A stretch of 64,000 nucleotides of DNA from Flavobacteriales bacterium (GTDB taxonomy: Bacteria > Bacteroidota > Bacteroidia > Flavobacteriales_G > Salibacteraceae), in contig JABMOM010000029.1 in the NCBI GenBank assembly GCA_013204105.1, forward strand, positions 62,001 to 126,000, in the 5' to 3' direction. Below, piece by piece: positions 1 through 64,000 of this stretch. The notes under the pieces are model-generated. The model was not told the origin of the DNA, searched no databases, and saw nothing but the letters and a program-made list of their open reading frames with translations. A program made the translations under genes and the position numbers. Numbering within the stretch: the stretch's first letter is position 1; every line of letters begins with the position of its first letter.

Positions 1-219
1 TTAGGAATGGCCTACGGCATTTCTGGAGATCAAGCCCAGGCTGAAGCATACTTTAACCGAGCCATCCGAATAGAGCCTCGGAATGCGGAAGCGCATTTGA
101 ACTTGGGCCTTCTCTACCTGAACACCCAACGACCAGACCTAGCAGGCGAAAGTTTACGAAACGCCTTGGCCTTGGATCCAAACCTAGAACAAGCGCGTCA
201 ATTACTCGATCGTTTATGA
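1..219 (+). CDS. TPR-repeat protein, C-terminal end (partial)
   Basis: The reading frame is open from the left edge, so this is the tail of a longer protein. The visible 70 or so residues hold about two tetratricopeptide repeats: A-E-A-Y-F-N-R-A-I-R-I-E-P-R-N-A-E-A-H is a classic TPR helix pair junction, and L-G-L-L-Y and ALALDPNLEQA follow. TPR domains are protein-protein interaction scaffolds; nothing here says which partner. Its TGA stop overlaps the ATG of the next gene (ATGA), so the two are probably translationally coupled. Start and full length lie outside the window. Confidence 0.8.
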   Translation, partial: LGMAYGISGDQAQAEAYFNRAIRIEPRNAEAHLNLGLLYLNTQRPDLAGESLRNALALDPNLEQARQLLDRL

Positions 220-884
220 TCTGGATGCTCACCTGTGAGCACTACAGCAATGGTGTTCCGCTTCAGTATGCGCACCTATTTGTGAAAGCCGTAGACGTGT
301 TGGAAAGTCACCGGGGCTACGATGTTCGTGTAGCTCCGATGTATCTCAGGCTTGAACCCTTGTTTGACGAGGCTCGCTTCTTTCGCTACACACGCTTGTT
401 GATCGAACCCAACCGCCAGATCCAAGACAAGCACCTCTTCTCTCCTTTTACGGCCCAACTTTCTACGTCGGAAAAAGCGGATATCACCAGCAGGTATTAC
501 CATCCCTACCGAACGGGTATTGAACGGTTCATCGAGCAATACATTGACGAAGGGGTATTTCACATTTCCTTGCATTCATTCCACCCAGGGCTGGGTAGCC
601 AAAATCGTGAAACGCCCATCGGTCTGTCGTTCGATTCAAAACGTCAATGGGAACGAGAGGTGGCTATCATTTGGCGGCGTGCAATTCAAGAACTTTCTCC
701 AACCCATAACGTCCGATTCAACTATCCCTATCGAGGCAATAAGAATGGATTCACATCGTATTTACGCAATTGCTTTCCGGAGAATTACACCGCTTTAGAA
801 TTGGAGGTGAGAAACGATGTCGTACTCGACTTGAGGCAAACGATCTACGAGAGCCTTGCCAACTTGAGGGGGGTGATTGGTTGA
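216..884 (+). CDS. N-formylglutamate amidohydrolase-like protein
   Basis: 222 aa. The N-terminus carries the family motif TCEHYSNGVP (Cys-Glu-His, expected metal/substrate site), followed by SHRGYD, a central LIEPNR and a SLHSFHP motif, and it ends with ALELEVRNDV. This matches the N-formylglutamate amidohydrolase (FGase, PF05013) superfamily, zinc-dependent amidases that release formate from N-formyl-glutamate in histidine breakdown. No hut genes are nearby, so the true substrate is unknown. A clear paralogue with the same motif order sits at 45824-46498 inside an amidoligase operon. The start ATG overlaps the stop of the TPR gene by 4 bases. Confidence 0.8.
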   Translation: MIWMLTCEHYSNGVPLQYAHLFVKAVDVLESHRGYDVRVAPMYLRLEPLFDEARFFRYTRLLIEPNRQIQDKHLFSPFTAQLSTSEKADITSRYYHPYRTGIERFIEQYIDEGVFHISLHSFHPGLGSQNRETPIGLSFDSKRQWEREVAIIWRRAIQELSPTHNVRFNYPYRGNKNGFTSYLRNCFPENYTALELEVRNDVVLDLRQTIYESLANLRGVIG

Positions 885-887
885 AGC

Positions 888-1268
888 TTACCGCTCAGCG
901 CTGCTCTTTGAGCGCCGCTTTCTATCGTTTCCGCTAAGTACGTCTAAAACGGATGTTACAACCGTTAGCAGCAAACTAAAGAAGAGCGCCCATAGAAAAC
1001 TATCCACTTCAAACCCATCGCTTATGATCCAGTCGGCCAACTCAATCATAGCAGCATTGATCACCAAGAGAAACAAGCCCAGCGTAAGGATGGTAGCAGG
1101 GATAGTGAGAATCACCAACAAAGGTTTCACAAACTGATTCAAGAAAGCGATGGCGAGGGCCACGAAGAATGCATCTACGAAACCTTCAACGTACACACCT
1201 GGCAAGAGGTAGGCGCAAATGATAACAGCGAGCGCAGAGAGGATTATGTTGATGAGAAACCTGATCAC
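888..1268 (-). CDS. Phage-holin-IV-like four-helix membrane protein
   Basis: 126 aa, almost wholly hydrophobic with about four transmembrane segments (residues about 4-24, 30-50, 55-78, 88-110) and a basic tail (DRKRRSKSSAER). The pattern LINIILSALAVIICAYLLPGV is typical of the PF04020 'phage holin family 4' proteins. These are common chromosomal membrane proteins of unknown role and do not imply a prophage. The start is GTG, overlapping the TGA of the upstream gene (GTGA), so it is co-translated with the DUF4190-like protein. Confidence 0.8.
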   Translation of the reverse strand: MIRFLINIILSALAVIICAYLLPGVYVEGFVDAFFVALAIAFLNQFVKPLLVILTIPATILTLGLFLLVINAAMIELADWIISDGFEVDSFLWALFFSLLLTVVTSVLDVLSGNDRKRRSKSSAER

Positions 1269-2035
1269 AATGAAAAAACAGCAATAAATGCAATGATCAG
1301 CACAATGGAAAGAAGTATAACCACAGCTACCAGGATCAAGTAAATAAGGCCCAAAATGAATCCTACCAATCCCAAATCACTTTCCTTCTTACTCCGATTA
1401 CCAAACACTACCGCCATGATGGCGAGCACGAGCGCGAGCAATGAAAATACTATACCTAAGCCTGGAACAATAAAATTGGTAACGATTGCAAACAGTAAAA
1501 ATACCCATGTCAACACCCCTGCTATTAAGGCGATATTCGCATAGCGTTGAGTTTGCTCATCCACTTCTTCATCTTCCTCAGGGAGAGCGGATTCTAACGT
1601 CCCTCTTGAGACATCATCGCTTTCACTCAGAGCACTACCGGATCGAGGTTTGAACCAGGATATAGTTTGTTGTCTCGGCCCCTTCTTAATGGAAGCCTTC
1701 GTAAGGTCTGAGAGCACCCTTTTCGTAGCGGCAAATTTGCTATAGGTTCGACCTTCATTATGACCTTCAGAAACTTGCGTTTGTTCGGCTTTCCGGGTTT
1801 CAGGAGTGCCATTCTGGTTCGCATCTGGTTGATCCACTAATGCCGGAATTCGCTGGCTCAGGTTATTAGGGCTCTTCTGAGAACCCAAGTTTAGGTGGTA
1901 GCCATTGCGGTGCTTTCTTTTTTGAATGATGTTGGATGATACTACATCATTGCTGGTACTGCAAGCGGAGAGAAGGATGGAGGCCGCCACAACTAACGCC
2001 ACATTTACGTACCACAGGAAACGAATCGATTTCAT
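1265..2035 (-). CDS. Lipoprotein with C-terminal DUF4190-like membrane domain
   Basis: 256 aa. An N-terminal lipoprotein signal ends in LLSAC (Cys25). Residues about 26-165 are polar, low-complexity and rich in Q/N/K/S. The last 85 residues hold two to three hydrophobic segments (ALIAGVLTWVFLLF, FIVPGLGIVFSLLALVL, VGFILGLIYLILVAVV) with the spacing of DUF4190 domains, including an FGNRSKKESDLG linker. Combining a lipoprotein signal with C-terminal transmembrane helices is odd and hints at an inner-membrane location. It is co-transcribed with the holin-like gene. Function unknown. Confidence 0.75.
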   Translation of the reverse strand: MKSIRFLWYVNVALVVAASILLSACSTSNDVVSSNIIQKRKHRNGYHLNLGSQKSPNNLSQRIPALVDQPDANQNGTPETRKAEQTQVSEGHNEGRTYSKFAATKRVLSDLTKASIKKGPRQQTISWFKPRSGSALSESDDVSRGTLESALPEEDEEVDEQTQRYANIALIAGVLTWVFLLFAIVTNFIVPGLGIVFSLLALVLAIMAVVFGNRSKKESDLGLVGFILGLIYLILVAVVILLSIVLIIAFIAVFSL

Positions 2036-2097
2036 AGTATTCGTGTTTAAGGCAGGTAAGGTATATCAAAGAAAAACTCAAATAACGACGATAAATG

Positions 2098-2129
2098 CAA
2101 AAAAAAAGACCCGCCGAAGCAGGTCTTTC
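2098..2129 (-). terminator. Rho-independent terminator of the TRL lipoprotein operon
   Basis: Read on the minus strand: a stem AAAGACCTGC / GCGGGTCTTT (one T-G wobble) closed by a TTCG tetraloop, followed by a run of eight or more T. It lies directly after the last TRL-like gene. Confidence 0.9.
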
Positions 2130-2151
2130 ATTCTTGTGTTCACGAGGGAGA

Positions 2152-2439
2152 TTACTCTCCTGTTACACGTGTAGTATACTTGGCCTGAATTCCAAGAAGC
2201 TTGCTCTCTACCAAAAAGTCAACGGTAGCGATTTTCTTGATACCACCGTTTTCGGCAGCAGTCTTCAAACTCAAGTCCATGTTCATTGGAGGAATGCCAA
2301 ACCAAACGCTTTGGCTAACGGTTCCTTCTTTGATTGATTTATTATTTGTAACAGCGATAGGATAACTCACTGCACAACTTGTCATGGCTGAAACCAAACC
2401 TACGGCAACGGCCAAATTGAATACTTTTTTAAGATTCAT
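2152..2439 (-). CDS. TRL-like family lipoprotein (copy 3)
   Basis: 95 aa from the ATG that begins MNLKKVFN; an upstream in-frame ATG at 2466 would overlap the previous gene and add residues before the signal peptide. The signal ends AMTSC (Cys22). The mature part has the TRL pattern: PIAVTNN, KEG, then AAENGGIKKIATVDF and a final TRVTGE. TRL-like proteins (PF13146) are small lipoproteins of unknown function, named for a gene in a tRNA-linked locus. Third and last of a tandem trio followed by a terminator. Confidence 0.8.
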   Translation of the reverse strand: MNLKKVFNLAVAVGLVSAMTSCAVSYPIAVTNNKSIKEGTVSQSVWFGIPPMNMDLSLKTAAENGGIKKIATVDFLVESKLLGIQAKYTTRVTGE

Positions 2440-2458
2440 GTTCAAAGTTTTAAATGGG

Positions 2459-2788
2459 TTATTCACCTGTTACGATAAGTTCATACTTGAAGAAGATCAA
2501 ATAATTTGTCTCCTTGAGGTCAACAGTAGCGATTCGAGAGATACCTCCGTCTTTCGCTGCGTCTGCCAAGCTATACGCCTTGTCGTTAAAGCAAAGACCA
2601 CCACTAACTGGGAAAAAGTCTTGTCCCATAGCAACAGTACCAGGAGGTAGTTGTCCGAGACAGCTGTTAGATGCTACACCCACTTTAGAACCAATTGAAT
2701 TATTGGTAACCGTAAGAGGCATGGTAACAGAACAGGAACTCAATGCTATCGCAAAAGCTCCAAAAAATACATTTCTAAGTGTTTTCAT
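2459..2788 (-). CDS. TRL-like family lipoprotein (copy 2)
   Basis: 109 aa with a lipoprotein signal ending ALSSC (Cys19). It shares PLTVTNN, GSKVG, AAKDGGISRIATVDL and the C-terminal VTGE with its two neighbours, and carries a longer insert in the middle (about residues 40-72, with two extra Cys). Function unknown. It starts 11 bp after copy 1 and ends 19 bp before copy 3, consistent with one transcript. Confidence 0.8.
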   Translation of the reverse strand: MKTLRNVFFGAFAIALSSCSVTMPLTVTNNSIGSKVGVASNSCLGQLPPGTVAMGQDFFPVSGGLCFNDKAYSLADAAKDGGISRIATVDLKETNYLIFFKYELIVTGE

Positions 2789-2799
2789 GTCTTATGCGA

Positions 2800-3036
2800 T
2801 TAGTTACCGGTTACAATTATTACTGATTTCGCACCCTTCCATTGGTACTTAACTGTTCCGATTTCGGTAATTCCGCCATTTTTGGCAGCGTTGCCGATGG
2901 TGGACTGCTTAAGACCGGACACCTTGCCTTCCTTGCTTCCGACTGGATTGTCGGTCACTGCCACGTAAATGGAGCTGCAAGAAGTCAAAGCAGCCGTGCA
3001 AATAAGCGCACCAGCCAACAATAGATTCTTTGTCAT
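2800..3036 (-). CDS. TRL-like family lipoprotein (copy 1)
   Basis: 78 aa, the shortest of the three, close to a bare TRL domain: signal peptide ending ALTSC (Cys20), then VAVTDNPVGSKEGKVSG, AAKNGGITEIGTVKY and a terminal IVTGN. It is first in the operon; the 183 bp upstream carry no other gene. Function unknown. Confidence 0.8.
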   Translation of the reverse strand: MTKNLLLAGALICTAALTSCSSIYVAVTDNPVGSKEGKVSGLKQSTIGNAAKNGGITEIGTVKYQWKGAKSVIIVTGN

Positions 3037-3219
3037 ACTTTGATGTTTTTGATTTTAAGAGGGCGGAAAGTAATAATTATTTCACTACCAATAAGGGGCC
3101 ATAGGCTGCATGTGTCAAAGAAGCTCCGAATACGACAGCTTAACTAGGTTAAGCAACTCAATATCTGCCACTTACGGAATTTTTTTTGTTTTCAATTCTT
3201 TGTATTGAAAGGTGATTTG

Positions 3220-5463
3220 TTATTCCTGAATCTTATTAATCAGCACTGGCAACACCAACAAATCCGCAATGACAGCTACGGCCAATGTAATACTGACCAA
3301 TAGTCCAACGTAAAACGTACTGGTAAAGTCAGAGGAGATCAAGGCGAAGAACCCTGCACAGAGGATGAGACTGGTCAGAATAATTGCCTTTCCGGTGGAC
3401 ACACTTGTACGTCGAAGCGCCCAAACGTGAGAGCGCCCCTTCCCTCTTTCGAGTCGGTACTTGCTCAGGTAGTGAATGGAGTCATCCACGGCTATGCCAA
3501 AAGCGATTCCGAATATGATAGACGTAGAGACCTTCATGTCGATACCGACTATGCCCATGACCCCACCGATCACTAAGAGAGGTAACACATTCGGAATCAA
3601 GGTTACCAAGGCCATTTTTACAGACCGAAATAGTATCCCCATGATCACCGCAACAACCCCCAAAGCAAAGAGAAGTCCGAACATCATGTTCATTGATAGA
3701 GTCTCATTGTTTTTATCGATCAACACGGCCATACCGGTGAGCCTGAGGTCAATGGTTTGCAAGGGATCCTCTATTGTGAAGTAATCATTCAAGGCAACTC
3801 CGAGGGCTTTGGCTCTCTTCCCTCCTATGTCACCCGTCTTTCCGGAGAACCGGGCTTCCCGGCCATCGGCTGTGACCAAGGCGCCGAATTCTGGTCTATT
3901 CCTAAACATCGTGACCACCTTCAATGCCTTGCTCAATTCCTCATCTGATTCAGGAATACGAAACGCTGAATCACGCCCGCCATTCCTTGCTTGGTGAGCA
4001 CTTTTGATCATGGTAAGTGGAGAAAGCACATCGCCCACCCCAAAGTTTTCACGCAGGTATATGTCCACACGCTCCAATTCCCTGATTACGCTTGGATCAA
4101 AGACATGCAGTGTGCTGTCTTTTACGGAAACGGCAAGCTCAAAAGGCCGGGCACCCGCAAAGTAGCGCTCGAAATATTCAAAACTGTAGCGCATGGGGTC
4201 GTCCTTTCCTACATCTTCCAGTAAGTAATTGTTCACTTCAATGCGAGAGATCGACCAGATTGAAATGATGACTACCAACAGCGTCGCACCGAGAATTTTC
4301 CATTGATTGCGCATCGAGAACAGGAAAATCATCCTTACCAATTTATTCCAGAAAAGATCTGAAGGTTCCTTATAAGCAAGTTTTGGAACCTTCGTCAACA
4401 CAAGAATGGCCGGGAGCAAACTGAAGGCAAGAATAAAGGCAATGAAAACGCCTGCGGCAGCATAGATTCCCAATTCTCTTACCGGCTCAATACCACTGCT
4501 CAATAAGGTCAGAAAACCCAACGCAGTCGTGAAGGAAGTGAGGAAGGTGGCCATGCCCACTTGTTTGTAAGCAATGGTGATCGCCTCTAGCTTTGCCTTT
4601 CCGTTTCGGATCTCCTCAAAGTACCTACTGACTAAGTGAATGACGTCACTCACGCCAACAACGAAAATGACCAATGGCAAGAGTGCCGTCATGATGTCGA
4701 TCTGCTTTCCAACCAAACCCATGAGTCCCAAAAGCCAAATAACCGACAGCATAACAACCAGCAAGGGCACAATTACTCCCCAAATGCTTCGGTATACGAA
4801 TGATAAAATCAAGACTACCAAAAGGATGGCTATGGAAAAGAAAAGCGCGAACTCGAACTTAATCTGCTCTATGTAGTACGCCTGACCAATGACTTTACCC
4901 GCCATGTGCATCTCATCGTATGTAAAGCGATCTAGAACGTCCTTCATCTCAAAGTAAACCGTATCGGTCTCTAGCTTCGAGAGGTTTGGCTCGATCTCTA
5001 CCAGAATGGCCATGCTCTTCGCATCTTCTGAAAACAAGGTCCCTACTCCTTTAGAATGGGTGTAGATTTTTGCGCTATCAGCGGCATAGAGATCGGGCTT
5101 GTCCCAATGCAAATAGGGAATATCAATCGGGCCGAAGGGTCCCAATGAAAAGGAGCGGGCATCGAAAGGCGATCGAATGCGGTCTACCTCATCCAAGGTG
5201 CCCAATGCATCACACATGGACTTGGCTTTTGAAAGGAAGGCCTCATCAAAGATGCCTTCTTCATTGCGCACTGCAATCAACACGAAATCTACATCCGTGG
5301 CGAATTTATCCTTGAATTCATAGTAAAAATCGAGGTCATCATCATCGCTGGGGAAGAAATGCTCGAACTCATAATCGAAGCCTAGCGTGGTGATCTGATA
5401 TCCCGCACCCAGGGTGATCAGCACAACGGCCGCTATGATCCATTTGGCTATGCGTGTATTCAT
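3220..5463 (-). CDS. RND-superfamily (MMPL-type) exporter
   Basis: 747 aa from MNTRIAKWII; the frame is open 20 codons further but that extension has no signal or homologous look. The architecture is two repeats, each with one transmembrane helix, a large periplasmic loop (about residues 30-200 and 410-575) and a bundle of five helices. Visible family marks are the first-bundle GVSDVIHLVSRYFEE and second-bundle GIAVDDSIHYLSKYR, the proton-relay region of the MMPL/COG1033 'predicted exporter of the RND superfamily'. Substrate unknown; lipids or hopanoids are typical for the family. It stands alone between the TRL operon and dnaK. Confidence 0.85.
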   Translation of the reverse strand: MNTRIAKWIIAAVVLITLGAGYQITTLGFDYEFEHFFPSDDDDLDFYYEFKDKFATDVDFVLIAVRNEEGIFDEAFLSKAKSMCDALGTLDEVDRIRSPFDARSFSLGPFGPIDIPYLHWDKPDLYAADSAKIYTHSKGVGTLFSEDAKSMAILVEIEPNLSKLETDTVYFEMKDVLDRFTYDEMHMAGKVIGQAYYIEQIKFEFALFFSIAILLVVLILSFVYRSIWGVIVPLLVVMLSVIWLLGLMGLVGKQIDIMTALLPLVIFVVGVSDVIHLVSRYFEEIRNGKAKLEAITIAYKQVGMATFLTSFTTALGFLTLLSSGIEPVRELGIYAAAGVFIAFILAFSLLPAILVLTKVPKLAYKEPSDLFWNKLVRMIFLFSMRNQWKILGATLLVVIISIWSISRIEVNNYLLEDVGKDDPMRYSFEYFERYFAGARPFELAVSVKDSTLHVFDPSVIRELERVDIYLRENFGVGDVLSPLTMIKSAHQARNGGRDSAFRIPESDEELSKALKVVTMFRNRPEFGALVTADGREARFSGKTGDIGGKRAKALGVALNDYFTIEDPLQTIDLRLTGMAVLIDKNNETLSMNMMFGLLFALGVVAVIMGILFRSVKMALVTLIPNVLPLLVIGGVMGIVGIDMKVSTSIIFGIAFGIAVDDSIHYLSKYRLERGKGRSHVWALRRTSVSTGKAIILTSLILCAGFFALISSDFTSTFYVGLLVSITLAVAVIADLLVLPVLINKIQE

Positions 5464-5529
5464 CGAAATTCGGTCTGCAAAGTACAGCTCCCATAGTAAC
5501 ACACAAGTCACCACTTTGCTCACAGGGTA

Positions 5530-5560
5530 AAAAAAGAAAGGGCTGATTGCTCAGCCCTTT
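5530..5560 (-). terminator. Rho-independent terminator of dnaK
   Basis: A perfect 10-bp stem AAAGGGCTGA / TCAGCCCTTT with a 4-base loop, followed on the minus strand by C and seven T. It is placed 45 bp after the dnaK stop. Confidence 0.92.
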
Positions 5561-5605
5561 CCATGCCGCGCTCCTTTGCGCGACTCATCCCTACTACCTA
5601 ACCTA

Positions 5606-7516
5606 CTACTTTTCGTCCTTCACTTCTTCAAAGTCAACATCAGTGACCTCCTCGTCCGAGCCTGACTCGTCTGCTGGAGCTCCTTCGGCACCGCCGGCTT
5701 GCTGCTCTGCCTCTTGCGAAGCCGCGTACATTTCCTGAGATGCTGCTTGGAACACTGTGTTCAATTTTTCCATGGAAGCGTCGATCGCCTCTAGGTTCTT
5801 TTCTTCATGCGCCTTCTTCAATTCAGTCAAGGCCTCGTCGATCGGTTGCTTCTTATCTTCTGGCAACTTCTCTCCGTACTCTTTCAACTGCTTCTCCGTT
5901 TGGAAAATCATGTTATCAGCTGCATTTAGCTTATCGATCGACTCTTTGGCTTGCTTATCCGTTTCGGCGTTGGCCTCGGCTTCTCGCTTCATCTTATCGA
6001 TCTCTTCTTGGCTCAAACCTGAAGAAGCTTCGATTCGAATGCTCTGCTCCTTGTTTGTAGCCTTATCCTTCGCAGATACGTGCAGGATGCCGTTGGCGTC
6101 GATGTCAAAAGTGACTTCAACCTGAGGAACCCCCCTTGGAGATGGTGGAATACCATCCAAATGGAATCGCCCGATCGTGCGGTTGTCTTTTGCCATTGGA
6201 CGCTCACCTTGCAGCACGTGGATCTCAACCGATGGTTGATTATCGCTTGCTGTAGAGAAGGTCTCTGACTTCTTTGTCGGAATGGTGGTGTTCGATTCTA
6301 TGAGTTTGGTGAAGACACCGCCCATCGTTTCTATTCCGAGTGAAAGTGGTGTGACGTCTAAAAGAAGTACATCCTTCACGTCTCCACTCAACACGCCCCC
6401 TTGGATTGCAGCTCCCACGGCTACCACCTCATCTGGATTCACTCCCTTGCTCGGCTCTTTGCCAAAGAATTTCTTTACCGCATCCTGAACGGCAGGAATT
6501 CGCGTTGAACCTCCCACAAGAATGACGTGATCAATCTCATCAGCCCTCAATCCACTCTGCTTAAGTGCATTCTTACACGGCCCAATCGTACGTTGGATCA
6601 AGGCATCTGTCAATTGCTCGAACTTCGAGCGACTGAGTGTTCTCACCAAGTGCTTAGGCACGCCGTCTACTGGCATGATGTACGGGAGGTTGATCTCCGT
6701 GCTTGTAGCACTGGAGAGCTCAATCTTGGCCTTCTCCGCTGCTTCTTTCAAACGCTGAAGCGCCATTGGATCCTTGCTGAGGTCTGCTCCTTCATCGCTC
6801 TTGAATTCCGCCACCAACCAATCGATGATTTCTTGGTCGAAATCGTCTCCTCCAAGGTGTGTATCACCATCGGTTGCTTTTACTTCGAAAACACCTTCTC
6901 CGAGTTCGAGGATCGAAACGTCATGGGTACCTCCACCGCAGTCAAAGACCACAATCTTCATGTCTTCGCCTTTCTTGTCGAGGCCATATGCCAGAGATGC
7001 TGCGGTTGGCTCATTGATGATCCTGCGCACCTTGAGTCCAGCAATTTCTCCTGCCTCTTTGGTCGCTTGACGCTGTGCATCATTGAAGTAAGCCGGAACG
7101 GTAATAACCGCCTCTGTAACTTCTTGACCTAAGTAATCCTCCGCAGTCTTCTTCATCTTCTGAAGAACCATAGCAGACAATTCCTGTGGAGTATACAATC
7201 TATCGTCTATGCGGACGCGAGGCGTATTGTTATCGCCCTTCTCAACTTTGTACGGGACGCGCGAAATCTCTCTGCTGCATTCATCGTAGCTCGACCCCAT
7301 GAATCGCTTGATACTGTAGATCGTCTTTGTAGGGTTCGTGATCGCCTGACGCTTTGCAGGGTCACCGATCTTTCTTTCACCACCCTCTGTGAATCCGATT
7401 ACTGAAGGAGTGGTTCTTTTTCCTTCGCTGTTTGGTATCACCACTGGTTCGTTGCCTTCCATTACGGCAACGCAACTGTTAGTGGTTCCCAAGTCAATTC
7501 CTATTATTTTTCCCAT
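5606..7516 (-). CDS. dnaK: Chaperone protein DnaK (Hsp70)
   Basis: 636 aa, the usual bacterial length. ATP-driven cytosolic chaperone working with DnaJ and GrpE. The N-terminal ATPase domain (to about residue 385) shows the phosphate-binding [10 protein letters not shown] at the start, [42 protein letters not shown] and [11 protein letters not shown]. The substrate-binding domain and helical lid follow, ending in the acidic [15 protein letters not shown]. The start [14 protein letters not shown] was chosen over an ATG 18 codons upstream because Hsp70s begin there. No dnaJ or grpE is adjacent. Own terminator downstream and palindromes upstream. Confidence 0.98.
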
Positions 7517-7630
7517 CCTAAGTAGTTTTTCTTTTTGCTGGTACGGGAAGGTCAAAGCATGTGCCAGCACATCCTCATCAGAGAATCGTGCAGGATTGTC
7601 AGCATTTTACTACAGAATGGGAAGGAGAAC

Positions 7631-7666
7631 TGTCACGAACCGTGACATCATGTCATTAACGACATG
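7631..7666. promoter_or_regulatory. Two adjacent palindromes upstream of dnaK
   Basis: TGTCACG-aac-CGTGACA (7631-7647, perfect 7-bp arms) is followed two bases on by CATGTC-attaac-GACATG (7649-7666, perfect 6-bp arms). The second contains the stop codon of the DUF4249 gene. The pair lies 115-150 bp before the dnaK start. There is no T-run, so a terminator is unlikely; operator sites for a regulator or RNA hairpins are possible. They do not resemble the CIRCE element (TTAGCACTC-N9-GAGTGCTAA). Confidence 0.5.
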
Positions 7667-8837
7667 TTTTTGTATCGTCGTTGCAACGACCAGGGCGCGT
7701 GAAGCCTTTTACGCTCGTATTGTAACTCTTCTCTGAGGCTACTTGGTTGGAATAGAGCAACTCCTCAAGCGTGCCAGATTTGAACACACGACCACTTTCG
7801 TACTCCTTGTCCTTCTTACGTGTCGAGGTAATCAGCCTACTCGCAAATACGCCAATGCCATTGGTGATATTGGTATATTCTGGTTGTTCTTGTAAAATCT
7901 CAGTCGCTGGCTGATTTACCTCTATGTAGGTAGCCAAGGTGTTGTCAGCGATCTCCAAGAAGAATTGCAGCGTATCGCTGGCTACGCGATCAAACGTGGA
8001 ATTGTCAAAGTCATAATCATCGATGCTCTGATTGATGCGGATGAAGAATTCCTCTGGATTCATCGCAAAAGAGATCTCCCCTCCTTGGTCAGGGTTCACG
8101 CGCTTGCTCCCGATCGCAAACAAGAGGCTATCCCTTGATCGCGCTCCCGTGTTCTGATCCACTTCCGTATAGTAGTAGCGGTAATAACATGTATACGCCA
8201 CACCGCCCTCTGCTTTCAACCACGTCACGGTTTGACTCTGTCGATATTCACCATTTGCAAGAAAGTCTACTTCAGCTCGATCAGCTTGTGTCGGATCACT
8301 GCTGCTTCCGATCAAGTTTGGCTTGATGAGACGTACTTCTTCGATCCCACCGGAAGATGCTTTATTGCCAATCACGGACGATTCTGCCGAAACGATCTTC
8401 TCATCCTCCCCTTCAACATTTACCGTGCACTCGATTCGGTAATGCTTATCCACGTCCAAGGTCGCATCAAAGTAGTAGACCTTATTGCTATCACTGAAGA
8501 AATTGCCATCTTCTTTGGAGGTGATGTACTCCGATTGCAGCTGCCAAGTGCGGGAAATGTTATTGGTTTGGGGGTTGAACTCGTAAATAAAAGTCGTGAG
8601 TTCTTCGTCCTTGTATTCAGTAATGCCCGGCTCATTGGCCAGTATGCTTGCAGCCTCCTTTCCAATGAACGCTCGATTGATCCGAACATAATGGCGCGTT
8701 TGATTTGGCTCCAGTAAGCCATAGATCACCGTAACATCTTTTTTCGGGGCGATGATGTCAATGTCGGTCTCGCAACCCATGATTGATACAATGCTTAAAA
8801 GCAGGAACAGAAAAGAAAGCAACCTCAGCCTTGACAT
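7656..8837 (-). CDS. DUF4249-family lipoprotein
   Basis: 393 aa. Lipoprotein signal ending SIMGC (Cys22), then CETDIDIIAPKKDVTVIYGLL and NQTRHYVRINRAF, the typical opening of DUF4249 proteins (PF14054). These Bacteroidota outer-membrane lipoproteins are often paired with TonB-dependent receptors; no receptor is adjacent here. The middle is beta-rich, with a short Cys pair near the end (RCNDDTKTC). Function unknown. The stop codon sits inside a palindrome. Confidence 0.75.
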   Translation of the reverse strand: MSRLRLLSFLFLLLSIVSIMGCETDIDIIAPKKDVTVIYGLLEPNQTRHYVRINRAFIGKEAASILANEPGITEYKDEELTTFIYEFNPQTNNISRTWQLQSEYITSKEDGNFFSDSNKVYYFDATLDVDKHYRIECTVNVEGEDEKIVSAESSVIGNKASSGGIEEVRLIKPNLIGSSSDPTQADRAEVDFLANGEYRQSQTVTWLKAEGGVAYTCYYRYYYTEVDQNTGARSRDSLLFAIGSKRVNPDQGGEISFAMNPEEFFIRINQSIDDYDFDNSTFDRVASDTLQFFLEIADNTLATYIEVNQPATEILQEQPEYTNITNGIGVFASRLITSTRKKDKEYESGRVFKSGTLEELLYSNQVASEKSYNTSVKGFTRPGRCNDDTKTCR

Positions 8838-8855
8838 AAAAATCTTTTACGTTTG
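8831..8855 (+). promoter_or_regulatory. Candidate promoter for panB
   Basis: TTGACA at 8831-8836 and TACGTTTG at 8848-8855, the latter an exact match to the Bacteroidota -7 element TAnnTTTG. The spacing is shorter than usual and the site overlaps the start of the divergent DUF4249 gene, so the call is tentative. Confidence 0.35.
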
Positions 8856-8946
8856 CGTAATCAAGGGCCAAAAATACATTCCTCACACACGCTAGAGTGA
8901 TGAAATTGATTTTCGGTAGATATTCACCCTTCAACGGCGATTCATT

Positions 8947-9786
8947 ATGAGCGAAATAGACGAACAACTTTCTCCTGTAGGAGGTTCGGTCAAGAAAATT
9001 ACCACCAACGTTTTGCTTCAAATGAAGCAAAACGGTGAAAAGATCAGCATGCTTACAGCCTACGATTACAGCTTGGCCCGGCTTGTTGACCTCGCTGGAA
9101 TTGATGTGATCCTCGTTGGAGATTCTGCCAGCAATGTTATGGCCGGACATGAGACAACCTTGCCCATTACGCTGGATCAGATGATCTATCACGCTTCATC
9201 GGTCATTCGGGCTACTTCACGCTCTCTGGTTGTAGTAGACCTTCCTTTTGGCAGTTACCAGGGCAACTCGAAAGAAGCTTTGACATCTTCCATCCGCATC
9301 ATGAAAGAAGCGGGTGCGCACGCGGTCAAGCTGGAAGGTGGACGCGAGGTGAAAGAATCCATCGATCGCATACTCACAGCTGGAATTCCAGTAATGGGTC
9401 ACCTCGGGCTTACCCCCCAGTCGATCTACAAGTTTGGCACCTACGCCGTTCGCGCTCGAGAAGAAGAGGAACGCGACCGTCTATTGGAAGATGCGAAAAT
9501 CCTAGAAGAAACCGGCGTATTCGGTATCGTCCTGGAAAAGATTCCTGCGGAACTCGCCGGTGAGGTGGCCCGATCCATATCCATCCCAGTGATCGGCATT
9601 GGCGCTGGAAATCAAGTCGATGGACAAGTATTGGTCTTGCACGATATGCTCGGTATTAACAAGGAATTTTCTCCTCGCTTCCTGCGCAGGTATGCAGATC
9701 TTCATGACGCAATCATCGAATCAATAACGAACTACATCACCGACGTCAAGCTGAAGGATTTTCCAAATGAAAAAGAGCAGTACTAA
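8947..9786 (+). CDS. panB: 3-methyl-2-oxobutanoate hydroxymethyltransferase
   Basis: 279 aa, standard PanB length. Transfers a hydroxymethyl group from 5,10-methylene-tetrahydrofolate to 2-oxoisovalerate, giving ketopantoate for pantothenate/CoA synthesis. Visible family motifs are [34 protein letters not shown] (metal-binding Asp), HAVKLEGG, the GHLGLTPQS loop and [10 protein letters not shown] 15-residue N-terminal extension precedes the conserved core. The pseudouridine synthase follows 3 bp downstream, so the two are one operon. Neither panC nor panD is present nearby. Confidence 0.97.
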
Positions 9787-9789
9787 GCG

Positions 9790-10485
9790 GTGAGCAGTCT
9801 TAGCGATCGCATCCTCTACGAAGACAATCACCTGATTGTCGTAAATAAGCTTGCAGGAGAATTGGTGCAAGGTGACAAGACCGGTGACGCTCCATTGATT
9901 GACCTGCTCAAGGATTTGATCAAGGTTAGAGACAACAAGCCGGGCAAGGTTTTCTTAGGCTCCCCCCACAGACTAGATCGGCCAGTCAGTGGTATCGTCA
10001 TCTTCACAAAAACGAGCAAGGCACTCGCTCGGATGAGCAAGCTGTTCCACGACAAGGAAATCGAAAAAACGTATTGGGCGATTGTCTCTGAAGCGCCCAA
10101 GGAAAAGTCGAGCCGACTTGCCGGTTGGATGATCAAGAATTCGAAACAAAACAAGAGCTACGTTTCGGATGAAGAAAAAAAGGATCACAAGCACGCAGTA
10201 TTGAGCTACACCACAAAAGCCAGCGGTGATCGCTATCATTTATTAGAAGTTCAGCTTGAAACCGGAAGACATCACCAAATCCGGGCCCAGCTAGCGCATA
10301 TGGGATGTGTCATCAAAGGGGATCTGAAATATGGCGCCGGTCGGTCCAACCCTGACGCCAGTATAGGCTTGCACGCCCGTCGGGCACAATTCACACATCC
10401 GGTCACGCAAACGGCCCTTTCCATTGAAGCCCCCGTACCAGTCGATGCGCTGTGGCAATTTTTTGAAGCAGCAATGGCGAAATAG
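9790..10485 (+). CDS. RluA-family pseudouridine synthase
   Basis: 231 aa with a GTG start three bases after the panB stop. Isomerises uridine to pseudouridine in rRNA or tRNA. The catalytic motif SPHRLDRPVSG (Asp of HRLD) is present near residue 60, with EKTYWAIV, the TGRHHQIRAQLAHMG motif and GLHARRAQFTHPV. There is no N-terminal S4 domain, so it belongs to the short RluA/YciL-like class; the target uridine cannot be read from the sequence. Confidence 0.93.
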   Translation: MSSLSDRILYEDNHLIVVNKLAGELVQGDKTGDAPLIDLLKDLIKVRDNKPGKVFLGSPHRLDRPVSGIVIFTKTSKALARMSKLFHDKEIEKTYWAIVSEAPKEKSSRLAGWMIKNSKQNKSYVSDEEKKDHKHAVLSYTTKASGDRYHLLEVQLETGRHHQIRAQLAHMGCVIKGDLKYGAGRSNPDASIGLHARRAQFTHPVTQTALSIEAPVPVDALWQFFEAAMAK

Positions 10486-10525
10486 ATTTCAAATCTCCAA
10501 TTTCGTACGTATAATCTCCACGGAT

Positions 10526-11374
10526 ATGAAAAAGTTAATGACCCTCGCTATGGTGGCCATGATCGCATTGGCCTCATGCAACAAGGAAAACAAGGAAGAA
10601 ACAGAAATTCTCGAACAAACGGCAGAAGATCAGGCGATGGCCGGAGGACTATGGGATGATATCGGTGAACAAGCGGAAGGCAGCTCAGAGAGTGTTGAAG
10701 CGGGGGAAAGCGAGTACAGTTCCTGCGCCGTGATCACTTTGGATTCAGCTGGCAGCCCCTTTCCCCTTAGCGTCACGGTAGATTTTGGCGATGGCTGCGA
10801 AGGCAGGGATGGTCGTGTGCGTCGAGGCAAGCTTCGTTATACACTCACGGGTTGGATGCATTTGGAAGGAAGCTCCCTCAGCGTAAGCCCTGACGCATAC
10901 TTTGTGGATGACTACGGTGTGGAAGGAACACGATCCAATACCAATATGGGACTGAACGGCGATGGCAATTTGGAGTTTGAGGTTTTGGTGAAGAATGCAG
11001 TAGTGACCGACCCAGATGGCAATAAGGTTGCATGGAATTCAACTCGTACACGGACCTGGGTTGAAGGACGAAGCACGGGCTTCTTTACTCCCGACGGAAA
11101 TGGTGGATTCATGGGCTGGAACGGGATTACAGACGACGTGTACGAAATCACAGGGACGGCGAATGGCACGAACCGCAACGGCGTGGCATTTGACGTAGAG
11201 ATCACTTCACCCTTGCGCGTCCAACTCGACTGCAAGTGGATCACATCAGGCACGATCGAACTGACACCTGACGGCATAGACCCGCGGATCTTCGACTACG
11301 GAAATGGAAGCTGTGACAATAAAGCAACGCTTACCACGAGCCGAGGGGAGCACGAGATCACCTTGAGAGGGTAA
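10526..11374 (+). CDS. Uncharacterised lipoprotein
   Basis: 282 aa from MKKLMTLAMV; the frame is open upstream into the pseudouridine synthase but the signal peptide fixes the start. The lipobox ends ALASC (Cys18), followed by a Glu-rich linker. The rest is a beta-rich globular part with LSVTVDFGDGCEGRDGRVRRGKL and SGTIELTPDG. It resembles many Bacteroidota proteins of unknown function that carry an 'I(T/S)LD..G..FP.TVTVDFG.GC' pattern. The stop is one base from the convergent priA stop. Function unknown. Confidence 0.75.
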   Translation: MKKLMTLAMVAMIALASCNKENKEETEILEQTAEDQAMAGGLWDDIGEQAEGSSESVEAGESEYSSCAVITLDSAGSPFPLSVTVDFGDGCEGRDGRVRRGKLRYTLTGWMHLEGSSLSVSPDAYFVDDYGVEGTRSNTNMGLNGDGNLEFEVLVKNAVVTDPDGNKVAWNSTRTRTWVEGRSTGFFTPDGNGGFMGWNGITDDVYEITGTANGTNRNGVAFDVEITSPLRVQLDCKWITSGTIELTPDGIDPRIFDYGNGSCDNKATLTTSRGEHEITLRG

Positions 11375-11375
11375 C

Positions 11376-13859
11376 CTACAATGGGTCGACGTCGATCTGA
11401 AACTTGACCTTGCGGTAGCTTTCGTGTCCTTCGAGTAAATCGATGCATTCCCATACGGCCTTTCTCGATTGCTTGAGCGATAGCGACCCTTCCATTTTCA
11501 GAAAGATCTGGCGAATGAAGCGCCCTCTAATCCTTGGAATGGTTGGCTCTTCAGGGCCGAGTATCCGCTTGCCAAAGCGCTCGCGCAGTAAGCCGGCAAA
11601 ATATACCGCTGCCTCTTTCGTGAATTTGGCATCGGTGTGCATGAGTTTGAACTGCATGATTCGGGTATACGGCGGATAGGCGAACTGCTGGCGTTCCGAG
11701 ATCTGGTGCTGATACATCCCTTCATAGCTGTGGTTGATCACGTATTCTAAGACCGGATGGTCTACGCGAAATGTCTGAATCAAAACCCTTCCCCTTCTCC
11801 CCTTTCTTCCGGCACGTCCAGAAACCTGTGTAAGCATTTGGTAGGCGCGTTCAAACGCCCTGAAATCAGGTCGATTCCACAGCGAGTCTGCGCTCAAAAC
11901 CCCTACCAGTCCCACGTTTTCGAAGTCAAGGCCTTTGGAAACCATTTGCGTTCCCACCAAAATATCAATCGACCCTTCTTCAAACGCCGTAATCAGGTTT
12001 TGAAATGCATTCTTCTTGCGTGTCGTATCCAGGTCCATACGTGCAATCCTTGCCTCCGGGAAGATTGTTTCCAACTGGTTTTCGATTTTCTCGGTTCCAA
12101 AACCCTTTACCTTGAGCTTGGCAGAATTACACTGGGGACAGTTTTTTGGGAGTTTGTAGTTGTATCCGCAATAATGACAAAGCATTTTTTCGAAATGCTT
12201 GTGAAACGTTAAGTTGACATCGCAGTTTACACATTCAGCGCTCCATCCACAACTTTCGCACATCAAGAAGGGTGCGTACCCCCTCCGGTTTTGGAACAGA
12301 ATCACTTGCTGCTTCTGCACCATTGCCGCCTTTATTCCTTCCACTAACTCAGCACTGAGGCTCGCATCCATCACGTCGGCCCGTTTAGACTTGGTCATGT
12401 CCACAATATGCACGCTGGGCAGTTGAATGTCAGCAAAGCGCTTCTTCAATTCTGCGAATCCGAACTTCCCCTTTCTTGCGCTGTAGGTAGACTCCACAGA
12501 GGGCGTGGCTGAACCGATGAGCACCTTCGCTCCCATTGCGTGTGCCATCCAGATAGCTGCATCCCGAGCACTGTAGAGTGGAGAGGCCTCGTGCTGTTTG
12601 AAAGAAGATTCATGCTCTTCATCCACAATGATCAATCCCAAGGCATGAAAAGGCAGGAAAAGCGCCGAGCGAGCACCGATCACCAATTCTGGATTGGCAG
12701 AGTCCAACAAGCGGAGCCAAGTGGTAAGTCGCTCCCTGTCAGTGAACCGAGAATGATACACTTGCACCTCTTGCTGCACTAAATGCTTCATTCGTTGCAC
12801 CAATTGGGTTGTCAGCGCGATTTCAGGAACCAAATAGAGCACCTGTTTTCCAGCCGCGAGCGTTTCACGGATCAATTCGGCATACACCAAGGTCTTTCCG
12901 GACCCCGTGACGCCTTGAAGCAAACAACAAACCTTGGTGTCAAACTGCTCTTTCAGCGTTAAAACCACTTGGGCCTGTTCCTCATTCAATTCGAAGCCAT
13001 CGACGGCATGTGCCTCCTCGCTTTCGGCAAACACCTCAATCAGCTGGAACACGCCCTTATCCATCAAGCTGCGCAAAATGGCTGAAGTTGCGTTTGAGCG
13101 CTGGAGCAGCAAAGGCTTGTTCACACCGTCCAGCAGATCACCTCCTGTTATCTCCAGAAAGCGCATGACGAGTTCGAATTGTTTGGGCGCATTGCTCAAT
13201 CCTTCGATGAGTCCATTTAATGCTTCTTCCTTTTGAAAAGCTGGTGTAAGCTCCACTCGCTCTACCGTGCGAGGTTTGGTTTGTGGCTTCATCTCCTCGG
13301 AGGTCAGCACCACTCCCTTTTTCAATAAGGAGGAAATCGCTTTCTGAATGGAACGCTTGGATGACAACGCCTCCAATTGACTCACTTCCATCTGCTCGTG
13401 CGTCGACAGTTGTGCAATGATCATGCGTTCATCATCGGTGAACGCTTCGTATTCTTCAAAGGCAGGGTTAAGCGCAATCGTGGTCTTTGAACTCAACTTA
13501 AGCGCATTTGGCAGCGCCGTATTCATTACAGGGCCAAGACCGGACATATAATATTCCGCCATCCATTCCCAAAAAAGCAGCTGCTGATCCGTTACCACCG
13601 GGAGGTCGTCCATGACATAAGAGATGTCCTTGGGCTTAGTCCCTATTGGCACATTCACATTGACTTTGTAGATCAAAGCTGCATAATAGCGACGCTTTCC
13701 AAAGGGCACAACCACTCGCCGCCCAATTTCTACATCACCGACCAGGTGCTCTGGAACCCTGTAGGTGAAAGCCCCTCGAAGGGCCAAGGGGAGAATAACC
13801 TGGATATGATAAGCAGAAGACACTTGTGCGAATGTAGCAGCGCTGCTCATCTTGGGCAT
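11376..13859 (-). CDS. priA: Primosomal protein N' (replication restart helicase)
   Basis: 827 aa. 3'-5' helicase that reloads the replisome at stalled forks. The N-terminal DNA-binding region (LPLALRGAFTYRVP) is followed by the helicase core: Walker A LLQGVTGSGKTLVYAEL, DEEH box IIVDEEHESSFKQ, GSATPSVES, and the motif V/VI region DILVGTQMVSKGLDFENV / QVSGRAGRKGRRG. Between the helicase lobes is the zinc-binding insertion with eight Cys in C-x2-C pairs (CESCGWSAEC, CHYCGY, CPQC). Divergent from the symporter operon with about 70 bp between. Confidence 0.97.
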   Translation of the reverse strand: MPKMSSAATFAQVSSAYHIQVILPLALRGAFTYRVPEHLVGDVEIGRRVVVPFGKRRYYAALIYKVNVNVPIGTKPKDISYVMDDLPVVTDQQLLFWEWMAEYYMSGLGPVMNTALPNALKLSSKTTIALNPAFEEYEAFTDDERMIIAQLSTHEQMEVSQLEALSSKRSIQKAISSLLKKGVVLTSEEMKPQTKPRTVERVELTPAFQKEEALNGLIEGLSNAPKQFELVMRFLEITGGDLLDGVNKPLLLQRSNATSAILRSLMDKGVFQLIEVFAESEEAHAVDGFELNEEQAQVVLTLKEQFDTKVCCLLQGVTGSGKTLVYAELIRETLAAGKQVLYLVPEIALTTQLVQRMKHLVQQEVQVYHSRFTDRERLTTWLRLLDSANPELVIGARSALFLPFHALGLIIVDEEHESSFKQHEASPLYSARDAAIWMAHAMGAKVLIGSATPSVESTYSARKGKFGFAELKKRFADIQLPSVHIVDMTKSKRADVMDASLSAELVEGIKAAMVQKQQVILFQNRRGYAPFLMCESCGWSAECVNCDVNLTFHKHFEKMLCHYCGYNYKLPKNCPQCNSAKLKVKGFGTEKIENQLETIFPEARIARMDLDTTRKKNAFQNLITAFEEGSIDILVGTQMVSKGLDFENVGLVGVLSADSLWNRPDFRAFERAYQMLTQVSGRAGRKGRRGRVLIQTFRVDHPVLEYVINHSYEGMYQHQISERQQFAYPPYTRIMQFKLMHTDAKFTKEAAVYFAGLLRERFGKRILGPEEPTIPRIRGRFIRQIFLKMEGSLSLKQSRKAVWECIDLLEGHESYRKVKFQIDVDPL

Positions 13860-13928
13860 AAGGTGTTAAAAACTCGTGGCCTTATTCCTCCTTCAAGCCG
13901 TCCTGTCTGCGCTACTATTGCATTGCAC

Positions 13929-15821
13929 ATGCTTGCTACTCTTGACTGGATCATCATTGCAGGATTTCTCCTGCTGTCGCTTGGCATCGGAATCTATTAT
14001 AGAAAAGATGCCGGAAGAAGTCTCGTAGACTTCTTTCTAGGAGGAAGAAACCTTCCCTGGTACGTCGCTGGACTCTCGATGGTTGCCACCACTTTCGCCG
14101 CCGACACGCCGCTTGCAGTATCCGAACTTGTCGCAGACGGTGGCATTGCCAAGAATTGGCTGTGGTGGTCCTTTTTGATTGGCGGTGCTTTCACGACCTT
14201 TTTCTTCGCGGTGCTATGGAGGCGGGCCAATGTGATGACCGAACTCGAATTCATTCAGCTTCGATATGAAGGTCGCCCCGCTTTTTACTTGCGCTTATTT
14301 AAGTCGGTGTACCTCGGACTATTCATCAACGCCATCATCATCGCTTGGGTCAACCTTGCGATGATGTCCCTCATCGAGGTCTTCTTTGATCTTCCGAGGT
14401 CCGAGGCCTTTCTTGCCACACTTGGATTAATGATTTTAGCTGTTATATATTCCACATTATCAGGACTTAAAGGCGTGGCAATTACAGATATGGTTCAATT
14501 CACGATCGCAATGGTCGGTTGCATCATATTGGCCGTCTTAGTGGTTGGTAGTGATGAGATCGGAGGCATAGCTGCCCTGAAAGAAAAACTGCCCGCGGAG
14601 ACCTTTTCGTTCGTTCCCTCGATTGGATCAGAGGGCGGTGGTTCTAATGTCATTCATGGTTTTGGGTTGTCCATTGGCGCCTTCTTCGCTTTCGTCACCG
14701 TACAATGGTGGGCATCTTGGTATCCGGGCGCAGAACCAGGAGGTGGCGGATACATTGCCCAGCGCATGATGAGCACCCGAACAGAACAAGATTCGGTTTG
14801 GGCCACACTCCTCTTCCAAATCGGACATTACTGCATTCGTCCTTGGCCGTGGATTGTGGTTGGACTTTGCGCTATTGCGCTTTATTCACCAGAATTCAGC
14901 GACCTCACTGCAGAAGCTTCATCGTCCATTTCTCATTTAGACGAATACTCGGATGCGAATGCCTTCATGGCTGATCATTCTGAATTACTAGGCACACGAG
15001 GCGAGCAAGTCGCTCGGTACCACTTTGAACCGCGGCTCGGCTTCGTTTACACAATGAAAGACTTTCTACCCACTGGTCTCGTTGGGCTCTTACTGGTCGC
15101 CTTCTTTGCAGCATACATGAGTACGATTTCAACGCAGGTCAACTGGGGTGCGAGCTACATTGTGAATGACCTCATTCTCCCCCTTCGCTCGAATGACGAT
15201 CAAGGACAGCTGGTATTATTCAGCCGCTTAGCGAGTGTGGGAATTTTGATTCTCGGGGCCTGTGTTACGCCATTTGTCACCAGCATTAGCGGCGTATGGG
15301 AATTCATCATGCAATGCGGAGCGGGGCTCGGTTTGGTGTTGACCCTTCGATGGTATTGGTGGCGTATCAATGCGTGGAGCGAGATCGCCGCAACCTTGGC
15401 GCCGATCGCTGCGTATGCCTTTTGTTACTTTTACCTTAACGAACAATTGGGCAGCAACTTCACAGATAACTACGGCCATTACTATTTTACTGTAGGCTTC
15501 ACCACCTTGACTTGGATATTGGCCACCTACCTCACTCCTCCACCCAGCTCAGCGCTGATCGCATCTTTCGATGAGCGCGTTCGACCTATGGGCGCATGGC
15601 CTAGTGCTGGCCCCAGAAATGGAGAACTAAAATGGCTCTTCGCCCTTACGATATGTATGATCATTTTAATCGTTTCGGTCCTGTTTGGAATTGGCAGTAT
15701 CATCCTTCAATCGTATGAAGCAGCAGTTATCTACGTCACACTGTCGATTATATCAACCATCGGGTTACGGTTCTTTCTGAAAAAAACCAATATCTTCGAG
15801 CGCAATAAAAATTTTCAATGA
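13929..15821 (+). CDS. Sodium:solute symporter family transporter
   Basis: 630 aa, about 13-14 transmembrane helices. Start at MLATLDWIIIAGFLLL, where the first helix begins; the frame is open 61 codons upstream into priA but that part is not membrane-like. SSS-family signature features include DFFLGGRNLPWYVAGLSMVATTFAADTP near the N-terminus and the central AAYMSTISTQVNWGASYIVND. It imports an unknown solute with Na+. First gene of a run (SSS, lipoprotein, secreted protein) joined by ATGA overlaps. Confidence 0.88.
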   Translation: MLATLDWIIIAGFLLLSLGIGIYYRKDAGRSLVDFFLGGRNLPWYVAGLSMVATTFAADTPLAVSELVADGGIAKNWLWWSFLIGGAFTTFFFAVLWRRANVMTELEFIQLRYEGRPAFYLRLFKSVYLGLFINAIIIAWVNLAMMSLIEVFFDLPRSEAFLATLGLMILAVIYSTLSGLKGVAITDMVQFTIAMVGCIILAVLVVGSDEIGGIAALKEKLPAETFSFVPSIGSEGGGSNVIHGFGLSIGAFFAFVTVQWWASWYPGAEPGGGGYIAQRMMSTRTEQDSVWATLLFQIGHYCIRPWPWIVVGLCAIALYSPEFSDLTAEASSSISHLDEYSDANAFMADHSELLGTRGEQVARYHFEPRLGFVYTMKDFLPTGLVGLLLVAFFAAYMSTISTQVNWGASYIVNDLILPLRSNDDQGQLVLFSRLASVGILILGACVTPFVTSISGVWEFIMQCGAGLGLVLTLRWYWWRINAWSEIAATLAPIAAYAFCYFYLNEQLGSNFTDNYGHYYFTVGFTTLTWILATYLTPPPSSALIASFDERVRPMGAWPSAGPRNGELKWLFALTICMIILIVSVLFGIGSIILQSYEAAVIYVTLSIISTIGLRFFLKKTNIFERNKNFQ

Positions 15822-16738
15822 GATCATCCTTTCAATTGCTGGCTGTCATGGCCGTTGTAGCTGGTCTGACGCTTGCTTCCTGCGGGGGTGAAGAGTCTCC
15901 AACAGGTAACGGCGCAACCGGCGACGAGAACGCAGCGACGAAACCAAAGCCAAAAGGTTCATCCCTCCTCAAGGTGGGTGACAAGCTATTTAACCTCCCT
16001 TCTCCGCTTGAAACAGCAATGCTGATTGAAGAGGTGGGTGGTGATTTTTACGAGGATATGCTCAATCCAAATACGGACGCTACGCAGTATTCGGTCAAGA
16101 CCATGCAAGCGATGAACTTAGGCGTCTACGGAGCAGATCTAGGATATTGTTTGATTTACAATCAATCGCAGAAGGCATTTAGACTCTTAGCTACAACCAA
16201 GAAACTAGGAACCGAACTCGGCATTTCGCCTGCGCTTTATGGAGATCTCATCAAGCGCTTTGAGGGGAACATGGAGAACAAAGACTCTCTACTCATCTTC
16301 GTTTCAGAATTGAATCGTCTGAGCGATGAGTACCTGAAGGAAAACGAGAGTGAAGACGTCAGTGCGATGATCTTGTACGGTGGATGGCTCGAGTCCCTCT
16401 ACTTCATGACTTCTTTGAGTTCAACTTTAGACAGTCCAGAGCTTAGAGATCGGGTGGGAGAGCAAAAAAACACCATCGAAAACCTGATTGGTTTGATTAG
16501 TCAGCAAAACGGCGACGGAAGCTTTGATGTGCTTTTGGGTGAGCTAAACGATTTAAAGACAAGCTTCGCTAAGGTTGGCTCTACCTACGAATGGGTGGAG
16601 GCTGAAACTAACCCTGAAGAAATGGTTACCGTCATAAAAAGTAAGAGTGCTGTAACGCTTGATGATGCGCTCTTAAAAGAGATCGCTGATAAAATTGCTA
16701 TACTGAGAACCCGAATCATCTCAACTACTGCTTCATGA
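15818..16738 (+). CDS. Uncharacterised lipoprotein
   Basis: 306 aa. Lipoprotein signal ending LTLASC (Cys22), a Gly/Thr/Lys linker, then a mostly helical mature domain (NLPSPLETAMLIEEVGGDFYEDML; TKKLGTELGISPALYGDLIKRFEGN). Similar lipoproteins that open with 'PSP.E....L...G..Y' occur in Bacteroidota, but no function is known to me. Its start overlaps the symporter stop (ATGA) and its stop overlaps the next start, so it is translated with both. Confidence 0.7.
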   Translation: MRSSFQLLAVMAVVAGLTLASCGGEESPTGNGATGDENAATKPKPKGSSLLKVGDKLFNLPSPLETAMLIEEVGGDFYEDMLNPNTDATQYSVKTMQAMNLGVYGADLGYCLIYNQSQKAFRLLATTKKLGTELGISPALYGDLIKRFEGNMENKDSLLIFVSELNRLSDEYLKENESEDVSAMILYGGWLESLYFMTSLSSTLDSPELRDRVGEQKNTIENLIGLISQQNGDGSFDVLLGELNDLKTSFAKVGSTYEWVEAETNPEEMVTVIKSKSAVTLDDALLKEIADKIAILRTRIISTTAS

Positions 16739-17145
16739 AAAACCTGATCCTCGCGACCATCACCTTTTTGGCTTCTACGGCTGCGTTTGCTCAGTGTGAA
16801 ATAACGGCTGACGTTTGTCAGGCGCACATTACCGATGCATACTTATCCGATGGTCAACATTATCGCGCGTTGCTCTTGAGCGATCAAGTAGCCGAGTTCA
16901 ACGCGACTATGTACGGCGGAACCACTTACCGATTGGCTGCGTGTTCTGGAACACAGGACGGCAACCTTCGCTTTCGTGTCTTTGACAAGGAGCGCCACTT
17001 GATTTTCAAGAACGATGAATTCCAGAATGCACCGCATTGGGACTTCAAGGTCGAATCCACGATAGACGTAATCATCGAAGCAGAGCTTGACCCGATTGCT
17101 GGCGCAAGTGGTTGTGCTGTTATGCTTATGGGTTTCCGACGCTAA
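16735..17145 (+). CDS. Small secreted protein, unknown function
   Basis: 136 aa. Sec signal peptide ending STAAFAQ, then a compact beta-rich domain with Cys residues that could pair (CEITADVC, CSGTQ, GASGC). Motifs such as YGGTTYRLAACSG and LRFRVFDKERHLIFKND suggest a periplasmic or surface beta-sandwich. ATGA overlap with the lipoprotein upstream. Confidence 0.7.
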   Translation: MKNLILATITFLASTAAFAQCEITADVCQAHITDAYLSDGQHYRALLLSDQVAEFNATMYGGTTYRLAACSGTQDGNLRFRVFDKERHLIFKNDEFQNAPHWDFKVESTIDVIIEAELDPIAGASGCAVMLMGFRR

Positions 17146-17179
17146 TGAACCCTTCACCTTCTTTTTTGTTTTTTCCACT

Positions 17180-17629
17180 ATGAAAGTTGGAAACAAGATT
17201 CCCAGTTTCAAACTGCCGGATCAAGATTGGAACGATGTCCACAGCGAAGAACTCCTCGGAGAGCCGTTTGTGATATACTTCTACCCAAAGGATGACACCC
17301 CTGGATGCACGAAACAGGCCTGCGCCTTTCGCGATCACTTCAGTGCTTTCGAAGACCGAGGCGTAAAGGTCATCGGAGTGAGTGCTGATTCTCCTGAAGA
17401 CCACCGGCACTTCAAAGAAAAATACAGCCTTCCTTTTCGCCTTTTGAGCGATCCGGACAGAAAGTTGCATAAGGAATTTGGCGTTGGCAAGCATTTACTC
17501 GGACTACTCCCCGGTCGGGTAACTTATATTTTTGATGCTGAAGGCATTTTGGTGCATACCTTTAGTAGTCCGACCAACATGGTGCGTCACGTGGCAGAGT
17601 CCCTCGATGCGCTGAAAGAATTGCAATGA
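17180..17629 (+). CDS. bcp: Thiol peroxidase of the Bcp/PrxQ type
   Basis: 149 aa from MKVGNKIPSF. Cytosolic thioredoxin-dependent peroxidase reducing H2O2 and organic hydroperoxides. The active site PKDDTPGCTKQACAFRD holds the peroxidatic Cys and a resolving Cys five residues on, the Bcp arrangement. FPLLSDPD-like (FRLLSDPDRKLHKEFGV) and a C-terminal TFSSPTNMVRHVAESL region complete the fold. ATGA overlap with the following GNAT gene. An in-frame ATG at 17087 lies inside the previous gene and was rejected. Confidence 0.93.
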   Translation: MKVGNKIPSFKLPDQDWNDVHSEELLGEPFVIYFYPKDDTPGCTKQACAFRDHFSAFEDRGVKVIGVSADSPEDHRHFKEKYSLPFRLLSDPDRKLHKEFGVGKHLLGLLPGRVTYIFDAEGILVHTFSSPTNMVRHVAESLDALKELQ

Positions 17630-18147
17630 CAACATCACGTCCAGTGCCGAAATCCGAACGACTCTTCTTCTATGAAATGAGTCCTTCGGATGCAAGGCAC
17701 TTCTACCTCCTCAATGCTGATCCTGAGGTGGTGAAATATACGGGCGACCCTCCCTTTCAATCCGAAAAAGACGCGAGGTCCTTCCTCGAAAATTACGGTG
17801 AATACGCCGAAAGCGGCTTCGGTCGATGGGCAGTAAAGGCAATCGAAGAAGAGAGATTCATTGGATGGTGCGGCCTAAAGCGGCACAAGAACGGCGAAGT
17901 GGATCTCGGATTCAGATTACTGAAACAAGAATGGAACAAAGGTTATGCTACCGAGGCGAGCCTGGCCTGTTTGAAGCTCGCATTTGAAACCCATCGCCTT
18001 TCCTATGTTATCGGTCGAGCCATGCAAGAGAATAAAGCTTCCTTGCGGGTTTTGGAAAAGATAGGGATGCGATTCTGGAAAGAAACCGACGAAGACCCGC
18101 ATTGCGCACTCTGTTTCCGCATCGATAACCCATCCCTTTCATCATGA
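17626..18147 (+). CDS. GNAT acetyltransferase (RimJ/RimL-like)
   Basis: 173 aa. Acetyl-CoA-dependent N-acyltransferase fold: the opening SERLFFYEMSPSDARHFYLLNADPEVVKYTG, the central GWCGLKRHKNGEVDLGFRLLKQEWNKGYATEA (substrate strand and acetyl-CoA loop) and the C-terminal ENKASLRVLEKIGMRF are characteristic of the RimJ/RimL group. The acceptor is unknown; ribosomal-protein N-termini are the classical targets. ATGA overlaps on both sides. Confidence 0.88.
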   Translation: MTTSRPVPKSERLFFYEMSPSDARHFYLLNADPEVVKYTGDPPFQSEKDARSFLENYGEYAESGFGRWAVKAIEEERFIGWCGLKRHKNGEVDLGFRLLKQEWNKGYATEASLACLKLAFETHRLSYVIGRAMQENKASLRVLEKIGMRFWKETDEDPHCALCFRIDNPSLSS

Positions 18148-19094
18148 GTACATCCCCGCACACGTCCCTATTCAATACGACCTACCCGATCATCATGGCT
18201 CCAATGTTTCTGATCTCTAATGCGGCCATGGTAAAGGCTGCACTAGACCATGGAATCACGGGTGCGATTCCGGCTTTGAACTACAGAACAGACGAAGAAT
18301 TTAGGACTGCCATCGATGAGATCCGTGCGCACACAGACAAGGCCTTCGGCATCAACTTGATCGTCAATAAATCAAACGTCAAGTACAAAAAACAACTGCA
18401 GACCTGCATCGAAAAGCGGGTCGACTTCATTATCACTTCCTTGGGCAGCCCCGAGGAATGTATCAATGCCGCAAAGCCACTTGGCATAAAGGTATTCTGT
18501 GATGTGATCGATTTGAAGTATGCCTTGAAAGTTCAAGCATTGGGCGCCGATGCCGTAATCGCGGTCAACGCCGAAGCCGGCGGACATTGTGGAAACATGT
18601 CAGGGAAAGACTTAATCCCGATGTTAGTAGAAGCATTAGATATCCCCGTGATCTCAGCTGGCGGTGTATCGGAAAGCGCTGACGTCAAAAAGGCACTCGC
18701 TTTAGGCGCCGCAGCCGTCTCTGTCGGTACCGTGTTCATTGCCAGCGATGAATCGCCCGTTTCATCTGACTACAAGCAAGCCCTTGTCGATTATAGCGCA
18801 AAAGATATTGTACTGACCACCAAGATGTCCGGAAGTCATCTCACCGTGATCAACACGCCCTATGTGCAGTCCATCGGAACCGAGGCTTCTTGGTTAGAGC
18901 GGTTGATGAAGCGCAATAAATGGCTCAAGAAATACATCAAGATGTTCATTGCGCTGCGTGGAATGAAAGCCATTGAGAATGCAGCCAACAAGGCCACGTA
19001 CAAGACAGTATGGGTCGCCGGTCCAAGCATCGAAGGGGTGCATTCCATCGACCCCGTCGGTGCCATCGCAGATCGACTGACAAGCGATCTTTAA
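18144..19094 (+). CDS. Nitronate monooxygenase / 2-nitropropane dioxygenase-type flavoprotein
   Basis: 316 aa. FMN-dependent TIM-barrel enzyme of the NMO family. Seen: PIIMAPMFLISNAAMVKAA at the start, FGINLIVN, a VDFIITSLGSP strand, ADAVIAVNAEAGGHCGNMSG (the AGGH(x)G active-site motif), ISAGGVSESADVKKALALGAAAVSVGTVF (phosphate-binding loop for FMN). It may oxidise propionate-3-nitronate or be an enoyl-reductase-like relative. Last gene in a coupled trio with bcp and the GNAT gene. Confidence 0.88.
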   Translation: MSTSPHTSLFNTTYPIIMAPMFLISNAAMVKAALDHGITGAIPALNYRTDEEFRTAIDEIRAHTDKAFGINLIVNKSNVKYKKQLQTCIEKRVDFIITSLGSPEECINAAKPLGIKVFCDVIDLKYALKVQALGADAVIAVNAEAGGHCGNMSGKDLIPMLVEALDIPVISAGGVSESADVKKALALGAAAVSVGTVFIASDESPVSSDYKQALVDYSAKDIVLTTKMSGSHLTVINTPYVQSIGTEASWLERLMKRNKWLKKYIKMFIALRGMKAIENAANKATYKTVWVAGPSIEGVHSIDPVGAIADRLTSDL

Positions 19095-19135
19095 GCTTTA
19101 AAGATCATTCTACATCTTTGCGCCCTCATTCACAC

Positions 19136-19846
19136 ATGATGAAGTCCTTAATAATTAATACCCTGATATTCCTGTGTTGGTCCACCGCGGCCATGGCACA
19201 GCTATCGTATGACGATGTGCGGTATGAAGACATCCCTCTTGAAAAGATTCGAAACTACCTAGTCACGCAACGCAATCAAGCGGAGGTTGAACGCTTCTCA
19301 GAATTGCAGGCATCTTGCGAAGACCTCGAGGACTTCGACGGATTTTACCAATACGAAAAGAAATACCTCGTCAAGCTTCCCTTAATCCAGGTATGGCACG
19401 CCTACAAACGCGCCAATCCAACGGAAGCCTGGACCACCAACAAGAGCACCTGCGGATTGATGTATGAGCGCGCAAGCGATCGCATCGTCTACCCCAATGA
19501 CACCGTTGATGGAATCAACATAGGACAAATCCTGTACATGGATCTTAACCTGATCCAAGGACTCTACCATATGGCAACCGCTTTCGAAATCACCAAGGTG
19601 GAAGATGAATCCGGCGTTTTTGAGGTGTCTTACTTGAAAAGAGGGTTTACAGAAGGGAAGCAGATTGTTCGGATGTACGAAACCGAAAAAGGCTACACGC
19701 GGATTGTCCACCAAACTTTCATGCGAAGCGGAAGAAAATTTAGAGACAAAGTGCTCTACCCCTATTTCCACAATAGGTTGATCAATTCCTTCCACCGGAA
19801 AATGAAGCACTTGGCTTTCAAACTTTCGGAACATAACGTCGACTGA
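19136..19846 (+). CDS. Secreted protein of unknown function
   Basis: 236 aa from MMKSLIINTL, with a signal peptide cut after AAMAQ. The mature part is a mixed alpha/beta domain (YDDVRYEDIPLEKIRNYLV, PLIQVWHAYKRANPTEAW, VSYLKRGFTEGKQIVRMYET, GYTRIVHQTFMRSGRKFRDKVLYPYFH). The pattern of a late beta-sheet ending in 'RD..LYP..H..L...F' suggests a lipid- or ligand-binding fold, but I do not recognise the family. The ATG at 19010 upstream lies within the flavoprotein gene and was not used. Confidence 0.7.
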   Translation: MMKSLIINTLIFLCWSTAAMAQLSYDDVRYEDIPLEKIRNYLVTQRNQAEVERFSELQASCEDLEDFDGFYQYEKKYLVKLPLIQVWHAYKRANPTEAWTTNKSTCGLMYERASDRIVYPNDTVDGINIGQILYMDLNLIQGLYHMATAFEITKVEDESGVFEVSYLKRGFTEGKQIVRMYETEKGYTRIVHQTFMRSGRKFRDKVLYPYFHNRLINSFHRKMKHLAFKLSEHNVD

Positions 19847-19875
19847 TACAACCGCGTGGTTTCCGCTCCAAATCT

Positions 19876-19883
19876 TAGTTTTG
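19876..19883 (+). promoter_or_regulatory. TAnnTTTG -7 element close to the SDR start
   Basis: TAGTTTTG matches the Bacteroidota sigma-A -7 consensus and ends five bases before the ATG at 19888, implying a very short or absent 5' leader. No convincing -33 TTG was found. Confidence 0.4.
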
Positions 19884-19887
19884 GCGC

Positions 19888-20649
19888 ATGAGACCAATCG
19901 CACTTATTACTGGCGCTACCGCTGGCTTCGGAGAAGCCATTGCCAAAGAGTTTGCACAACACGGATACGACCTCATCATAACAGGAAGACGCAACGAACG
20001 CCTTGAGGCTATCAAAACATCCGTCGAAGCGAATCAAAAGATCGAGGTGCTCACGCTGTGTTTCGATGTGCGCGACCGAAAGGATACCACCGACAAATTG
20101 ACGTCCCTGCCCGAACGATGGAGCAAGGTAGATGTGCTCGTAAACAACGCCGGCTTGGCCAGCGGCATGGACCATATTCAAGCGGGTGACATCGACGATT
20201 GGGATAGGATGATCGATACCAATGTAAAAGGCTTGCTTTATGTTTCCAGAGCCATTCTCCCCGGTATGGTAGCGCGAGGGAAAGGTCATGTAATCAACAT
20301 CGGTTCTACAGCGGGTAAGGAGGTGTATGACAAGGGCAATGTGTATTGCGCGAGTAAACATGCCGTAGACGCCATCACCAAAGGAATGCGAATCGATTTA
20401 CTCGGCAAAGGGATCAAGGTTACACAGATCGCTCCGGGTGCCGCTGAAACAGAGTTTAGTGAAGTACGCTTTCACGGTGATACCGACCGGGCTAAGTCGG
20501 TGTACAATGGATACCAACCCATGGCCGCTGAGGACATTGCCACCCTGGCTTATTACGTCACTACCCTGCCCCCGCATTTGTGTGTGAACGACCTAGTAGC
20601 AACGAGCATTTCACAGGCAAACAGCTATTACATCCACCGGGAGTCCTAA
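19888..20649 (+). CDS. Short-chain dehydrogenase (YdfG-like)
   Basis: 253 aa. Classical SDR: NADP-binding TGATAGFGEAIAKEF, GRRNERLEAI, NNAGLASG, catalytic Ser in INIGSTAGKE and YCASKH (Tyr-x3-Lys). The C-terminal pattern APGAAETEFSEVRFHGD matches the YdfG group, which oxidises L-allo-threonine, serine or 3-hydroxy acids and reduces malonic semialdehyde. The stop overlaps the convergent aminotransferase stop by four bases (CTAA). Confidence 0.92.
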   Translation: MRPIALITGATAGFGEAIAKEFAQHGYDLIITGRRNERLEAIKTSVEANQKIEVLTLCFDVRDRKDTTDKLTSLPERWSKVDVLVNNAGLASGMDHIQAGDIDDWDRMIDTNVKGLLYVSRAILPGMVARGKGHVINIGSTAGKEVYDKGNVYCASKHAVDAITKGMRIDLLGKGIKVTQIAPGAAETEFSEVRFHGDTDRAKSVYNGYQPMAAEDIATLAYYVTTLPPHLCVNDLVATSISQANSYYIHRES

Positions 20650-21545
20650 GGTTTACTACAGCGATTGGGGATATCGCTCTTTACCCAGGCATCCAATGCA
20701 TGGAATCGGGTCGTTCCTAGCGCATTGCCAATGCTACGTCCGTCCGCTTTGGTGATCGGCGTTAATCCGCCCATCGTTCCCGTCGCAAACGCTAGATCGG
20801 CAGTATAGAGTTCTGTAAGGCTGATGTCTGCCTCTCCAACACTCCATCCATTTTGACGCGCAACGTCCATTACGTGCCCTCTGGTAATGCCAGGGAGGCA
20901 AGCTACGGGTCGAGGCGTTAGCAGTATATCATCTTTGATGAGGAAGACATTTGTATCATTGAGTTCAGCGATGAAGCCGTTTTCATCCAACATGATCGCG
21001 GCGTCTACCCCTGCTACGTTGGCCTGTACCTTGGCGAGGATGTTATTCAGCAGATTGTTGTGATGGATTTTCGAGTCGAGGAACTGCGGCGCATTTCTTC
21101 GTTGGGTGGAAGTGATGACCTCGATTCCGTGGGCATTGTCGTATACCATCGGTTTCCATTCGGCCAAGACGATGAGCACAGGCCCCGATTGATTCAAGCG
21201 GGGATCCATACCACTCGTGATCTTTACTCCTCTGGTCAGCGTCAGGCGGATATGCACTCCGTCTTCCATACCGTTGGCCGAGAGTGTGGCGCGTATCGCA
21301 TCTTTGATGAAGGCTTCTGTCGGAATCTCTTGAAAAGCAAGCGCATGAGCGGAGTCAAACATGCGTTGGAGGTGTTTATCCAAATGCAGGATCCCTTCTC
21401 GATAGACCCTTAAGCCTTCCCACACGCCATCTCCTCCTTGCACAGAAGAGTCGAACACAGAGACCCCAGCCTCATTTCTAGGCTTGAGCCCATCGCCAAC
21501 AAAAATCTGCAGGTTGGCGTTTCGTGCATCGTATTGTTGTAGCAT
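20646..21545 (-). CDS. Class IV aminotransferase
   Basis: 299 aa. PLP enzyme of the branched-chain/D-amino-acid aminotransferase fold. The catalytic lysine is in LDSKIHHNNLLNNILA, with AAIMLDENGFIAELNDTNVFLI and a C-terminal LTELYTADLAFATGTMGGLTPI. The N-terminus (FVGDGLKPRNEAGVSVFDSSVQGGDGVWEGLRVY) fits the group. Substrate not defined; a generic ilvE call would be over-reach because the neighbour is a sulfotransferase-like gene with which it seems to be functionally paired (1 bp apart). Confidence 0.88.
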   Translation of the reverse strand: MLQQYDARNANLQIFVGDGLKPRNEAGVSVFDSSVQGGDGVWEGLRVYREGILHLDKHLQRMFDSAHALAFQEIPTEAFIKDAIRATLSANGMEDGVHIRLTLTRGVKITSGMDPRLNQSGPVLIVLAEWKPMVYDNAHGIEVITSTQRRNAPQFLDSKIHHNNLLNNILAKVQANVAGVDAAIMLDENGFIAELNDTNVFLIKDDILLTPRPVACLPGITRGHVMDVARQNGWSVGEADISLTELYTADLAFATGTMGGLTPITKADGRSIGNALGTTRFHALDAWVKSDIPNRCSKP

Positions 21546-21546
21546 A

Positions 21547-22257
21547 TCAGATGGTTTCGAATGATTTAAGGTAATGGTAGTAATGCAAAGCTTCTTCCAA
21601 CAGCGGTTGGTATCTCGCCTCCACTTCTACCGGATGCTCTGTTCTTTTTTGAAGGCCCGAAGATGCGTGGACGTTGGCATACCAGTGCTTCGCCCAAACA
21701 CCATCCTGAAGAAGGGCGCCGGGCTTCCAGCTGAGCATGCTTTCTTGAAAGGGAATATCCAATTGTGTGCAGAGTGACCGCATTGCCCGTTCTGGATCGC
21801 GCAATACATTGCTGGAATCCACGACAATGGGTGTGTTCGCACTTTTCAGCAGATCGTACATGTCTACTTGTTCGCGTACTGCAAGATCCACCATTGAAAT
21901 ATCGGGGATGACCTGGGTGAACGATGCAATCATCAAGCTTGGATGGCGGATCAGAAAGACCGGCGTCATTTGGTTCATCCGCATCGGATCCACCCCTTCC
22001 ATATGATGCGGCATGTTCTTGATGAACAACTCATCGGTGCTGCGCTCCTGAAAAATGAGTTTCGAAAAGATCACTTCTGGATCGGATGGCATGACGCGCA
22101 TGACATCTTCGGCTCCTGGGTGCTCCTTTTGCGTGCGACGGAGGTAATACGCATAAAAAGGCTCATCGATCACGTCGCAACTATCACGGTGGGCAAATGC
22201 GTACATCATCGCGGTGCTGATGTTTCTAGGGCCTGAAAGAAGGTGGATGCCTTTCAT
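21547..22257 (-). CDS. Sulfotransferase-family (P-loop) protein
   Basis: 236 aa from MKGIHLLSGPRNIST. The opening HLLSGPRNISTAMMYAFAHR is the 5'-phosphosulfate-binding loop type of the sulfotransferase family; VIDEPFYAYYL and PVFLIRHPSLMIASF (3'-phosphate-binding RHP with Ser) complete the pattern. Predicted PAPS-dependent sulfotransfer or a related P-loop activity. It precedes the class IV aminotransferase by one base and is co-transcribed. PNP starts divergently about 48 bp away. Confidence 0.75.
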   Translation of the reverse strand: MKGIHLLSGPRNISTAMMYAFAHRDSCDVIDEPFYAYYLRRTQKEHPGAEDVMRVMPSDPEVIFSKLIFQERSTDELFIKNMPHHMEGVDPMRMNQMTPVFLIRHPSLMIASFTQVIPDISMVDLAVREQVDMYDLLKSANTPIVVDSSNVLRDPERAMRSLCTQLDIPFQESMLSWKPGALLQDGVWAKHWYANVHASSGLQKRTEHPVEVEARYQPLLEEALHYYHYLKSFETI

Positions 22258-22293
22258 CGTGAGCACAATGATAAATCAGTCGCCGCATCCAAG

Positions 22294-22301
22294 TATGTTT
22301 G
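22294..22301 (+). promoter_or_regulatory. TAnnTTTG -7 element abutting the purine phosphorylase start
   Basis: TATGTTTG, exact match to the Bacteroidota -7 consensus, ending five bases before the ATG at 22306. A transcript starting at the normal distance would be leaderless or nearly so. No clear -33 element. Confidence 0.4.
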
Positions 22302-22305
22302 CGAC

Positions 22306-23124
22306 ATGAATTTGTTCGACAAGATCACCGAGACGGCTGCATTCCTTCAATCAAAAGGCTTTGAAGGCGCTGAACTGGGCATCGTGTTGGGCACCGGATT
22401 GGGGAAATTGCTCGATCGGGTTGAAGAACAATTCACCATTGACTACCACGATATTCCTCATTTCCCCCTTTCAACGGTCGAATTCCATGCAGGCAGACTT
22501 ATCATTGGAACACTAGCAGGCAGACGGGTCATTCTGATGCAAGGGCGTTTTCACGCCTATGAAGGCCACTCCATTGAAAATGTCTCCTTTCCCATCCGCG
22601 TCATGCAACAACTTGGCATCAAGCGCCTCTTTCTGTCCGGAGCTGCAGGTGCCATGAACTTAGACTGGAGGAAAGGCGACTTGATGATGCTGTCCGACCA
22701 CATCAACCTGCAGCCGTCGAATCCTTTGATCGGCCCGAATGATGAACGCTTGGGACCCCGCTTTCTAGATATGAGCGCAGTCTATGATGCCGCGACCCGC
22801 GGTCACCTTCGTTCAGCTGCTAAGGCCTTGGATATCCCCCTCCATGAGGGGGTCTACGTCTCGGTTCCGGGTCCCATGCTAGAAACGGCAGCAGAGTATA
22901 GATTTCTCCGCTCCATCGGTGCTGATGCTGTTGGCATGAGTACCGTTCCTGAGGTGATCGTGGCACGACACGGAGGTATGTTTGTTTCTGCGATTGTGGT
23001 GCTGACGGATGAATGTGATCCGGACAACCTCAAGCCCATTAACATTCCGGAGCTCCTTACTGTAGCCAGTGCGGCCGAGGATAAACTCATTGGGCTGCTC
23101 TTGCATGTAATACCAGCGCTCTAA
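22306..23124 (+). CDS. Purine-nucleoside phosphorylase (trimeric type)
   Basis: 272 aa from MNLFDKITET, the right size for trimeric PNP. Cleaves inosine/guanosine with phosphate to base plus ribose-1-phosphate for purine salvage. Motifs: AELGIVLGTGLGKLLD (phosphate loop), MQGRFHAYEGHSIE, LFLSGAAGAMNLDWRKGDLM, YVSVPGPMLETAAEYRFLRSIGADAVGMSTVPEVI with the purine-binding Glu. The frame is open 21 codons upstream, but the promoter-like element there supports this start. The following methyltransferase overlaps the stop by one base (TAATG). Confidence 0.95.
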   Translation: MNLFDKITETAAFLQSKGFEGAELGIVLGTGLGKLLDRVEEQFTIDYHDIPHFPLSTVEFHAGRLIIGTLAGRRVILMQGRFHAYEGHSIENVSFPIRVMQQLGIKRLFLSGAAGAMNLDWRKGDLMMLSDHINLQPSNPLIGPNDERLGPRFLDMSAVYDAATRGHLRSAAKALDIPLHEGVYVSVPGPMLETAAEYRFLRSIGADAVGMSTVPEVIVARHGGMFVSAIVVLTDECDPDNLKPINIPELLTVASAAEDKLIGLLLHVIPAL

Positions 23125-23834
23125 TGCCCAACGACCGCTTTGACTTCAAGCAGTTCAGCATAGCCCAGTCTGGCGCGGCCTTTAAAGTAGGTACCGACGG
23201 TTGCTTGCTTGGGGCATGGGCAAACGTAAACGGAGTGAGTCGAATACTAGACGTCGGCACCGGCTCTGGGGTAATTGCTCTGATGCTCGCACAGCGGTCC
23301 AATGCAAGCATCCAGGCCATCGATGTCGATGTTTCGAGCGTTGAACAGGCGAAGCAAAATGTACGGTCAAGCCCTTGGGCTGAAAGAATAGACGTGAAGC
23401 ATGCTGCCCTACAAGAGTTCAAGGATCAAAATGGAGGCTTTGATCTCATGGTGTGTAATCCGCCTTTCTTCAAGGCATCTACCCTTTCTGGGAACGTGCG
23501 TAAGGACACCGCGCGGCATGAGGAACGGCTTGATTTGGGCACACTTTTGAACTGCTGCCGGTCGCTTGCTTCAAACACTGCACGACTTTGTGTCGTCGTT
23601 CCCAATCATCGATTACAAGCCATCCTGCAATTCGCCCGAATTGCAGGATGGCAACGCTCCAGGCAATTAAATATTCGTCCGGTAAGCGGCAAAGCCATCA
23701 ACCGCAGCTTACTTGAATTTCAAGTAGACGTGCCGCATAAGGTACAGGAGCAAGAATGCTTACTCTACGATCCGCATCCTTTGTACTCACCTCAGATTCT
23801 TGATCTACTCCGCCCCTATTATTTGCACCTCTAG
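23124..23834 (+). CDS. tRNA1(Val) (adenine37-N6)-methyltransferase-like protein
   Basis: 236 aa. AdoMet-dependent N6-adenine methylase of the TrmN6/YfiC family. Evidence: DRFDFKQFSIAQSGAAFKVGTDGCLLGAW, the SAM-binding ILDVGTGSGVIALMLAQR, acidic loop AIDVDVSSVEQA and the catalytic MVCNPPFF motif (N-P-P-F). Predicted to modify A37 of tRNA-Val; the gene is coupled to the PNP gene. Confidence 0.9.
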   Translation: MPNDRFDFKQFSIAQSGAAFKVGTDGCLLGAWANVNGVSRILDVGTGSGVIALMLAQRSNASIQAIDVDVSSVEQAKQNVRSSPWAERIDVKHAALQEFKDQNGGFDLMVCNPPFFKASTLSGNVRKDTARHEERLDLGTLLNCCRSLASNTARLCVVVPNHRLQAILQFARIAGWQRSRQLNIRPVSGKAINRSLLEFQVDVPHKVQEQECLLYDPHPLYSPQILDLLRPYYLHL

Positions 23835-23906
23835 TTCTTAATAAAGCTTAACGGAAGGGGATTGGCACCGTCCTTGGATTGGGAGGGGAAATTCAAATTA
23901 AACAGT

Positions 23907-24302
23907 ATGAAAAAGTACATGATTACCGCTGTTGCGACCCTCATCTTAGGGTCGGTCAGCCTGGCCCAGGGCCAAGCCCTCATCCATTCTCAAAACAAAC
24001 CAGAGCGTCCGGTAAAACCCAAGATGGAGCAGATGAAAACAGATCTCGATCTGACCGAATCCCAGGTCGCCAGCATCGTTGAAGCCAACCAAACTTTCGC
24101 TGTAGAGCGGACGAAGGTCGAGCGAGATGAAAACAACCAACCCCAGAAAGATGAGATGCGCAAATTGAAAAAAGCGCACCATCAGGAGGTAATGGCCGTG
24201 CTGACACCAGAGCAACGAACCAAGGCTGCCGAGCTGAGAAAGAAGCGAAGTCCGCACCGATTGGATGCAACAGAGCGCTCACCTAGATCTGAGCACAAGT
24301 AA
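23907..24302 (+). CDS. Spy/LTXXQ-like periplasmic protein
   Basis: 131 aa from MKKYMITAVA, with a signal peptide ending VSLAQGQ. The mature part is a highly charged helix-rich chain with LTESQVASIVEAN and LTPEQRTKAAELRKKR, the paired LTxxQ motifs of the Spy/CpxP group. Such proteins act as periplasmic chaperones or metal-stress sensors. It is followed by its own terminator and precedes the ECF sigma factor by about 90 bp. Confidence 0.75.
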   Translation: MKKYMITAVATLILGSVSLAQGQALIHSQNKPERPVKPKMEQMKTDLDLTESQVASIVEANQTFAVERTKVERDENNQPQKDEMRKLKKAHHQEVMAVLTPEQRTKAAELRKKRSPHRLDATERSPRSEHK

Positions 24303-24321
24303 GAAAACCGCGGATCCACGG

Positions 24322-24352
24322 TAAGCGAACCAAACGGTTCGCTTATTTTTTT
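24322..24352 (+). terminator. Rho-independent terminator after the LTXXQ gene
   Basis: Perfect 10-bp stem TAAGCGAACC / GGTTCGCTTA with an AAAC loop, followed by seven T. It separates the LTXXQ gene from the sigma-factor operon. Confidence 0.92.
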
Positions 24353-24393
24353 GTGCATTAGGAATTCACGTCATATTTCCTTTCTTTGAGCCT

Positions 24394-24951
24394 ATGCCAA
24401 TACATGCTCTTCATCCCGACACCTGGGTCGACCAGTATGGTGCCCAATTATTGGGTTATGCTGTAAAGCGTGTTCCTGAGCGTGACGTGGCACGTGACCT
24501 TGTGCAGGACACCTTTGTAACGGCGATTCGATCCAAGGATAAGTATCGCGGTGAAATTTCTGAGAAAAACTGGCTGTACCTAATACTCAAGAGCCGGATC
24601 CTCGACCATTACAAAAAGAAGAAGGAAACCCTTGCCTCCGATATCGGAAACGAGGAAGAGGAAGATCAGTTCTTCGATCAAAAGGGGAATTGGTTGCAGG
24701 ACAAACTTCCGAAAGAATGGACCACAGACAAGATGATTCGCAACGATGAGTTCATGTCCATTTTTGAGCGATGCCGTCAAAATTTAAAGGAAATCCAACG
24801 CATGGTATTCACGATGAAATATGTGGATGGAGAGGATTCTGAGGTAATTTGTAAGGAATTGGATATATCATCTTCGAACTACTGGGTGTTGGCGCATAGG
24901 GCTAAATTGAGCCTACGTCAATGCATCGAAAAGAATTGGTTTGAACAATGA
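24394..24951 (+). CDS. ECF-type RNA polymerase sigma factor
   Basis: 185 aa with the two-domain ECF layout. Region 2 (about residues 14-80): QLLGYAVKRVPERDVARDLVQDTFVTAIR and KNWLYLILKSRILDHYKKK. Region 4 (about 125-182): QRMVFTMKYVDGEDSEVICKELDISSSNYWVLAHRAKLSLRQCIEKNWF, with the sigma-70 helix-turn-helix. The start is immediately downstream of a terminator; the gene overlaps the anti-sigma gene (ATGA) and leads the bufferin-like operon, so it most likely controls that operon. Confidence 0.92.
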   Translation: MPIHALHPDTWVDQYGAQLLGYAVKRVPERDVARDLVQDTFVTAIRSKDKYRGEISEKNWLYLILKSRILDHYKKKKETLASDIGNEEEEDQFFDQKGNWLQDKLPKEWTTDKMIRNDEFMSIFERCRQNLKEIQRMVFTMKYVDGEDSEVICKELDISSSNYWVLAHRAKLSLRQCIEKNWFEQ

Positions 24952-25187
24952 TGACATGTAAAGAAGCTACCGAAGCAAGTGTTCGCAAATCTCAAGGCAA
25001 AGTATCCTTTCGAGAACGCTTTGACCTTGCGCTGCACTTCATGGCTTGCAAGTACTGCAGGTTGTTTGCCAAGCAGCAAGCCTGGATCGACCAATTCCTC
25101 TCGAATGGAAGTGATGTCAAAGACCAACTCACGGATGAAGAGAAGTCTAGCATTAAGACGAAAATCAACGACCCTCAAACTATTTAA
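24948..25187 (+). CDS. Small cytoplasmic ZAS-type anti-sigma factor
   Basis: 79 aa, no transmembrane segment. HFMACKYC at residues 30-37 is the H-x3-C-x2-C zinc anti-sigma motif, and Cys4 in MMTCKEAT is a plausible fourth ligand. ZAS proteins bind and silence their cognate ECF factor and release it on metal or thiol stress. Its start overlaps the sigma gene and the Cys-rich precursor follows 19 bp downstream, so a metal/redox-controlled switch for the operon is a fair inference. Confidence 0.75.
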   Translation: MMTCKEATEASVRKSQGKVSFRERFDLALHFMACKYCRLFAKQQAWIDQFLSNGSDVKDQLTDEEKSSIKTKINDPQTI

Positions 25188-25206
25188 TCAATCAATACCA
25201 AGTAAT

Positions 25207-25617
25207 ATGAACAAGCAATCGAAGCGAAATTTAGGTGCAATCATCACCGGAACCATTATGTCTGGAGCCCTTTTGGGAACCACCACTGCAAACGCAACAG
25301 AGATGTTCAACTACGATGATCTGGGCTCAGGCGCTGAACTTCGTTCTGATCTTCTCAACGCATCCAACACTGGGTTTAAATCTCCAGAAGCCAAGTGCGG
25401 CGAAGGAAAGTGTGGTGATGAGAAAGCTGAAACAAAATCTGCAGACCACAAGTGTGGAGAAGGTAAGTGCGGTGATGAAAAAGCCAACGCCAAAGAAGAG
25501 AGCAGCGAAGCCAAGGCCTCAGACCACAAGTGCGGAGAAGGCAAGTGCGGTGATGCTAAGACAGAAAGCGGCGACAAGATGGAAGAGAAAAAGAATCCAG
25601 ACGCAGATCCTAAGTGA
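25207..25617 (+). CDS. Bufferin/HvfA-like EGKCG RiPP precursor
   Basis: 136 aa. A Sec-type signal peptide (ending TTTANA, about residue 30) precedes a short leader-like segment (FNYDDLGSGAELRSDLL), then three copies of KCGEGKCGD. EGKCG falls at residues 66-70, 85-89 and 111-115, with Cys at 64, 69, 83, 88, 109 and 114, separated by Lys/Glu/Ala spacers. EGKCG repeats in a signal-peptide protein beside DUF692 and DUF2063 genes are the mark of bufferins (HvfA in Haemophilus). In these the Cys are converted by the DUF692 enzyme into copper-binding heterocycles. Exported to the periplasm to bind Cu, by analogy. Confidence 0.85.
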   Translation: MNKQSKRNLGAIITGTIMSGALLGTTTANATEMFNYDDLGSGAELRSDLLNASNTGFKSPEAKCGEGKCGDEKAETKSADHKCGEGKCGDEKANAKEESSEAKASDHKCGEGKCGDAKTESGDKMEEKKNPDADPK

Positions 25618-25636
25618 TCAACGTCCCGAAATAACA

Positions 25637-25668
25637 AAAGGTCCAGGCAGCATTGTCTGGACCTTTTA
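25637..25668 (+). terminator. Terminator/attenuator between precursor and DUF692 gene
   Basis: Stem AAAGGTCCAG / CTGGACCTTT (10 bp, perfect) with a 10-base loop and a TTTTATTTT tail. It sits inside the operon and ends about six bases before the DUF692 start, so partial termination would yield more precursor mRNA than enzyme mRNA. Confidence 0.85.
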
Positions 25669-25673
25669 TTTTC

Positions 25674-26510
25674 ATGAACCAACACGTAGGCATAGGATAT
25701 CGTAAGGACTTCGGTTCGGCTTTTCTGAATTCAGAGGAGGTACATCCGGCATTTGTAGAACTCGCACCCGAGAACTGGATCGATGTGGGCGGTTATTGGA
25801 AGCGGCAACTGCAAAAGGTGGCCGAACGCTACCCTATTTACAGCCATGGACTTTCCCTTTCTGTTGGAAGCCCTGACCCTATTGATCGTGGCTTTTTAAA
25901 GCAGGTCAAAGATTTTCTGGAAGAATGGAATGTTCAGATCTACTCTGAACACCTGAGCTACAGCAAATGCGATAACGCACACCTCTACGACCTCTTGCCC
26001 ATTCCCTTCCGAGAAGACGCGGTGAAACACGTCTCCGAGCGGATACGTGAAGTACAGGACTTTCTTGGTCGAAAACTGGTCATCGAGATCGTGAGTTACT
26101 ACACTCCCGTTGCTGCGGAAATGACGGAAGTTGAATTCATCAACGCCATCTTACAAGAAGCAGATTGCGAATTACTCTTCGACATCAACAATATTTATGT
26201 CAATGGATTCAACCACGGCTACGACCCGAAGGCTTTCATTGACCAACTGGACACCTCGCGCGTTCGCTACATTCATATGGCTGGACATGAAAAGGTCAGC
26301 GATGATCTGATCATAGATACACATGGCCAACCGATCATTGATCCAGTGTACGACCTCTTTGAACACGCTATAAAAAAATTGAACGGCCCTGTTCCCGTTC
26401 TCTTGGAGCGCGACTTTAACATTCCTGAAATGAAGGAATTACAGCACGAAATGGACAGACTGGAAGCCATCTGTACACAAACTTGGGATCATGCCACACT
26501 TGAAAGATGA
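25674..26510 (+). CDS. DUF692 family multinuclear iron enzyme (HvfB/BufB/MbnB-like)
   Basis: 278 aa, TIM-barrel DUF692 protein. Visible conserved metal-ligand regions: IGYRKDF, ELAPENWIDVGG, YSHGLSLSVGSPDP, YSEHLSYSKC (His/Glu), LLFDINNIYVN, RYIHMAGHE and DTHGQPI. In methanobactin (MbnB) and in HvfB/BufB these His/Asp/Glu hold two or three irons that oxidise Cys to oxazolone/thioamide or thiooxazole. Likely modifies the EGKCG Cys of the upstream precursor. It overlaps the partner gene by 20 bases. The start MNQHVGIGYRKDF follows the terminator stem; an ATG within the stem was rejected. Confidence 0.9.
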   Translation: MNQHVGIGYRKDFGSAFLNSEEVHPAFVELAPENWIDVGGYWKRQLQKVAERYPIYSHGLSLSVGSPDPIDRGFLKQVKDFLEEWNVQIYSEHLSYSKCDNAHLYDLLPIPFREDAVKHVSERIREVQDFLGRKLVIEIVSYYTPVAAEMTEVEFINAILQEADCELLFDINNIYVNGFNHGYDPKAFIDQLDTSRVRYIHMAGHEKVSDDLIIDTHGQPIIDPVYDLFEHAIKKLNGPVPVLLERDFNIPEMKELQHEMDRLEAICTQTWDHATLER

Positions 26511-27237
26511 GACCCATGAGCAGCAATCGCTGCTCGCCAAGTACACCCGCGACGGCATTGAGCCGGAGATGATCGGTGTTACCGAAGGCAGGCTACACCA
26601 CTACCGCCGATTGGTATTCAACGTCATTCGTGAATCTCTCTCCAGCACCTATCCGCTGACGGTGAACCTTTTGACCCAAAAAGAATGGAGTGTGGTCTGT
26701 CAGGAATTTTTCGAATCCCATGATTGTGTGCACCCACAAGTTTGGAGGATGCCAGAAGAACTCATTGCGTATATAGCCGAACACCGACAAGACCTGCACG
26801 AGCGATACCCTCAGCTTGAGGACCTGTTACAGCTCGAATGGTTGGAAGCCGAATACTACATGATGAAGGATCGGAATTTTCCTGAAGGAAGCAGCAAAGA
26901 TCCCATTGCAGCACCATGGAACTTGAATCCCGAATCAGAGATCGCCTCCTTTGCCTACCCTGTGCACATAAAGAACGCTCGATTCATTTCACCTACCGAC
27001 AAGGGAAATTACTACTGTTTAATCTTTCGCCAACGCACTTCTGGTAAGGTGAAGTTCATGAACCTCTCCCCTTTCTTGGCATGGTTGATCGCTACACTAA
27101 AAGCAGATGAAAGCATTTCACCTCAAGAGCTCTTTCCAGTCATCGCAAAAGAATTCGGGGTTGAAGATGAAGCGCTGCTCACAGAGCAACTGGGCAATTT
27201 CTTCGATAAACTGAGGTCAGACGAAATGGTCAAGTAA
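26491..27237 (+). CDS. DUF2063 partner protein (HvfC/BufC-like)
   Basis: 248 aa. The N-terminal DUF2063 region is recognised by ITEGRLHHYRRLVFNVIRESLSSTYP-like sequence (here VTEGRLHHYRRLVFN) followed by the FFESHDCVHPQVWRMPEEL segment. The C-terminal half (about 140-248) is a winged-helix-like domain. In methanobactin, HvfC and BufC systems this is the peptide-binding partner (RRE-like role) that presents the precursor to the DUF692 enzyme. Last gene of the sigma/anti-sigma/precursor/enzyme/partner operon. No DoxX-like membrane gene follows, unlike many proteobacterial versions. Confidence 0.85.
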   Translation: MPHLKDETHEQQSLLAKYTRDGIEPEMIGVTEGRLHHYRRLVFNVIRESLSSTYPLTVNLLTQKEWSVVCQEFFESHDCVHPQVWRMPEELIAYIAEHRQDLHERYPQLEDLLQLEWLEAEYYMMKDRNFPEGSSKDPIAAPWNLNPESEIASFAYPVHIKNARFISPTDKGNYYCLIFRQRTSGKVKFMNLSPFLAWLIATLKADESISPQELFPVIAKEFGVEDEALLTEQLGNFFDKLRSDEMVK

Positions 27238-27293
27238 GGTCAACACTTCGTTACTTCGCGTATCTTTTTTCTTTCATTTCCCGTCAATTACCC

Positions 27294-28706
27294 ATGTCAC
27301 GGAACATTTCTGATCTAAAGCGATATGCCCGCCTCTTTGTGCAAGCATTGAAAGGCGGTGGTGATCATGAGTACACCAGCGGAAGCATCAATAAAGCCAT
27401 TTTCCTCTTGGCTGTGCCCATGATCGCTGAAATGCTCATGGAATCGCTGTTTGCCGTGGTGGACGTGTACTTCGTAGCCAAAGTCAGCGTGAATGCTGTT
27501 GCGACCGTAGGGCTCACTGAATCCGTACTCTTCATCATCTATTCCGTCGCCGTTGGATTGAGCATGGCGGTTACCGCTATCGTCTCTAGGAGGGTTGGAG
27601 CAAAGCAACCCAAACGTGCATCTGACGCCGCTTTTCAGGCCATCGTTATAGCGATTGGCATCGGGGTAGTCTTAGGGGTTTCCGGCTTGTATTTCGCTGG
27701 AGACATTTTGTCGATGATGGGAGGTGAAGCCGATTTGATCGCCGAGGGCGTGGGCTATGCCGAGATCATGTACGCCGGCAATATCAGCATCATTCTGCTA
27801 TTCATGATCAACGCCATCTTTCGTGGCGCCGGTGATCCCGCCATTGCGATGCGGTCCCTCTGGCTGGCGAACGGCTTCAACATCATCCTTGATCCCCTGC
27901 TCATTTTCGGAATTGGTTTCTTCCCTGAAATGGGCGTGGCTGGAGCTGCCGTAGCTACTACTACGGGGCGTTCCATCGGGGTACTCTATCAGCTCTGGCA
28001 CCTATTCAACGGTTCCTCCCTCATCCGATTGGGCTGGGACAACATGATACTGCGATGGAAGACCATTAAAGAAATTTTTGAAATCTCATTCGGAGGTGTG
28101 GCTCAATTCCTCATCGAATCGGCCAGTTGGATCTTTCTGGTGCGTGTAGTGAGTCTGTTTGGCACGGAGGCCTTGGCAGGCTATACCATCGCCTTTCGGG
28201 TAATCGTATTCACCTTACTTCCTAGCTGGGGAATGGCAAATGCAGCGGCCACCTTGGTCGGACAGAATTTGGGTGCTAAGCAACCTGAACGTGCTGAGAT
28301 CTCGGTATGGAGGGCTGCATTGTACAATGCTCTCTTCCTTGTTGGGGTCTCGGGCGTATTCTTCATCTTCTCGGCTGACATTCTGCAATTTTTCACAGAC
28401 GAAGAAGTGGTGCGCGACATCGGAACGTCGGCCCTTCGGATCATTTGTGCCGGTTACATCTTCTTCTCCTATGGTATGGTGATCGGCCAGGCCTTCAACG
28501 GCGCTGGCGACACCAAGACACCCATGTGGATCAGCTTGGTCGTTTTTTGGCTCGTTCAGATTCCACTCGCCTATTATTTGGCGGTGGAACTCGATTGGAA
28601 AAGCAATGGGGTCTTCTTCTGCATCGCCTTCGCGCATTCGCTTTACGCCATCGTTGCGATTGTCCTGTTCAGACGGGGAAAATGGAAGTTGAAGGAAGTA
28701 GGTTAA
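27294..28706 (+). CDS. MATE family multidrug efflux transporter
   Basis: 470 aa with 12 predicted transmembrane helices in two six-helix halves. The openings KAIFLLAVPMIAEMLMESLFAVVDVYFVAKVS and FEISFGGVAQFLIESASWIFLVRVVS are the matching repeats, and AKQPKRASDAAFQA / AKQPERAEISVWRAA are the paired cytosolic loops. Na+- or H+-coupled drug/metabolite export. Single gene. Confidence 0.92.
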   Translation: MSRNISDLKRYARLFVQALKGGGDHEYTSGSINKAIFLLAVPMIAEMLMESLFAVVDVYFVAKVSVNAVATVGLTESVLFIIYSVAVGLSMAVTAIVSRRVGAKQPKRASDAAFQAIVIAIGIGVVLGVSGLYFAGDILSMMGGEADLIAEGVGYAEIMYAGNISIILLFMINAIFRGAGDPAIAMRSLWLANGFNIILDPLLIFGIGFFPEMGVAGAAVATTTGRSIGVLYQLWHLFNGSSLIRLGWDNMILRWKTIKEIFEISFGGVAQFLIESASWIFLVRVVSLFGTEALAGYTIAFRVIVFTLLPSWGMANAAATLVGQNLGAKQPERAEISVWRAALYNALFLVGVSGVFFIFSADILQFFTDEEVVRDIGTSALRIICAGYIFFSYGMVIGQAFNGAGDTKTPMWISLVVFWLVQIPLAYYLAVELDWKSNGVFFCIAFAHSLYAIVAIVLFRRGKWKLKEVG

Positions 28707-28735
28707 GGCCTCCTAGAGGTGCAATTCTCGATTGT

Positions 28736-28743
28736 TACCTTTG
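28736..28743 (+). promoter_or_regulatory. TAnnTTTG -7 element upstream of the second symporter
   Basis: TACCTTTG, exact consensus match, 118 bp before the ATG at 28861. The intervening leader holds no gene and no riboswitch fold that I can recognise. Confidence 0.35.
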
Positions 28744-28860
28744 CCGTGAATAACTCAAAACCAGCAAAGAATGCCCCATTTCCTTCCAATTTTCCTCGTT
28801 TTTGAACTGGAATTAGCAATCCGAATGCTTCTCCGCTAAGGGCAGAGCGCGCTAGGTAGC

Positions 28861-30309
28861 ATGCACTGGATTGACCTCACCATATTTGTCATTTACATGG
28901 CCGCCATGCTCGGCGTGGGCTACTTTTTCTTTCGCACCAATAAAGGAAAGGAAGACTATTACGTAGGCGGACGCAACATGGGAAGCTGGCACATCGGCCT
29001 CTCGGTGGTTGCTACAGATGTTGGGGGTGGTTTCAGTATCGGTTTGGGAGGACTAGGCTTCACGATGGGCATCAGCGGGTCTTGGATGCTTTTTACAGGT
29101 CTCATCGGTGCATGGCTTGCGGCAGTTTTCCTTATTCCAAAAGTTTTCAAGCTGGGCCAGGAGATCAACCTTTTCACTTTTCCTCAGGTATTTGAACACT
29201 TGTACAACAAGAAGGTGGCGTTTCTTGCAGCGATCATCTCCGCCATTGGCTACCTTGGTTTCACCGCGTCGCAACTGCTCGCCGGCGCCAAGCTCGCCTC
29301 CTCCACCTTTGTAGATCTGAATCTGAACAGCGCCCTGATCATCATGGGAGTGGTAGCGGTAGTGTACACGGTGATGGGAGGTTTAAAGGCCGTCATCTAC
29401 ACCGACACCATCCAGTGGATCATTCTTCTCTCTGGCCTCGTGTTTATCGGGCTTCCTATGGCCTACGTCAGCATTGGCGGTTGGGAGGCGCTCTCGAGCA
29501 GTGTTCATCCAGAATTGCTCAGACTCACCAATATCGACGGATTCACCTTGCTCAATTGGGCGGTGACCATCATCCCCATTTGGTTCATCGGAATGACCTT
29601 GTATCAGCGCATCTACGCTTGCAGAGACGAAAAGCAAGCGCGCAGGGCGTGGTACATCGCTGGGATCTTTGAATGGCCCGTGATGGCGTTTATGGGAGTT
29701 TTACTCGGTTTGTTTGCGCGTGTTGCTGCAGACCAAGGCATGTTTGCCGATCTCGGTTATGCGGGCGTTGGATCCTTAGACGCGGAGCTAGGCCTTCCCC
29801 TGCTTTTACGGCAAATCCTACCCGTTGGTCTAATGGGCTTGATGATGTCTGCCTATTTCAGCGCCATTCTCAGCACCGCCGACAGTTGCCTGATGGCGTG
29901 CTCTGGAAATGTCGTAAGTGACCTCATCGGTCGGTTCGTAAAAACATCAGACCGAAATGAACTCCGGTTAAGTCAGATCGTGACCTTGGTCATTGGCATC
30001 GTCGCCATCCTGATTGCTATGTATGCCGAAATGGTCTTGGACCTCATGCTTCACTCGTACGCCTTCATGGTTTCGGGCTTGTTTGTTCCGGTGTTGTTCG
30101 CGCTGTACAGCAAGCATCCGCATGCAAATGCGGCGCTAGGGGCCATGGTCATAGGTGGCAGCTCTACCCTTTTGCTTAATGCGTTCCCTGTTACGGTTTT
30201 CGATTGGGCACAGGGTTTAGACCCCATCGTATATGGATTGACCTTATCACTCCTCGCATATGTTAGCATCCGTCGAATCTCTCCTCTCCCGAATTTTCAA
30301 AAAATATAG
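28861..30309 (+). CDS. Sodium:solute symporter family transporter
   Basis: 482 aa, about 13 transmembrane helices. SSS features: NKGKEDYYVGGRNMGSWHIGLSVVATDVGGG at the N-terminus, GYLGFTASQLLAGAKLASSTF, YTVMGGLKAVIYTDTIQWIIL, and MSAYFSAILSTADSCLMACSGNVVSD in the Na+-site helix. Solute unknown. The GNAT gene begins four bases after its stop. Confidence 0.9.
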   Translation: MHWIDLTIFVIYMAAMLGVGYFFFRTNKGKEDYYVGGRNMGSWHIGLSVVATDVGGGFSIGLGGLGFTMGISGSWMLFTGLIGAWLAAVFLIPKVFKLGQEINLFTFPQVFEHLYNKKVAFLAAIISAIGYLGFTASQLLAGAKLASSTFVDLNLNSALIIMGVVAVVYTVMGGLKAVIYTDTIQWIILLSGLVFIGLPMAYVSIGGWEALSSSVHPELLRLTNIDGFTLLNWAVTIIPIWFIGMTLYQRIYACRDEKQARRAWYIAGIFEWPVMAFMGVLLGLFARVAADQGMFADLGYAGVGSLDAELGLPLLLRQILPVGLMGLMMSAYFSAILSTADSCLMACSGNVVSDLIGRFVKTSDRNELRLSQIVTLVIGIVAILIAMYAEMVLDLMLHSYAFMVSGLFVPVLFALYSKHPHANAALGAMVIGGSSTLLLNAFPVTVFDWAQGLDPIVYGLTLSLLAYVSIRRISPLPNFQKI

Positions 30310-30313
30310 CACC

Positions 30314-30748
30314 ATGGAAATGAAACCAAAATTGATCAATCAACAAAGCGGTCGCGACGACGTGTACAGCGACCAGCGCATCGTCGATTTCTTACACACC
30401 CATTTGGATGAGTATGGCGATCCGAAAGAAGACATCCAACGATGCCTCGATTACGTGCACGACCGCGGAGGTTTTGCCTTGCTGGGGATTGTGGAAGATG
30501 AGATCATAGGCGCCGTGATCATTAATGAAACCGGTATGAGCAAATACATTCCAGAGAACATCTTGGTATACATCGCTATGGATAAGGCTTTTCGTGGTAA
30601 GGGCATTGGGAAGGAGTTGATGTCTAATGCCATCAAGCTCTGCAAAGGGGATATTGCTCTGCACGTGGAATCCGACAACCCCGCGAAGTTTCTCTATGAG
30701 AAATTGGGCTTTTCAAATAAGTACCTCGAGATGCGATTGAAGCGCTGA
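30314..30748 (+). CDS. GNAT family N-acetyltransferase
   Basis: 144 aa from MEMKPKLINQ. GNAT core: GIVEDEIIGAVIINE, LVYIAMDKAFRGKGIGKELMSNAI (acetyl-CoA pyrophosphate loop RGKGIG) and LHVESDNPAKFLYEKLGFSNKYLEMRLKR. Similar to small Bacteroidota acetyltransferases; acceptor unknown. Confidence 0.88.
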   Translation: MEMKPKLINQQSGRDDVYSDQRIVDFLHTHLDEYGDPKEDIQRCLDYVHDRGGFALLGIVEDEIIGAVIINETGMSKYIPENILVYIAMDKAFRGKGIGKELMSNAIKLCKGDIALHVESDNPAKFLYEKLGFSNKYLEMRLKR

Positions 30749-30790
30749 CTTAGCGCTACCTTCCGCGTATAATCTTTAACGCATCTAACG

Positions 30791-31921
30791 ATGGACAGCA
30801 CATTAAAGCATTTCAGAAGAGACCTCCACGCGCATCCCGAATTGAGTGGGCATGAGCGAGAGACCCAGAAGCGGATCAAGGCGTTTCTGACGGATCAAGG
30901 CATCACGCATGGCAAAGACGTTGGGCGCTTTGGAACCTTGTATCACTTTTACTTTGGCGATGGTCCCCACCTACTCGTTCGGGTAGACATCGATGCCTTG
31001 GCCATTCAAGAAATCAACGCATTCGAGCACCGTTCGGTTACAGAAGGCGTTTCACACAAATGTGGACACGATGGGCACACCACCATCGGTGTAGGCTTGG
31101 CGATGCGACTGCAGAACGAGCCGCTCGACCACGGTGCCGTTAGCGTGCTGTTTCAGCCTTCTGAAGAGAACGGTGAAGGCGCGCGGGGTGTATTGAATGA
31201 TGCTCAATTTGATGAAGAGGAATACGACTACGCGGTTGCCTTGCACAACATACCAGGTGAATCCCTGCATGAAGTGCTTTGGAAGCACGACAATTTCACG
31301 CCAGCGGTTCAGAGTCTAATCCTACGGTTGACGGGAAGAACTTCTCACGCCGCTGAGCCCTTGAAGGGTGAGAATCCTACCTACGCCATTGCGGAGATTG
31401 TATCTGAGGCGCTGCGATTGGAAGAGACAGATGAAAAACATTCCAACTATCGCCTGATCACACCTGTATTCACTGAAATCGGATCGAAAGACTACGGCAT
31501 CTCTGCAGGGTATGGAGAAATCCATTTCACCATTCGCAGCTGGCATCAAGCAGATATGGAGGAGGCCACGGAAGATTTTATGAACGCAGTACACCGTATC
31601 ACGGACGAACATAAATTGCAATTGGAATCTGAGATTGTCGCCGTGTTTGCGTCGAATCAAAACCATCAGGATGTAGTGAAAGCCATCACCCATTCGGCTA
31701 AAGAACTAGGCCTAGATCAAAGCGAACGCAGCGAACCTTTTCCTTGGGGTGAGGATTTTGGCCTGTTCACCCAAAAAATACCCGGGGCCATGTTTGGGCT
31801 TGGGTCTGGAAAGCACACCCCTGCCCTGCACAATCCAGACTACGACTTTCCAGACGAACTCACCCCAACTGGAGTGAACCTATTTTACCAAATCGCAAAA
31901 TCAATCTGTAGCAGTGTTTGA
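30791..31921 (+). CDS. M20-family amidohydrolase
   Basis: 376 aa. Zinc amidohydrolase of the hippurate/IAA-amino-acid hydrolase group: RRDLHAHPELSGHE, the metal motif HKCGHDGHTT with Cys, FQPSEENGEGARGVL, and the dimerisation-domain HAAEPLKGENP. Hydrolyses an N-acyl amino acid; substrate unknown. The stop overlaps the GTG start of the alanine racemase gene by eight bases, and a second racemase-like gene follows, pointing to amino-acid/D-amino-acid turnover. Confidence 0.9.
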   Translation: MDSTLKHFRRDLHAHPELSGHERETQKRIKAFLTDQGITHGKDVGRFGTLYHFYFGDGPHLLVRVDIDALAIQEINAFEHRSVTEGVSHKCGHDGHTTIGVGLAMRLQNEPLDHGAVSVLFQPSEENGEGARGVLNDAQFDEEEYDYAVALHNIPGESLHEVLWKHDNFTPAVQSLILRLTGRTSHAAEPLKGENPTYAIAEIVSEALRLEETDEKHSNYRLITPVFTEIGSKDYGISAGYGEIHFTIRSWHQADMEEATEDFMNAVHRITDEHKLQLESEIVAVFASNQNHQDVVKAITHSAKELGLDQSERSEPFPWGEDFGLFTQKIPGAMFGLGSGKHTPALHNPDYDFPDELTPTGVNLFYQIAKSICSSV

Positions 31922-33062
31922 AACCTCGCATATCCATCTCAAAAAGGAAGCTTTAAAAAACAACCTTTCGTTCATCCGCGGCCTGATCGGCGACGATTGC
32001 CAGATGACCAGCGTGGTCAAAGGAAACGCATACGGACACGGCATTGAGGAATACGTAATCATGGCTGAGGAATGTGGAGTTACCCATTTTTCAGTCTACA
32101 GCACCGACGAGGCACAGCGCGTATTCAATGTAAAACGGCCCAACACGGCGATCATGATCATGGGGTCGGTAGACGATGGAGGGCTGGCCTGGGCCATAGA
32201 CAATGAAATTGAATTCTGGGTATTTGACGAAGAGCGACTGAACAAGGCCCTGCGCTTGGCGGAAGACCTGGGAAAGAAAGCCAAACTTCACATAGAGATC
32301 GAAACAGGCATGTACCGCACGGGGTTTGAGAATGGAGAAATTAAAACCGTCATTCAGACCCTGCAGCGCAGTCTCGAGCACCATACCTTACTCGGTATTT
32401 GCACGCACTTTGCTGGCGCCGAAAGCATTGCCAACTACTACCGTATTAAAGAACAGATCAGGCGTTTTAAGCGTGCCTTAAAGCAATTTGAGAAAGCAGA
32501 CCTGAAGCCCATTTACCGGCATGCATGCTGCTCGGCCGCCCTGCTTCGCTTTCCAGAAATGCGCATGGACATGGTGCGGGTCGGCATTCTGCAATACGGA
32601 TTTTGGCCAAGTACGGAAACCTTCATCGATTACACCCAGAAGCACAAAACCATGGACGAACCGCTCCACCGCATCATCAGCTGGAAAAGCCACGTCATGA
32701 GCATCAAAAGCGTTAAAACGGGTGAATACATCGGTTACGGCACCTCCTACCTCGCGCAGAGAGATACCAAGATAGGTATCGTTCCTGTTGGGTATGGACA
32801 CGGCTTTGCACGCTCTTTGAGCAATCAGGGACGCGCCTTGATCAACGGCATAAGGGTCGCGGTCATTGGCACCGTCAATATGAACAGTCTCGCGGTGGAC
32901 CTATCAGAAGTGGAAACAGTAAAAAAGGGCGACAGCGTAACCTTAATCGGCAAGGACGGCGATTTGGATGTATCCGTGGCATCTTTTAGCGAGGCTACAA
33001 ATCAATTGAATTACGAATTGCTCACACGGCTTCCCATGCACATACCACGCATAGTTGAATAG
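31914..33062 (+). CDS. Alanine racemase
   Basis: 382 aa with a GTG start overlapping the previous stop. PLP fold-III racemase: catalytic lysine in TSVVKGNAYGHG, RHACCSAALLRFPEMRMDMVRVGILQYGFWPS (phosphate-binding and R219-type region), GYGTSYLAQRDTKIGIVPVGYGHGFAR with the catalytic Tyr, and AVIGTVNMNSLAVDLSEV. Produces D-alanine for peptidoglycan. In other alr genes the last motif reads GRVSMDM/GRVCMNM; here it is GTVNMNS, so specificity may differ. Confidence 0.85.
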   Translation: MFETSHIHLKKEALKNNLSFIRGLIGDDCQMTSVVKGNAYGHGIEEYVIMAEECGVTHFSVYSTDEAQRVFNVKRPNTAIMIMGSVDDGGLAWAIDNEIEFWVFDEERLNKALRLAEDLGKKAKLHIEIETGMYRTGFENGEIKTVIQTLQRSLEHHTLLGICTHFAGAESIANYYRIKEQIRRFKRALKQFEKADLKPIYRHACCSAALLRFPEMRMDMVRVGILQYGFWPSTETFIDYTQKHKTMDEPLHRIISWKSHVMSIKSVKTGEYIGYGTSYLAQRDTKIGIVPVGYGHGFARSLSNQGRALINGIRVAVIGTVNMNSLAVDLSEVETVKKGDSVTLIGKDGDLDVSVASFSEATNQLNYELLTRLPMHIPRIVE

Positions 33063-33071
33063 ATAAAAATT

Positions 33072-34139
33072 ATGGCATTCATCACATTTGATCAGAACAA
33101 ACTCAAGCACAACTTTAAGTTTCTCGACGCCTTTTTTCGCGAGAGGGACATCGAATGGGCAATCGTGTCGAAACTACTCTGCGGCAATTACGAATACGTA
33201 AAGATCCTCTGTGAAACTGGCATCAAGGAGATCTGCGATTCGCGCATAAGCAACCTGAAGTTGGTCAAAGAGATTGCACCAGAAATACAAACGGTGTACA
33301 TCAAGCCTCCCGCAAAGCGCAGCATCAAGAGCATTGTGCGCTACGCTGACGTGAGCTTCAATACCCAATTTGAGACCATTCAATGGCTGAGCGAAGAGGC
33401 CAAGCGCCAAAAAAAACTCCATAAGATCGTCATCATGGTAGAAATGGGCGACTTACGTGAAGGCGTCCTCGGTGAAGATTTAGTAGATTTTTATGAGAGC
33501 GTTTTCAAGCTGCCCAATATCGAAGTGGTCTCTTTTGGCACCAACCTGAATTGCCTCCATGGTGTGATGCCTTCACACGACAAACTCATCCAACTAAGCT
33601 TGTACAAGCAATTGGTGGAAGCCAAGTTCAACCGAAAGATACCGTGGGTAAGCGGCGGTACGAGCGTCGTGATTCCACTCGTACTCAATCATCAACTTCC
33701 TAAGGGTATCAACCACTTCCGAATTGGTGAGTCGCTTTACAATGGCCACAACCTGTTCACAGGAGAAGTCATCGAAGGCATGCAAGACGACATCATCAAG
33801 CTCTTTGCTGAGGTAATTGAACTCATCGAAAAACCCATGGTTCCGATTGGCGACTTGGAAGCCAACCCCTCCGGCGAGACCTTTGATGTAGACGAAGAAG
33901 ATTATGGAAAGACGTCCTACAGAGCCATCCTGGACTTAGGACTCTTGGATGTTTCGCCAGAATTTCTGATACCTATCGCAGAGGATATTGAAATCATCGG
34001 TGCGAGTTCAGACATGATTGTTTTGGACATGGGAGAAGAACCCAAATTCAAGGTGGGAGACTTGGTGCCGTTCAAGCTCAAGTACATGGGCGCCTTGGCG
34101 CTAATGAGTTCCGATTACATCGAAAAGAAAGTGGTTTAA
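33072..34139 (+). CDS. Alanine/ornithine racemase-family PLP protein
   Basis: 355 aa, fold-III PLP barrel, N-terminal catalytic region AIVSKLLCGNYEYVKIL. Other marks: DSRISNLKLVKEI, KIVIMVEMGDLREGVL, VSFGTNLNCLHGVMPS, WVSGGTSVVIP and FRIGESLYNGHN, as in the YhfX/Orr-type racemases rather than true Alr. It lies 9 bp after the alanine racemase. Its TAA stop shares the bases TTAA with the convergent multicopper oxidase stop. It likely racemises a basic or other amino acid; substrate uncertain. Confidence 0.8.
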   Translation: MAFITFDQNKLKHNFKFLDAFFRERDIEWAIVSKLLCGNYEYVKILCETGIKEICDSRISNLKLVKEIAPEIQTVYIKPPAKRSIKSIVRYADVSFNTQFETIQWLSEEAKRQKKLHKIVIMVEMGDLREGVLGEDLVDFYESVFKLPNIEVVSFGTNLNCLHGVMPSHDKLIQLSLYKQLVEAKFNRKIPWVSGGTSVVIPLVLNHQLPKGINHFRIGESLYNGHNLFTGEVIEGMQDDIIKLFAEVIELIEKPMVPIGDLEANPSGETFDVDEEDYGKTSYRAILDLGLLDVSPEFLIPIAEDIEIIGASSDMIVLDMGEEPKFKVGDLVPFKLKYMGALALMSSDYIEKKVV

Positions 34140-35392
34140 CGACCGATCACGCACCTGCTGCTTACTAGCCTACCACTCTCCATTGCTACGTTGAGGATGT
34201 AAATCCCTTCGTTCAGTCCAGCCACCTCTAAACGCTCTGCTGGATGTTGGCAGCGCATAGAACGCACTATTCTACCCGATACATCTAGGACCTGAATGTG
34301 CTCAATGTTTTCGCCTTGGGTAGCTACCCATATTTCATGGTCAGCTGGATTGGGATAGACTCGAACCTCAGACGCAGCGATAGCCATGGACATTCCCACT
34401 CCAATTGTGTCAGTCATATCGTCTTCCATCGACGGAGGGAAATAGGTGAAACTACTATCGTTCACTGGGATGTAATCACGCCCCAGGAATTGCAGGCGGT
34501 AAGGATCTAAATAATCCGCTGATACGAACGTAGGAGTTTCATCCAGTATCTCTGCGAGCACCGAGTAACGCTCACCTGGGTAGATGATCAAAGTGTCCGT
34601 AGCAAAGGCTTGGTTCAATACTCTTCCATCAGACGTATGCACAACGGCGTTCAATGCGCTAGGAAAGATGATCCGATTGACACGGTAGCCCACATTCATA
34701 AAGCGCAATAGGTGCTGCTCACCGATCGTCCCGTTGATCTGGACATTGGTGTCTGTGTAGTTCATCGAGCGGTTCTTCCCGTTGATCAAGAACAGGTCTG
34801 GCGCATAGCTAGTAAATCCGCCAATAGCGGTATAGTCGGCATTCCACCTTGAGTCGAGGTCACTTAGTAGGTAGGCGTGCTGTCGATCATAGATCGGTCC
34901 GTTGGTGTAGATGCGGTTGCTGCTGTCTGCGGGGTAAACGATGACCATGCCGTACATGCCTAAGGCGAGGTGCAAGGTGGTAGTGACATGGCAGTGATAG
35001 AGGAAATTACCCGCATGGGTCGCTTTAAAACGGTAGGTAAAGGACTGGTTGGTCAGGACGAAGTCCGAGGTGTGCGGAACCCCATCGTTGGCCTGATCCA
35101 CATCCAAGCCGTGGAAGTGAATGGTATGTCCTTCCAGGGAAGGATTGATCATTTCTACGTGGATGCTATCGCCCTCCTTTGCATAGATCGTAGGTCCGGG
35201 CAAGACGATCGTCGGGTTGGCACTCGTGTTTGCAAAGCCCCAAAATGGCAATGTAATGGTCGTATTGGAATCGGTAATGAAGTCTGCCACGCCGTCCATT
35301 AAGGACACCAAGGAATATTGCTTCAACGGTTGAGCGGAGGCTTGACCAGCGAGCAACAGAGCAAGGAACGCTATGGTAAATGCTCTATTCAT
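34136..35392 (-). CDS. Multicopper oxidase with type IX secretion sorting domain
   Basis: 418 aa: signal peptide (ending ASAQ), two cupredoxin domains (about 25-155 and 165-310), then a Por/T9SS C-terminal sorting domain (VRVYPNPADHEIWV...GLNEGIYILNV). Domain 1 holds copper ligands: HFHG (His92, His94) and YHCHVTTTLHLALGMYG (His133, Cys134, His135, His141, Met146), which looks like a type-1 site plus part of a trinuclear cluster. Domain 2 shows no ligands. It is predicted to be exported across the outer membrane. It overlaps the upstream oxidase-like gene by eight bases. Confidence 0.85.
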   Translation of the reverse strand: MNRAFTIAFLALLLAGQASAQPLKQYSLVSLMDGVADFITDSNTTITLPFWGFANTSANPTIVLPGPTIYAKEGDSIHVEMINPSLEGHTIHFHGLDVDQANDGVPHTSDFVLTNQSFTYRFKATHAGNFLYHCHVTTTLHLALGMYGMVIVYPADSSNRIYTNGPIYDRQHAYLLSDLDSRWNADYTAIGGFTSYAPDLFLINGKNRSMNYTDTNVQINGTIGEQHLLRFMNVGYRVNRIIFPSALNAVVHTSDGRVLNQAFATDTLIIYPGERYSVLAEILDETPTFVSADYLDPYRLQFLGRDYIPVNDSSFTYFPPSMEDDMTDTIGVGMSMAIAASEVRVYPNPADHEIWVATQGENIEHIQVLDVSGRIVRSMRCQHPAERLEVAGLNEGIYILNVAMESGRLVSSRCVIGR

Positions 35393-36224
35393 GGATATGC
35401 ATGTGCATCATCATCCCCCCGGGATAGTTTCCGCCGATGGTGGTGGTGACCAAGTTATGGTTATGTACGGGGAACATGCCCGGTTTGTCCGGCACCAACT
35501 GCACCGTGACCGATTCGCCGGGCGCCATGCCGTACGAGTCCTTTACCCAGCCGATATAGTTTGGATGCATGCTTGCCTCCAAGATGGTGACGTGGTATCC
35601 GTGCCAATGGGGAAAGTGGTGCATGTAACCCGCATTGGTCATGTGCACCCGTATGGTGTCTCCCACATTTGCTTCGATGAAGGACAAGGTATCTTTCAGG
35701 GTTCTCGGAAATCCCATGCCGTTGATCGTGAATGCTTCGGGGTTGTATGCTCTTCTGTCGTAGGACCCGCCGTCGGCGATTGCCTCGATCCATTCTTCAT
35801 CGTGCTCGGTCAAAACGGCGTAGAACTCAGGCCTATTGAATTCACTGACTACGAGCATACCTCCTAGACCTAGCGCACGGTGGTCTTGGGTTGGATCTTC
35901 GTAGAGGTAGGTCCCCGGTTGATCAAAAATTACCGTCCACTCCTCCGTTTCATTGGCCGCGATGCGTTCGATACCCCCGTGGCCCTCCACATGAAAGGCG
36001 CAGGTGAAGTCGGTTCGGTTGGTCAGGTAAAAAGTCACCTCCTCGCCCGGTTGAAATCGGAGCACAGCGTTCGAAGAATCAAACTGATCGCGTGTATTGA
36101 AGTTGAAGTAAGGTATATCGTAGTTGCTATTGGTCACTCCACCTTCCACGATAAACAGCTCAACAGATTGCTGTGCCCAAGCGGGCATTACAAAAAAAGT
36201 CAATATGCATATCAACCATCGCAT
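35385..36224 (-). CDS. Multicopper oxidase-like cupredoxin protein
   Basis: 279 aa: signal peptide (PAWAQ), then two cupredoxin domains. Domain 1 has lost the usual ligands. Domain 2 carries HHFPHWHGYH (residues 202-211, the H-x-x-H-x-H trinuclear motif). The expected H-C-H is H-N-H here (254-256), so no type-1 Cys is present. The chain ends in a Met/His-rich tail (GMMMHMHIHE) that could bind copper. There is no sorting domain. First gene of a pair with the T9SS oxidase; the two may complement one another. Similar single proteins can act as Cu(I) oxidases. Confidence 0.75.
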   Translation of the reverse strand: MRWLICILTFFVMPAWAQQSVELFIVEGGVTNSNYDIPYFNFNTRDQFDSSNAVLRFQPGEEVTFYLTNRTDFTCAFHVEGHGGIERIAANETEEWTVIFDQPGTYLYEDPTQDHRALGLGGMLVVSEFNRPEFYAVLTEHDEEWIEAIADGGSYDRRAYNPEAFTINGMGFPRTLKDTLSFIEANVGDTIRVHMTNAGYMHHFPHWHGYHVTILEASMHPNYIGWVKDSYGMAPGESVTVQLVPDKPGMFPVHNHNLVTTTIGGNYPGGMMMHMHIHE

Positions 36225-36591
36225 GGGTTCAAAATTACGAGTCTAAGGTGCACATATCTTGAAAGCGTTGTTTAGAGTCCGGCGAAAGATTTTTGTGTAA
36301 ACCTTATCTAGGGCTGACATCCTAAGGATTTGCTTTGGTATGATGCTGTTTTGGAGATGCATGTTTTCTTTCATACATCCGATACGGTGGTCAATGAAGA
36401 CCATCCCGAACCGAATATCCGTTCTTTTCAAAAGAATAAAAGACCTGCCCCAACAAAGGCTGAAGCATATGGCTAAATGTCTTTACCACAAATCACTACT
36501 TTAGTTCAAACTGCGGTTGAGCTTCATATTCGTGCTTCGATTCAAAAAGCCACGTACCACAGTCAAACCGTTAGGCGCTAATTGAGAGTAA
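36225..36591. other. Intergenic stretch ahead of the cassette-like island
   Basis: 367 bp without a convincing gene. A 62-codon minus frame (36243-36431) has no homologous look. The right-hand 90 bp hold an attC-like hairpin sequence (see 36505-36576). Elsewhere only AT-rich, low-information sequence is seen. Confidence 0.5.
36505..36576 (+). repeat. attC-like site upstream of the Fic gene
   Basis: Arms CGTGCTT (36531-36537) and AAGCCACG (36547-36554) pair with one bulged base, as in integron attC hairpins. The stretch ends with CCGTTAGGC, containing GTTAGGC (36570-36576), an exact GTTRRRY core. The left core is imperfect (GTTCAAAC). The right half, AAAGCCACGTACCACAG..CCGTTA, resembles the one in the next spacer (37438-37468). 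Confidence 0.45.
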
Positions 36592-37374
36592 ATGAAAATA
36601 TTTCCTGCCGAGAAAATACAGATCAATTTTCAAAAGATTGATCAAATTAAGCATCTAATAGATTTGACGCTTAGACTAATAACATTTAGTCGTGAGCATT
36701 ATGCAGATGATCTTCTCGACGCATATATAAAAAAGACAACAACCTTAAAGGAGCTGCTTAGTGTTAGGAATGCGCAAATGGAAGCCGAAAACGAAGAAGA
36801 AGTTCAACTATATACCACACTTCTGAGGTCTACCATGGATTTCATTACGGATGAAATTGTAGCTGATGTGCAATTTCATTCTGAAATTCAGCTTTTTCAA
36901 CTATTCAGGTTAGTATCCCCAGATTCACACGGGAAACATCCAAATAAGTATAGGCAAACGGATGTTCAAATCGGGCGTTATTCTTGCCCTGAACCTCAGA
37001 GGGTACCGGGCTTGGTGTCCGATTTATTTTATCAAATGGAACAAATAGAAAACCCCATAATTAGAGCCATCTACTTTCATCACGAGCTGATAAGAATTCA
37101 CCCTTTTTCAGATGGCAATGGCAGAACAACAAGAATGGCTAAAAACTGGATATTGATGTACAAGTTGTGTCCACCAATTTTCATATCCGACTCGGAAGAA
37201 AAGAAAAAGTACATAGGAACTTTAGAAAAGAGTTTTTTGTATCTGAATAAAAAAGGCTCAGACTGGAATGAACATTTTGAGCATTTTTTTAATCAGGAAT
37301 TGGATAGACTTATTCAGAACACAACTGACATCTACAATACTGTTAAAGGCCTTGGTAATAAAAGAAATAGATGA
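36592..37374 (+). CDS. Fic domain protein
   Basis: 260 aa. The Fic motif HPFSDGNGRTTR (170-181) is complete: catalytic His plus the anion-hole GNGR, so AMP-transfer (AMPylation) or similar NMP transfer is expected. VRGYYHxx-type helix VRAIYFHHELIRI precedes it. The N-terminal half (1-130) is helical with no recognised inhibitory [S/T]xxxE[G/N] motif, and no antitoxin gene is adjacent. AT-rich relative to the core genes on either side. First coding gene of a cassette-like run. Confidence 0.88.
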   Translation: MKIFPAEKIQINFQKIDQIKHLIDLTLRLITFSREHYADDLLDAYIKKTTTLKELLSVRNAQMEAENEEEVQLYTTLLRSTMDFITDEIVADVQFHSEIQLFQLFRLVSPDSHGKHPNKYRQTDVQIGRYSCPEPQRVPGLVSDLFYQMEQIENPIIRAIYFHHELIRIHPFSDGNGRTTRMAKNWILMYKLCPPIFISDSEEKKKYIGTLEKSFLYLNKKGSDWNEHFEHFFNQELDRLIQNTTDIYNTVKGLGNKRNR

Positions 37375-37388
37375 AAACAATCACCAAC

Positions 37389-37470
37389 AAAACCTAAACT
37401 GCATTAAAACGCAGGTTAGCCAAACCGTTGCGGTATGAAAGCCGCACTACCCATAGCCAGGAACGTTATC
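37389..37470 (+). repeat. attC-like spacer, copy B (after Fic)
   Basis: Left hairpin CTAAACTGC-attaaaac-GCAGGTTAG (37394-37419; 8 of 9 bp pair), then CCAAACCGTT and a second perfect stem TGCGG (37429-37433) / CCGCA (37442-37446), ending GGAACGTTATC. This layout recurs after the other genes of the island. Confidence 0.6.
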
Positions 37471-37479
37471 TAGAAAAAA

Positions 37480-39123
37480 ATGGACGCGAAAACTCAAAAT
37501 CTAATTAAAAGAATTTACAATTCGCAATTCAGTGTAAATTATAAATTCCCAGGTTCATTTGGTGATAGATACGTCACCTATGCTGATTACATTGCTTCTG
37601 GTCAACCCCTAAAATTAATTGAGGAGCATATTAGAAAAGTGATACTCCCAACCTACGCAAACACACATACCGAAGCCTCTTTTACTGGATTACAGACTTC
37701 TAAATACAGAGAAGAGGCACGAGAAATTATTAAATCTTCTGTGAATGCTACAAAAGATGATCTATTGATTTTTACAGGCTCTGGATCTACTGGGGCCATT
37801 GATTTATTGATTAGAAAACTCATTCAATTCTACTCATCCAAAGAATCATTTCCAGTCGTTTTTATTGGCCCGTATGAACATCATTCTAATATCCTACCTT
37901 GGAGGGAAGGACCGTTTGAGCTAGTAGAATTGCCGATAGGCAATAACGGGAATATAGATCTTGTAGAATTAGAAAAGCAGCTATTAAAATATCACAAAAC
38001 ACGGCCTTTGATTGGCAGTTTTTCGGCGGCTTCTAATGTCACAGGTATTCTAGCACCCGTCGAAGAAATCCATAGGTTACTGAAAAAATATGATGCGCTT
38101 TCATTTTGGGATTATGCAGGAGCAGCCCCTTATGTTAACATTGATATGAATCCAAAAGACACAGTTGGTAAGGATGCTATATTTATTTCTCCTCATAAAC
38201 TTGTGGGTGGCCCAGGATCGCCAGGCATATTATTGGTAAAAAAATACCTTTTCGCAGAAGGACTCCCTGTTGTCACTGGTGGAGGAACAGTCCATTTTGT
38301 TACTAAAACTCAACAGCGATATTTTGAAGATCTCGAAATAAGAGAAGAAGGCGGAACACCCGCGATTATCGAAGCAATTCGAGCTGGAATGTCATTCAGG
38401 TTGAAAGATATGGTTGGGGCAAGCAACATTGAAGAAATTGAACGTAAATACATTCTAGAAGCTATTGACACATTTAGCAAGCATCCCAATATTTTTGTTT
38501 TGGGTAACCTTGAAGCTCCTCGCCTAGGCTTTATGGCGTTTCATATAAAACACCAAAATCGCTTTTTGCATCACAATTTTGTTGTGGCACTTCTCAATGA
38601 TTTGTTTGGTATTCAGTCTAGAGGAGGATGCAGCTGTGCAGGCCCTTATGGTCATGATTTACTTCATCTTGATGAAGAAAAATCTCAAAAATACATGGTT
38701 GAACTAGCCACTGGTAATGTAGGTAGTAAGCCAGGATGGGTTCGATTAAATTTCAATTACTTTATTCCAAAAGATGAGTTTGACTATATCCTTAAATGCA
38801 TGATTTGGATATCAGAAAGCGGCTGGAAATTGTTAAACTCCTATGATTTTGATGATCACGAAGGAATATGGCATCTAAAAGCTAAAAAGAATGTGCCAAT
38901 CAATACCATATACAATTTCGTTACAGAGGCTCCGAAGATTAACAAAGGCAGTTCTATTGGTAAGAAAATAATGAGAAAAGCATATTTGAAAAAGGCGAAT
39001 AGAATTGCAGAAAAGGCATTTGGCTCTTTTCATTCAAAAAAATTCCAGGACTATAAATACAATCAAATTGAAAACCCATTGAGGTGGTATTCACTCGCCA
39101 ATGATGTTGAAACCAAAATCTAG
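37480..39123 (+). CDS. Class V aminotransferase / cysteine desulfurase-like PLP enzyme
   Basis: 547 aa, longer than the usual 400. PLP-binding lysine in DAIFISPHKLVGGPGSPGILLV; SGSTGAIDLL and HHSNILPWRE (cofactor stacking His) are also typical of the SufS/NifS fold; SRGGCSCAGPYGHD near residue 385-395 carries two Cys in a loop where desulfurases place the catalytic Cys. The last 110 residues form a Lys-rich extension not seen in SufS. Low GC and no operon partners. A general 'aminotransferase class V' call is safest. Confidence 0.85.
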   Translation: MDAKTQNLIKRIYNSQFSVNYKFPGSFGDRYVTYADYIASGQPLKLIEEHIRKVILPTYANTHTEASFTGLQTSKYREEAREIIKSSVNATKDDLLIFTGSGSTGAIDLLIRKLIQFYSSKESFPVVFIGPYEHHSNILPWREGPFELVELPIGNNGNIDLVELEKQLLKYHKTRPLIGSFSAASNVTGILAPVEEIHRLLKKYDALSFWDYAGAAPYVNIDMNPKDTVGKDAIFISPHKLVGGPGSPGILLVKKYLFAEGLPVVTGGGTVHFVTKTQQRYFEDLEIREEGGTPAIIEAIRAGMSFRLKDMVGASNIEEIERKYILEAIDTFSKHPNIFVLGNLEAPRLGFMAFHIKHQNRFLHHNFVVALLNDLFGIQSRGGCSCAGPYGHDLLHLDEEKSQKYMVELATGNVGSKPGWVRLNFNYFIPKDEFDYILKCMIWISESGWKLLNSYDFDDHEGIWHLKAKKNVPINTIYNFVTEAPKINKGSSIGKKIMRKAYLKKANRIAEKAFGSFHSKKFQDYKYNQIENPLRWYSLANDVETKI

Positions 39124-39128
39124 GTAAC

Positions 39129-39172
39129 AATACCTAAAGCCCATTGAAACGGGTGAGCGTGTAGTTGAAAAG
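39129..39172 (+). repeat. attC-like spacer, copy C (after class V aminotransferase)
   Basis: CCTAAAGCCC-attgaaac-GGGTGAGCG, aligning with copy B. The closing pairs are CCC/GGG here against TGC/GCA in copy B, so pairing is kept while sequence differs. The right half is poorly preserved. Confidence 0.5.
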
Positions 39173-39220
39173 ATCGTTTTAGAACTTAAAAAAGGAGTTC
39201 ATATAAATTAAATATCCAGC

Positions 39221-39682
39221 ATGAAATTAATTAAAAAAATATCAATCGCTAAACCAGTTGAAGATGTTTGGGAAGTTCTCGGGAATCAATTCGGAGAAAT
39301 AGACAAATGGGCAAGTTTAATAAAGCAATCAGAAGTTTCTGATCCAAAGCTTTCGCCGGGTGTTGTGAGATCAACCGAAACAACTGGAGGGCCTACGAAA
39401 CAAGAATTAACTGCTTTTAGCCCTGAAAAACACTCAATTGCTTACAAAGCGATTTCAGGCACTCCCTTTTTCTTTAAAGCAGTAAGGGCTGAATGGTCAT
39501 TATCTAAAAACCAAAATATTACGGATTTGGTTTTGGATTTTGAAGTAAAGTTCAAAGGTATTGGCGGCATACTTTCCCCAATTGTTAAGAAAAAGTTAGG
39601 GAAAGTTGGTGATGAATTGTTGGAAGAATTAAAGTTCTATGTTGAGAATGGAAAACCACATCCAAGAAAGGTCTCTTCCTAA
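39221..39682 (+). CDS. SRPBCC (START-like) family protein
   Basis: 153 aa. The opening MKLIKKISIAKPVEDVWEVLGNQFGEIDKWA and PGVVRSTETTGGPTKQELTAF are typical of polyketide-cyclase/SRPBCC lipid-pocket proteins; the final helix is GKVGDELLEELKFYVENG. It binds a small hydrophobic ligand, unknown which. Single cassette gene. Confidence 0.82.
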   Translation: MKLIKKISIAKPVEDVWEVLGNQFGEIDKWASLIKQSEVSDPKLSPGVVRSTETTGGPTKQELTAFSPEKHSIAYKAISGTPFFFKAVRAEWSLSKNQNITDLVLDFEVKFKGIGGILSPIVKKKLGKVGDELLEELKFYVENGKPHPRKVSS

Positions 39683-39875
39683 TAATGTCCTTAACCGTAT
39701 CATAGATATAGTCGAAAAACAATGTTTGATTAATTTAGAAAATATTCACCGGGCGCGACAAAAGCTATATATCGTACCTAAAAAAAGTACGGTTCATAGC
39801 CGAACGAAGTGCATTAAGAAACTGGTGGAATTTTGGATTATGCCGAACGAATAAGAAAATATAAAATATCAACCA
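39683..39875. other. Spacer between SRPBCC and PaiB-like genes
   Basis: 193 bp, AT-rich. A small hairpin GTAC-ctaaaaaaa-GTAC lies near 39775, followed by CATAGCCGAACG, reminiscent of the right half of the other spacers. No real gene; a 71-codon frame here (39639-39854) is unlike any protein family. Confidence 0.4.
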
Positions 39876-40514
39876 GTGTATAATCTTCCAAGGCATAAAG
39901 AACAAGATAAACAGGTAATCAATGCATTTATTGAGAAGTATCCTTTTGCCTTTCTAACCGGGTGTGATGCAGAGAATAGACCTATTGCAACACAAGTACC
40001 ACTCTTTTTTGAAAACGTGGAAGGACGAAAAGTACTTCGGGGACATATAATGAAAGGTACGGACCACCATAAAGCATTTTTGCAAAATGACAATGTACTT
40101 GCCGTTTTTACTGGTAAGCACACGTATGTGAGCGGCACTTGGTATAGTAATCCATATACACCGTCCACTTGGAACTATATGAGCGTGCACGTAAAAGGAA
40201 TTGTTAGGTTCGTAAAAAGCGTTGAATTGGAAGATATTCTTAGAAAGACTTCACTATATTTTGAAGGCAGGAACGAGCAATCAACAACTGTTTTTGACAA
40301 TTTACCATTGGCTTTCAAACAAAGGGCACTGGAATTGATCGTAGGTTTCGAGGTTGAAATAAATGAGATTGATACAGTATTCAAACTCAGTCAAGACCGA
40401 GACGCGGAAAGTTATCAGAATATCATTATGAAACTAAAAGAACAAGACGAAAGTGGGCGTGTGATTGCCGATGAAATGGAAAAAAGAGAGAAAGACCTGT
40501 TCTCTAACAAATAG
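39876..40514 (+). CDS. FMN-binding negative regulator (PaiB-like)
   Basis: 212 aa with GTG start (reads MYNLPRHKE). FMN_bind_2/PaiB family: the start YNLPRHKEQDKQVINAFIEKYPFAFL and ATQVPLFFENVEGRKVLRGHIMKGTDHHKAF, then YVSGTWYSNPYTPSTWNYMSVHVKG are family hallmarks. Members were first described as repressors of sporulation/protease genes in Bacillus and bind FMN; real role here unknown. Single cassette gene. Confidence 0.88.
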   Translation: MYNLPRHKEQDKQVINAFIEKYPFAFLTGCDAENRPIATQVPLFFENVEGRKVLRGHIMKGTDHHKAFLQNDNVLAVFTGKHTYVSGTWYSNPYTPSTWNYMSVHVKGIVRFVKSVELEDILRKTSLYFEGRNEQSTTVFDNLPLAFKQRALELIVGFEVEINEIDTVFKLSQDRDAESYQNIIMKLKEQDESGRVIADEMEKREKDLFSNK

Positions 40515-40669
40515 CAATCATCTGACATTTAGAGGTTGGAAACACCCCCCAACAACGAATTGGGGAAATCAATGTGCAATGCAAGCTGCCAATGACTTTT
40601 TCAATAATCCAATTGAAAGACCGAAACCAGACTGTTTTAAACAAAAAAAAGCCCTGTATTTAAAACTAA

Positions 40670-40712
40670 ATAAAACCTGCATTAAAACGCAATAAAACCA
40701 AACCACTGTGCT
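40670..40712 (+). repeat. attC-like spacer, copy E (before the SDR gene)
   Basis: AAAACCTGC-attaaaac-GCAATAAAACCAAACC. The loop ATTAAAAC and the TGC/GCA stem are identical to copy B, and CCAAACC follows at similar distance. It lies 10 bp ahead of the SDR start. The 155 bp between the PaiB stop and this repeat have no gene. Confidence 0.5.
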
Positions 40713-40721
40713 TAACTATAA

Positions 40722-42149
40722 ATGAAAATATTGCTTACCGGTTCTTCCGGGTATATAGGAAAAAGATTGCTCCCTGTTTTGGTTGAGGCCGGACATGAGG
40801 TGATTTGTTGTGTTCGGGATATTAAGAGATTCAACCCTCCACAATCCATAAGCCACAAAATTTCAGTGATCGAAATTGACCTATTGGATGAGAAATCTCT
40901 CATGCGCATACCGGATGATATTGATGGGGCGTACTATTTGGTTCATTCAATGTCATCTTCTAGTGACTATAAATCGCTTGAAAAAACATCTGCAATTAAC
41001 TTTAGAAATGCACTTGAAAAAACCAAGGTTAAGCATGTAATTTATTTAAGTGGCATTATAAACGAATCAGAACTTTCTAAGCATTTAAGTTCTAGGAAAG
41101 ATGTAGAAATTGAGCTTGGCAAGGGCTCCTATAACTTCACCACGTTAAGGGCAGGAATAATCATAGGGTCTGGCAGCGCCTCCTTTGAAATCATCAGAGA
41201 CTTAGTCGAAAAGCTGCCCATTATGATTACTCCTAAATGGCTAAAAACCAAATGTCAACCCATTGGAATTAAAGATGTTATAGCGTTTCTTTCGAAATCT
41301 CTGTCCAATTCTGAAACATACAATCAAAACTTTGACATCGGAGGTCCGAATGTATTGACCTACAAGGAAATGCTTTTAGGTTTTGCGGATAGCCGAAATC
41401 TAAAACGAAGCATTTGGGTTGTTCCTATCATGACGCCAAGGCTCTCTTCCTATTGGTTGTATTTCGTCACCTCAACTTCCTACACACTTGCCGTGTCTCT
41501 GGTCAATAGCATGAAGATCGAAGTAGTATGTCGTGATAATAGAATTAACTCAATCCTTAAACAGGAGCCTATTGGCTATAAGGAATCATTGCAAAGAGCC
41601 TTTAAGACCATTGAGGATAACGCGATCATATCCAGCTGGAAAGATTCATATTCAAGCAGCGGAATCAATTTTAATGTTTCCGAATTCATTGAGGTCCCAA
41701 CCTACGGGTGCTTTGTTGACAAGAGAATAAGTCCGATCGATAGTCATGAAACATGTCTGAATAAAATATGGAGTATCGGAGGGAAGACAGGTTGGTATTA
41801 TGCTAATTGGCTATGGCGATTAAGAGGGATTATGGACAAGTTGGCAGGTGGCGTTGGACTTAGGAGAGGAAGAACAAATCCTGCTTCCATCAATGCAGGC
41901 GATGCTGTGGATTTTTGGAGAGTACTATACGCTGACAAAGCCGAAGGTCGATTGCTTTTGTTTGCGGAAATGAAACTTCCCGGTGAAGCCTGGCTCGAAT
42001 TCAAAATAGAGGGTGATCAGCTTAAACAGACCGCAACATTTAGACCCCTAGGCCTTCTTGGGAGATTATACTGGTACGCTGTATTGCCATTTCACGGCAT
42101 AATATTCAAAGGAATGTTAGCATCATTGACTAAACACGACAAAACCTAG
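40722..42149 (+). CDS. NAD(P)-binding SDR protein with DUF2867 domain
   Basis: 475 aa. The N-terminal extended-SDR domain (MKILLTGSSGYIGKRLLPVL; CCVRDI; YYLVHSM; YLSGI; KAGRIIIGSGSASFEII-type stretch TLRAGIIIGSGS) spans about 1-290. The C-terminal DUF2867 domain spans about 325-470 (WYYANWLWRLRGIMDKLAGGVGLRRGRTNPASINAGDAVDFWRV; RPLGLLGRLYWYAVLPFH). This fusion is common in bacteria and often named 'SDR family oxidoreductase'; substrate unknown. Its stop codon TAG lies within an attC-like repeat. Confidence 0.85.
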   Translation: MKILLTGSSGYIGKRLLPVLVEAGHEVICCVRDIKRFNPPQSISHKISVIEIDLLDEKSLMRIPDDIDGAYYLVHSMSSSSDYKSLEKTSAINFRNALEKTKVKHVIYLSGIINESELSKHLSSRKDVEIELGKGSYNFTTLRAGIIIGSGSASFEIIRDLVEKLPIMITPKWLKTKCQPIGIKDVIAFLSKSLSNSETYNQNFDIGGPNVLTYKEMLLGFADSRNLKRSIWVVPIMTPRLSSYWLYFVTSTSYTLAVSLVNSMKIEVVCRDNRINSILKQEPIGYKESLQRAFKTIEDNAIISSWKDSYSSSGINFNVSEFIEVPTYGCFVDKRISPIDSHETCLNKIWSIGGKTGWYYANWLWRLRGIMDKLAGGVGLRRGRTNPASINAGDAVDFWRVLYADKAEGRLLLFAEMKLPGEAWLEFKIEGDQLKQTATFRPLGLLGRLYWYAVLPFHGIIFKGMLASLTKHDKT

Positions 42150-42200
42150 ACCGCATTAAAACACAGTTTAACCAAATCGTTAGGGATCAAAGCCAGTTCC
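42139..42200 (+). repeat. attC-like spacer, copy F (end of the SDR gene)
   Basis: AAAACCTAGACCGC-attaaaac-ACAGTTTAACCAAATCGTTAGGG. It aligns with copy B over about 40 bases, but its closing stem has decayed (CGC/ACA). The TAG stop of the SDR gene falls inside it. CAAAGCC follows as in copies A and B. Confidence 0.5.
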
Positions 42201-42290
42201 GACATTTTTGTTGTTATCGTTTCAGCCATCGGAATTTTTTTGGTATTTGCCGGGGGGAAATGGTTTTTGCATTGGAAAGAAAATGAATAG
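42186..42290 (+). other. Possible tiny membrane-protein frame without a standard start
   Basis: An open frame runs from 42186 to a TAG at 42288-42290 and reads KASSDIFVVIVSAIGIFLV followed by FAGGKWFLHWKENE, a single transmembrane helix with a charged tail. No ATG, GTG or TTG is in frame upstream of the helix, so it is either a remnant or uses a rare start. It lies right after an attC-like repeat. Confidence 0.25.
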
Positions 42291-42430
42291 GGAACAAGGA
42301 TTAGAGCACGATAGCACTGGCTTGGATTTCATACACTGCCCCCTATTCGATAATCAGAAGTAAATCTTTTTAGCAAAAGCGTGATACAGATGATTTTCCT
42401 CTATTCATTTGCGCAATATTTGAATGACAA

Positions 42431-43147
42431 TTGAATACAGCTACGAAGGGTCTTGAAGTGCACATGCTGCCTCAACCTGACGACAACACTTGCGGGCCGA
42501 CCAGCCTTCACGCAGTGTATAACTACCACAACCTTCATCTATCTCTCGACGAGGTAATCACAGGAATTGACCGAGTTGGCAATGGCGGCACTTTGGCCGT
42601 TTACCTTGGGGTTGATGCCTTGAAAAGAGGCTTTGACGCGACCATCTATACGTTCAACTTAAGGATGTTTGACCCTTCTTGGTTTGGTCTTTCGAATTCC
42701 CAAATGCGAGACAAGATTAAAGCCCAACTCAAGCATAAGCGGAAAAAGGAACTCAGAGATATGGGTAACGCATACATTGAATTTCTTGCGCTTGGCGGTC
42801 AACTAAAGATGGAAGACCTAACCACTACGCTGATTCAATCGTTTCTGGATGAAGGCACACCCGTATTAACAGGACTTTCAGCCACTTATCTATATCATTC
42901 GCAACGAGAATACGCCAATGACGAAGGACAATCCATCTATGACGATCTGAAGGGTGAGCCAATGGGCCACTTTGTAGTTTTAATGGGACGGTCAGAAAAT
43001 GGAGATATTTTAGTCGCTGACCCCTACAAGGGAAACCCAATCAGCTCAAACAATTATTACAAGGTCTCTCCTACCCGTCTCATCCATTCAATCTTGCTCG
43101 GTATTGTAACCTATGATGCTAACTTGCTAATCATTACACCCAAATGA
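42431..43147 (+). CDS. C39-like cysteine peptidase
   Basis: 238 aa from TTG at 42431 (an in-frame stop at 42425 blocks anything earlier). GTG 42458 or ATG 42464 are alternatives that keep the conserved MLPQPDDNTCGPTSLH. Papain-fold triad visible: Cys in DNTCGPTSLHAV, His in EPMGHFVVLMG and Asp in ILVADPYKG, the pattern of family C39-type and papain-like enzymes. No signal peptide and no ABC transporter, so not a bacteriocin processing exporter. First gene of a four-gene coupled operon with amide-ligase genes; may cleave, condense or hydrolyse a peptide product. Confidence 0.82.
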   Translation: MNTATKGLEVHMLPQPDDNTCGPTSLHAVYNYHNLHLSLDEVITGIDRVGNGGTLAVYLGVDALKRGFDATIYTFNLRMFDPSWFGLSNSQMRDKIKAQLKHKRKKELRDMGNAYIEFLALGGQLKMEDLTTTLIQSFLDEGTPVLTGLSATYLYHSQREYANDEGQSIYDDLKGEPMGHFVVLMGRSENGDILVADPYKGNPISSNNYYKVSPTRLIHSILLGIVTYDANLLIITPK

Positions 43148-44607
43148 AGAAAATTGTCGTAGTCGGAAATCCTGCCCAGTGGCATATTGATGTTGAAAAT
43201 TGTGTTGTCATCTCATCCAAAGAGTATTTGACGAATCCGAGTTGGGCTGGCGAAAGGAATGCGCGGGTATTCAATATGTCCAACGAATACCGATATCAAT
43301 CCAAGGGATACTATGTGTCACTTATGGCAGAAGCTCGCGGACACAAACCAATTCCAAACGTTAAAAACATCCAAGACATCAAAGCGACAGAGATTGTCAA
43401 GAGTATATCAGATGAATTGGATGAACTCATCCAAAGGAGCTTCAAAGACATCAAATCCAGCGAGTTTGTTTTGAGTATTTATTTTGGGAAAAATCTCGCC
43501 AAACAATATGATAAGCTGAGCCGCGAGCTGCATCGTTTGTTTCGATCTCCCTTTATGCGCGCTCGCTTTTCATACAATGGCAAGAAATGGGTGATTTCAG
43601 GCCTAAAAACCATTCCCTTCAAGGAAATACCCGATCAGCATACCGACTTTGTGTGGGAATCTGCCACTGAATTCTTTCAACGACGTCGATTCACAGAACG
43701 CAAAGAGCTGCCCTATCAATTTGACTTAGCCATACTGGTCAATCCTGATGAAAAAGCTCCTCCATCTGATAAGAAAGCACTCCAAAAGTTTCAGGAAGCA
43801 GCGGAGAAGTTGGGGATGTATGTTGAGATGATTACAAAGGATGATTATTCTCGATTGGCCGAATTCGACGCCCTGTTTATTCGAGAAACCACGTCTGTCA
43901 ATCACTACACCTACAAATTTGCAAGACGGGCGCAAAGCGAGGGCATGGCCGTTATTGATGACCCGGACTCCATTCTAAAATGTGCCAACAAAGTGTTCCT
44001 CGCAGAATTGCTGAACCTCAATAAAATCCCAATGCCCAAAACGATTATCGTTCATCAAGACAATAAAAATGAAGTGGTTGAATCACTGGGATTCCCTTGT
44101 GTATTAAAGCTACCAGACTCGTCGTTTTCACAGGGAGTGTCAAAAGCCAAAAACTTAGGGGAATACCAAGAGAAAATTGCGGCATTACTTTCAGAATCAG
44201 ACCTTGTAATTGCCCAGGAATTCATGCCGAGCGACTATGATTGGCGCGTCGGCGTTTTAGAGAATCGCATCATATATGCTTGCAAATACTACATGGCCAA
44301 AGACCATTGGCAGATCTATAACTGGGATAGCAAGAATAAGGGCGACATCCAAGGTAACTTCGATACCCTTCCCATTGAGGATGTTCCCCCAGCCATTATT
44401 GAATTGGCTTTAAAGTCGACTGCGCTTATTGGCGACGGGCTTTATGGCGTTGATATCAAAGAGACCGCGGGCAATGTGGTGGTTATTGAGATCAACGACA
44501 ATCCGAATATCGACAGCGGTGTGGAAGATCGAGAAGCCGGAATCGAGCTCTATAGTTGGATCATAGCGAGTCTAAAACGTCGTATTCAAGTACAATTAAA
44601 ACAATGA
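43144..44607 (+). CDS. RimK-family ATP-grasp ligase with RLAN-like N-terminal domain
   Basis: 487 aa. N-terminal about 1-190: KIVVVGNPAQWHIDVENCVVISSKEYL and NEYRYQSKGYYVSLMAEARGHKPIPN, the RimK-like ATP-grasp N-terminal (RLAN) domain. About 195-290 is the pre-ATP-grasp part (DLAILVNPDEKAPPSDKKAL; DALFIRETTSVNHYTYKFARRA). The ATP-grasp core has PCVLKLPDSSFSQGV, AQEFMPSDYDWRVGVL and the Mg-binding VVVIEINDNPNIDSGVED. Such enzymes join an acyl-phosphate carboxylate to an amine, often glutamate. ATGA overlap with the peptidase gene and with the next ligase. Confidence 0.88.
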   Translation: MKKIVVVGNPAQWHIDVENCVVISSKEYLTNPSWAGERNARVFNMSNEYRYQSKGYYVSLMAEARGHKPIPNVKNIQDIKATEIVKSISDELDELIQRSFKDIKSSEFVLSIYFGKNLAKQYDKLSRELHRLFRSPFMRARFSYNGKKWVISGLKTIPFKEIPDQHTDFVWESATEFFQRRRFTERKELPYQFDLAILVNPDEKAPPSDKKALQKFQEAAEKLGMYVEMITKDDYSRLAEFDALFIRETTSVNHYTYKFARRAQSEGMAVIDDPDSILKCANKVFLAELLNLNKIPMPKTIIVHQDNKNEVVESLGFPCVLKLPDSSFSQGVSKAKNLGEYQEKIAALLSESDLVIAQEFMPSDYDWRVGVLENRIIYACKYYMAKDHWQIYNWDSKNKGDIQGNFDTLPIEDVPPAIIELALKSTALIGDGLYGVDIKETAGNVVVIEINDNPNIDSGVEDREAGIELYSWIIASLKRRIQVQLKQ

Positions 44608-45827
44608 GCTATCATCTTTTTGACGTTTATGGAGTAGAATTGGAATACATGATCGTGGACCAAACGACTCGAAAAATTCGTCCGATCGCCGATCAAATTT
44701 TCAAAGAAGCCACAGGGAGTTACATTGCAGATTATGAAAACGGTAATGTTGCTTGGAGCAATGAACTCGTTTCGCATGTCGTAGAAATTAAAACCAACGG
44801 CCCTGCTTCGACCATGAATGGTTTGGGAACAGATTTTCACCAGAATGTTTTAAAAATCAATTCCATTCTAGAAAAGCACAACGCGGTTTTGATGCCTGGT
44901 GGTGCCCATCCGACCGTAGATCCGCTCACTGAAACGCAAATCTGGCCTCACGAACACAACGAGGTATATGCGTTGTATAACAGAGTCTTCAATTGCAAAG
45001 GCCATGGCTGGAGTAACCTGCAGAGTACCCACATCAACTTACCCTTTACCGGAGATGAGGAATTTAAACGACTGCATGCCGCCATTCGGATACTGCTGCC
45101 TTTCATTCCAGCACTTTCAGCCAGCACCCCCTTTTTCGATGGAAAATTCAGTGGCTTCAAGAATATGCGCCTAGAATATTATCGAAAGAATCAAGCAAAG
45201 ATTCCCATCATAGCCGGCTTAGTGATACCCGAGCGTGTATTCAGCAAAGCGGACTACTATCAGACTATTTTTAACCCCATCAATCTAGCCATTAAACCCT
45301 ATGACAGCGAGGGAATTCTAGACCACCACTTCTTGAATAGCCGAGGTGCCATTGCCCGATTTGACCGGGGTGCCATTGAAATTCGAATCATTGATATTCA
45401 AGAATGTCCAAAAATGGACATTGCAATTCTCAACCTGATTGTTGCCGTCTTGAAACATCTTTGCGCTTTGCCTGAAAAGGAACAAAAGGTGATGCAAAGG
45501 CAATCTGAGCAGCTGCTTTCTTCTCACTTCTTAAAGGTGATAAAAGAGGGTGAAGATGCCTTGATAGACTATCCAGAATTGAATGAAATCTTAGGTCTAC
45601 CGATCGGCGAGCTCTTAGCCAAGGAGATTTGGGAAAGTTTGCTGAATCAACATCAGGAAGCAATGGATGAGAACTGTGTGAATTTGGTGGGTAGTATTCT
45701 GACGCACGGGACCTTAGCCTCAAGAATGGTCAAGTTCTGTGGGACCCATCCTACCCTGCCCCAAATTGACCTTCTGAATCAAAGGCTGATCACCTCGCTC
45801 GCGAACAACGAAATGTTTACGGCATGA
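44604..45827 (+). CDS. GCS2-type carboxylate-amine ligase (YbdK-like)
   Basis: 407 aa from MSYHLFDVYG (ATG overlapping the ATP-grasp stop). The frame is open 16 codons upstream but these overlap the ligase. GCS2 glutamate-cysteine ligase fold: LFDVYGVELEYMIVD (metal/ATP-binding Glu), VSHVVEIKTNGP, LMPGGAHPTVDPLTETQIWP, WSNLQSTHINLPF, and FDRGAIEIRIIDIQECPKMD. In YbdK-type enzymes it makes gamma-glutamyl or similar amide bonds; the partner amino acid is not visible. Confidence 0.85.
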   Translation: MSYHLFDVYGVELEYMIVDQTTRKIRPIADQIFKEATGSYIADYENGNVAWSNELVSHVVEIKTNGPASTMNGLGTDFHQNVLKINSILEKHNAVLMPGGAHPTVDPLTETQIWPHEHNEVYALYNRVFNCKGHGWSNLQSTHINLPFTGDEEFKRLHAAIRILLPFIPALSASTPFFDGKFSGFKNMRLEYYRKNQAKIPIIAGLVIPERVFSKADYYQTIFNPINLAIKPYDSEGILDHHFLNSRGAIARFDRGAIEIRIIDIQECPKMDIAILNLIVAVLKHLCALPEKEQKVMQRQSEQLLSSHFLKVIKEGEDALIDYPELNEILGLPIGELLAKEIWESLLNQHQEAMDENCVNLVGSILTHGTLASRMVKFCGTHPTLPQIDLLNQRLITSLANNEMFTA

Positions 45828-46498
45828 AACTCGTTTTGAGCTGCGAGCACTTCGACAATAAATTGCCAAAGCAATTTGCAGGACTATTTGGCACCAATCC
45901 ATCCATTCAAGCCTCACATCGGGCTTACGACATCGGAGCTGCTTTGCTCTTTGGTTCGCTCACACCTCTTTCCGATCATCATTTTACCTATGCCTATTCA
46001 AGGCTTTTGATTGAACCCAATCGTTCACTGCATCATCCAAGACTTTTCTCTGAGTTTTCTAAAACCCTTAGTCTAGATCAGAAAAGTGAGCTGATTGAAA
46101 AATTCTATAAACCCTACAGGAATCAAGTGGAGGCCTGCATAGGTAAAGTCATCGAATCGTCAGATTCAGTTTTGCACCTATCAGTGCACAGCTTCTCTCC
46201 TGACTTGAATGGCGAAGATCGAAACGCAGAAATCGGCTTGCTGTATGATCCGTCTCGAAGCTCAGAGAAGGAGTTTGCCAGGCGCTTTAAAAGGGCCATC
46301 ATGACCCTAGCTCCACATCTGAAGGTGCGGTATAACTATCCCTATTTAGGGAAAGCAGACGGATTCACTACTCACCTGCGAAAATCGTTTCCCAATGCGT
46401 ACAGTGGAATAGAATTGGAGGTGCGGAATGATGTCCTATCCACTGAAACTTGCGTCAGCATTCATAAGGCATTGAAGCAGGTAAAAGCTGCATTCTAA
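45824..46498 (+). CDS. N-formylglutamate amidohydrolase-like protein
   Basis: 224 aa. SCEHFDNKLP (Cys-Glu-His), SHRAYDIG, LIEPNR, LHLSVHSFSPDLNG and GIELEVRND correspond one-to-one with motifs of the paralogue at 216-884. Predicted zinc amidase that could release or trim an amide made by the two ligases next to it. ATG overlaps the ligase stop (ATGA); last gene in the coupled operon. Confidence 0.85.
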   Translation: MKLVLSCEHFDNKLPKQFAGLFGTNPSIQASHRAYDIGAALLFGSLTPLSDHHFTYAYSRLLIEPNRSLHHPRLFSEFSKTLSLDQKSELIEKFYKPYRNQVEACIGKVIESSDSVLHLSVHSFSPDLNGEDRNAEIGLLYDPSRSSEKEFARRFKRAIMTLAPHLKVRYNYPYLGKADGFTTHLRKSFPNAYSGIELEVRNDVLSTETCVSIHKALKQVKAAF

Positions 46499-46555
46499 GC
46501 CTCAGCTGAAGATAGATTTGAACCGAAAGAATGTCACCTAACACTATCTTGCGGC

Positions 46556-47908
46556 ATGAGCACGTTCGAAGACTTTAAGATCAAGAAGCAATTACTCAGC
46601 GCAATTGCTGAGTTAGGCTTTGAGAAACCAACTCCCATTCAAGAAGCTTCCTACTCCACTATCCTCGCTGGTCGTGACTTTGTAGGGATTGCGCAAACGG
46701 GTACCGGTAAAACCATTGCTTACCTGCTGCCTATCCTCCAAGATTTGAAATTTTCAGACCAACCCCAACCAAGGGTCTTGATCTTGGTTCCAACGCGAGA
46801 ACTGGTGATCCAAATCGTCAAGGAAATCGAAAAGCTGACCCCCTACATTAACTTGAGGGTGACGGGAGTCTATGGAGGTACCAACATCAACACACAAAAA
46901 AAGGCCGTTGCAGAAGGTCTAGATATCATCGTTGGCACTCCGAGACGGCTTTATGACCTTGCGCTTACCAACGTGTTGCGCCTCAACTCCATCAAAAAAC
47001 TCGTGATTGACGAAGTCGATATCATGCTTGACTTCGGGTATAAAACGCAGTTAAAAAACATCTTTGATCACTTGCCGGAAAAACGGCAAACCATTCTCTT
47101 TTCTGCTACGATGACCACCTATGTGGATGAAATGATCGATGGCTTTCTGGTGAATCCGATCAAAGAGACCATTTCTATCAGCGGTACGCCCTTGGATAGT
47201 ATCCGGCAGGAATCGTACGCTGTTCCTAATTTTTACACCAAGGTCAACTTGTTGAACCACCTTTTGAAGGATAAAGCAGTCTATGGCAATGTTTTGATTT
47301 TCGTTGCAACCAAGGTCAACGCAGATCGACTCGCAGAAACATTGGATTTTAAACATGAGATCTCTGTCATACACTCGAGTAAAGAGCAAAATCACCGGAC
47401 CCATTCTATTCAAAAATTCGTCGACGGCACGAGTAGGATTCTCATCGCCACAGATGTGATTGCCCGCGGCATCGACATAGAAAAAATTGCTGCGGTCATC
47501 AGTTTTGACACTCCCCTCTACCCCGAAAACTACATCCACCGCATCGGGCGAACCGGAAGAGCCGGGCAAGAAGGAAGGTCTATCCTTTTATACAACGAAA
47601 AGGAAGTTGCGTTGAAGCAAGATATTGAACGCCTGATGCAATACGATATTCCGCTCAGTCCATTTCCGGAAGAGGTGAAGATGAGTTCCCAACTCACCCC
47701 TGAGGAAAAACCCAAACCCTTGGTGCCAGAAGAACCGTCTGCTAAAGATGCAAAGAGCCAAGTGGGGGCTTCTTTTCACGAAAAGTCGGCCAAGAACAGC
47801 AAGGTGAAAGCGGAAAAAAAGAGTTACAAAACGATCTTAAAAGAGCGCTACAAAAAACCACTCCGACGTGGCGACAAGATTCAGAATATGAAGAAGAAAA
47901 AGAAGTGA
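46556..47908 (+). CDS. DEAD-box RNA helicase (RhlE-like)
   Basis: 450 aa. ATP-dependent RNA helicase: Q motif GFEKPTPIQ, Walker A AQTGTGKT, PTRELVIQ, SAT, ARGIDIE and HRIGRTGRAGQ. The Walker B box reads DEVD rather than DEAD. About 75 basic C-terminal residues (KKSYKTILKERYKKPLRRG) probably bind RNA. May aid ribosome assembly or mRNA decay in the cold. Confidence 0.93.
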   Translation: MSTFEDFKIKKQLLSAIAELGFEKPTPIQEASYSTILAGRDFVGIAQTGTGKTIAYLLPILQDLKFSDQPQPRVLILVPTRELVIQIVKEIEKLTPYINLRVTGVYGGTNINTQKKAVAEGLDIIVGTPRRLYDLALTNVLRLNSIKKLVIDEVDIMLDFGYKTQLKNIFDHLPEKRQTILFSATMTTYVDEMIDGFLVNPIKETISISGTPLDSIRQESYAVPNFYTKVNLLNHLLKDKAVYGNVLIFVATKVNADRLAETLDFKHEISVIHSSKEQNHRTHSIQKFVDGTSRILIATDVIARGIDIEKIAAVISFDTPLYPENYIHRIGRTGRAGQEGRSILLYNEKEVALKQDIERLMQYDIPLSPFPEEVKMSSQLTPEEKPKPLVPEEPSAKDAKSQVGASFHEKSAKNSKVKAEKKSYKTILKERYKKPLRRGDKIQNMKKKKK

Positions 47909-48489
47909 TTGAAATTCTAAACATCAGCAAGGGAGGATGTTCCAATCAGGAATTCGCTGTGAAGCAGGCATCAAACCGATCATATCTTGAAACTGTAAAA
48001 ACCCTTTCCCAACTCATCCTACTCACCACCCTACTGCTGCTCTACTTTTCATCTTGTAAGAAGAAGGGTTGTACCGACTGCAATGCAACGAACTATAACA
48101 TTGAAGCGGAAGAGGAAGATGCTTCTTGCGTATATGCCAACGAAGATTTGCTCGGTGTTTACTCGGTACAAGATTCCATCACAGGCCCGCCGACGTTGGA
48201 GTGGTACTTCTCGACCTATGACCTAGAGATATCTAAGTCCGAATGCGCGCCAAATCATTTGACGCTTACGAACTATGCCAATAAGAACAACACTTTCAGT
48301 GGTGCTCTCTTCAGCATTGATTGTCAGGTAATCAATGCTGTCATTACCATTCCAAAGCAAGACGTCAATGAAGACCATGTAAGAGAAAGCTCTGGCTATT
48401 TTTCGAATGATTCCATATCCTTCGAAATTGAATATGAAAATGCATTTGGTGAAGTATTTTACGGCAAATGCTTTGGTCGTAAAAAGTGA
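47905..48489 (+). CDS. Small lipoprotein, unknown function
   Basis: 194 aa from GTG at 47905, overlapping the helicase stop; a GTG at 47959 (MKQASNRSYL) gives a better lipoprotein signal, ending LLYFSSC. After the Cys comes KKKGCTDCNATNYNIEAEEEDASC, the Bacteroidota 'CTDxxAxNY..A..DDGSC' Cys motif that often starts secreted lipoproteins. The rest is beta-rich (LEWYFSTYDLEISKSEC; SIDCQVINAVITIP). Function unknown; start codon uncertain. Confidence 0.6.
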   Translation: MIEILNISKGGCSNQEFAVKQASNRSYLETVKTLSQLILLTTLLLLYFSSCKKKGCTDCNATNYNIEAEEEDASCVYANEDLLGVYSVQDSITGPPTLEWYFSTYDLEISKSECAPNHLTLTNYANKNNTFSGALFSIDCQVINAVITIPKQDVNEDHVRESSGYFSNDSISFEIEYENAFGEVFYGKCFGRKK

Positions 48490-48585
48490 ATTCACGGAGA
48501 AGACTGCGTCTTTCGAATCGGGCCAGCATTGTCCAAAGCTTCCTAAACCAAAAAGAGTAGCTTGCATTAAACACCCTATGAACGC

Positions 48586-49311
48586 ATGATCAATATCTTC
48601 CGAAAGCTTCGACAACGTCTCTTATCTGAGAATAAGTTTACCCGCTACTTACTCTACTCTATTGGCGAGATTGTACTTGTTGTCATCGGTATTTTGATCG
48701 CGCTGCAGATCAACAATTGGAACCAGGGTCGCTTGAATGCCAATAAGGAAGAAGTATACTTAGAGAACTTAGAGCGAGACTTAGAGAATCAGCTCATCTC
48801 GATTGACCTACAACTGGAGTACGAACAGAAATACATCACCCTAGGCACGGTCATTTTAGACAATTACTATGCGTCCGATGTCATTGCCTTCGATAGCACC
48901 TTGAGTGCGAGCTTATCCGTCTTGACCGAACGTAAAACCTTTGTCCGCACGGATCCAACCTTCGAAGACATGCTCTCCACTGGAAACATTGGACTGTTGA
49001 GGAACAACGGTATTCGCAATGCCTTAATCGAGTATTACCAAGAACTCGAGCGCGTTGAAAAGGTGCTCCAGAATAACAACACCCTCCACACAGATCAAGG
49101 CTACGGCAATGAAATCACCGATCTGGTCTTTGCAGGACCAACGGCAACAGACCGATTGGTGAACATCTCGATCGAATTACTCAAGGAGCCAGAACGTGAA
49201 ATGAAATTCGTCAACCTGGTTGTAAAACGAACTCACATTGCGGTGAATCACGTGAGGTTTATGACCGACTTGCGCGCAAAGACAAGTGAAATATTGGAAC
49301 GCTTGAGGTAG
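48586..49311 (+). CDS. DUF6090-like membrane protein
   Basis: 241 aa. MINIFRKLRQRLLSENKFTRYLLYSIGEIVLVVIGILIALQINNWNQ: the 'FRKxRQxLL.ENKFxxYLxYAxGEIxLVVxGILIALQINNWN' start is the hallmark of the DUF6090 family, with one transmembrane helix (about 23-42). The rest is helical and probably periplasmic. These genes frequently occur in tandem in Bacteroidota; only one here. Function unknown. Confidence 0.82.
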   Translation: MINIFRKLRQRLLSENKFTRYLLYSIGEIVLVVIGILIALQINNWNQGRLNANKEEVYLENLERDLENQLISIDLQLEYEQKYITLGTVILDNYYASDVIAFDSTLSASLSVLTERKTFVRTDPTFEDMLSTGNIGLLRNNGIRNALIEYYQELERVEKVLQNNNTLHTDQGYGNEITDLVFAGPTATDRLVNISIELLKEPEREMKFVNLVVKRTHIAVNHVRFMTDLRAKTSEILERLR

Positions 49312-49498
49312 GCTAAATCATATCCACACAAAGCAGAGTAAGCAACGGATTACAAGTTGCGAAACACCTCCTCATCGAGTCAATTTGAGGATATATACGG
49401 CCTGTCATCTTAAGCCAATTTGGAGAGAATTGGACGACACATTGTAACCAAATCACAAATGGACAGTCTAATGGTCAAACAACCAATTCCACTCCGTA

Positions 49499-50428
49499 AT
49501 GACACTCTTAGCTAAGACCAGTATGTTTCTTATGGGTTTGCTGCTGTTAGCCCTGCAACCCATCGCTCAACCAAATTTCCCGCAAAATCCGCAAGAAGCT
49601 GAAATCATTTACAGTGATCTTGTCCACTTTATTGACGCCTACGAAGAGCTGGCTGCGGATAAGGACACCATTGCGGTGCTTAACGCGCTTTATTTTGACC
49701 GTGGATCAGCGGGCCTCAAGGAGTTTATTAGCCGTCATCAACTGAGTCCAGAGATGATGAAAGAGGCCATGGCTGCAGACCCAGAGCGATATGCTCTTCT
49801 CCCTGACTTCCTGATCAACATCCATGAAGTAGAAGCGCTTTACCACGAACTCATGATCGAGTACGGCAAAGTGATGCCCGAGGCAATGTATCCTCCTACC
49901 TACCTCTTGGTAGGAGCCAACCGAGGCATTGGTCAAGCTTCACTGGTAGGGCAACTAGTCACCGTAACCCGACCGGTTGACAGCATGGAGAAACTTAAAA
50001 AATTGATGGTGCATGAATTGTCACACTTTCAACAGGCCATGGCTATGGGTGGTCAAAATTATGTGGCGCTTTACGCAGCACCTGACAATATGCTCGGTCT
50101 ATGTCTCCGAGAAGGAGGGGCAGAATTCATTGCATACCTGGCTGTAAATGACGTCACCCAGCGCTCAAGTCTCGATTACTTGGAGAATAATGAGGATCGG
50201 TTGAAAGACCAATTCTTGCAGGACTTAGAAACGCAGAACAAAGATTTTTGGCTCTGGGAATCACTGGAACAAAGCGAACACCCCAGCCTCCTCGGATATG
50301 CTATGGGTTTCAAGGTTTGCAAACATTACTACGATCAATCATCCGACAAAACCTTCGCCATGCAGCAAATCTTGAAGATGGAGGATGCGGAGGCATTTCT
50401 TTCCTCCAGCGGCTATTTTGAAAGATAG
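49499..50428 (+). CDS. Putative secreted zinc peptidase (DUF2268/GldB-like)
   Basis: 309 aa. Signal peptide (MTLLAKTSMFLMGLLLLALQ, cut near PIAQ). A zinc motif LMVHELSHFQQ (H-E-x-x-H) lies at about residue 174-178, and REGGAEFIAYLA downstream supplies the third Glu ligand, the pattern of gluzincin-type DUF2268/GldB-like proteins. The last 30 residues (FAMQQILKMEDAEAFLSSSGYFE) are the family's usual C-terminal helix. Substrate unknown; the fold is shared with GldB but the gliding cluster is not here. Confidence 0.75.
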   Translation: MTLLAKTSMFLMGLLLLALQPIAQPNFPQNPQEAEIIYSDLVHFIDAYEELAADKDTIAVLNALYFDRGSAGLKEFISRHQLSPEMMKEAMAADPERYALLPDFLINIHEVEALYHELMIEYGKVMPEAMYPPTYLLVGANRGIGQASLVGQLVTVTRPVDSMEKLKKLMVHELSHFQQAMAMGGQNYVALYAAPDNMLGLCLREGGAEFIAYLAVNDVTQRSSLDYLENNEDRLKDQFLQDLETQNKDFWLWESLEQSEHPSLLGYAMGFKVCKHYYDQSSDKTFAMQQILKMEDAEAFLSSSGYFER

Positions 50429-50429
50429 C

Positions 50430-50690
50430 CATCAAGGGTCCGAAGTCGCCATGGTTTTGCGTTCAGGCAGCTCAGGGTCACATGCTAATATCCATGGACT
50501 TGGACTCATCTGGAACGAATTCCTTCAGCTGGATAAATTCCATGTCTCCGCCCGGTTAGACCTGTGGGATCAGGACTTGTTTGACAAAGGATTATCGGGT
50601 GAAGCGTGGACAGACATTAAAATTTCGGACGGGGTTAACCTTGCTGTCGGGCTTCAGCTGTACACTGCTATTGAGCTTCAATGGGTGTAA
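50430..50690 (+). pseudogene. Possible remnant of an outer-membrane beta-strand domain
   Basis: In one frame after the peptidase gene the sequence reads HANIHGLGLIWNEFLQLDK, HVSARLDLWDQDLF and EAWTDIKISDGVNLAVGLQ, with alternating hydrophobic residues typical of a beta-barrel C-terminus, ending at a stop at 50688. There is no start codon suited to a full protein. It may be a truncated gene or chance. Confidence 0.2.
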
Positions 50691-50730
50691 ACATCATCCA
50701 CCTTGAATTTTGTTTGGAAAGAGAATAGCT

Positions 50731-50767
50731 AAAAGGCCTGGCTGCAATATTCGTGCAGCCAAGCCTT
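50731..50767 (-). terminator. Stem-loop between convergent genes
   Basis: Arms AAGGCCTGGCTGC (50733-50745) and GCAGCCAAGCCTT (50755-50767) pair over 12 of 13 positions with a 9-base loop; a short T run follows on the minus strand. Likely terminator of the outer-membrane protein gene; it may also act on + transcripts. Confidence 0.75.
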
Positions 50768-50789
50768 CAAATGTCGACAGTTACTCCCC

Positions 50790-51422
50790 TTATAACTTCA
50801 CCGAGAGTCCTCCATGCACGAAGGCTCCGCCAAAGAATCCAATATCCGCGTTTAGTCCAATATTGTCAGTTACGAAAAATCGAAATCCAACCGCCGTGCG
50901 GAAGGCAACTGGAATTACGTTCGTGGATTCTTCCGTGGAAAAAGGATCATCAAATGTTCTCTTCACACTTTTGTATCCGACAGAATTCGCCCAATTCATG
51001 TTGAATCGTTCCGTCCTTAAAAACTCCCAGCTGAACCGCGCCATAGCCCTGATCCTGACTACGTCATAAGTAGCCTCATAAGGTTCGCCCGTAATCAAGT
51101 CATAACTCGTCCATGAAGCCCCTCTTGTGGCATAATGAGCATCCAAGCCGATCCCAAACGCATCCGTCACCATGTATTGAGCTCTCAGACCGATGGGACC
51201 CAAAAAAGATGTCTGCCCGTTTTCATTTTCTGCCAATAGCCTTGCAGCAAGTCCTGGGCCAGCAGGCCCGTAATACAAATCAAAAATTACGTTTCCTTTC
51301 TTTACACATTTTACCTCTTCTTCTTCAGCCTGCCCTTCAGCTTGTGGTTGCGTCTCTAAGGATTGCGCGAAACCATTAGCCGCGAAAATGGATATGCCTA
51401 TTATGAGAAATACTTTTTTCAT
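50790..51422 (-). CDS. Outer-membrane beta-barrel protein
   Basis: 210 aa. Signal peptide ending ANGFAQ, an acidic linker (QAEGQAEEEEVKC), then about eight amphipathic strands: VIFDLYYGPAGPG, TSFLGPIGLRAQYMVTDAFGIGLDAHYATRG, YDVVRIRAMARFSWEFL, FNMNWANSVGYKS, VIPVAFRTAVGFRFFVTDNIGLNADIGFFGGAFVHGGLSVKL, ending in the aromatic/Leu barrel terminus. Small OmpA/PorT-like barrel; function unknown. Confidence 0.8.
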   Translation of the reverse strand: MKKVFLIIGISIFAANGFAQSLETQPQAEGQAEEEEVKCVKKGNVIFDLYYGPAGPGLAARLLAENENGQTSFLGPIGLRAQYMVTDAFGIGLDAHYATRGASWTSYDLITGEPYEATYDVVRIRAMARFSWEFLRTERFNMNWANSVGYKSVKRTFDDPFSTEESTNVIPVAFRTAVGFRFFVTDNIGLNADIGFFGGAFVHGGLSVKL

Positions 51423-51549
51423 TCTAAATCAGTGTTATTGAGTGATGAATTTTCATGGGCAAAGATCAGCTCCTTGTGCTTTGCTTGAACCACAAGTAAA
51501 ACAAAAAATAGGCTGTCAAGTCCCATTTTTTTCAACGTGAACTGCTGGT

Positions 51550-52755
51550 TCAACGATCCTCTACTGGTGTCAGGGCCTTGATCCTCCGCATCATCCAGAT
51601 GGCCAGCAATGTGAAGGCCGCGGCGATCAAGCCGACTTTCCAGAACCCGTAAACATGATGTCCTCCTTCAGGAATGACAACGATGATGCCTGCCGCAATG
51701 CTCGCCAAGCCCGCCGTCATGTTCTGGACCGATGAGTTCAGGCTCATAAAGCTTCCTCGGTTCTGTGGCTTGATGACGGAAGTGACGATCGCCGTGGATG
51801 GAACCATTCTTCCGCCTGCTAAAATGAAGAACAAACCAGTCACCACCAGAGCGCTCCATAAGGGCACTTCCGGCAAATTGGTCAAAGCAAGGATTGGAAT
51901 GATCGATAGAAAGGCAATGATCTGAAAGACACGGTGTCTGCCTGTTCTGTCAGCCCACCGACCTATCCTCGGATTGGTGATGATGGTAGCCAAGCCACCG
52001 ATGAGGTAAACCCACGTTATCTCCTGTCGTTCAAAGCCAACGTTCTGGACCAAGTAAGGCGTAATGAACGGGATCACCGAAAAGTGCCCAAACATCAAAA
52101 GCATGGTATAGGTAAGGGCCATCCATTGGTTCTTGTGTTGAGGAATGCGCTTGATGAATTCCCATGACCTAACCCTCGGTTCGGGCGTGTCTAAATGTGC
52201 CCGGACAGGTGGAAGCGTAAAATAGACGGCGATGGCATTCAGTACGCTCACGATCCCAAGTGCGATGAAAGGCCAGTTCCAGCCGTAATTGAATGCGAAA
52301 TACAAGCCGACAGGCAAGCCTAAAGCAGAAGCCATAGAAAAGGCACTCATCACAATGCCCAGCCCCCATGCCCTTCGTTCGGAAGCAATAGCATCACTGA
52401 CGATAGCGATGACGGTGGAACTGATCACCCCGCCAAATGCTCCGGTGAGGATTCTAGCACTTATCAAACCTGCATAGGTATCTACCATACCGCACATCAG
52501 GGTTCCGGCAGCAAAACCTAAGTACGCAAAAAGGAAATACTTTTTACGATCGTACTTGTCCACAAAGAAAGCGCTGATGAGGCCAGTAACGCCCGCCGTC
52601 ATGGTATAGCTCGCCACAAGAAATGAGAATTCTTGGGAGTTGATGAACAACTCTTCCATCAACATCTCCCCCAACGGCATGATGATCATGAAGTCCATGA
52701 TGTGGGTAAACTGGGAGGCTGCCAGTAAGTAAAGAATGATGCGTTCGGACTTCAA
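51550..52755 (-). CDS. MFS transporter
   Basis: 401 aa, 12 transmembrane helices. MFS loop 2-3 motif: FVDKYDRKKYFLFAYLGFAAG, and NPRIGRWADRTGRHRVFQI in the second half. An acidic first helix (THIMDFMIIMPLG) is typical of drug:H+ antiporters. Family: DHA1-like/AraJ type; substrate unknown. Confidence 0.9.
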   Translation of the reverse strand: MKSERIILYLLAASQFTHIMDFMIIMPLGEMLMEELFINSQEFSFLVASYTMTAGVTGLISAFFVDKYDRKKYFLFAYLGFAAGTLMCGMVDTYAGLISARILTGAFGGVISSTVIAIVSDAIASERRAWGLGIVMSAFSMASALGLPVGLYFAFNYGWNWPFIALGIVSVLNAIAVYFTLPPVRAHLDTPEPRVRSWEFIKRIPQHKNQWMALTYTMLLMFGHFSVIPFITPYLVQNVGFERQEITWVYLIGGLATIITNPRIGRWADRTGRHRVFQIIAFLSIIPILALTNLPEVPLWSALVVTGLFFILAGGRMVPSTAIVTSVIKPQNRGSFMSLNSSVQNMTAGLASIAAGIIVVIPEGGHHVYGFWKVGLIAAAFTLLAIWMMRRIKALTPVEDR

Positions 52756-52820
52756 TGCGGTGGATTAGATGTAGCTACACAAAAGACCGCAAAGGTGCCT
52801 AAATGTTCGTTAGGCTGCAT

Positions 52821-54245
52821 TTATTCCTGGACCGCGGCCTCCGGAATATTCAACTCCCCTTCAGAATGCGCTACGATGGTAGAAACAGAAGCGTCGCCCG
52901 TTACGTTCACCACGGTGCGGCACATATCTAGGATACGATCCACGGGGAAAATCAGGGCAATCCAAGCTGGGTTTAAACCAACCGACTCTAGCACAATGAT
53001 CATCAGCACCAAACCAGCACTCGGTACTGCGGCCGCGCCGATGGATGCCAAGGTTGCTGTAAAAACGATGGTCAATTGCTGCAGCAGGCTGAGGTCTACC
53101 ATGTGGAATTGTGCAAGCGCTACAACCGCCACGGCCTGGTAGAGACTTGTACCATCCATATTTACGGTTGCACCAATGGGCAATACAAAACTGGTAGTCC
53201 GCTTAGATACTCCTATGTTGTTCTCCACGCAATTCAACGTAACGGGAAGTGTGGCCACGGATGAGGATGTACTGAAGGCGGTCAACTGCGCTTTTGAAAT
53301 ACCCTTCATGAAGAATCCGTAGTTGATCTTCTTGACGATCAGACTCGTAAGGCCGGGGTAAAAAATAAAGATCATGAATGCGAGTCCTAAGATGACCGCG
53401 ATTGAATACCAGAGTAAGAAGGACAACAGCTCCGCCAGTTTACTCGGATCATCGCCCGCAGCGCTCACCACAGCTCCAGCTAACAAGCAAAACACGAAGA
53501 AAGGCATGGCCTTCATGACCACATCCACCATCTTGATAAAGACCTCATTTACCCCGTCTATGAAATCCATCACGGGTTGGGCCTTTTCCCTGGGCAGCAT
53601 GACCAGCACAATCCCAAAAAATATGGCAAAGAAGATTACCTGCAACATCTCCATGTCAAACATCGCGCGGATGATGTTGCTCGGTACAATATCAACCACG
53701 GGTTGCAACGGACGGGATTCCTTGGTACGATCGGCCTTGGTCAGCTTGTCGTTCACCCAATCGTTGGCGCCGTCATCACTTGGCCGCTGGCTTACTATCG
53801 CTACCCGATCTGCATATGCCTCGTCGCAGGAGTAGCAGATCGCGTCCAAGCGCTCTATGTCGTTGTCATTGGTCCACAGCTCATAGGCGATGCGGTTATC
53901 GATCAGGAGGTCCTCTGAGACCTTGTCACCAGGCTTCAACGTATTCACCGCAATCAAGCCAATCGTCACTGCGATCATGGTGGTTCCAACGTAGAGCAAG
54001 AGCGTTTTGATCCCGATCTTGCCGAGCTTGGTCACGTCGCCTAAGGCAGAAACACCGGAAATGATACTGAACAGCACCAAGGGTACGGCAATCAGTTTGA
54101 GGATATTGATGAAGATCTTGCCGAAAGGATCAATGTAGTCGAGCGTAAATTCGTTCCAGCCCATGTTCACTGATAAAAGGGCGTAGAACGTTCCTAAGAT
54201 CAGGGCAATGATGACTTGCCAATGGAGGGGTACTTTCTTCATCAT
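52821..54245 (-). CDS. Dicarboxylate/amino acid:cation symporter
   Basis: 474 aa, DAACS/SDF family (GltP/DctA). Hallmarks: SVATLPVTLNCVENNIGVSKRTTSFVLPIGATVNMDGTSLYQ (HP1 and the TM7 NMDGT Na+ site), GAAAVPSAGLVLMIIVL (HP2) and FPVDRILDMCRTVVNVTGDAS in TM8. A 90-residue hydrophilic insert (about 115-205, with CYSCDEAY and RPSDDGAND) between helices is larger than in GltP. Imports glutamate, aspartate or C4-dicarboxylates with Na+/H+. Confidence 0.93.
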   Translation of the reverse strand: MMKKVPLHWQVIIALILGTFYALLSVNMGWNEFTLDYIDPFGKIFINILKLIAVPLVLFSIISGVSALGDVTKLGKIGIKTLLLYVGTTMIAVTIGLIAVNTLKPGDKVSEDLLIDNRIAYELWTNDNDIERLDAICYSCDEAYADRVAIVSQRPSDDGANDWVNDKLTKADRTKESRPLQPVVDIVPSNIIRAMFDMEMLQVIFFAIFFGIVLVMLPREKAQPVMDFIDGVNEVFIKMVDVVMKAMPFFVFCLLAGAVVSAAGDDPSKLAELLSFLLWYSIAVILGLAFMIFIFYPGLTSLIVKKINYGFFMKGISKAQLTAFSTSSSVATLPVTLNCVENNIGVSKRTTSFVLPIGATVNMDGTSLYQAVAVVALAQFHMVDLSLLQQLTIVFTATLASIGAAAVPSAGLVLMIIVLESVGLNPAWIALIFPVDRILDMCRTVVNVTGDASVSTIVAHSEGELNIPEAAVQE

Positions 54246-54262
54246 GTTGCGAAGTAATGCAT

Positions 54263-55531
54263 TTAGGTCAATGTCACTGGTTCATCCGATTCTTCTTCAT
54301 CTGGCAGCACGCCTTTCGATCCCGACCTTCTGGCGAGAAAGACCGTGAAGAAGGAAAAGAAGACCACCCCAACCTGCACGTTGAACGTGCTCTCGGTCAT
54401 GGAAAGGATGAAGAACAAAGCTGTGAATCCGAGTAACAAGGCATCTTGATTTCTGATCGCTTGCACCGTCATCACAAGAAAAATTCCGAGGATGATGATC
54501 AACCCAGGAATACCCAAGGATATCCACGATTGCAAGAAAAGGTTGTGTGCGTTCAGATGCTCTTCTGCCGCACTGGTGTATCCCTTTTCATTGTAAATAT
54601 CGTCCAGCACATCTTGAAAATCGCCCGTTCCTTGTCCAAACCAATCTTGTGAACGTATGACCTCAAAAGTGGAACTGTAAACCAAGTACCTCACAGCTGT
54701 GCTCTCTGTAGATGCAGGATTCACCTCATCCTTTTGTGCTACTTCCAGCATATTGGTGATGCGCGACTGCAGTAAAGGAGCGCCTTGAAAGATAGCGCCC
54801 ATAATGCTCATCAGTACCGTTAGCCCTAGGATTGGCACCCACTTGTGCTTCATCTCGCGCACAAAGACACCGGTAAGACCTAATGCAATCACAGCCCACA
54901 TGATGAACCCGGTTTTTGAACCGGTGAGCAATACTGACACGGATAGGGTGATGATGATCAGCACATTCATCAACGTGCGCTTTCTATCCTTCTTGACCAG
55001 CGGCCATTCCAAATACGCCAGGATCACCATGGCAAAAATGAGGTAGAGGGCAAAGTAACTTTGGTGCACAGTGACAGAGAAGCGTGAAGTAATGAAATGA
55101 AAGTATTTCATATCCAACCAAAAAACCTTGTACGCACTCTGTGCAATACAGAAAAGAGATGCTGTAACCGATCCATACAAGAACATGCGCAGGGTACGAT
55201 TGAAATTGGTCGTATTGACGAAACGGAAGCCAACAAAAACAAGCGGGAAAGCCATAAGGCTAAGTTTGACCTCTATATCAAACCATCCGCGTGAGGTGTT
55301 CTCTGTATACAGCATCCCAATGAGATGAAGAAAGAAGAACATCAACAGCAAAATCGAGACTTCACTCATTTCTGCCCTGCTATAGCCTTTTGCCATCGCG
55401 AATATGGATAAGCCTCCAAACAACACGATGAACAATGGAACGATGCGCGGAAAAATTGGAATGAGAAAAGCGATCGCATACAGCAAGTAATGCTGGTACA
55501 GAAAAATCCTATGACGGTCGAAAAAACTCAT
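54263..55531 (-). CDS. O-antigen ligase/polymerase family protein
   Basis: 422 aa from MSFFDRHRIF (ATG overlapping the wecB stop); 56 codons upstream are open but Arg-rich and not membrane-like. About 11 transmembrane helices and a large periplasmic loop (about 205-310). The Wzy_C/WaaL pattern includes GSKTGFIMW, FGQGTGDFQD and LNAHNLFLQSWISLGIPGL. It ligates or polymerises a lipid-linked glycan. Last gene of the minus-strand polysaccharide operon seen here. Confidence 0.88.
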   Translation of the reverse strand: MSFFDRHRIFLYQHYLLYAIAFLIPIFPRIVPLFIVLFGGLSIFAMAKGYSRAEMSEVSILLLMFFFLHLIGMLYTENTSRGWFDIEVKLSLMAFPLVFVGFRFVNTTNFNRTLRMFLYGSVTASLFCIAQSAYKVFWLDMKYFHFITSRFSVTVHQSYFALYLIFAMVILAYLEWPLVKKDRKRTLMNVLIIITLSVSVLLTGSKTGFIMWAVIALGLTGVFVREMKHKWVPILGLTVLMSIMGAIFQGAPLLQSRITNMLEVAQKDEVNPASTESTAVRYLVYSSTFEVIRSQDWFGQGTGDFQDVLDDIYNEKGYTSAAEEHLNAHNLFLQSWISLGIPGLIIILGIFLVMTVQAIRNQDALLLGFTALFFILSMTESTFNVQVGVVFFSFFTVFLARRSGSKGVLPDEEESDEPVTLT

Positions 55532-56604
55532 TCTAGCCCTTGAAGTACATCGGCAATAGCCGCTGCCGCTTTTCCTCCTCCGTATAGATCGTTCGAGAAA
55601 TCCAGAGATGCATTTTTCATCTGAGCATAGGCGCCGAGAATACGCTCTTTGTCTGCACCTACCGTAACATTGTATCCATGGTCGACGAGCTCGGTCCATT
55701 CGGTTTCGTCACGCATGGTAACGCAAGGGTTTTGAAAGAAATAGGCTTCTTTTTGTAATCCCCCACTGTCCGTCATGACCATAGATGCCGCCTTTAGGAG
55801 TTCAATCATGTCAAAATAGCCTACAGGGTCAAGGACAGTGAACTCGGGTTTAACACCTTGCTTCTCCAATAAATTCCGCGTGCGTGGGTGCAGCGGACAA
55901 ATGACACGTCGCTCACGGTTGATCTCGTTCAAAGCTTGGATAATGCCTCCCAATCTTTCCGGGTCGTCTGTGTTCTCTGCTCGATGGATGGTTGCCAATA
56001 CAAATCCCGCTTCCAATTCCTGCTCAGCGATGACCTTGCTCCTTTCAGCAGAGGTTCGAGCATAGTACATGGCAGCATCCTGCATCACATCCCCAGACCT
56101 GTGTATTTGGCAATCAAAGCCTTCGAAGCCCTCTCGCATCAAGTTATCCACCGCCGTCTGGGTTGGGCAAAACAAATGGTCCGAGATCCTATCGGTGAGG
56201 ATTCGATTCACTTCCTCTGGCATCTTCATGTTGAAGCTTCGCAATCCCGCTTCTACGTGGCCTACTGGAATATGTAGTTTTTTAGCTGCTAAAGCACCCG
56301 CAATTGTGCTATTAGTATCGCCATAAACGAGGAGCAAATTTGGCTTCTCGGTCATTAAAAGTCCTTCGATTCCTTCCATCATGCGACCGGTCATAGCTCC
56401 GTGACCCAAGGAATGGATGTGCAAGTTATGCTTCGGTTTGGGTAGGTCCATTTCAGTGAAAAAGACGTCGCTCATGTTCGCATCGAAGTGCTGCCCCGTG
56501 TGAACGATCACCTCCTCCACTCCACTCCGTAAACCCAGTTCACGGCTGAGCGCTGCAGCTTTGATGAATTGAGGACGTGCCCCGACGATGGTGAGAATTT
56601 TCAT
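55528..56604 (-). CDS. wecB: UDP-N-acetylglucosamine 2-epimerase (non-hydrolysing)
   Basis: 358 aa. Interconverts UDP-GlcNAc and UDP-ManNAc. Visible: VGARPQFIKAAALS, VHTGQHFDANMSDVFF, VYGDTNSTIAGALAA, HVEAGLRSFNMKMPEEVNRILTDRIS, TIHRAENTD, CPLHPRTRNLL and VMTDSGGLQKEAYF. Provides ManNAc precursors for the surface glycan. Confidence 0.95.
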   Translation of the reverse strand: MKILTIVGARPQFIKAAALSRELGLRSGVEEVIVHTGQHFDANMSDVFFTEMDLPKPKHNLHIHSLGHGAMTGRMMEGIEGLLMTEKPNLLLVYGDTNSTIAGALAAKKLHIPVGHVEAGLRSFNMKMPEEVNRILTDRISDHLFCPTQTAVDNLMREGFEGFDCQIHRSGDVMQDAAMYYARTSAERSKVIAEQELEAGFVLATIHRAENTDDPERLGGIIQALNEINRERRVICPLHPRTRNLLEKQGVKPEFTVLDPVGYFDMIELLKAASMVMTDSGGLQKEAYFFQNPCVTMRDETEWTELVDHGYNVTVGADKERILGAYAQMKNASLDFSNDLYGGGKAAAAIADVLQGLE

Positions 56605-56705
56605 GTTGGACTGTTAAATCGTACTTCGTTTCTTCTCATTAAATGCCTTGGTTTGGTACAAGTGACCCCAAAAAATCCTTTGATAGCCGATGGCTGATGG
56701 TCGTA

Positions 56706-58127
56706 TCAATTTCCTTTCAATTTTAGCATTACTCCGATGGTCATGCGCAAGATCTTCAGATCCAAGAAGAACGATCGATTCTTGATATAGTACAAGTCGT
56801 ACTGCAGTTTCGTCAATGAATCGTCTTGATTTTCGCCGTACTTATAGTTCACTTGCGCCCACCCGGTGATACCCGGCTTTACCACATGGCGCGTAGGGTA
56901 AAAGCCGATGGTGCGTATCAATTGATTCACAAACTCTGGCCGCTCAGGTCGTGGGCCGATCAGGTTCATCTCGCCCTTGAATATATTCCAAAACTGAGGG
57001 AGCTCGTCAATACGCGCCCGTCGCATCACCTTTCCAGGCAAAGTTATTCTCGGGTCATCGCGCTCAGCATAGACTGCCCCTGTATCTTTCTCGGCATTCA
57101 CCACCATGGTGCGAAACTTATAGATGGTGAACAGCTTATCATCCCTTCCTACTCGCTGCTGAGAAAAGAACAAAGGACCTCGACTCAAGAACATATTGGC
57201 CAATACGATCAAGGGGGTCAACACGAACGTAACACACATTCCGACCAATCCGAAAAGCATGTTAAGCAATCGATTCAACAACAGGTAAAGTCCATTTTTT
57301 CTTGGAGAGAAGAAATCATACGTTAACAGGTAGTCGCCTTTCTCATTCTGTTTCACCATGAGTTTCCCCGTCAACGTTTCGTACACAATGTTCACGGGAA
57401 TGGTCTCGATTCCAAAATTCTGGCAGTTAACGAGCGCCGCATACAAGGCACCTTTGATGTTTTTTGCCGTATGTACGGCTAATACGATTTCATCGACCCG
57501 CAATCGACGTGCGTAAGCAAACAACTCCTCGGAGCTTCCTATCACACGGACGCCTTCAATGTTCATTTTATATTTCTCTGGCTCGTCATCGATGAAAGCC
57601 ACGACTTGATACCCCGTCTGTTGGTAGATGTTGCTATTTCGTATCACTTTGAGTACTTCGACACCAGACCATCCTGCACCAACCACAAGCACCCGCTTTT
57701 GAAGTATTTCTTGCTGGAAGATGTATGAGAAGAGCCAGTGCCATAGACTGAGTAAAAAGATCAACTGGCTGATGAAGATGAAGACGGGCATCCGCGTCTT
57801 CGGAAAGACTGGGCTCAAGAATGGGAAAGCCAGGTAGGTTACACCCGTTATGAAGGCAACCAGGACCGTACGCCGAAACAGCAGAGAGGTCTTTGACGCG
57901 TGTAATACATCGTACAGGTTAAACAGCTGCGCGTACATCAACCAAATCACGAGGATCAGGATTACCCAACTGGGGTTTTCGGCCAAGGTCTTACTCGGCC
58001 AGATGTCATAAACATAGAAATACTTGATGTACACGAACAGCGATATGACGATCAGGAAAAGGTCTCCTGCCATCATCATATACTTCCTTACTAGGAACTG
58101 GATGTCATTGCTTCGTACAGTACTCAA
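56706..58127 (-). CDS. Initiating sugar transferase (polyprenyl glycosylphosphotransferase)
   Basis: 473 aa, with an N-terminal four-helix membrane part (1-125), CoA-binding-like domain (RVLVVGAGWSGVEVLKVI) and C-terminal bacterial sugar transferase domain: GMCVTFVLTPLIVLANMFLSRGPLFFSQQRVGRD, FKFRTM (here YKFRTMVV), DELPQFWNIFKGEMNLIGPRPERPEF and PGITGWAQVNY. It attaches the first sugar-phosphate to undecaprenyl phosphate (WbaP/WcaJ type). Confidence 0.92.
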   Translation of the reverse strand: MSTVRSNDIQFLVRKYMMMAGDLFLIVISLFVYIKYFYVYDIWPSKTLAENPSWVILILVIWLMYAQLFNLYDVLHASKTSLLFRRTVLVAFITGVTYLAFPFLSPVFPKTRMPVFIFISQLIFLLSLWHWLFSYIFQQEILQKRVLVVGAGWSGVEVLKVIRNSNIYQQTGYQVVAFIDDEPEKYKMNIEGVRVIGSSEELFAYARRLRVDEIVLAVHTAKNIKGALYAALVNCQNFGIETIPVNIVYETLTGKLMVKQNEKGDYLLTYDFFSPRKNGLYLLLNRLLNMLFGLVGMCVTFVLTPLIVLANMFLSRGPLFFSQQRVGRDDKLFTIYKFRTMVVNAEKDTGAVYAERDDPRITLPGKVMRRARIDELPQFWNIFKGEMNLIGPRPERPEFVNQLIRTIGFYPTRHVVKPGITGWAQVNYKYGENQDDSLTKLQYDLYYIKNRSFFLDLKILRMTIGVMLKLKGN

Positions 58128-58210
58128 ACTTGTGCTCGTAGGTGTTGTTCAAAATTAGCCTTTTCCCCTAGGGGTGCAGTCTTCCGTGAAAAAGAAGATC
58201 AACAGGGTTG

Positions 58211-58969
58211 TCAACGATACTTCTGCAGCCCCTTCAAGGCATAGCGTAGGAAGTGCTTTACCGCCTCTAAACGACTCAAACCCTCCAATTCTCGCAGGAC
58301 CCGCCAGTTGTATAGTGCACTCTCCCATTTGTTGCTGCTCAAGGATGCTCCACCTGTCCGGTACTGCGCAAGTACTGTGTCCAGTCCGAAGGCCTCATGC
58401 CCGTCACGCATGATATGCAGCCAAAGGCCGTAATCCTGACGCTTAGCGATATCGGGCATGAAGTATTTCTTACCCGTAACTTCAGTATCGTACATCCCGG
58501 TTAAGCAGCCAATGTAGTTGTAGTCTAACATGTCGTCATAGGTCAACCGCTCTCGCGCATGGATGACTTTTCCCGTGGCCACACCCTTCTGATCAACCCA
58601 TTTATAAGATGTATGGGTAATGGCCGCGGCATTGGCCATGGAAAATTCCACCTGCCGCTCAAGTTTCTCTCCCTCCCATAGATCGTCGGCGTCGAGAAAT
58701 GCGATGAACCGACCTTTGGCGTGAAGGATTCCTTCATTCCGCGCACCCGCTGCGCCTCGATTGGCACCCAGAGCATATACCTGGATTCTTTCTCTTTCAT
58801 CCTCTAACGCCAGTCGTTGCAACAGCGGCAAGACCTCGTCGGTAGAAGCGTCATCCACCAAAATGAGTTCCCAATAAGGATAGGTTTGGGCCATCACCGA
58901 ATGCACGGTCTGGACGATGGTGTTTGCATTGTTGTACACCGGGGTGATGATGGATACCAATTCGCTCAT
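58211..58969 (-). CDS. Glycosyltransferase family 2
   Basis: 252 aa from MSELVSIITPVYNNANTI, start overlapping the GT4 stop. GT-A fold: VSIITPVYN, LILVDDASTDEVLPLL, RGAAGARNEGILHAKGRFIAFLDADDLW with the DxD motif, and a C-terminal KRQDYGLWLHIMRDG. Adds a hexose or amino sugar in the glycan pathway; donor unknown. Confidence 0.92.
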   Translation of the reverse strand: MSELVSIITPVYNNANTIVQTVHSVMAQTYPYWELILVDDASTDEVLPLLQRLALEDERERIQVYALGANRGAAGARNEGILHAKGRFIAFLDADDLWEGEKLERQVEFSMANAAAITHTSYKWVDQKGVATGKVIHARERLTYDDMLDYNYIGCLTGMYDTEVTGKKYFMPDIAKRQDYGLWLHIMRDGHEAFGLDTVLAQYRTGGASLSSNKWESALYNWRVLRELEGLSRLEAVKHFLRYALKGLQKYR

Positions 58970-60081
58970 GCTGGACTTCCAATCAGGGTATGGTAAAGTG
59001 CGCCAAGCTTCTTTGCTTCCGTGTCCCAATTATAGGTGTGCATTACGGCTTCCCTTCCTCTGCTCCCCATCGCTTCAGCAACTTCTGGATCATCAAGTAA
59101 GCTTTGAATCGCTCTTGCTATGCTCTTCGGGTCTTTGGGATCCGCCGTTACGCCGCATTTTCGTTGTTCGACAATGTGTTTTAACCAACCAAAGTCCGAG
59201 GCGACAACGGGAATGCCTGCAGCCATGTACTCAAAGAGCTTATTGGGCAAGGCATCGATGTGATTCGGTGCTGGATGAAAGAGGATCAATCCAATCAAAG
59301 AGCGCTCTAGCACAGCGCGTGCCTCAGCGCTTGAAATGAAGCCCAAGGGTGTCACCTTAGTCCATCCAGGAGAACGCTTACAATCGCCTTCCAAGCCCCG
59401 ATCAGACCACTTTCCAGCCAGGTTGAGTTGGGCGTTCACGTCAGCCATGGCGTCGACCACTTCTCTTATTCCTCGAATCCGCGTCAAGTCTCCAATGTAG
59501 GCAACTTCATCTGCTTTTTCTGACCAGGGCATGGGTCGAGGCAGCTTATCGAGGTCTGGAAAGTTCTTAACGAGAACAATATGTCTGACCAAGGGTTCAA
59601 AACGTTCCAGCACGCCTTCTACCACGGTAACCACAGCGTCCAAATTGGGAGCCATCTTGTGTTCGTATCCCTGCACCATGCGGGATATCATTCCCCGCAA
59701 AGGACCCGGTATCCAATCCTTGGTCAATACCTGCTTGGGAACGTCCTCATGTGCATCATAGATCACCTTTATGCCAGCAGCTTTCAAGGGTGATACTATT
59801 TGCAACAGCTCCGGATCATGCAGATGAGCCACCGCTGGCGCCAATTCCAGCACTTTATTGAGCACTTGTTTCGGGTAGTTAAGCACCCGCCTCATTTTCC
59901 CAACGGGAGCCAACTGGATGTTGACGATCTCGACATTGGTATAGTCCGAATGGGTATCCGCTGCATTCACCACGACCAACTTAACATCGTATCCCAGCTT
60001 TGCCAAAGTCGCACACTCCTTATGATAAATGCGGGTGTCTTTTGATTGGTGAACCGTAGATATGTGGCAAACCCTGATCAT
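58966..60081 (-). CDS. Glycosyltransferase (GT4 family)
   Basis: 371 aa. GT-B fold: VCHISTVHQSKDTRIYHKECATLAKLGYDV (N-terminal acceptor domain), VAHLHDPELLQIV, the donor-side AYIGDLTRIRGIREVVDAM and HIDALPNKLFEYMAAGIPVVASDFGWLKHIVEQRKCG with the E-x7-E motif region. ATGA overlaps with the genes on both sides. Confidence 0.92.
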   Translation of the reverse strand: MIRVCHISTVHQSKDTRIYHKECATLAKLGYDVKLVVVNAADTHSDYTNVEIVNIQLAPVGKMRRVLNYPKQVLNKVLELAPAVAHLHDPELLQIVSPLKAAGIKVIYDAHEDVPKQVLTKDWIPGPLRGMISRMVQGYEHKMAPNLDAVVTVVEGVLERFEPLVRHIVLVKNFPDLDKLPRPMPWSEKADEVAYIGDLTRIRGIREVVDAMADVNAQLNLAGKWSDRGLEGDCKRSPGWTKVTPLGFISSAEARAVLERSLIGLILFHPAPNHIDALPNKLFEYMAAGIPVVASDFGWLKHIVEQRKCGVTADPKDPKSIARAIQSLLDDPEVAEAMGSRGREAVMHTYNWDTEAKKLGALYHTLIGSPA

Positions 60082-61325
60082 TGCGGGCTAAATTGTTGGT
60101 ACACCTGGAGCAGCACGTTGGCCTCTTGCTCCCAATTCAATTCCTGAGCAGCCTTCGGTGTGTTTTGTTTGAAGGCTTCGGTTTTCGCCCGATCATCCAC
60201 CATATGTACCAAGGCATTTCGGATGGATTCGACATTCATCGGGTCAAATACTTCACCAATCTGGTAATGTTGAATCACCCTTTTGAGTTCTGGGTATTCG
60301 CTTCCAGCAATGGCTAGGCCCGCATGGATGTACTCAAAGAGCTTATTGGGGCTGGTATAGTAATTATTCAAGCCTACTGCCTGGTATGGAATCACCCCGA
60401 TATCAGCCTGAGCAGATACAGCGATGAGTTGGCTTTGTTCAACCGGGGGAAGAAAATGAACCTTGCCTTGTAAGTCAAGCCCCTTACAAAGTGCTCTCAA
60501 CGTCCCTTCCAATGGACCCCATCCCAGCAATACGAGGTGGGCGGCCTTGATTCCCTTCATCGCTTCGATCAAACTTTCAATGCCGCGCCCTTTGGAATAA
60601 CCACCTTGAAACAAAATGATCGAATGGTCTCCTGGGATACCCAGCTTATCCCGGAGCTGATAGGGTGCCTCCACCCCTTGTTGATCCAAGAAAGGACAAT
60701 TGCGCACGACCACAGGCTGCTCGATCCCGTAGCGTTGCCTCAATTCGTTTGCAATGCTATCGTTGACCGTGATCACAACGTCGACTTTTTGAATAAGCCT
60801 AGACTCCACCTTTTGGTATGACCGTCGTTGCGAAGGATTCAAAGTAGCGAGTTCTGTGTACAATTCATGGGCATCATAGACCACTTTGGCTCGGATATGC
60901 TCGAGGTGATCGATCACCGGCAAGGCATTTAGGTCGTGGATGTGCAGTACCTCACTCTCCTGCGCTGCAATGAATTGAGCTGCTCCGCGGTAAAAGTTCT
61001 TGAAGACCAATTCACGGTGATAAGGAATCCACCACTCCCTCAAGAGGTGCTTCCATCCTTTCGTTGTCTGTTTTCCTCCTCCTTCATTCGAATTATTCCC
61101 CTTAATCCCTTCGCCAGAAAACATCTTCCACAGGGATGCGTACCAACCAGTACGAGGAATACGAACCACAGGGATGCCATTGATGGTATCGTTCAGCGGT
61201 AAGTGTGATCGGTCTTGAACCCCGACAATAGTCACTTCGTGCCCAGCCTCCGTCAGGCTTCGTGCCTCTTTCTGGACGCGCGCGTCGCGCACTACATTAT
61301 TGTTGACTATGCTCAGAACCTTCAT
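60078..61325 (-). CDS. Glycosyltransferase (GT4 family)
   Basis: 415 aa. N-terminal VLSIVNNNVVRDARVQKEARSLTEAGHEVTIVG; LHIHDLNALPVIDHL; YDAHELYTEL; donor site ILFQGGYSKGRGIESLIEAM and YYTSPNKLFEYIHAGLAIAGSEYPEL. The HDLN.L/YDAHELY pattern is also in the terminal GT4 gene (62866-63999), suggesting paralogues. Confidence 0.92.
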   Translation of the reverse strand: MKVLSIVNNNVVRDARVQKEARSLTEAGHEVTIVGVQDRSHLPLNDTINGIPVVRIPRTGWYASLWKMFSGEGIKGNNSNEGGGKQTTKGWKHLLREWWIPYHRELVFKNFYRGAAQFIAAQESEVLHIHDLNALPVIDHLEHIRAKVVYDAHELYTELATLNPSQRRSYQKVESRLIQKVDVVITVNDSIANELRQRYGIEQPVVVRNCPFLDQQGVEAPYQLRDKLGIPGDHSIILFQGGYSKGRGIESLIEAMKGIKAAHLVLLGWGPLEGTLRALCKGLDLQGKVHFLPPVEQSQLIAVSAQADIGVIPYQAVGLNNYYTSPNKLFEYIHAGLAIAGSEYPELKRVIQHYQIGEVFDPMNVESIRNALVHMVDDRAKTEAFKQNTPKAAQELNWEQEANVLLQVYQQFSPQ

Positions 61326-61359
61326 GCGCGCTGGGGAAAATAAAAATAGAGGGTGAAAG

Positions 61360-62094
61360 CTACGACTTTAAGTACTCGGCAACGACCTCCTCGGTCTCCC
61401 CAAATGCTTTCTGAACGCCTTTATCGATCCACAAGCATTTGGTGCAATAGCTTCTAATGGATTCCATGCTATGGCTCACCAGTATAACCGTTCGATCGTC
61501 GTTGATCAGCTCCTTAATCTTGGCCGTGCTCTTGGATCGGAACTTAAAATCACCCACTCCTAGTATCTCATCGATCAACATGACCTCGCGCTTCAAGTGC
61601 ACCGCTATCGCAAAGCCCAACCTGGCCTTCATACCTGACGAATAGTTCTTGACTGGCTCGTAGATGAATTGATGGAGTTCGCTAAAGGCAATGATGTCTT
61701 CGATTACCGCGTTAATCTCCTCTTGTGTAAACCCTAGAATAGTAGCATTCAAGTAAATGTTCTCCTTGCCATTGAGGTCGTCTTTAAATCCTGTACCCAA
61801 GGACAATAATGCAGAAGCACGACCGGTGACTTCAATGGTGCCTTCATCCGGAACGAATATTCCACCCATGGTGCGCAACAGGGTCGACTTGCCCGACCCA
61901 TTGGACCCAATGACACCCAGTACCTCACCGCTATTCAAGGTGAAATTCAAATTCCTCAATGCCCAAAAATGATCCCGCTGCGCGGTTTCTGGAGTTTTGG
62001 AAAGAAATCCTTGCAAGACATTCTTCACTCGGGTCGCTTTGAATCGACTGAGTTTGAACTTCAATCCCATATCCTTTACCTCAATGGCTACCAT
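61360..62094 (-). CDS. Polysaccharide ABC exporter, ATP-binding subunit
   Basis: 244 aa from MVAIEVKDMGLKFKL, one base after the permease stop; an ATG at 62145 inside the permease gene was rejected. Walker A VIGSNGSGKSTLLRTMGG, ABC signature NYSSGMKARLGFAIA, Walker B VMLIDEILGVGD, and a His switch ILVSHSMESIRSYC. The TagH/Wzt-type ABC2 glycan exporters have this look; no C-terminal carbohydrate-binding extension is present. Confidence 0.93.
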   Translation of the reverse strand: MVAIEVKDMGLKFKLSRFKATRVKNVLQGFLSKTPETAQRDHFWALRNLNFTLNSGEVLGVIGSNGSGKSTLLRTMGGIFVPDEGTIEVTGRASALLSLGTGFKDDLNGKENIYLNATILGFTQEEINAVIEDIIAFSELHQFIYEPVKNYSSGMKARLGFAIAVHLKREVMLIDEILGVGDFKFRSKSTAKIKELINDDRTVILVSHSMESIRSYCTKCLWIDKGVQKAFGETEEVVAEYLKS

Positions 62095-62095
62095 G

Positions 62096-62914
62096 CTATA
62101 GGTCTTTTGCAATATTGGGCCGACCTCGGTATAATGCAATCGCAATGAACCAACAGATCGCGCTTAAGACGATGAATACAAATATGAACGGCGACGGGTG
62201 CTGACCAAAAATGAGGACCCGTTTAAAGCTGTCGATGAGGGGAGCCAGCGGACTCAAAACGGTGTAGAGCAATTGGTAATCCGCAGGGAGCTGCTCGATG
62301 TTATAAAGTACCGGCGACAAGTACAAGAGGATGCGCACTCCAAATTGTAGAATGTTCAACAGGTCTCTGAAATAGACTCCGACAATCGAAACGATGAGGC
62401 TGAATGCAATCACAAATTGAAATTCAATCAACAGCAAAACGGGTAACCACAACCAATTAAGCGTTGGTTCCACGTCGAAGAAAAACACCATGATGAACAA
62501 GATGACAAAGCCCACTAGCATGTCCACTCCACCGATCAGCACCTTGGAAATCGGCAACACCGAGAAAGGAAACTTGACCGTTTGCAACAATTTACCATTG
62601 GAGACAAGCGCTTTCGCGGCTTGTACGATTGAAGTCGAAAACCATCGGTACGCGATGAGTCCCGTTAACAATTCAACTGCATAAGTGGGTCCTCCGCGCT
62701 GAAAAATAAACTTGACCAGCACCAAATAGATCAGCATGAGCATCAGTGGATCTATCAATGCCCAGAGAATCCCTAAGAACCTACTCTTGTACTTGATCTT
62801 CAATTCTCCAAGCACGAGGTACTTTAAGATCGATCGGAATGAAGCGCGGTATTGTTTGGCTGTGATCAAAGTGCTAAGTAAATATCTTCTAACTTCTTTT
62901 CTTCCACTGCCCAT
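62096..62914 (-). CDS. Polysaccharide ABC exporter, permease subunit
   Basis: 272 aa from ATG at 62914. A TTG at 62869 (256 aa) overlaps the preceding stop by TTGA, as do the other coupled genes here, and may be the true start. TagG/Wzm-type ABC-2 permease: VLGELKIKYKSRFLGILWALIDPLMLMLIYLVL, six transmembrane helices, and the family loop LNILQFGVRILLYLSPVLYN. Exports a finished or lipid-linked glycan together with the ATPase. Confidence 0.9.
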   Translation of the reverse strand: MGSGRKEVRRYLLSTLITAKQYRASFRSILKYLVLGELKIKYKSRFLGILWALIDPLMLMLIYLVLVKFIFQRGGPTYAVELLTGLIAYRWFSTSIVQAAKALVSNGKLLQTVKFPFSVLPISKVLIGGVDMLVGFVILFIMVFFFDVEPTLNWLWLPVLLLIEFQFVIAFSLIVSIVGVYFRDLLNILQFGVRILLYLSPVLYNIEQLPADYQLLYTVLSPLAPLIDSFKRVLIFGQHPSPFIFVFIVLSAICWFIAIALYRGRPNIAKDL

Positions 62915-63999
62915 CGATACTTTTCAGCGGCCTTTTGTGTGTTCTGCTTAAACCTAAGTCGATCTTCTGGATTATCCATCATTCTTCGAATGGTCGACTT
63001 GATGCTTTCGATGTCCTCTGGATCAAATGTAAAACCGATCTCGCTCTCATTTACGACACGCTGCATTTCTGGAAAATCACTGGCTATGACAGGCAGGCGC
63101 GCTTGAACGTACTCGAATAACTTGTTTGGGGAGCAATAGTAGTAGCTCAAACAAATATTCATGATCGGCGCAATACCGCAGTCTGCTGAGGCCAAATAGG
63201 ACGCAACTTCGTTGTGAGGAACCGGTCCAAAGAAGGACACCTTGTCTTCGGCTTTTTCAGACTGGATCAACGCACGAAGGCTCGACATATAGACATCAGA
63301 TCCATATCCCAGCAAAACGAAATGCAAGTCATCGATCTGATTTACCGCCTTGATCAAGTTCTCCAAACCTCTGTTGAAGGTGATGCCGCCTGAATAGATC
63401 AACAAGAAGTCTGAGTCCTTCACATTGAGCGCCTTCCTCAGCGAAACATCACTTGACAAGGCTTTCGCATCCCGTTCGTGTGGTGCGTTGATGATCACGG
63501 CTGGTTTTGGCGCATGGTACTCCTTCGCCATCCAATCCGCGATGCACTCTCCCACCGTGATGACTCTGTCGGACGCGGCCATTCCTCTTGTTTCAATCCA
63601 GGTCAGTATCCAGGTCTTAAACCGTCCTGCTGGCACCAATCTATTCTTATGCAAATAGAGTTCATGCGAATCGTAGATAAGCTTGGCCTGGTGTTTCCTT
63701 TTTAATACCATCCCGATGTAGAGCGTATTCAAATCGTGGCAGTGGTAGATATCCGCCGGGTGCTCCAGTGAATACTGCTTAGCTTGTCGGAAAAAATCGA
63801 AATAGACGAAATAACGGTGTGCTGGGCGTAGCAACCATCGAATTGGATCCTGGATCACGTTTCGCGACGTCCACATTATCCTGTTCTTGAGGTTGCGCTT
63901 CATCCTGCGAAGCGAGACCATCCGCCGAAGCCTTCGCATCAAACGGTAAGAAATCCCAAGTGTAAAAGATGCCAGGTAGATGAAGGCAAGTTGGGTCAT
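62866..63999 (-). CDS. Glycosyltransferase (GT4 family), N-terminus beyond window edge
   Basis: 377 codons visible. The first visible Met at 63999 lies in MTQLAFIYLASFTLGISYRLM, which is not the usual GT-B nucleotide-fold opening, so the real start is most likely beyond the right edge. HCHDLNTLYIG, IYDSHELYLHKN, donor region LIYSGGITFNRGLENLIKAV and YYYCSPNKLFEYVQARLPVIASDFPEM are typical of GT4 enzymes and resemble the gene at 60078-61325. Confidence 0.85.
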   Translation of the reverse strand: MTQLAFIYLASFTLGISYRLMRRLRRMVSLRRMKRNLKNRIMWTSRNVIQDPIRWLLRPAHRYFVYFDFFRQAKQYSLEHPADIYHCHDLNTLYIGMVLKRKHQAKLIYDSHELYLHKNRLVPAGRFKTWILTWIETRGMAASDRVITVGECIADWMAKEYHAPKPAVIINAPHERDAKALSSDVSLRKALNVKDSDFLLIYSGGITFNRGLENLIKAVNQIDDLHFVLLGYGSDVYMSSLRALIQSEKAEDKVSFFGPVPHNEVASYLASADCGIAPIMNICLSYYYCSPNKLFEYVQARLPVIASDFPEMQRVVNESEIGFTFDPEDIESIKSTIRRMMDNPEDRLRFKQNTQKAAEKYRWAVEEKKLEDIYLAL

Positions 64000-64000
64000 C

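Follow-up and report, generated by a model that had tools for sequence, protein, structure and literature searches.

A candidate intragenic promoter in the ECF sigma factor gene of Bacteroidota captophorin operons

An ECF sigma factor gene of the redox type, found in Bacteroidota and Ignavibacteria, is likely to hold its own target promoter within the codons for its DNA-reading domain, driving from there the gene for its anti-sigma factor together with a swappable output cassette, which may be a captophorin operon or genes for other exported and DoxX-like proteins. The sigma factor itself would lie outside this loop, with parts known from Neisseria rewired from positive to negative feedback. 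If this is true, the sigma factor reads a stretch of DNA that also codes for part of itself, and a promoter sharing its letters with DNA-binding codons would offer a clean example of a gene constrained by the DNA that its protein must read. The chemistry of the captophorins and the pairing of such a sigma factor with a cytoplasmic ZAS anti-sigma factor (in Neisseria and Haemophilus) are already known; new are a promoter motif ahead of the precursor gene, a copy of it within the sigma gene, and a hairpin that follows the precursor gene.

The window (the whole stretch of 64,000 nucleotides that was analysed) carries genes for an ECF sigma factor, a ZAS anti-sigma factor, an HvfA-type precursor, an MNIO/DUF692 enzyme and a DUF2063 protein in one + strand run, 24394-27237, in which the last two genes overlap (Table 1). 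All five lie where the original prediction placed them, coordinates and the three KCGEGKCG repeats included. The order sigma, ZAS, precursor, MNIO, HvfC recurs, beyond what chance would give, in 62 of 81 loci of Bacteroidota and Ignavibacteria, a count that is not a phylum-wide rate because these loci are the window and the best 80 of the 151 relatives found, ranked by likeness to the window's MNIO. The absence of a DoxX gene, which had been seen as a departure from the proteobacterial versions, holds for the window's operon and its near relatives, in that none adjoins it or loci L002-L008 and three DoxX genes lie at other places in the window's genome; it does not hold for the Bacteroidota, where a DoxX-like gene is found near the operon in 52 loci.

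Table 1. Coordinates of genes and predicted elements of the operon, in positions of the window
Feature	Position	Strand	Detail or basis
Terminator-like hairpin 5' of the sigma gene, after the LTXXQ gene	24320..24347	+	
ECF sigma factor gene	24394..24951	+	185 aa; family scans
Proposed intragenic sigma-dependent promoter, TGTAAGGAA - N13 - CTTCGAA	24850..24878	+	motif score, synonymous constraint
Cytoplasmic ZAS anti-sigma factor gene	24948..25187	+	79 aa; Zn ligands C4, H30, C34, C37
HvfA-type precursor gene	25207..25617	+	136 aa; N terminus like a signal peptide (by eye), an LGSGAELR segment and three KCGEGKCG repeats
Terminator-like hairpin, 14 bp stem, loop 4, then ATTTTC	25636..25667	+	z -5.1
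MNIO (DUF692, HvfB type) enzyme gene	25674..26510	+	278 aa; family scans
DUF2063 / PME1 partner (HvfC type) gene	26491..27237	+	248 aa; family scans

In the family scans the sigma factor scores above cut-off for Sigma70_r2 and r4_2, its best NCBIfam family being TIGR02943 (148.8 bits; cut-off 162.2), and the anti-sigma factor comes slightly below the cut-off of the NCBIfam model NF052368 (48.2 against 50). The zinc motif of the latter, C4-x25-H30-x3-C34-x2-C37, is encoded beside an ECF sigma gene and fits the pattern C/H-x23-26-H-x3-C-x2-C that PMC7907618 describes for the small cytoplasmic ZAS proteins; its ligands are present in 64 of 64 anti-sigma factors of the loci. The precursor passes the KCGExKCG_twice model NF050137 (51.5 bits; cut-off 19.5) and stays below the cut-off of the HvfA equivalog model NF050188 (40.4; cut-off 95), and an LGSG-like segment follows the signal peptide in 51 of 77 precursors by a strict pattern, most of the misses being near variants by eye. 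Identity with the bufferin Buf1 was rejected, the precursor being without DUF2282 and without a Pfam match at E 1. The MNIO matches PF05114 (332 bits) and passes the HvfB model NF003818 (388.9 bits; cut-off 360), and its partner scores above cut-off for DUF2063 (PF09836) and NGO1945_C (PF22106) and below it for HvfC (NF050145, 126 bits; cut-off 142). Twelve checked residues at the presumed iron site of the MNIO, among them N172, D215 and H217, which we take as the equivalents of HvfB N175, D242 and H244, are invariant in 81 of 81 loci; hence the DUF692 metal ligands, whose absence from an alignment would have spoken against the original prediction, are retained. Judged by its sequence, the window's operon is a captophorin operon of the oxazolin/HvfABC type, and the peptide is probably cysteine-modified and copper-binding, its chemistry being already known by virtue of family membership. 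The scans and the 12 invariant residues thus bear out the proposal of an HvfABC-like operon under a ZAS-type sigma switch.

The motif TGT[A/C]AGG-N15-CG[T/A]CTA lies ahead of the precursor gene in 57 of 77 loci, and in these precursor promoters a 13-nt spacer between the two boxes holds 94% of the weight; the near relatives of the window are without this second promoter. Such a sharp predicted promoter is a new observation for the operon and provides the captophorin family of Bacteroidota with a regulatory signature, exact enough in sequence to be looked for in any genome. A sigma-target motif had been proposed ahead of position 24394; instead, the sigma gene itself contains it, and most relatives also have it before the precursor gene. 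The regions upstream of the sigma genes of the operon loci hold no motif match scoring above 9, and a two-box EM search of 43 thinned loci yielded nothing convincing as a promoter 5' of the sigma gene. It was a common box, seen by eye in the divergent loci L043 and L050, that moved the search to the upstream regions of the precursor genes.

A second copy of this promoter appears to lie inside the sigma gene's own coding letters, overlying the codons of the DNA-binding helix-turn-helix. In the window it begins at sigma codon 153; its end is followed by a further 73 nt of the sigma gene and lies 69 nt upstream of the anti-sigma start codon. When the 181 codon columns of the sigma gene are ranked by synonymous constraint, the top four are those of residues 153, 154, 160 and 161 (z of 8.1, 11.3, 10.0 and 7.2), which are exactly the two boxes, and the same four come out on top in the set thinned to 43. 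The internal site scores above threshold in 59 of 66 sigma genes, compared with a mean of 6.5 and a maximum of 13 in 200 synonymous recodings; three of the 66 score 5 or less, of which one (L047) is probably another sigma type. It is quite unlikely that these codons are conserved for protein function or for codon choice in translation (pausing, or coupling with the start of the anti-sigma gene), with no promoter present. The residues of the internal site do lie in the helix-turn-helix and are conserved at the amino-acid level, and a mild codon preference runs through many columns (median z 1.4); however, the constraint sits on third bases, measured against each locus's own codon use, and peaks in exactly the four box-spelling columns with the intervening codons spared, and the internal letters and the 13-nt spacer match those of the non-coding precursor promoters.

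The reading of these codons as a promoter was also put to a fresh, unselected set of 395 genomes of the phylum, of which nine encode the internal-site residues. All nine have TGT AAG and eight have NCG, the exception being the window. Among the nine are four newly seen sigma/ZAS pairs without a peptide gene in the stretch examined, and two of these four, from one genus group, keep the layout with other output genes. The window's internal site scores 7.5 by the strict matrix against a median of 14.3, its -10 box CTTCGAA differing from CGTCTAA at two positions, and its internal promoter would thus be weaker than in most relatives. The internal and precursor promoters agree in 49 of 49 cases at -35 position 4, but on the tree (MNIO + HvfC) this agreement amounts to one change, with four to five changes at -10 positions 2 and 3, and as independent changes are too few for significance we do not count co-variation as main evidence. 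The three Pseudomonadota sigma genes examined (those of L087-L089) are without the internal site. We found no report of an internal promoter in this ECF sigma family, nor of Bacteroidota sigma/ZAS captophorin operons, in the open-licence literature. A parallel is the Corynebacterium glutamicum sigH-rshA pair, where, according to PMC3489674, a SigH-dependent promoter within sigH drives the anti-sigma gene alone; its sequence differs from the window's motif, and the available text of that source gives no account of a phylum-wide conserved overlap with DNA-binding codons.

Taken together, we explain the locus as a captophorin operon under an oxidant-responsive ECF sigma/ZAS switch with an internal promoter, negative feedback and a hairpin, and put the probability of this whole explanation at about 0.72. 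By analogy with MseR, HrsE and RsrA, the zinc-bound anti-sigma factor would hold the sigma factor at rest, and oxidant or thiol stress would eject the zinc and free the sigma factor to read promoters of the above sequence. The internal promoter would then fire the anti-sigma gene and all genes downstream, with a second one firing the precursor gene in most relatives and further ones the gene for envelope MsrB. With its gene upstream of both promoters, the sigma factor would not be amplified by its own activity; the amplified parts would be its inhibitor and the output, closing a negative-feedback loop. By family, the MNIO and the DUF2063 protein would convert the KCG cysteines to 5-thiooxazoles, and the exported peptide would bind Cu(I) or act as a sink for oxidant.

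The cytoplasmic ZAS factor had also been thought to set the operon apart from its proteobacterial counterparts. This does not stand, as the Neisseria meningitidis sigmaE/MseR (PMC3240639) and Haemophilus influenzae RpoE2/HrsE (PMC7907618) pairs, both described as controlling captophorin-type genes, are likewise ECF/ZAS pairs, in keeping with the gene order in L087-L089. The Neisseria operon NMB2140-2145 described in PMC3240639 has the window's parts in a single operon with the order doxX, precursor, MNIO, DUF2063, sigma, anti-sigma, an arrangement in which the sigma gene follows its own promoter (positive feedback), whereas in the window it lies upstream. In H. influenzae, as described in PMC13419390 and PMC7907618, oxazolin/HvfABC(X) shares with the window the Sec-signal Cys-repeat precursor, HvfB-type MNIO and DUF2063/RRE partner, and RpoE2/HrsE shares the ECF sigma factor and small cytoplasmic ZAS anti-sigma factor and also controls msrAB; there, however, the pair is apart from the peptide operon and the DoxX gene HvfX is present, whereas the window's pair leads an operon with no DoxX. 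The bufferins Buf1 and Buf2 of PMC12452194 likewise combine an MNIO, a DUF2063 protein and an exported Cys-rich precursor, but their precursors are of other families, and Buf1 clusters have a sigma factor with an NrsF anti-sigma factor.

Copper or similar soft-metal buffering under a metal- or thiol-responsive sigma factor had been proposed, but copper control finds no support in the predicted regulon, whose members (MsrB, DsbD-like and thioredoxin-like proteins) suggest repair of oxidant damage in the envelope. The motif lies upstream of MsrB in 17 of 36 loci and is not clear in the other 19, the window genome's own MsrB (L154) being entered as a miss although a motif-like site is seen there; in that genome such sites precede both its lipoprotein-like MsrB and its MsrA. 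Elsewhere the motif accompanies genes for MsrB, a DsbD-N protein and thioredoxin-like, AhpC/TSA and cytochrome b561 proteins, and no copper exporter is among those examined. Cu(I) attacks Zn-thiolate sites, and the sigma/ZAS thiols might sense a soft metal and the operon serve as a copper buffer. Bufferins are described as aiding growth under copper stress (PMC12452194) and EGKCG products as binding Cu (PMC12668002); set against this, besides the gene content of the regulon, is the response of homologous systems to HOCl and H2O2 given in PMC7907618, and we consider copper the doubtful choice. The predicted link to envelope methionine repair suggests that the peptides act in oxidant defence besides copper buffering.

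A hairpin follows the precursor gene in 72 of 77 loci, as against 3/64, 7/64, 11/81, 6/79 and 6/50 at other gene ends, and 39 of the 77 meet a strict terminator rule. It does not feature in the original prediction, and we found no report of it in the open-licence literature. In the window it directly precedes the MNIO start codon, and it may stop or trim most transcripts, which would leave the peptide in excess over its two enzymes; it could also have a role in RNA stability. The 14-bp stem, z of -5.1 and U-rich tail would suit a full terminator, in which case the MNIO and DUF2063 genes would need a promoter of their own. This is very unlikely, as a mere 6 nt separate the stem from the MNIO start, the MNIO and HvfC genes overlap and, as described in PMC3240639, the other five operon genes rise together, 6- to 36-fold, in an N. 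meningitidis mseR mutant. A hairpin with a U-run likewise follows the precursor gene in N. gonorrhoeae, where a promoter of the captophorin-motif type lies ahead of doxX.

The original prediction of a five-gene run on the + strand at 24394-27237 is borne out by gene calls and profile scans, and in its chemistry and parts the operon is a new member of a known family. The NCBIfam scores of the HvfC partner, the sigma factor and the anti-sigma factor all fall below the curated cut-offs.

Genes of the operon in the window, with the basis of each assignment
Feature	Position	Strand	Basis
ECF sigma factor	24394-24951	+	profile scan: sigma-70 regions 2 and 4; Pfam match passes
Anti-sigma factor, 79 aa	24948-25187	+	profile scan names anti-sigma
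Precursor, 136 aa	25207-25617	+	profile scan: KCGExKCG/HvfA-type
MNIO	25674-26510	+	profile scan: HvfB-type
DUF2063 protein	26491-27237	+	profile scan: HvfC-type partner; Pfam match passes

The anti-sigma factor has all four ZAS ligands (C4-x25-H30-x3-C34-x2-C37), and the full motif recurs in 64/64 anti-sigma factors found in a locus set comprising the window and the best 80 of 151 relatives (n=81). In the MNIO, 12 positions examined as probable metal-site or active-site residues show no variation across the 81/81 loci. These include the equivalents, by our alignment, of HvfB N175, D242 and H244, mutation of which abolishes activity according to the HvfB report (PMC13419390); the same paper describes 3bww, the nearest solved structure by sequence, as a close relative of HvfB. 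At residue 139 of the MNIO (26088-26090), which follows the conserved Glu138, 53 of the 81 enzymes have Ile, 27 have Asn and one has Val; the matching position of 3bww is Asn. After the signal peptide, most Bacteroidota precursors have an LGSGxELR-like segment (25321-25344 in the window) that is not seen in those of Neisseria, Moraxella and Acinetobacter; the HvfC partner may dock at this segment.

In this set, whose members include Flavobacteriales, Chitinophaga, Bacteroidales and Ignavibacteria, the order sigma-ZAS-precursor-MNIO-HvfC on one strand occurs in 62/81 loci. A further 15/81 have precursor-MNIO-HvfC without an upstream sigma-ZAS pair (the pair is divergent in two, L043 and L050), and 4/81 have no recognised precursor. 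Near the operon, 52 loci carry a DoxX-like gene, of which one was confirmed by Pfam; there is none near it in the window or the relatives' loci L002-L008. The MNIO is present in 8/13 genomes of the window's genus, its own counted, and in 20/35 of its family.

The ECF/ZAS association of this captophorin (HvfABC-type) peptide family is not new, because counterparts exist in Pseudomonadota. In N. meningitidis, the operon rises 6- to 36-fold and msrA/msrB 80-fold when mseR, the gene of the anti-sigma factor, is deleted, and the authors describe positive feedback (PMC3240639); H. influenzae RpoE2 with the ZAS-type HrsE controls msrAB and a doxX/DUF692-type/DUF2063 operon under HOCl (PMC7907618). 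In the N. gonorrhoeae locus (L089), doxX comes first, then precursor, MNIO, HvfC, sigma and the gene of a small protein resembling ZAS; on the Acinetobacter and Moraxella plasmids the order is precursor, MNIO, HvfC, sigma, with doxX divergent, and Acinetobacter additionally has a zf-HC2 protein. The N. gonorrhoeae record NZ_CP119142.1 is a 2.17 Mb chromosome that the plasmid collection lists among its plasmids.

In those loci whose ZAS-precursor gap is large enough, an EM motif search on the 150 nt 5' of the precursor yields TGTAAGG[A/T]T - 13 nt - CGTCTAT, the 13-nt spacer taking 94% of the weight. Above-threshold sites occur in 57/77 loci, mostly 55-80 nt upstream of the precursor ORF. N. 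gonorrhoeae has TGTCAGTTT-N13-CGTCTAA 64 nt upstream of the doxX ORF. In the Moraxella and Acinetobacter plasmids, TGTAATAAA-N13-CGTCTAA lies upstream of the precursor and a divergent copy points toward doxX.

Scanning whole loci reveals another group of sites, some 100 nt upstream of the sigma stop codon (24850-24878 in the window), overlying the codons for C-K/Q-E-L-x-I-x-x-S-N in the region-4 helix-turn-helix. Since protein conservation could account for these, third-base conservation was scored per sigma codon column against each locus's own codon use. The four highest of 181 columns, residues 153 (T in 64/66, expected 32.6), 154 (G in 64/65, expected 22.9), 160 (G in 50/64, expected 16.6) and 161 (T in 43/65, expected 17.8), coincide exactly with the -35 and -10 letters. 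They are again on top in a thinned set of 43 sigma genes (<72% identity); the maximum column z in other genes is 4.5 for the anti-sigma factor, 6.8 for the MNIO and 6.4 for HvfC. With a matrix trained on the sequence before the precursor, and not on internal sites, 59/66 sigma genes pass the threshold, against 6.5 on average and 13 at most in 200 synonymous recodings.

As a fresh test, 395 genomes of the phylum were queried for any codons encoding these residues. Nine match, using TGT AAG in 9/9, NCG in 8/9 (TCT in the window) and TCT next in 6/9. Five are the window, L009, L014, L015 and L017; the other four are newly identified sigma/ZAS pairs whose fetched stretch contains no peptide genes. 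In two of the four (L193 and L194, closely alike and of one genus group), a second site follows the ZAS gene, ahead of exported and DoxX-like proteins of other kinds; the stretch in view around the pair shows no captophorin genes. By eye, the genes after this site look like an exported YHS-type protein, a lipoprotein and a DoxX-like protein. The internal site is also kept in three genomes of the window's genus without a detected MNIO (L146, L150, L153). It scores low in L058 and L037, the L047 sigma is probably of another type, and the L125 pair lacks the internal -35 and has a site before sigma. All three Pseudomonadota sigma genes examined lack the internal site.

Taken together, the sequence case is strong for a predicted intragenic promoter in the sigma gene, which would be a new variant of regulation. 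In C. glutamicum, a SigH-dependent promoter within sigH drives rshA (PMC3489674), and hence the principle has precedent; overlap with DNA-binding codons, and such broad conservation, were not found in the literature searched. In Neisseria, the sigma gene lies downstream of its promoter, whereas in the Bacteroidota operon it lies upstream of the proposed promoters. With no site scoring >9 within 300 nt upstream of sigma in operon loci, free sigma would raise its own inhibitor and the output genes, not itself. In the window, the ZAS-precursor gap is only 19 nt, and no second promoter was found between these genes there or in near relatives, which would leave the internal site as the only sigma-dependent start. 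The -35 of this site is perfect and its -10, CTTCGAA, agrees with the internal sites of its genus; this -10 is weak (score 7.5 with the phylum matrix) and makes the case least secure for the window, as opposed to the family.

The exact pattern TGTMAGG-N15-CGWCTA gives 35 matches in 18 whole genomes versus 14 for a reversed control. Outside the operon, the motif lies upstream of MsrB genes (three genomes), of a gene for a DsbD-N protein, one for an AhpC/TSA protein and one for a cytochrome b561 protein, the last with a small Met-rich protein encoded divergently, and, in the L053 genome, of a sigma/ZAS pair; the remaining exact matches carry no clear meaning. Among 37 MsrB loci (36 scored, one without a readable gene), the upstream site is reached by at most 2/100 shuffles in 17/36. 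In several members of the window's genus, MsrB is preceded by a -10 of CTTCA, the CGTC to CTTC shift being common to these and the genus's internal sigma sites. The window's genome has CGTAAGGAT-N13-CTTCAAC upstream of MsrB and CGTAAGGTG-N13-CGTCTTG upstream of MsrA. At locus L119 (G042 C178), two divergent sites of the sigma type face a cytochrome b561 gene, with MsrB about 1.7 kb beyond it, and the gene of a small protein that looks exported and has a very high content of Met and Lys.

The 60 nt 3' of the precursor stop fold with z < -2 against dinucleotide shuffles in 72/77 loci (median z -4.8), versus 3/64 after sigma, 7/64 after ZAS, 11/81 after the MNIO, 6/79 after HvfC and 6/50 after DoxX. 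A strict terminator rule holds after the precursor in 39/77 (shuffle mean 1.3) and at other gene ends in 0 to 4 loci. The hairpins vary in sequence and keep their position and shape. N. gonorrhoeae has one with a U-run; the Moraxella and Acinetobacter plasmids have a long stem without a U-run in a 100-nt fold, the first 60 nt not being significant. The N. meningitidis reads per locus from PMC3240639, divided by gonococcal gene lengths with genes assigned by order, would give the MNIO about 2.6-fold fewer reads per base than the precursor, a drop that is only suggestive. The hairpin likely serves to keep the peptide in excess over the enzymes, via partial termination or short-transcript protection; for this positional hairpin as a predicted regulatory element the sequence case is again strong.

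Immediately 5' of sigma in the window lies a CpxP/Spy-like LTXXQ protein gene (23907-24302), with a terminator-like hairpin between the two. The same adjacency is seen in L140, L143, L144, L149, L150 and L153 of the genus and persists even where no peptide genes were found. Just 5' of the sigma start codon is a TTTG-containing word (TTTCTTTG or TTCTTTTG; 24381-24388 in the window), also present in L091, L093, L095, L096 and L097 of the genus and often directly after a terminator-like repeat. If this word were the -7 box of the housekeeping consensus, nearly no leader would remain before sigma.

Follow-up and report, generated by a model that had tools for sequence, protein, structure and literature searches.

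A conserved RLAN-ATP-grasp and GCS2 ligase operon in a Flavobacteriales bacterium and a tentative view of its product

The operon and its four proteins

The window analysed here is a 64,000-nucleotide stretch of contig JABMOM010000029.1 from a Flavobacteriales bacterium. Four open reading frames lie on its + strand at 42431-46498, and each of the three gene junctions is an ATGA in which the start and stop codons overlap (43144, 44604 and 45824). The initial annotation had described these as four coupled genes for a C39-like peptidase, an RLAN ATP-grasp ligase, a GCS2 ligase and an FGase homologue. The window sequence bears out the frames and overlaps, and all four proteins score above the Pfam gathering cut-offs.

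42431..43147, + strand: C39-like papain-fold cysteine peptidase (Pfam Peptidase_C39_2)
43144..44607, + strand: RLAN N-terminal domain (residues ~1-180) and RimK/LysX-like ATP-grasp ligase (~190-485) (Pfam)
44604..45827, + strand: GCS2-type carboxylate-amine ligase, divergent from the common YbdK clade (Pfam GCS2)
45824..46498, + strand: predicted metal-dependent amidohydrolase of the FGase family (Pfam FGase)

The start of the first gene is uncertain. It may be the annotated TTG at 42431, or an in-frame GTG at 42458 or ATG at 42464, both of which are located just 5' of the conserved QPDDxTCGPTS motif. The genome contains a single RLAN gene and a single GCS2 gene. Among the NCBIfam subfamilies examined, none of the four proteins reaches the curated cut-off of a named subfamily. 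A role in anti-phage defence was considered and rejected, as PADLOC matches none of the four.

The C39-like protein matches Peptidase_C39_2 (PF13529) at 35.1 bits against a cut-off of 24. It has a predicted Cys21-His180-Asp197 triad together with Gln15, and Q15, C21, H180 and D197 are invariant in 20 sequences. It is a single-domain protein of 238 amino acids with no ABC transporter domain and is thus not a bacteriocin-exporter C39 peptidase; no signal peptide was seen on it by eye. Members of the FGase family have an M14-like fold, and the window protein matches the family (PF05013) at 74.1 bits against 28.9. Its candidate catalytic residues C7-E8-H9, H32, D36, H118 and H122 are invariant in its relatives. 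HutG-type enzymes have the same fold family and the CEH, H and D motifs in common with it, but the window gene is not in a histidine-degradation context. An ordinary HutG was rejected, since the protein matches no NCBIfam family at E values up to 1.

The RLAN domain (PF14401) is matched at 159.6 bits against a cut-off of 25 and contains many invariant residues in an alignment of relatives; RimK and D-Ala-ligase-type ATP-grasp families are also matched. The candidate catalytic residues K283, K322, D366, R368, D437, E449 and N451 are invariant in ATP-grasp relatives, and the ATP/Mg-binding candidates among them (K283, K322, D437, E449 and N451) are those of a RimK/LysX/ArgX-type ligase. In a structure model with a pLDDT of 86.9, residues 193-483 match LysX, ArgX and RimK with Z scores of 27-29, and LysX/ArgX is the top match at 28.6. 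The window ligase thus has the fold and the ATP/Mg residues in common with these enzymes, but it differs from them in its extra RLAN domain and in a replaced NxxRGG loop. This loop of the RimK family was not seen in the aligned region, which reads HWQIYNWDSKNKGDIQGN in the window protein and follows the pattern YxMAxxHWQI in its family. Because this pattern stands where NxxRGG would be, the amine substrate is not transferable from RimK and, judging from the sequence, probably differs from it. YxMAxxHWQI occurs with both GCS2 and GNAT partners, and a partner-specific acceptor loop was therefore rejected. Ordinary RimK (TIGR00768; score 84 against a curated cut-off of 143.4) and ordinary GshB (14.6 against 299) were rejected as well.

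The third protein matches GCS2 (PF04107) at 96.6 bits against a gathering cut-off of 21. E12, E14, E54, H143, N145, R189, R255, E259 and R261 are invariant in its relatives and are candidate catalytic residues. Its model (pLDDT 92.8) matches YbdK (1r8g) with a Z score of 38.8 and plant glutamate-cysteine ligase (GCL) with 34.7, and it matches the Pup ligase PafA and Dop at about 16-21, well below these two. The fold and the invariant acidic and arginine residues are common to YbdK and plant-type GCL at 15% identity, and R189 aligns with an arginine in a segment of plant GCL. An ordinary YbdK (TIGR02050) was rejected with a score of 52.5 against a curated cut-off of 176.4. Structure modelling of the ligase active sites had been proposed as a check on the initial annotation; the candidate residues proved invariant and the folds are those of YbdK and LysX/ArgX.

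Conservation and history of the locus

Public genomes were scanned for relatives of the ATP-grasp protein; there were at least 580, of which the best 80 were kept. Among those of the best 80 with enough flanking sequence, GCS2 is close by in 62 of 63 loci, FGase in 52 and C39 in 25; the GCS2 start is usually a few bases from the RLAN stop. Since the same order recurs in most of the approximately 80 loci and in several phyla, the four-gene arrangement is not due to chance. Carriers belong to Bacteroidota, Fibrobacterota, Ignavibacteriota, Thermodesulfobacteriota and Legionella, with one PVC and one Uhrbacteria assignment that rest on MAG bins, which may err. The distribution of the ligase is patchy, with 35 of 296 genomes in the phylum of the window and 5 of 42 in its order.

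A larger set of 124 RLAN loci with enough flank was assembled with fetched panels of two phyla and plasmid records. GCS2 adjoins the RLAN-ATP-grasp gene in 105 of the 124, the window included, and 80 of these 105 have FGase and 59 a C39 gene. The four proteins diverge in parallel: their pairwise distances are correlated with r 0.75-0.91, which is what joint inheritance would produce. Co-occurrence of the genes elsewhere, on which the initial annotation had staked a shared pathway, is therefore found across several phyla. The module is a genuine, conserved amide-bond module that has apparently been exchanged between lineages.

Individual loci depart from the common arrangement. RLAN is followed by FGase in Breznakibacter xylanolyticus (L030), where the GCS2 gene is missing. 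A Pseudomonas aeruginosa plasmid (L121) and Aeromonas caviae (L124) carry an RLAN-ATP-grasp gene with neither GCS2 nor GNAT detected nearby; the partner is possibly elsewhere, or the function is possibly another one. RLAN-GCS2-FGase lies beside fur, bamE and dapF on the 9-kb 'plasmid 27' of Legionella adelaidensis (L123), a record that looks like a chromosomal piece labelled as a plasmid. At L147 (genome G553, ~4985-6630), the RLAN-ATP-grasp gene is in two overlapping frames with a reported in-frame TGA next to an intact-looking GCS2 gene; gene decay or an error in the sequence may explain this. M14 and M19 peptidases and a GNAT-nitrilase located upstream in Flavobacteriaceae loci are suggestive neighbours only.

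The genus of the window has a second, older site. In three genus-mates, xerD/TPR and a holin-like gene flank an RLAN-GCS2-FGase set that lacks C39. At the same site in six genomes, that of the window and five genus-mates, FGase is kept and the ligases are absent. In the window, this residue of the older locus, identified by synteny with genus-mates, is the following gene.

216..884, + strand: second FGase gene

It overlaps the end of the TPR gene, is 52-67% identical to the FGase of genus-mates, and has a dN/dS of 0.055 against the sister genome G322, which indicates purifying selection. The window ATP-grasp protein is 81% identical to that of a genome from another genus (G310) and 58-60% identical to those of genus-mates. 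The operon at 42.4 kb is of another lineage than the genus-mates' locus and probably moved in. G322 has the same flanking genes, and all that remains of the operon between them (L160, 8145-9814) is an intact FGase and the last 180 residues of GCS2. The place of C39, RLAN and the N-terminal part of GCS2 is taken by a short helix-turn-helix frame that by eye resembles an insertion element. The locus corresponds in position to the window operon and is a decayed copy of it. FGase thus outlasts ligases that are gained and lost, which means that it serves some purpose by itself; this persistence is the strongest argument that the four genes do not form an obligate pathway.

GNAT in place of GCS2

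A GNAT domain without GCS2 is present in 16 of the 124 loci, and neither is present in 3. FGase accompanies GCS2 in 80 of 105 loci and GNAT in none of 16 (Fisher 3e-9), or in 26 of 38 and 0 of 16 when only panel genomes are counted (Fisher 2e-6); both values treat related genomes as independent, and the true significance is smaller. The GNAT domain is mostly fused to the N-terminus of the RLAN-ATP-grasp protein and is an adjacent gene in some loci. In Azospirillum and one panel genome, it is fused to a C39-like DUF3335 domain beside RLAN-ATP-grasp. The fusion types are thus GNAT-RLAN-ATP-grasp, GNAT-C39/DUF3335 and GNAT-CN_hydrolase. The last is found directly upstream of RLAN-GCS2-FGase in six Flavobacteriaceae loci (for example L040, 6363-7925), and a GNAT therefore does not strictly exclude GCS2.

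Two independent GNAT/GCS2 swaps were considered but are not claimed: although the best tree shows two changes, the AU test does not reject a single clade of GNAT loci (p 0.25), and the partition may therefore reflect few events. The partition suggests that both enzymes act on one kind of amine, which GCS2 would cap with glutamate and GNAT with acetate, and that FGase removes the glutamate cap. The partition and the FGase history are what the present analysis adds.

Possible chemistry and competing explanations

We know of no product assigned to an RLAN/GCS2 neighbourhood. RLAN/RimK-like ATP-grasp neighbourhoods with GCS2 and peptidases were reportedly described by Iyer et al. 2009 (Mol BioSyst), who are said to have predicted peptide synthesis or modification. 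That neighbourhood type reportedly has the same domain set, and the window operon would be a member of this known, uncharacterised type. No paper on the module was found in the open literature. Glutathione synthesis by GshA and GshB likewise combines a GCS-fold ligase with an ATP-grasp ligase, in that case to make a gamma-glutamyl tripeptide, but the window ATP-grasp protein is far below the GshB cut-off and a separate GshB-like gene is located elsewhere in the genome. The NAGGN operon (asnO-ngg-peptidase) joins an acylating GNAT, a peptide-bond-forming activity and a peptidase; its Ngg protein N-acetylates one glutamine and joins it to a second glutamine (PMC8070244). The GNAT form of the module has its closest precedent in Ngg. 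The NAGGN hallmarks, a GNAT domain and the AsnO amidotransferase, are absent from the four window genes and their near flanks, and the window operon carries GCS2, RLAN, C39 and FGase instead.

The reading that we favour, tentatively and at close to an even chance, is that the module works in the cytoplasm, where it would both make and break a small, capped, peptide-like amide. The RLAN-ATP-grasp enzyme would activate a carboxylate as an acyl phosphate and join it to an amine, giving a core amide X-Y. GCS2 would couple the gamma-carboxylate of glutamate to a free amine to form gamma-glutamyl-X-Y, or would make gamma-glutamyl-X first, as either order is conceivable. The FGase homologue would hydrolyse the glutamate-containing amide, and the C39-like cysteine enzyme, where present, may cleave or transfer another amide bond. 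In the GNAT architecture, an acetyl cap would take the place of that added by GCS2, and FGase would not be needed. The gene conservation, folds, candidate catalytic residues and GCS2/FGase versus GNAT partition are observed features; the reactions, the capping logic and the small-molecule nature of the product are what we infer from them.

Against the capped-amide model, 25 of the 105 GCS2 loci are without FGase and 46 are without a C39 gene. In six genomes of the genus FGase is retained at its site although the ligases are missing, so it may act mainly on a different substrate. The initial annotation had made the reasonable proposal that two ligases build an amide which the peptidase and amidase trim, or that the set modifies and unmodifies a protein. 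Two ligases and hydrolases in one amide module fit all the data; the proposal has to be amended in that FGase is no strict partner and persists without ligases in several genus-mates, and in that roughly half of the loci have no C39 gene.

A distinct explanation is that the module tags a protein or peptide, with RLAN recognising the protein, the ATP-grasp and GCS2 enzymes attaching amino acids such as glutamate to it, and the C39-like and FGase-like enzymes taking them off. RimK modifies ribosomal protein S6 (PMC4741518), the best structural match LysX/ArgX acts on the LysW carrier protein according to PDB entry titles, and both the matches of the GCS2 model to PafA and Dop and the many invariant RLAN residues agree with tagging. 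We nevertheless consider it unlikely: inspection of the flanks showed no small acceptor protein that is conserved there, GNAT swaps for GCS2, and the small-molecule ligases YbdK and GCL are far better GCS2 matches than PafA and Dop. A dipeptide-like compatible solute or storage compound, similar in role to N-acetylglutaminylglutamine amide and turned over by the hydrolases, is rather less probable again. The GNAT/ATP-grasp logic is as in NAGGN and several carriers are named marine or halophilic Bacteroidota, but carriers also include rumen Fibrobacter, soil replicons of Azospirillum and freshwater or soil Hymenobacteraceae, and no conserved regulator or osmotic gene was found alongside the module.

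The hydrolases could instead be the core of a route that scavenges or detoxifies N-acyl or gamma-glutamyl amides, with the ligases only conditioning substrates. The purifying selection on the lone FGase at a site without RLAN and GCS2, and the intact FGase in the decayed operon of G322, agree with this idea; we find it improbable, given that across the wider set it is RLAN and GCS2 that stay together (105 of 124 loci), and FGase and C39 that vary. That these are neighbouring genes with no shared pathway is barely credible: it has only the patchy distribution in its favour and is contradicted by the conserved order, overlaps, fusions and correlated divergence across phyla.

Returning to the capped amide, a gene set that has stayed together in several phyla very likely has a useful product. 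A wider proposal, more doubtful than the capped amide itself, is that N-capped non-ribosomal peptides (gamma-glutamyl or acetyl), or a protein tag, have a cofactor or regulatory role in several phyla, GCS2 and GNAT being interchangeable capping enzymes on one conserved ATP-grasp core. If true, such peptides would be an undescribed and widespread class. The choice between GCS2 and GNAT, with FGase only alongside GCS2, makes the idea of a peptide pathway testable, as the same core amide should carry a gamma-glutamyl cap in one case and an acetyl cap in the other.

The window genome also contains a second set of ATP-grasp, FGase and peptidase. On contig C3 (L114, 5612-8621), a GshB-like ATP-grasp gene overlaps a gene encoding a fusion of FGase with MATCAP, a tyrosine carboxypeptidase.
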